From Bryobacterales bacterium (lineage in GTDB: Bacteria > Acidobacteriota > Terriglobia > Bryobacterales > Bryobacteraceae), in NCBI GenBank assembly GCA_003164075.1, contig PLRZ01000218.1, positions 1 to 11,127 of the forward strand: a stretch of DNA of 11,127 nucleotides, in the 5' to 3' direction. Positions 1-11,127 of this stretch are shown here, piece by piece. The notes under the pieces were generated by a model. The model worked only from the letters and a program-made list of their open reading frames with translations, made no database searches and was not told where the DNA came from. The first letter of the stretch is position 1; each line of letters starts with the position of its first letter. A program made the position numbers and the translations under genes.

Positions 1-546
1 CCCTACATGGACCGTGACCGGCACGGAAAGCCGGTAAGCGGCGGCCAGTATGCTTTGGGCGACGTGCGGAAAGGGAGAGTCCAGGAGCCGCCGGCCGGCG
101 TTTTCGCCCAGGCCCAACTGCAAATCCGCGGCCTCCGAAATCCAGTCGTTCAATTCGCCCGTCTCGCGCCACAAGCCGAAGCAGCCGGACCGTACATAGC
201 GGGCCACGCTCTCGGTCGTGGCGCCAATCCTCGCCAGTTCGTAATCGTGGATGAGTCCGGCGCCATTCATCGCCACGTGGTTGATGAAACCGCGCTCCAT
301 GAGGTCGATCAGAATGCGATTGACCCCGGCGCGGATCACATGGCCCCCCATCATGAAAATACGCGCGGCCTGGGCGTCGCGCGCCGATCTCACACGGTCT
401 GCCAGCACCGCCAGGCCGGGAAGGGAACAAGGGACCGGAGCATCGTCCGGGTTCAGCCAGTTGTCCAGATGGAGATCGTGAGTGCGTTCCGCAAGGGGCC
501 GCAGGAGCAGGCGGCTACGGTCGAATACAGTGTATTTGCTTTTCAT
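1..546 (-). CDS. Deoxyhypusine-synthase-like protein, N-terminal 182 residues (gene continues past window edge)
   Basis: The ATG at 546-544 overlaps the TGA of the upstream HAD gene (ATGA), so translational coupling is likely. The frame is open to base 1, and the C-terminus, including the position of the catalytic lysine in true deoxyhypusine synthases, lies outside the window. Residues about 65-110 contain MMGGHVIRAGVNRILIDLME, then HVAMNGAGLIHDYELARIG. This has the layout of the NAD-binding part of the deoxyhypusine synthase fold: a glycine-rich SN/GH-x-I-x-x-G-x-R motif, a hydrophobic strand, then an AGG/GAG-x-x-x-D-x-E loop. The visible part ends with PVTVHVG. Bacteria lack eIF5A, and bacterial members of this family are generally thought to act on other substrates (homospermidine-synthase-like or unknown). 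I assign the family from motif memory only and no function. It is probably cytoplasmic, with no signal peptide. Confidence 0.55.
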   Translation of the reverse strand, partial: MKSKYTVFDRSRLLLRPLAERTHDLHLDNWLNPDDAPVPCSLPGLAVLADRVRSARDAQAARIFMMGGHVIRAGVNRILIDLMERGFINHVAMNGAGLIHDYELARIGATTESVARYVRSGCFGLWRETGELNDWISEAADLQLGLGENAGRRLLDSPFPHVAQSILAAAYRLSVPVTVHVG

Positions 547-1358
547 GCGCGAGATTCCGAAACAATCGACAACAGGAGCGGTTGACAGAGAAAATTGGGC
601 AAGATGTAATCGGCGCCGGCGAGGGTCAGACGCCGTTGCTTCCAGGCGTCGATCTCGATGCATTCCGGTTCGAACGTGGCAATCCCCACCGCCACTCCGC
701 CAGCCTTCTTTACTTCCTCTATCTCCACAAAACCATCGCCGAAGCCTATGAGTTTGGCCGGTGCGCGTTCCGACGAGGCCAGTATCCGCCGCACCAGCAA
801 GGCCTTTGAAAAACTATAATCGTCCCGGGCGCCGAAGATCGAGTCGCCAAAAAAGCCGTCAATCCGAAGCAAACGGGCTTCTTCGAGCACGTCGGCATGG
901 TCCGTACCACTGGCCAGATAGAGCCGCAATTCCTGCTTTTGGAGCGCTTCGAGAAACGCGCGCGCTCCGGGAACCAACAGCGCATCCGGATCGATCGTTC
1001 CTCGCCGGAGGCCCTCCACGCGATCCGCAATGGCGTGCCTTAAGCGGCGCAGGTACTCGCTCTTGTAGGTCAGCGGCGGAAGCGGCTCTCCACCCCTCGC
1101 CAGAACCTGCTGGTGGAGTTCCTCCATTTGATAAATAGTGTCTTTGCCGGTCAGTTGAAAGACCTTTTCCCGCACCGCGGACCGGACCTGCTCGATGTCC
1201 TCGCCAGTGCCGCATTCGAACAGGACCTCTACCATCATCGGAATCATGATGGACTGCCATCCCGTCCGGATCAACGACAGAGTCCCGTCGAAATCAAAGA
1301 GGGCGACTCGGGACGCGGGCCCGATGAGCGGCGATTGCGGCAAACTCGCTTCACTCAT
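543..1358 (-). CDS. HAD-superfamily hydrolase (phosphatase-like, C1 cap), 271 aa
   Basis: All four HAD motifs are visible. Motif I is LFDFDGTLS, with nucleophile D22 and acid/base D24. Motif II is LASGTD (S150). Motif III is FSKALLV (K185). Motif IV is GFGDGFVEIEE (D208, then acidic E212/E214). About 120 mostly helical residues between motifs I and II form a C1-type cap, as in phosphoglycolate or sugar-phosphate phosphatases, so phosphate-ester hydrolysis in the cytoplasm is likely; the substrate is unknown. I chose the ATG at 1358 rather than the TTG at 1364: GGTGA sits 9 nt upstream of the ATG, and the ATG overlaps the stop of the preceding broken ORF (ATGA). The gene's own stop overlaps the start of the deoxyhypusine-synthase-like gene, again by ATGA, so the two form a tight pair and may act on one substrate or pathway. 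Confidence 0.88.
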   Translation of the reverse strand: MSEASLPQSPLIGPASRVALFDFDGTLSLIRTGWQSIMIPMMVEVLFECGTGEDIEQVRSAVREKVFQLTGKDTIYQMEELHQQVLARGGEPLPPLTYKSEYLRRLRHAIADRVEGLRRGTIDPDALLVPGARAFLEALQKQELRLYLASGTDHADVLEEARLLRIDGFFGDSIFGARDDYSFSKALLVRRILASSERAPAKLIGFGDGFVEIEEVKKAGGVAVGIATFEPECIEIDAWKQRRLTLAGADYILPNFLCQPLLLSIVSESRA

Positions 1359-1614
1359 GCGCAATAATCACCCGGTGACCACGTTGCCCCAATCTTCGCC
1401 GCAACCAATGCAAGCCGGTTCTTCGCGAAGCCGCACACAGCGACGATGGCGCGATCCGGCTCGGGGCGTCACAATAGAGATGCCGTGCGTGCCCGCGCCG
1501 ATCGCCGATGCTTGTAATCTCTTGGGGGCGCCCGAGGACGCTCTCTGCGAGGCCGCCATCATGCCGGCGGAAGTTCGCAAAAACTGCTGTCCGCTTTCCT
1601 ATTGCGATTCTCAT
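1355..1614 (-). pseudogene. Remnant of a Tat-exported Gfo/Idh/MocA-type oxidoreductase (N-terminal fragment, frameshifted)
   Basis: Reading minus from about 1598, one frame gives QQFLRTSAGMMAAS, a Tat-type leader, followed by RLQASAIGAGTHGIS, which resembles the first strand and GxGxxG dinucleotide loop of Gfo/Idh/MocA oxidoreductases. About 1 nt of shift near 1470 moves into another frame reading PDRAIVAVCGFAKNRLALVA up to a TGA at 1357-1355. This matches the second strand of that Rossmann fold (xVxAVCDxxxxRLAxxA). The ATG at 1614 is one base out of frame with the leader, and the leader frame has a TAG at 1601-1599. Only about 85 of an expected 350-450 residues remain, and the fragment runs directly into the HAD start (ATGA overlap). 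It is therefore a broken gene. The family call rests on motif resemblance alone. Confidence 0.6.
1528..1586 (-). repeat. Diverged direct repeat, copy B (Tat-leader coding segment)
   Basis: On the minus strand this segment runs from CAGTTTTTGCGAACTTCCG to GAGCGTCCTCGGGCGCC. It aligns with 6558-6502, which runs from CAGTTCTTGCGAACTTCCG to GGAGCGTCCTCGGGGCC. Both encode QFLRTS followed by an alanine/methionine-rich segment. TTGCGAACTTCCG is identical in both copies. The similarity extends upstream as an equal spacing to the shared operator. Confidence 0.75.
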
Positions 1615-1655
1615 TTTTCAGAGGCTTCTTTCCTGCCATCCTCACGCTTCACAAT

Positions 1656-1669
1656 ACTGACATGTCAGT
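1656..1669. promoter_or_regulatory. Perfect 14-bp palindrome, operator-like, copy B
   Basis: ACTGACATGTCAGT is a perfect inverted repeat. On the minus strand it lies 3 nt downstream of a -10-like TATTCT (1678-1673), where a repressor would cover the transcription start. The same half-sites in the same position follow the fucosidase promoter (6640-6627). No -35 box is found 16-18 nt upstream of TATTCT: the sequence there belongs to the broken SDR gene. This promoter has therefore probably lost its -35, although the operator may still bind protein. Confidence 0.6.
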
Positions 1670-1755
1670 TACAGAATAGGCGAGATCCACAATCCACGGC
1701 TCGCTCCCGTAACGACGGCAATTCTTCCCGACAGGTCGAATAGGTTGTCATCCAT
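1669..1755 (-). pseudogene. Truncated short-chain dehydrogenase/reductase (SDR), first 22 codons
   Basis: The ATG at 1755-1753 follows the Zn-ADH stop by 9 nt and is preceded by AGGTGATGGAG, a good ribosome-binding site that overlaps that stop. The product reads FDLSGRIAVVTGASRGL, which is the classical SDR start: first beta strand plus the TGxxxGxG cofactor loop, cut before its last glycine. It then diverges into WISPIL and a TAA at 1671-1669. The remaining roughly 230 residues, including the YxxxK site, are missing. The intact gene would have been the last gene of the fucosidase operon. SDRs often oxidise L-fucose or 2-keto-3-deoxy-L-fuconate in oxidative fucose pathways, but the fragment is too short to assign a substrate. 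It is the clearest evidence for a deletion or mis-join at about 1689/1690. Confidence 0.8.
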
Positions 1756-1764
1756 CTCCATCAC

Positions 1765-2796
1765 CTACGGCTGTAAAATCACTTTCATCAGATTTGGCTC
1801 TCGATTAAACAAGCGGTCGAACCAGACCTGCCCCTCGTCCAGAGGCGCAGTTACACTGATTAGGCGGTCGACGCGAATGGCCTTGCGCGCAACGAGATCA
1901 ATGCAGACCGGGTATTCGCCCGCCGAGGCGCACGATCCCATGATGCGGATTTGTCGCGTCACGACCGACTGCAGCGGAAGCTCTATTTTCGGCGAATAAT
2001 TGCCGACCAGCGTCAGAGCGCCGCCCTTGCGAAGGCTGGCCACCGCGGACTGCACGGTCTCCGTGGTCCCGACGGCCTCGAGTGCGACGTCGGCGCCTCG
2101 ACCGGAGGCGTACGTCCGCACCTCGGCCGGGACGTCGCAGGCGGCGGCGTTCAGGCAGAGGTCCGCGCCATACTCTGCGGCGAGTTTCAGCCTTGCTTCG
2201 TTCAGATCGACCGCGACGATTCGGCTGCAGCCGGCCAACCGGAGCGCTTGAATCGCCAACAAGCCGATCATCCCCGCGCCGACCACGACGGCGGTGTCAC
2301 CCAGTCTAACGGGCGTCAATTGAACCGCATGGACCGCCACGGAGACGGCTTCGATCATCGCCGCCTGCTCAAACGTGAGTGCGTCGGGAAGCGCATAGAC
2401 GATGCGTTCCGGAACGGCTACGAACTCCGCAAATGCGCCGTTCCGCCGATACTCACCCGCCGAGACGCCGAGGACCTGGCGATCGTCACAAAGGTTGACG
2501 TCCCCGCGTTGGCAGAAATAACATTCTCCGCAGTAGACGGTGGAATCGAACGTGACGCGATCTCCAACCCGGACACGCTTTACGCTGTCGCCGGTCTTGA
2601 CCACGACTCCGGCAGCTTCATGCCCCATAACGAGTGGAGGAATCCGCCGTCCGGTGCTCCCGTCGTACCCGTGAACGTCGCTTCCGCAGATACCGCAAGC
2701 CTTGACGCGCACCAGCACGTCGTCAGGCCCGACCGCCGGTTCCGGCATGTCGGCGATCTCAAATAGTTTATATTCCTTCAGTAAGAGTGTTCGCAT
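1765..2796 (-). CDS. Zinc-dependent medium-chain alcohol/polyol dehydrogenase (MDR family)
   Basis: The 343 residues are full length for the zinc MDR family. The catalytic zinc ligands are C37 (CGICGSD), H59 and E60 (MGHEAAG). The structural zinc lobe has C89, C92, C95 and C103 (YCGECYFCQRGDVNLC). The cofactor domain has GAGMIG at 173-178 and an acidic D197 ending the second strand (VAVDLN), which favours NAD over NADP. Closest known groups by pattern are sorbitol, L-threonine and galactitol-1-phosphate dehydrogenases; the substrate cannot be read from sequence. The gene lies 51 nt downstream of the MFS gene and just ahead of the broken SDR, so cytoplasmic oxidation of the imported sugar or a derivative is likely. 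No strong Shine-Dalgarno is seen before the ATG at 2796. The stop is TAG. Confidence 0.9.
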   Translation of the reverse strand: MRTLLLKEYKLFEIADMPEPAVGPDDVLVRVKACGICGSDVHGYDGSTGRRIPPLVMGHEAAGVVVKTGDSVKRVRVGDRVTFDSTVYCGECYFCQRGDVNLCDDRQVLGVSAGEYRRNGAFAEFVAVPERIVYALPDALTFEQAAMIEAVSVAVHAVQLTPVRLGDTAVVVGAGMIGLLAIQALRLAGCSRIVAVDLNEARLKLAAEYGADLCLNAAACDVPAEVRTYASGRGADVALEAVGTTETVQSAVASLRKGGALTLVGNYSPKIELPLQSVVTRQIRIMGSCASAGEYPVCIDLVARKAIRVDRLISVTAPLDEGQVWFDRLFNREPNLMKVILQP

Positions 2797-2847
2797 AATA
2801 GTTGACAGTCTGAACTAAGCTTGAATCTCTGTTAACGGCGGCCCAAG

Positions 2848-4053
2848 TTACCCCGCTTGTCCTTCCTTGACGTCAGGCAGGAACCAGATGATGCCCGCCG
2901 CAATTAACGGCAGAATCCCGAATCCAACAAATACCGGCACGTAGGAGTAATGGTCCACAACCCAACCCGTCACCAAACTGAACACCATTCCACCGAAGCC
3001 CGCACCCATGCTCGCAATGCCCCAAACTGAACCCACTGTGTTCTTAGGGAACCTGTCAGCCGGCATTGCCAGCATATTGGAAAGCGCTCCTGTGTATCCG
3101 AGGGTCGCGGTGGAGATCAGCGCAATGGAGATAAACACGTTTGACACAAGCACCGCCGGAATCGATGAGGCCATTAACGCCGCGAACACCATCACCGATA
3201 CCTTGCGCGCCCAAATCACGGGAACTCCACGGTTCAGCAAGGCGGCGGCAAAGGCGCCTCCAATCAGATTGCCCGCATCAGCCGTGAGGAACGGAATCCA
3301 GGCGAACTTACCAATCGATGCAATGTCGAATCCGCGGGCGCTTTTCAGGTATTGTGGAAACCAAAAAATATAAAAGTACCAAGCCGGGTCGCTGAAGATT
3401 TTGGAGACCGTAAACGTGCAGACCCAGCGCATCCGGAGAAGCTTCCAAATTGGGATGGGCGGATCGGCGACCTCTGTGCTGGTATTTCCTGGAGTATAGT
3501 AGACCAACAGCCAAACCAACAGCCATATCAGACCGATCCCGCCAACCACCAGGAACGCACTTCGCCATCCCGACCGAAAAATGACCCAGGCCACGAGCGG
3601 CGGCGCAGCGACGGCCCCAATGGAAGATCCGCTGTTGAAAATACCCGACGCGAGTGCGCGCTCCTTCGGAGGAAACCACTCGGCAACGACTTTGACGCCG
3701 GCTGGCCAGTTACCCGCCTCGCCCATGCCCAACAGGAAACGATATACACCGAGACTGAATACCCCGTGAGCCAATGAATGCAGCATGGTGGCAATACTCC
3801 ACCAGGCCATGCAGACGGCATAGCCGAGCTTTGTGCCAAGTCGATCTACCATCGGACCGGAGACCCCGTTCATGACGGTGTATGCCAGCATAAAAGCAAA
3901 GACTACGCGTGAGTAGTCCACATTGCTCATGTGAAACTGCTCGGTAATAACGGGAGCTACTACCGAAAGAGTCTGACGGTTCAAATAGTTTATGACTGTG
4001 GCGAGGAAGACCAGACTGATCATGACCCATCGACGTTTGGAGGCTGTGGTCAT
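2848..4053 (-). CDS. MFS transporter, ACS (anion:cation symporter) type, 401 aa
   Basis: About 12 hydrophobic segments span the protein. The N-terminus RRWVMISLVFLATVINYLNR, followed by QTLSVVAP, is typical of the hexuronate/galactonate branch (ExuT, GudP, DgoT). The loop motif DRLGTKLG (70-77) and the signature GEAGNWPAG (111-119), then EWFPPKERA, also match that branch. These proteins import sugar acids or related anions with protons across the inner membrane. I chose the ATG at 4053: it is preceded by GGAG at 9 nt and starts at the conserved N-terminus. A GTG at 4125 would add 24 unconserved residues and has no good ribosome site. The neighbours (GH29, GntR, Zn-ADH) suggest a sugar or sugar acid from the GH29 product, but the substrate is inferred. 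Confidence 0.9.
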   Translation of the reverse strand: MTTASKRRWVMISLVFLATVINYLNRQTLSVVAPVITEQFHMSNVDYSRVVFAFMLAYTVMNGVSGPMVDRLGTKLGYAVCMAWWSIATMLHSLAHGVFSLGVYRFLLGMGEAGNWPAGVKVVAEWFPPKERALASGIFNSGSSIGAVAAPPLVAWVIFRSGWRSAFLVVGGIGLIWLLVWLLVYYTPGNTSTEVADPPIPIWKLLRMRWVCTFTVSKIFSDPAWYFYIFWFPQYLKSARGFDIASIGKFAWIPFLTADAGNLIGGAFAAALLNRGVPVIWARKVSVMVFAALMASSIPAVLVSNVFISIALISTATLGYTGALSNMLAMPADRFPKNTVGSVWGIASMGAGFGGMVFSLVTGWVVDHYSYVPVFVGFGILPLIAAGIIWFLPDVKEGQAG

Positions 4054-4133
4054 GAGGGTATTCTCCGTCCGTAGGCTGGCGTCAGTTGTTCTAGACACGA
4101 TTAAGATCCCCTGAATGAGGTCCACAGGGAGTG

Positions 4134-4886
4134 CTACTTACCTGCGACTGCGTCACGAACGCCGCCTTCGCGATGCACCCGCCACCCATTCTCAGTGTCG
4201 GATGGACGCAGGACATCCAGCACACTCTCCAATCCGTACCGGATGTGGGTGCGCATGGCCCTATCGGCAGCTTCGATGGAGCACCCAGTCAGAACCGCTG
4301 CCAGTTCGGAGTGGAAATGTGGCGGAAGACTGCGTTGGTGCGCGGCCGTGTCAAACAGCCAATTAAAAACCAGGACCTGTTGGCGCTCGATGGCATCGCG
4401 CAATAACATGCTCCCACCGATTTCCGCGATACGCAGGTGGAACCTCATGTGATAGGTATGGACCGAATACAAGAACTCCTCGTCTGCCCCCTCACTGGAA
4501 GCATAGAGCTGATCCAACTGATTGCCGATTTTCCGGATCTCCGCCCTGCCGCCATCGTCAACCTTCTCGACGCACAATCGCCCCGCTTGTGTTTCGAGGG
4601 CCTCCCGCAGACCGTACCGCTCGATGATGTCCTCCCGTGTCGGTACACGGACCCGGCTACCAACCCGGGGTTTGCTCTCCACCAGCCCATCTAACTCAAG
4701 GTGCTGGAGCGCTTCGGAAATCGGCAAAAAACTCATGCGGAGTTCCTTGGCGAGGTGTCGTCTCGAAAGAGCGGCGCCAAGAGGATACTGGCCGCGCAGG
4801 ATTTTGTCGCGAATCAACTGGTAAGCCCGTTCCGATAAGCTCTCGGGCGAACGAATTCGTGCGCTACTGAGGCGATGTTCGGGCAT
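4134..4886 (-). CDS. GntR-family transcriptional regulator, FadR subfamily (FCD domain), 250 aa
   Basis: An N-terminal winged helix-turn-helix spans about residues 13-82 (ESLSERAYQLIRDKILRGQY, then LAKELRMSFLPISEALQHLE). It is followed by an all-helical FCD ligand domain at about 86-226. Candidate metal/ligand residues include H150 (FHLRIAEIGGS), H190/H192 (PPHFHSEL) and H214 (MRTHI). FCD regulators usually sense small carboxylates such as sugar acids and mostly act as repressors. I chose the ATG at 4886, which has GGAG 9 nt upstream and lies 17 nt after the fucosidase stop. A GTG at 4949 would overlap the fucosidase gene and adds unconserved residues. It is the only regulator in the window and so the natural candidate to bind the ACTGnCATGnCAGT sites (inference). 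Confidence 0.92.
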   Translation of the reverse strand: MPEHRLSSARIRSPESLSERAYQLIRDKILRGQYPLGAALSRRHLAKELRMSFLPISEALQHLELDGLVESKPRVGSRVRVPTREDIIERYGLREALETQAGRLCVEKVDDGGRAEIRKIGNQLDQLYASSEGADEEFLYSVHTYHMRFHLRIAEIGGSMLLRDAIERQQVLVFNWLFDTAAHQRSLPPHFHSELAAVLTGCSIEAADRAMRTHIRYGLESVLDVLRPSDTENGWRVHREGGVRDAVAGK

Positions 4887-4903
4887 AACCTGCGGCTCCG
4901 CCT

Positions 4904-6427
4904 TCAAACGGTCTCCGTGCGAATTTGGAAGCCCCAGGCAAATCGACACGGACGCCCCGATTCATCCTGCATCCCGGGAGGAATCTGCACTTCCAGGCCG
5001 GCGCTGGACACGCTCCATTGCAGAGGTACGCTCGTTCCGAGCATCTGAATGACCGACCCTTTGGCCGGCTGCACCGAACGGAGGAGTAGTTTCTCGCCGG
5101 GCCATTTCGTTACAAAGGCATAGACTGTCCGGTTGTCTTTGGTTCGGGTGAACCGGATATCGGCGCCTTCGGACCAAAGGTCCCCGTCGCGGCCGCGGGT
5201 GGAATAAATGCCCTCGCCATTGACCTTTAACCATTCGCCGACTTCCTTCAACTGGCTGACCGCCGTGGAATGAAATCGACCGTCGCCGTCGGGGCCAACC
5301 GCCACCATGAAGTTACCCCCCTTCGCGACCGAATCTACCAGGTTCCGCACGATCCAAAGGGCTCCTTTGTAATTCGCCGCCTCTGCCTCATACGAGAAGG
5401 ATCTGCCGAGTGGATAAATGACGAACCAGGGCGTATCCGTATTGCTCTGATCGCCCGGCACAAACCCCTCAGGAGTGTAGTAATCGCCATAATTACCGAT
5501 GCCGCGAGCTCGATACATCACGTCAGGCCGCAGTTTTCGCAGATAGAGAATGGTCTCACGAAGCTGGGGCCACACTTTCGGGCCCAGGTACATATCAAAG
5601 TCAAGCATGTCGACGGCGCCATAGTGAGTCAACAGTTCGGTCAATTGGGCGCGATGGCGGGCCATCATACGGCTGACTTCAGCCGGGCCGGCATCCGGGA
5701 CAATCACGATGTTGTCACCGAGCCTCTTCTTCGTACCCTGATAATCGGTGGTCAAGACCTCCGAGGAAGGCACCTGTAGAGGATGGGCGGCATAGGGGCG
5801 AAAGTCTGCGTCGTACCAGTCGGAATGCGAAAAATAGAGGTTAATCTTGATATTCCGTTTGTGGGCAGCCCCGCAGAGTTCCTTCACCACATCGCGGCGG
5901 AACGGGGACTCCATGATACTGTAAGCAAGGTTGCAGTCCTCGATCTTCGGGCCGCCGGGAGCCATCCAGTTCGCACGGCTGCGGACTCGGGTACGCGTGT
6001 CGAACATGGAAAAGCCCTCGTGATGTTTCGTAGTAAAAGCGAACATCTTCATACCGCAAGCGGCGAACAGATCCATCCACTCATCAGCGTTGAAACCGCG
6101 CGGATTCCATGTTTTGTACATCGATTGATAGCGCTGCCGGTCCGCAAGAGACATTTGCAGGAACGGCCAGGACTCATTCGGCTGGCCGAGAATGGAGTAG
6201 AGTCCCCAGTGCAATCGCACTCCGTACTTAATGTCGCGGAAGCGTTCGTACGCTGCGTCGGAGGCCCAGCGGTACTCCGGGACGGGAATGTCCTCAACGT
6301 ACGACCGCGTGTTTCGATAATGAGTATCGCGCGCGGGAAGACGATGATTCACGCGGTCGGCGGCGCGCGATGATGGCAGCGCCGCAGCCGCGGCTAAGCC
6401 GGTTGTAAGGAACGATCGACGATTCAT
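4904..6427 (-). CDS. Exported GH29 alpha-L-fucosidase-like glycoside hydrolase, 507 aa
   Basis: The Tat leader is MNRRSFLTTGLAAAAALPSS, with probable cleavage near SRA/AD at about 22. GH29 landmarks follow in order: YGVRLHWGLYS (H73), FTTKHHEGF (H135, H136), LYFSHSDWYD (197-206), a strand MLDFDMYLGP whose D278 aligns with the catalytic nucleophile of the usual LWFDG, and VAKGGNFMVAVGPDGDG with VNGEGIYSTR near the C-terminal end of the barrel. A short beta domain finishes the protein. The family hydrolyses alpha-L-fucosides with retention; here it would act in the periplasm or at the cell surface. W276 and G279 of the usual motif are replaced by D and M, so specificity may differ. I chose the ATG at 6427 because GAGGG lies 4 nt upstream and it begins the twin-arginine leader. 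It is the first intact gene of the operon. Confidence 0.88.
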   Translation of the reverse strand: MNRRSFLTTGLAAAAALPSSRAADRVNHRLPARDTHYRNTRSYVEDIPVPEYRWASDAAYERFRDIKYGVRLHWGLYSILGQPNESWPFLQMSLADRQRYQSMYKTWNPRGFNADEWMDLFAACGMKMFAFTTKHHEGFSMFDTRTRVRSRANWMAPGGPKIEDCNLAYSIMESPFRRDVVKELCGAAHKRNIKINLYFSHSDWYDADFRPYAAHPLQVPSSEVLTTDYQGTKKRLGDNIVIVPDAGPAEVSRMMARHRAQLTELLTHYGAVDMLDFDMYLGPKVWPQLRETILYLRKLRPDVMYRARGIGNYGDYYTPEGFVPGDQSNTDTPWFVIYPLGRSFSYEAEAANYKGALWIVRNLVDSVAKGGNFMVAVGPDGDGRFHSTAVSQLKEVGEWLKVNGEGIYSTRGRDGDLWSEGADIRFTRTKDNRTVYAFVTKWPGEKLLLRSVQPAKGSVIQMLGTSVPLQWSVSSAGLEVQIPPGMQDESGRPCRFAWGFQIRTETV

Positions 6428-6477
6428 AATACCCTCAGAAACGCGTTCGAGCAGATTCGACAAACATTTCCATGGCG

Positions 6478-6493
6478 CCGCCGCAGCCGGCGG
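6478..6493. repeat. GC-rich inverted repeat at the edge of the broken leader ORF
   Basis: CCGCCG-CAGC-CGGCGG forms a perfect 6-bp stem with a 4-nt loop. It sits where the Tat-leader similarity ends and the out-of-frame tail begins. Such a hairpin could mark a deletion end point or hinder ribosomes between the leader ORF and the fucosidase start. No T tract follows on the minus strand, so it is not a terminator. Confidence 0.5.
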
Positions 6494-6501
6494 ACCCGTG
6501 C

Positions 6502-6558
6502 GGCCCCGAGGACGCTCCTGGAAGCAGCCATCGCGGCTACGGAAGTTCGCAAGAACTG
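6502..6558 (-). repeat. Diverged direct repeat, copy A (Tat-leader coding segment)
   Basis: This is the partner of 1586-1528, with the same leader residues QFLRTS and an identical TTGCGAACTTCCG core. On the minus strand the CAGTTC start lies 68 nt after the operator at 6640-6627, against 69 nt in copy B. Confidence 0.75.
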
Positions 6559-6626
6559 ACCTCTGTTTCCATCCCTGCTCCTGTCCATACAGGACTCCTT
6601 ACGTTTGTGTAAACAATCGGCCAAAG

Positions 6627-6640
6627 ACTGCCATGACAGT
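6627..6640. promoter_or_regulatory. Operator-like inverted repeat over the fucosidase transcription start, copy A
   Basis: ACTGCCATGACAGT is palindromic except for one base pair, and matches copy B (ACTGACATGTCAGT) at all other positions, giving the shared form ACTGnCATGnCAGT. It begins 2 nt after the -10 box on the minus strand, so a bound protein would block initiation. The GntR/FCD protein encoded in the operon is the likely ligand (inference). Confidence 0.6.
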
Positions 6641-6642
6641 TG

Positions 6643-6671
6643 AGTATACGGCGGCGCTGGTCGAGTGTCAA
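6643..6671 (-). promoter_or_regulatory. Sigma70-type promoter of the fucosidase operon
   Basis: On the minus strand there is TTGACA (6671-6666), a 17-nt spacer and TATACT (6648-6643), which is close to full consensus. Predicted initiation is near 6636, inside the operator-like repeat, giving a leader of about 48 nt to the AAGGAG-preceded ATG at 6588. Such a strong core promoter makes sense if it is held down by a repressor. Confidence 0.82.
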
Positions 6672-6735
6672 TGCCAAAAAACGACAGGCCTACGGGGAGT
6701 GGTGGGGAGTAGTGCGAGGCGTCCCGGCCGCGGAT

Positions 6736-6771
6736 CCGCAGGCTGCTTGCGGCCGGCCGCCCGCAGGCTGC
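6736..6771. repeat. Short direct repeat flanking a palindrome in the divergent intergenic region
   Basis: CCGCAGGCTGC occurs at 6736-6746 and 6761-6771. Between them lies GCGGCCGGCCGC (6749-6760), a perfect 12-bp palindrome. The stretch 6672-6875 separates the two divergent promoters, and I see no coding signal in it beyond GC-rich shadow frames. The repeats could be protein-binding sites, but GC-rich DNA produces such patterns by chance. Confidence 0.4.
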
Positions 6772-6851
6772 GACCGCCAGTGCGCGCGCCGCCCGACAAC
6801 GAAATCAATCAGCCTTCCGGGGAGCAAGCGGGGGGCGACGGATGGGGCGTC

Positions 6852-6871
6852 CGCGCGTTCGCGCGTTTTTT
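6852..6871 (+). terminator. Intrinsic-terminator-like hairpin just upstream of the receptor promoter
   Basis: A CGCGC-GTTC-GCGCG stem-loop is followed directly by six T residues. It ends 4 nt before the -35 box of the TonB receptor promoter. No plus-strand gene precedes it, so it may insulate the promoter from antisense or read-through transcription. The stem is only 5 bp but all G:C. Confidence 0.45.
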
Positions 6872-6875
6872 CCAC

Positions 6876-6904
6876 TTGACATTGAAATTGGCCGGCTGTA
6901 CTAT
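6876..6904 (+). promoter_or_regulatory. Sigma70-type promoter of the TonB-dependent receptor
   Basis: TTGACA (6876-6881), a 17-nt spacer and TACTAT (6899-6904) give a near-consensus promoter on the plus strand. Predicted initiation is at about 6910-6912, leaving a leader of about 160 nt before the ATG at 7073. It diverges from the fucosidase promoter about 205 bp away. Confidence 0.78.
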
Positions 6905-6910
6905 CCCAAG

Positions 6911-6920
6911 TGATATATCA
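6911..6920. promoter_or_regulatory. AT-rich 10-bp palindrome at the receptor transcription start
   Basis: TGATATATCA is a perfect palindrome beginning 6 nt after the -10 box, placed like the operators of the fucosidase side but with a different sequence. It stands out as AT-rich in a GC-rich region. It may be a repressor site, but its short length makes chance possible. Confidence 0.35.
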
Positions 6921-7022
6921 GAAGTCGGGGTCTGAAGCTCCTGGTTGACAGGGCGCGGACCTGGAAGGCAGTGCCGTTTCTTGCAAACCTCCGCGATGCG
7001 CGGCGTGACATCGGCGTGGCAT

Positions 7023-7038
7023 CGAGGAGGCGTCCTCG
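7023..7038 (+). other. Small hairpin in the receptor mRNA leader
   Basis: CGAGGA-GGCG-TCCTCG gives a 6-bp stem with a 4-nt loop, 22 nt upstream of the ribosome-binding site. The TTTAA that follows is too weak for a terminator. The rest of the leader (6911-7060) shows no riboswitch I recognise. Confidence 0.35.
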
Positions 7039-7060
7039 TTTAACGACAAGAGTTCACCAT

Positions 7061-7067
7061 AAGGAGG
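7061..7067 (+). promoter_or_regulatory. Consensus ribosome-binding site that fixes the receptor start
   Basis: AAGGAGG lies 5 nt before the ATG at 7073. It decides the start over the in-frame GTG at 6971, which has no such site and would add 34 low-complexity residues. Confidence 0.9.
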
Positions 7068-7072
7068 TTCCG

Positions 7073-10000
7073 ATGTATTTCTTAGACGATTTGCAGACGT
7101 GTGGGTCCGTTTGGAGTGCGCACAGAAGGGGAGCCGCCGGGTCGAGCTGGATTTCCAATCTGTTATGCTGTTTGCGGCCAGCCGCTCCGGTCGTTTTACT
7201 GGCTATGGCTTTACTGGCGATTCCGTCGCGCATGGCATATGCGCAGAGCACTGCCGGGTTGATCTCCGGGACGGTCACCGATCCCCAAAGCGCTGCAGTG
7301 CCGGAGGCTTCGGTTATCGCGCTCAACCAGGACCAGAAGACAACCGTGCACACGAATACGGATATGGCGGGGCAATTTGTGTTCCCGAATCTTCTGCCCG
7401 GCCGGTACACCATCACCGTCGGGGCGAAGAACTTTAAGACGCTGAGAAAAGTGGATGTGGTTTTGAACGCCAACGCCACAGTCGCGCTTGGGGGCCTCCA
7501 ACTCCAGGTCGGAACCCAGGTGGAGACGGTGGAGGTGGTCGCCCAGGGGCAGGAGGTGCAGACCGACACCGCCCAGCAAGGAGACACCCTGATCGGTACC
7601 CAGATTGAACATATCGAGGTGAATGGGCAATCCCCGCTGGCCTTGCTGAACCTCTTGCCTGGAGTTTATGAGACTGGTTCGGGGGTGGGCGCGGCCAACA
7701 TCAACGGGAATCGCTTCGATTCCGCGCACGTCATGCTCAACGGAGCCACCAATATGGATACTGGTTATGACAATGGTTGGATGGCTCAGGTCAGCCTGGA
7801 CGCCGTGCAGGAAGTGACCGTCCTGACCAGCAACTACCAGGCACAGTACGGCCGGTCCGCCGGCGCGCAGATCAACATTGTGACCAAAAACGGTGCATCG
7901 CAGTTTCACGGAACCGGCTTCGAGTACTTCCGCGATAAGGGCATGAACGCCAATACCTGGACTAACGACCGTGTGGGTACGCCCAAAGCCGCCTACCATT
8001 ACAACGACGCCGGCTTCAATATTGGAGGCCCAATTTATTGGCCGCACAAATTCAACACGGCCCGGAATAAGTTGTTCTTCTTTTGGGACGAATTGTGGGA
8101 GCACCATACGACGGCGACGGTCAACGACGTAACCATGCCCACGCAGGCGGAGCGGACCGGCGACTTTTCGAGCTCCGTGGATCAGAGCGGAAAAGCGGTG
8201 GTCATCATGGATGCTTCTTCGGGGGCGCCATTCCCCAACAACCAGATTCCGGCAAGCCGGTTATACAAGCCGGGCATCGCATTGCTCAATCTGCTTCCGC
8301 TGCCGAATGCAGTCGGCCCAGGCCATCCCACTTACAACTACATTTCCCAGGGCGCTACAGCGAACCCTCACCGTGAAGACGTTGTGAGGTTGGATTACGA
8401 TGTCACCTCCAAGTGGCGCGTGTATGGAAGCTTCTCGCATTCGCAGACCGTCACTGTTGGTCCGTACGGCACGTACGGCGGGTCGGCCAATTTCCCCCTC
8501 TATAACTTCGGACTTCCGATTCACGCCCAAAACTTTACACTGAACGCCACGCAAATCATCAGCCCGACTGCCGTAAACGAGATCCAGTTCGACCAGAGCT
8601 ACGACTACCAACATACCGGACCGGTGATCGGATCGAACGGCTGGACATCCACAGCATCCGGCGTGACGTTGCCCACGCTGTACCCGGCGTACCAAGACCT
8701 GCTTCCCGGATTCACGTTTAACGGCACGCGAATCGCCAACAGCCCGACGTATTCGAGCAGCCAGGAGCCGTTTATCAACCATGACAAGGTCACCGAGGTC
8801 TTCGATAATTTGAGCATCACGCGGCACGCCCACACGCTGAAATTCGGGGTGTCCTATGGGCACAACTTTAAAGTCCAACCCTCCGGCGCGAATTATCCCG
8901 GGACCTATAACTTCGGCGACAGTTCCGTCAACCCTCTGGATACCGGCTTCGGCTTCGCCAACGCGGCGCTTGGCGTTTTCAGCTCATTCACCCAAGCCTC
9001 CCAATACGCGCAGGGCGACCCGGACTATAATCAGTTCGAAGTCTATGCCCAGGATACCTGGAGAGCGACGAGTCGCCTGACGCTGGACTATGGCATTCGG
9101 TTTTACTATATGGGCCCGGTTTACGACGGCACCGGTGTTCTGCCGAACTTCTTTCCCCAATCGTGGAGCGCGGCGCAGGAGCCTCGCCTCTTGTATCCGG
9201 CGTTCAACGCAGGCGGCACTCGCATCGCGGTCGATACTGTTACCGGCCAGACGTATCCATCCAATTTCATCGGAGCCTATGCGCCCGGCACGGGCAATAT
9301 TCAGAACGGCATGATGGTTCTGGGTCAGAACGGCGTCGACCGAGGCGTTACCCGGAACCCCGGCTCTCTTCCGATGCCGCGCATCGGCTTTGCTTACGAC
9401 CTCACCGGCCGGCACACGCTCGTGCTTCGCGGCGGAGGGGGCATCTTTTACAACCGGACGATGACCGACCCCTATTCGTATCTACTGGCCGACCCGCCGG
9501 TGACGATTCAGCCGACGGTATTGAACGGACAAGCATCCACCCTGGCCTCCAGCGGGGCCGTACTGAATCCCCCGACGCTGTCCACGTTCAGCAACAGCCC
9601 CAAAGTCCCCGTGACATACAACTACAGCCTGGGCATCGAAGACAAATTGCCGTCCAGCCTCTTGCTGGGCGTATTCTACGTCGGTTCCGTCGCAAACCAT
9701 CTGCTCGACACGTTGAATCTCAATCCGGTGCCGTTCGGCGCCGCGTTTCTACCGCAGAACCAGGACCCGACGCTTCAGAAGGCTTCGCCGAATGCTCTGG
9801 CCGGTTCCAACGCCTTGCTGTCCCAGTTCATGAGACCGTACGTCGGCTTCAACGATATCACCGAATACCTGTTCGTGGGCAACTCGAACTATAACTCGCT
9901 ACAGGTATCTCTCAATCGGCGGTTCGCTAGCGGCCTGATGCTGGGCGTCGCTTACACCAGGAGCAGGTGCATGGATACCAACGACAGTTTCGCCGCAATC

Positions 10001-10672
10001 CGCTTCGATCAGTACACCCACATGGCCGAATACGGTCCCTGCGGTTACGATATTCCGAATAATTTCGTGGCGAATTACGTTTATACTCTCCCTAAATTCG
10101 CTTCCTGGCTGGGGGTTGGGAAGAACGGGGTGGCAAAGGAAGTCCTTAATGACTGGCAGATCTCCGGCCAAACGACGTTTCAATCGGGCACGCCTTTTAG
10201 TCCGAGTTTCAGCGTGTCGGGAGCTTCCGGGGTCAACTTTACGGGTACCCCGAGTTGGGGCGCGATTCCGCTGTGCGTCGGCAATCCCATGGCCGGCACG
10301 AGCGACAGCCCCTACGCCCGGCTGAATTCCTCCGCGTTTGCCCTTCCCGCGGTGGGTAGTATCGGCCTTGGGTGTTCCCGCGACATTCTGCGAGGGCCCG
10401 GAGTAAACGACTGGGATATGTCCTTGCAGAAGACGGTGCCGTTCGGGGAGAAAGTCCGGTTAACGCTTCGTGGAGAAGCCTTCAACGTCTTCAATCACAC
10501 GCAATTCAGCGGTATCAACCATAGTTTGACTTACTCCAGCATCACCGGCACCGTGCCCACGAACCTGCCGTACAACTCCGGCGGTGCGCTCACCAACATC
10601 AACGGATTCGGCACGGTCAGCGGCGTACGCGCTGCGCGGGTGATACAACTGGTCGCAAAGTTCGTATTCTGA
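7073..10672 (+). CDS. Oar-type TonB-dependent outer-membrane receptor with carboxypeptidase-regulatory domain, 1199 aa
   Basis: An extended N-region leads to a hydrophobic stretch (VVLLAMALLAIPSRMAYA), with predicted signal-peptidase cleavage after A57. Residues about 61-157 (GLISGTVTDPQSAAVPEASV ... FVFPNLLPGRYTITV) form a carboxypeptidase-regulatory-like beta domain. Residues about 160-275 form the plug (LLNLLPGVYE, NINGNRFDSAHVMLNG, YGRSAGAQINIVTKNG). A long beta barrel follows and ends in LVAKFVF, a terminal aromatic residue as in outer-membrane barrels. The KLFFFWDEL stretch is typical of the large Acidobacteriota family annotated as TonB-dependent or Oar-like receptors. Such proteins import bulky ligands, often oligosaccharides, using TonB energy; the ligand here is unknown. 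Divergence from the GH29 operon suggests a related glycan (inference). No TonB box was securely identified. Confidence 0.93.
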   Translation: MYFLDDLQTCGSVWSAHRRGAAGSSWISNLLCCLRPAAPVVLLAMALLAIPSRMAYAQSTAGLISGTVTDPQSAAVPEASVIALNQDQKTTVHTNTDMAGQFVFPNLLPGRYTITVGAKNFKTLRKVDVVLNANATVALGGLQLQVGTQVETVEVVAQGQEVQTDTAQQGDTLIGTQIEHIEVNGQSPLALLNLLPGVYETGSGVGAANINGNRFDSAHVMLNGATNMDTGYDNGWMAQVSLDAVQEVTVLTSNYQAQYGRSAGAQINIVTKNGASQFHGTGFEYFRDKGMNANTWTNDRVGTPKAAYHYNDAGFNIGGPIYWPHKFNTARNKLFFFWDELWEHHTTATVNDVTMPTQAERTGDFSSSVDQSGKAVVIMDASSGAPFPNNQIPASRLYKPGIALLNLLPLPNAVGPGHPTYNYISQGATANPHREDVVRLDYDVTSKWRVYGSFSHSQTVTVGPYGTYGGSANFPLYNFGLPIHAQNFTLNATQIISPTAVNEIQFDQSYDYQHTGPVIGSNGWTSTASGVTLPTLYPAYQDLLPGFTFNGTRIANSPTYSSSQEPFINHDKVTEVFDNLSITRHAHTLKFGVSYGHNFKVQPSGANYPGTYNFGDSSVNPLDTGFGFANAALGVFSSFTQASQYAQGDPDYNQFEVYAQDTWRATSRLTLDYGIRFYYMGPVYDGTGVLPNFFPQSWSAAQEPRLLYPAFNAGGTRIAVDTVTGQTYPSNFIGAYAPGTGNIQNGMMVLGQNGVDRGVTRNPGSLPMPRIGFAYDLTGRHTLVLRGGGGIFYNRTMTDPYSYLLADPPVTIQPTVLNGQASTLASSGAVLNPPTLSTFSNSPKVPVTYNYSLGIEDKLPSSLLLGVFYVGSVANHLLDTLNLNPVPFGAAFLPQNQDPTLQKASPNALAGSNALLSQFMRPYVGFNDITEYLFVGNSNYNSLQVSLNRRFASGLMLGVAYTRSRCMDTNDSFAAIRFDQYTHMAEYGPCGYDIPNNFVANYVYTLPKFASWLGVGKNGVAKEVLNDWQISGQTTFQSGTPFSPSFSVSGASGVNFTGTPSWGAIPLCVGNPMAGTSDSPYARLNSSAFALPAVGSIGLGCSRDILRGPGVNDWDMSLQKTVPFGEKVRLTLRGEAFNVFNHTQFSGINHSLTYSSITGTVPTNLPYNSGGALTNINGFGTVSGVRAARVIQLVAKFVF

Positions 10673-10689
10673 GTAGGGCGCTAGACATG

Positions 10690-10703
10690 GGCTCGACGGA
10701 GCC
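10690..10703 (+). other. Intercistronic hairpin between receptor and nitrilase genes
   Basis: GGCTC-GACG-GAGCC is a perfect 5-bp stem in the 51-nt gap, without a T tract. It is more likely an mRNA-processing or stability element than a terminator, so the two genes are probably cotranscribed. Evidence is thin. Confidence 0.25.
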
Positions 10704-10723
10704 TGGGAACGGAGATCATGAAC

Positions 10724-11127
10724 ATGGATAGAAGGCAATTTATTGGAAGGTCGACGGCGGCGCTCGGTTCCATCGCTTCGCTGGGAGCCGCCGGGCAGGA
10801 TCCCGCGCAAGGGCCGGCGGCGGCCCGAAAAGGCGAAGCGAGTTCGGCACTCGGCCGGCCGGTTCGGGCAGTCAGCATCAGCTTTTCACGAGGCCTCTCG
10901 GTGGAACAGATCGCCGGCCTGGTGGACAAAGAGGGGGCGCGCGGGACGGACATTATCGCACTGCCCGAAGGCGCCGGACGCGATTTGGACGGCGCTCTCA
11001 TGGTGGCTGTAGGTGGCTTGGCCGCTAAACATCGAACCTACGTCGTCTGTCCCATCAGCCGGGCGGACGGTGACGGGCGTCTCAACTCCGCGGTTTTGCT
11101 CGACCGACGCGGCCAGATCCTTGGCAT
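10724..11127 (+). CDS. Exported nitrilase-superfamily (carbon-nitrogen hydrolase) protein, N-terminal 134 codons
   Basis: The frame is open to the window end, so the gene is cut by the edge. The start MDRRQFIGRSTAALGS is a Tat-type leader. After a low-complexity linker (about 25-45) comes RAVSISFSRGLSVEQIAGLV, then DIIALPE, whose E82 matches the first catalytic residue of the nitrilase Glu-Lys-Cys triad, and YVVCPISRADGDGRLNSAVL with LDRRGQILG, the strand preceding the catalytic lysine. The lysine and cysteine lie beyond the window. I chose the ATG at 10724 because GGAG is 9 nt upstream; the ATG at 10718 is only 3 nt from it. The family hydrolyses amides or nitriles; the substrate is unknown. 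The 51-nt gap suggests cotranscription with the receptor. Confidence 0.82.
   Translation, partial: MDRRQFIGRSTAALGSIASLGAAGQDPAQGPAAARKGEASSALGRPVRAVSISFSRGLSVEQIAGLVDKEGARGTDIIALPEGAGRDLDGALMVAVGGLAAKHRTYVVCPISRADGDGRLNSAVLLDRRGQILG

Follow-up and report, generated by a model that had tools for sequence, protein, structure and literature searches.

Candidate GntR operators and gene remnants in an acidobacterial GH29 locus

Why does one locus carry the same short inverted repeat twice, each time just behind a −10-like box and ahead of a stretch coding for a Tat-type leader? The question arises from a window of 11,127 nucleotides (the whole stretch of DNA analysed) from a Bryobacterales bacterium. 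The first-pass annotation had read the two segments, here copy 1 and copy 2, as a duplicated operator plus exported oxidoreductase that together form a two-site regulon. We consider it likely that the locus represents a local regulon under an FCD-class GntR repressor, together with operators left behind by deletion of the genes they once preceded.

Gene content and candidate operators

The window holds the following genes.

543 to 1364, minus strand: HAD-type hydrolase; its homolog in locus L111 (57%) lies directly after an SDR ORF
1765 to 2796, minus strand: Zn-dependent dehydrogenase
2848 to 4125, minus strand: MFS transporter; the nearest NCBIfam model is a D-galactonate transporter, with a score under that model's cutoff
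4134 to 4886, minus strand: GntR regulator of the FCD class, the proposed repressor; recognition helix MSFLPISEAL
4904 to 6427, minus strand: GH29 alpha-L-fucosidase of 507 aa with a Tat-type leader (PF01120, 2.9e-59; PF16757)
7073 to 10672, plus strand: CarboxypepD_reg/TonB-type outer-membrane beta-barrel protein
10718 to 11125, plus strand: Tat-leader gene that runs off the end of the window; an ORF 3' of a barrel gene in locus L001 shares 52% identity with it

The start of gntR (4886) was inferred from relatives of 250 aa, the longest ORF beginning at 4949, and that of the barrel gene (7073) from an AAGGAGG at 7061, the longest ORF beginning at 6971. The interrupted Tat-leader gene, possibly nitrilase-like, had no Pfam match in a scan of the window ORFs; the window gave no Rfam or tRNA hit. 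Among the matches listed from 257 genomes of the order, no GH29 relative stood above 78%. The source is a soil bacterium, and the cluster is one for fucose release. TonB-linked polysaccharide utilisation loci of the SusC/D type pair a SusC-like TonB receptor with a SusD-like lipoprotein. The cluster resembles TonB-linked loci in uniting an outer-membrane barrel, a glycosidase with an export leader, an inner-membrane transporter and a local regulator; it differs from the SusC/D type in that the barrel is of the CarboxypepD_reg/OMP_b-brl_4 type with a Plug domain and the regulator is an FCD GntR. No SusD family member, and hence no SusC/SusD pair, was found among the window ORFs scanned.

Three candidate operators and two promoters can be placed around these genes.

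1656 to 1669, minus strand: candidate operator O3 (copy 1), ACTGACATGTCAGT, matrix score 21.0
6627 to 6640, minus strand: candidate operator O1 (copy 2), ACTGTCATGGCAGT on that strand, matrix score 13.3, the lowest of the three
6643 to 6671, minus strand: predicted sigma70-type promoter on the GH29 side, TTGACA-N17-TATACT, 11 of 12 consensus matches
6876 to 6904, plus strand: predicted sigma70-type promoter on the barrel side, TTGACA-N17-TACTAT, 10 of 12 consensus matches, 4 nt ahead of O2
6909 to 6922, plus strand: candidate operator O2, AGTGATATATCAGA, matrix score 19.6, overlooked in the first-pass annotation

The two ACTGnCATGnCAGT sites, O1 and O3, are real, and sequence comparison indicates that they very probably serve as operators for the GntR (FCD) protein whose gene lies between them. 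Exact ACTGNCATGNCAGT occurs in the window solely at 1656–1669 and 6627–6640, with no further place even at two mismatches; because 9 of 200 window shuffles also gave two matches at that tolerance, the mismatch scan is by itself not strong. Stronger evidence comes from a site matrix made from 22 of the 26 relatives' sites, with the window sites excluded from training. It places all three window sites at 13 or above, whereas in 200 window shuffles the number of such sites averaged 0.06 and never exceeded 1. The window thus carries three sites or more, not the two first proposed. None adjoins the window gntR itself, where the best matrix score is −0.4.

The −10-like boxes reported ahead of the repeats were found again, TATTCT (1678–1673) preceding O3 by 3 nt and TATACT (6648–6643) preceding O1 by 2 nt. 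On the other side, the barrel promoter region aligns with the barrel-gene promoter of L111 and L144 (69% over 120 nt). Such siting recurs in relatives: 23 of 81 sites scoring at least 14 have a near-consensus promoter 0–10 nt upstream, compared with 16 of 3000 random positions, which include coding DNA. For O3, no −35 element was found at a spacing of 16–18 nt, as its upstream DNA is the remnant of an SDR gene.

Leader blocks and gene remnants

Three short segments look like gene remnants.

1358 to 1589, minus strand: copy 1, a frameshifted remnant with its leader from 1589 and a Rossmann-like piece (1468–1358) in another frame
1690 to 1761, minus strand: an SDR gene cut down to its first 24 codons (1.3e-11), also overlooked at first
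6424 to 6588, minus strand: copy 2, a 54-aa leader ORF with AAGGAG 6 nt ahead of its ATG

A complete SDR of 266 aa follows the dehydrogenase in L002, which is from the same genome as L143. Both copies have a leader block with TTGCGAACTTCCG at the distance from the repeat given in the first-pass annotation, and aligning the two segments gives a score of 58 (z 19.5) that 0 of 500 shuffles reached. This likeness comes through the leader-coding block only, which is homologous between the copies (z 15–19); the copies share no likeness in their 68/69-nt linkers (z −0.2) or in the sequence preceding the operators (z 0.1). A recent duplication of the whole promoter-operator-leader cassette, with later loss of the enzyme bodies, would explain the identical order of elements, the near-equal distance from operator to leader, and leader blocks that are 79% identical across a 38-nt ungapped repeat and score 57 against each other versus at best 25 and 30 against up to 44 other Tat-like leaders from the fetched loci. 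However, the non-coding DNA of a recent copy should align, and neither linkers nor upstream DNA do, so that older paralogous genes with their own operators fit better. The earlier idea of a duplicated operator plus oxidoreductase therefore contracts to a homologous leader block; copy 1 lacks a −35 element and neither copy keeps an intact oxidoreductase. We regard recent cassette duplication as unlikely. Instead, we would trace their resemblance to related genes for exported enzymes, of which each copy would be a start fragment.

These parent genes may have been of the Gfo/Idh type, a reading best supported for copy 1. Against a small profile of seven N-termini, two of them Pfam-confirmed as Gfo/Idh and three apparently unrelated, copy 1 gives two colinear pieces in two frames with scores of 8.6 (reached by 1 of 1000 shuffles) and 8.4 (0 of 1000). 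Copy 2 has a leader and nothing further of this kind, and 52 of 1000 shuffles score as high. Hence the Gfo/Idh fragments first proposed behind both repeats find backing, of a modest sort, in copy 1 only, and the copy 1 remnant is probably a frameshifted, exported Gfo/Idh-type gene. Neither copy has a Pfam match, the NAD-binding Rossmann domain PF01408 included. Local BLAST of the leader pieces gave weak matches throughout, the best (E 0.001) being that of copy 2 to the leader of a Gfo/Idh protein in L016. A 38-aa leader piece found no match in 237 family genomes, a null that is uninformative by itself; a database search with the padded remnant returned 91 candidates, none at E ≤10, and a 37-aa piece had no match in the PDB.

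The motif and the regulator among relatives

If the repeats are operators of the local GntR protein, does the motif accompany this regulator elsewhere? In an unseeded ranking of all 4096 12-bp palindromes upstream of gntR relatives (60 loci), CTGATA/TATCAG came top: at up to one mismatch it occurs in 16 of 60 loci (next best palindrome 5; matched control stretches 0), and at up to two mismatches in 28 (control 0). The family consensus is ACTGATATATCAGT, a 14-bp palindrome. Exact ACTGNCATGNCAGT is found in 0 of 62 loci of relatives, and it was the relaxed motif that revealed the wider consensus; the predicted recurrence thus holds for the consensus and its variants and not for the exact repeat. 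A pattern widened from the first-pass motif finds 26 sites in the 26.8 kb that lie up to 450 nt upstream of gntR and 68 in the remaining 806 kb of the 60 loci, a difference in density of about 11-fold. Exact CTGATATATCAG gives 10 sites in 7 of the 26 relatives' genomes and none in the other 19 (reversed-pattern control 0), and 9 of the 10 lie on a contig with gntR. In G014 both exact sites are on the gntR contig. When one mismatch is allowed, 4 of 12 sites lie on a gntR contig (G001, G002 and G014; reversed control 3).

A looser pattern, ACTGNYATRNCAGT, was discarded: its 4 sites, spread over 4 of 12 whole genomes, were outnumbered by the 5 sites of its reversed control, also in 4 genomes. Since it does no better than the control, loose genome-wide counts say little, and co-location with gntR was used instead.

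The operator recurs beside relatives' gntR, GH29, MFS, TonB-type barrel and, in L111, exported Gfo/Idh genes, which supports the earlier suggestion of an operator with a local regulon. The regulator itself has the architecture of the FadR (FCD) subfamily, with an N-terminal GntR winged helix (PF00392, 5.5e-14) and an FCD domain (PF07729, 2.9e-11), both above cutoff. Further common ground with that subfamily is an operator that is palindromic and close to promoters, in many cases preceding the gene for the regulator. According to PMC4494728, FadR-subfamily operators commonly carry TKGT/ACMA (GT...AC) boxes, with exceptions; ACTGATATATCAGT is without them. In FadR, Arg-45 of the recognition helix contacts G, a feature described as possibly general and not strictly defining, whereas at the matching position, assigned by eye, 99 of the 100 relatives parsed have F and one has L (20 of 120 were unparsed). 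The best PDB relative by profile, the solved FCD-type GntR 7xp0 (4.7e-19), has SRGPLREA where the window GntR's family has SFLPVSEA in the profile alignment. BioR offers a parallel drawn from sites rather than protein sequences: in PMC4494728 it is an FCD-class GntR with the site TTATMKATAA, which likewise lacks GT/AC boxes and differs in sequence from the one described here.

Could the palindrome instead serve a different regulator, whose gene lies elsewhere and which happens to control the gntR clusters? That reading would account for the motif's departure from the FadR-type GT/AC consensus as given in PMC4494728, and for the 31 of 57 recognised gntR ORFs with no site scoring at least 13 in the 600 nt ahead of the helix codon. 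The siteless ORFs include both SQLT, both SIVP and 5 of 6 SLLP helix variants, and in L001 a GH29 gene has no site directly upstream. Yet exact sites lie almost entirely on gntR contigs, no site of at least 13 turns up in eight GH29 loci whose fetched stretch lacks gntR, siting upstream of gntR is repeated in MAGs labelled Acidobacteria and Verrucomicrobia, and the altered operator fits the altered recognition helix. We therefore think a separate regulator improbable, and favor the GntR protein as the cognate one.

A proposed regulon and its history

The copy 2 ORF consists of a Tat-type leader block followed by sequence of no recognised kind, and its TGA overlaps the GH29 ATG (ATGA, 6427–6424). 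It probably remains from a gene for an exported enzyme, and its translation may be coupled to that of GH29. The well-spaced AAGGAG, the open frame and the ATGA overlap would also suit a leader peptide with a working role in coupling or attenuating GH29 translation, rather than a fossil. But the N-terminal half of the ORF product is a Tat-type leader of ordinary kind with homology to the frameshifted copy 1, and by eye L111 and L014 have no Tat-leader ORF between operator and GH29, where L002 holds a different remnant; such a role for the ORF seems to us improbable to the same degree as a separate regulator. Least probable of all is that the junctions arose through chimeric assembly of a metagenome contig, which two genes truncated within a short space might suggest, given that the order of HAD and then the GSU2086-type gene is kept in L111 and that the separately assembled G002 has a comparable but separate fossil, an SDR C-terminus (6.7e-23), behind an operator upstream of GH29.

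Under the regulon we propose, a GntR dimer (4886–4134) would bind 14-bp palindromes of the family consensus. At the divergent GH29 (O1) and barrel (O2) promoters the operator starts 2–4 nt past the −10 box, so that bound GntR would cover the transcription start and block RNA polymerase. GntR would be freed from its operators by a sugar-pathway ligand, possibly a deoxy-sugar acid, and uptake, fucose release and oxidation would then be induced jointly. As for the order of events, we infer that the bodies of both exported-enzyme genes were lost by deletion while their operators were left, that the copy 2 promoter was captured by GH29, and that O3 is an intact operator remaining beside a decapitated promoter. 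O1 and O3 thus seem to outlast the genes formerly behind them.

Among the papers listed in searches of the open-access literature, none described this motif or a regulator of this kind. We lean, by a modest degree, toward a broader reading in which the protein belongs to a widespread and apparently undescribed FCD GntR branch of Acidobacteriota and Verrucomicrobia, with the Arg replaced by F, V, L or other residues and ACTGATATATCAGT as operator, that would control mainly local glycan-use regulons whose operators persist while genes are swapped or deleted, as in promoter capture. For a large set of soil-phylum regulators that have been little studied, the locus would supply an operator and regulon open to testing, and it would be an instance in nature of an altered GntR code for DNA recognition. 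It would also illustrate how operators may survive longer than the genes they control.

A probable family operator and its sites in the window

The genes and candidate operators discussed here are as follows.

minus strand, GH29 alpha-L-fucosidase
minus strand, GntR/FCD regulator
minus strand, MFS transporter
minus strand, Zn-dependent dehydrogenase
minus strand, HAD-type hydrolase
1-663, minus strand, truncated GSU2086-type protein (NCBIfam 195.9 bits, short of the cutoff of 250)
plus strand, outer-membrane barrel gene
plus strand, second Tat-leader gene
6627-6640, O1, at the GH29 promoter
6909-6922, O2, at the barrel promoter
1656-1669, O3

Within the window, the palindrome ACTGNCATGNCAGT occurs exactly at only two places, 1656-1669 and 6627-6640. 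An alignment of the window GntR with 43 related proteins, followed by a scan of public genomes, gave 62 gntR-relative loci. All 4,096 possible 12-bp palindromes were also ranked, without reference to this motif, using as much as 450 nt of the DNA preceding gntR at 60 of these 62 loci. The top-scoring palindrome was CTGATA/TATCAG, present with at most one mismatch at 16 of the 60 loci (5 for the runner-up, 0 for matched control stretches) and with at most two at 28 (control, 0); the family consensus is therefore ACTGATATATCAGT. The recurrence in relatives expected by the first-pass annotation fails for the exact motif (0 of 62 loci) but holds for the consensus and its variants: when two mismatches to the original motif are allowed, a related palindrome turns up repeatedly, in most cases 60-160 nt before the point where the gntR match begins.

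A scoring matrix was built from 22 of 26 upstream sites of relatives, which had been located using a broadened form of the original motif. It gives scores of 21.0 at 1656, 19.6 at 6909, and 13.3 at 6627, whereas 200 dinucleotide shuffles of the window contain a mean of 0.06 sites scoring at least 13 (maximum, 1). The locus thus has at least three sites rather than the two first described. The additional site, 6909-6922, lies upstream of the barrel gene, 4 nt after TTGACA-N17-TACTAT, and its region aligns with the barrel-gene promoter of the relative loci L111 and L144 (69% over 120 nt, E 2e-5).

Association with gntR and with promoters

In relatives, the neighbours of sites scoring at least 13 include gntR, GH29, MFS, and barrel genes; L111 adds an exported Gfo/Idh gene to these. 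Exact CTGATATATCAG occurs at 10 sites in 7 of 26 whole genomes, and the reversed pattern at none. Nine of the 10 share a contig with a gntR relative, as judged by coordinates and sequence, among them both sites of G014, the genome containing L111. The sole site in the 26 genomes not traced to a gntR contig is G252:C11:12563-12574 (locus L151); it has no match to locus L024. When one mismatch is allowed in three genomes (G001, G002, and G014), 4 of 12 sites fall on a gntR contig and the reversed control gives 3; loose matches are therefore not specific.

Eight GH29 loci lacking gntR in the fetched stretch (L112-L119) contain no site of at least 13; L114 and L119 carry weaker sites (10.5-10.9), and the L117 genome carries gntR elsewhere. 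Evidence against the link comes from the 31 of 57 recognised gntR ORFs that lack a site of at least 13 in the 600 nt preceding the helix codon. Position within an operon, as for the window gene, may account for some of these ORFs, and others may have helix variants that recognise different sites. Comparison with relatives supports the window operators and local regulon well, and the GntR regulator is the predicted operator-binding protein.

The variant palindrome ACTGGCATGCCACT is common to two gntR paralogs within a single genome, whose helix differs (SQLT); it lies about 795 nt past the gntR match start (L018, 4794; L023, 1148) and is perhaps a sister operator. The G014 gntR ORF as called (L111, 6390-6956) has just 188 aa and shares partial identity with its window counterpart; it may be broken even though its operators remain.

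Placing an operator just after the -10 box is a standard way of blocking initiation. A near-consensus sigma70 promoter precedes 23 of 81 distinct sites scoring at least 14 by 0-10 nt, compared with 16 of 3,000 random positions at that spacing, a control that includes coding DNA. Among the matches listed, such promoters accompany 12 of 15 sites in G002 and G014; the count in G001 is 0 of 2. The promoters at O1 and O2 match 11 and 10 of 12 consensus bases, and O3 has a -10-like box only. A nested GC-rich palindrome (6737-6772) lies between the two divergent promoters.

Leader copies and gene remnants behind operators

The first-pass annotation read the segments at O3 (copy 1) and O1 (copy 2), each a -10 box, palindrome, and Tat-leader block running into a Gfo/Idh-like fragment, as a duplicated cassette. 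The leader-coding blocks are indeed homologous (scores of 57-59, reached by 0 of 500 shuffles) and resemble each other much more than they resemble any of up to 44 further Tat-like leaders (best scores, 25 and 30), but the linkers and upstream sequences are unlike when alignments are compared with shuffles (z of -0.2 and 0.1), and cassette duplication as first stated is not supported. In copy 1 the leader carries a frameshift, and two colinear segments in different frames score above shuffles against a profile of exported Gfo/Idh-like N-termini. Of the 7 sequences behind this profile, Pfam confirms 2 as Gfo/Idh, whereas 3 look unrelated. In copy 2 a good ribosome site precedes a 54-aa ORF, and the stop codon of this ORF overlaps the start of GH29 (ATGA, 6427-6424), so translational coupling of GH29 is possible.

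Upstream of O3, the SDR gene start MEMDDNLFDLSGRIAVVTGASRGL ends 11 nt before the -10-like box and matches a 266-aa SDR at the same place in L002, a locus of G002 (1.3e-11). The HAD-type hydrolase/GSU2086-type pair, adjacent in the window, is kept in L111 directly after an SDR ORF, and no site scoring 10 or more separates them; as called, this ORF lacks its first ~35 residues and is therefore not callable intact. The order in G002 is promoter, operator, Tat-leader-like remnant, SDR C-terminus, and GH29 (L002, 14540-15000), the remnant matching another Tat leader over 13 residues (E 0.004) and the SDR C-terminus at 6.7e-23. This G002 region represents an independent event that left a gene fossil downstream of an operator. 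Gene bodies would have been deleted behind operators that persist, and GH29 would have captured the promoter left by deletion.

Recognition helix and proposed physiology

FadR-subfamily sites are described as A/T-rich palindromes carrying TKGT/ACMA boxes, BioR and NanR being among the exceptions, and the recognition-helix arginine (FadR Arg-45) contacts G, possibly a general GntR feature (PMC4494728); the string "acidobacteri" is absent from the main text of that article. Relatives of the window GntR instead carry F (99) or L (1) at this position in the 100 of 120 sequences parsed, matched by eye, and their helix reads SFLPVSEA, compared with SRGPLREA in the best solved relative. More distant gntR loci also have V, L, I, and Q there. 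An altered helix and an altered operator would fit together, a reading that is coherent but unproved.

Named matches of the window proteins include Bryobacteraceae. Relatives also encode a GH9 enzyme and a beta-helix protein whose GH141 match falls below cutoff, and a verrucomicrobial locus encodes an L-rhamnonate-dehydratase-like enzyme, below its cutoff. Together with GH29 and the SDR and Zn dehydrogenases, this enzyme set suggests deoxy-sugar release followed by oxidative breakdown, for which a sugar acid would be the likely inducer.
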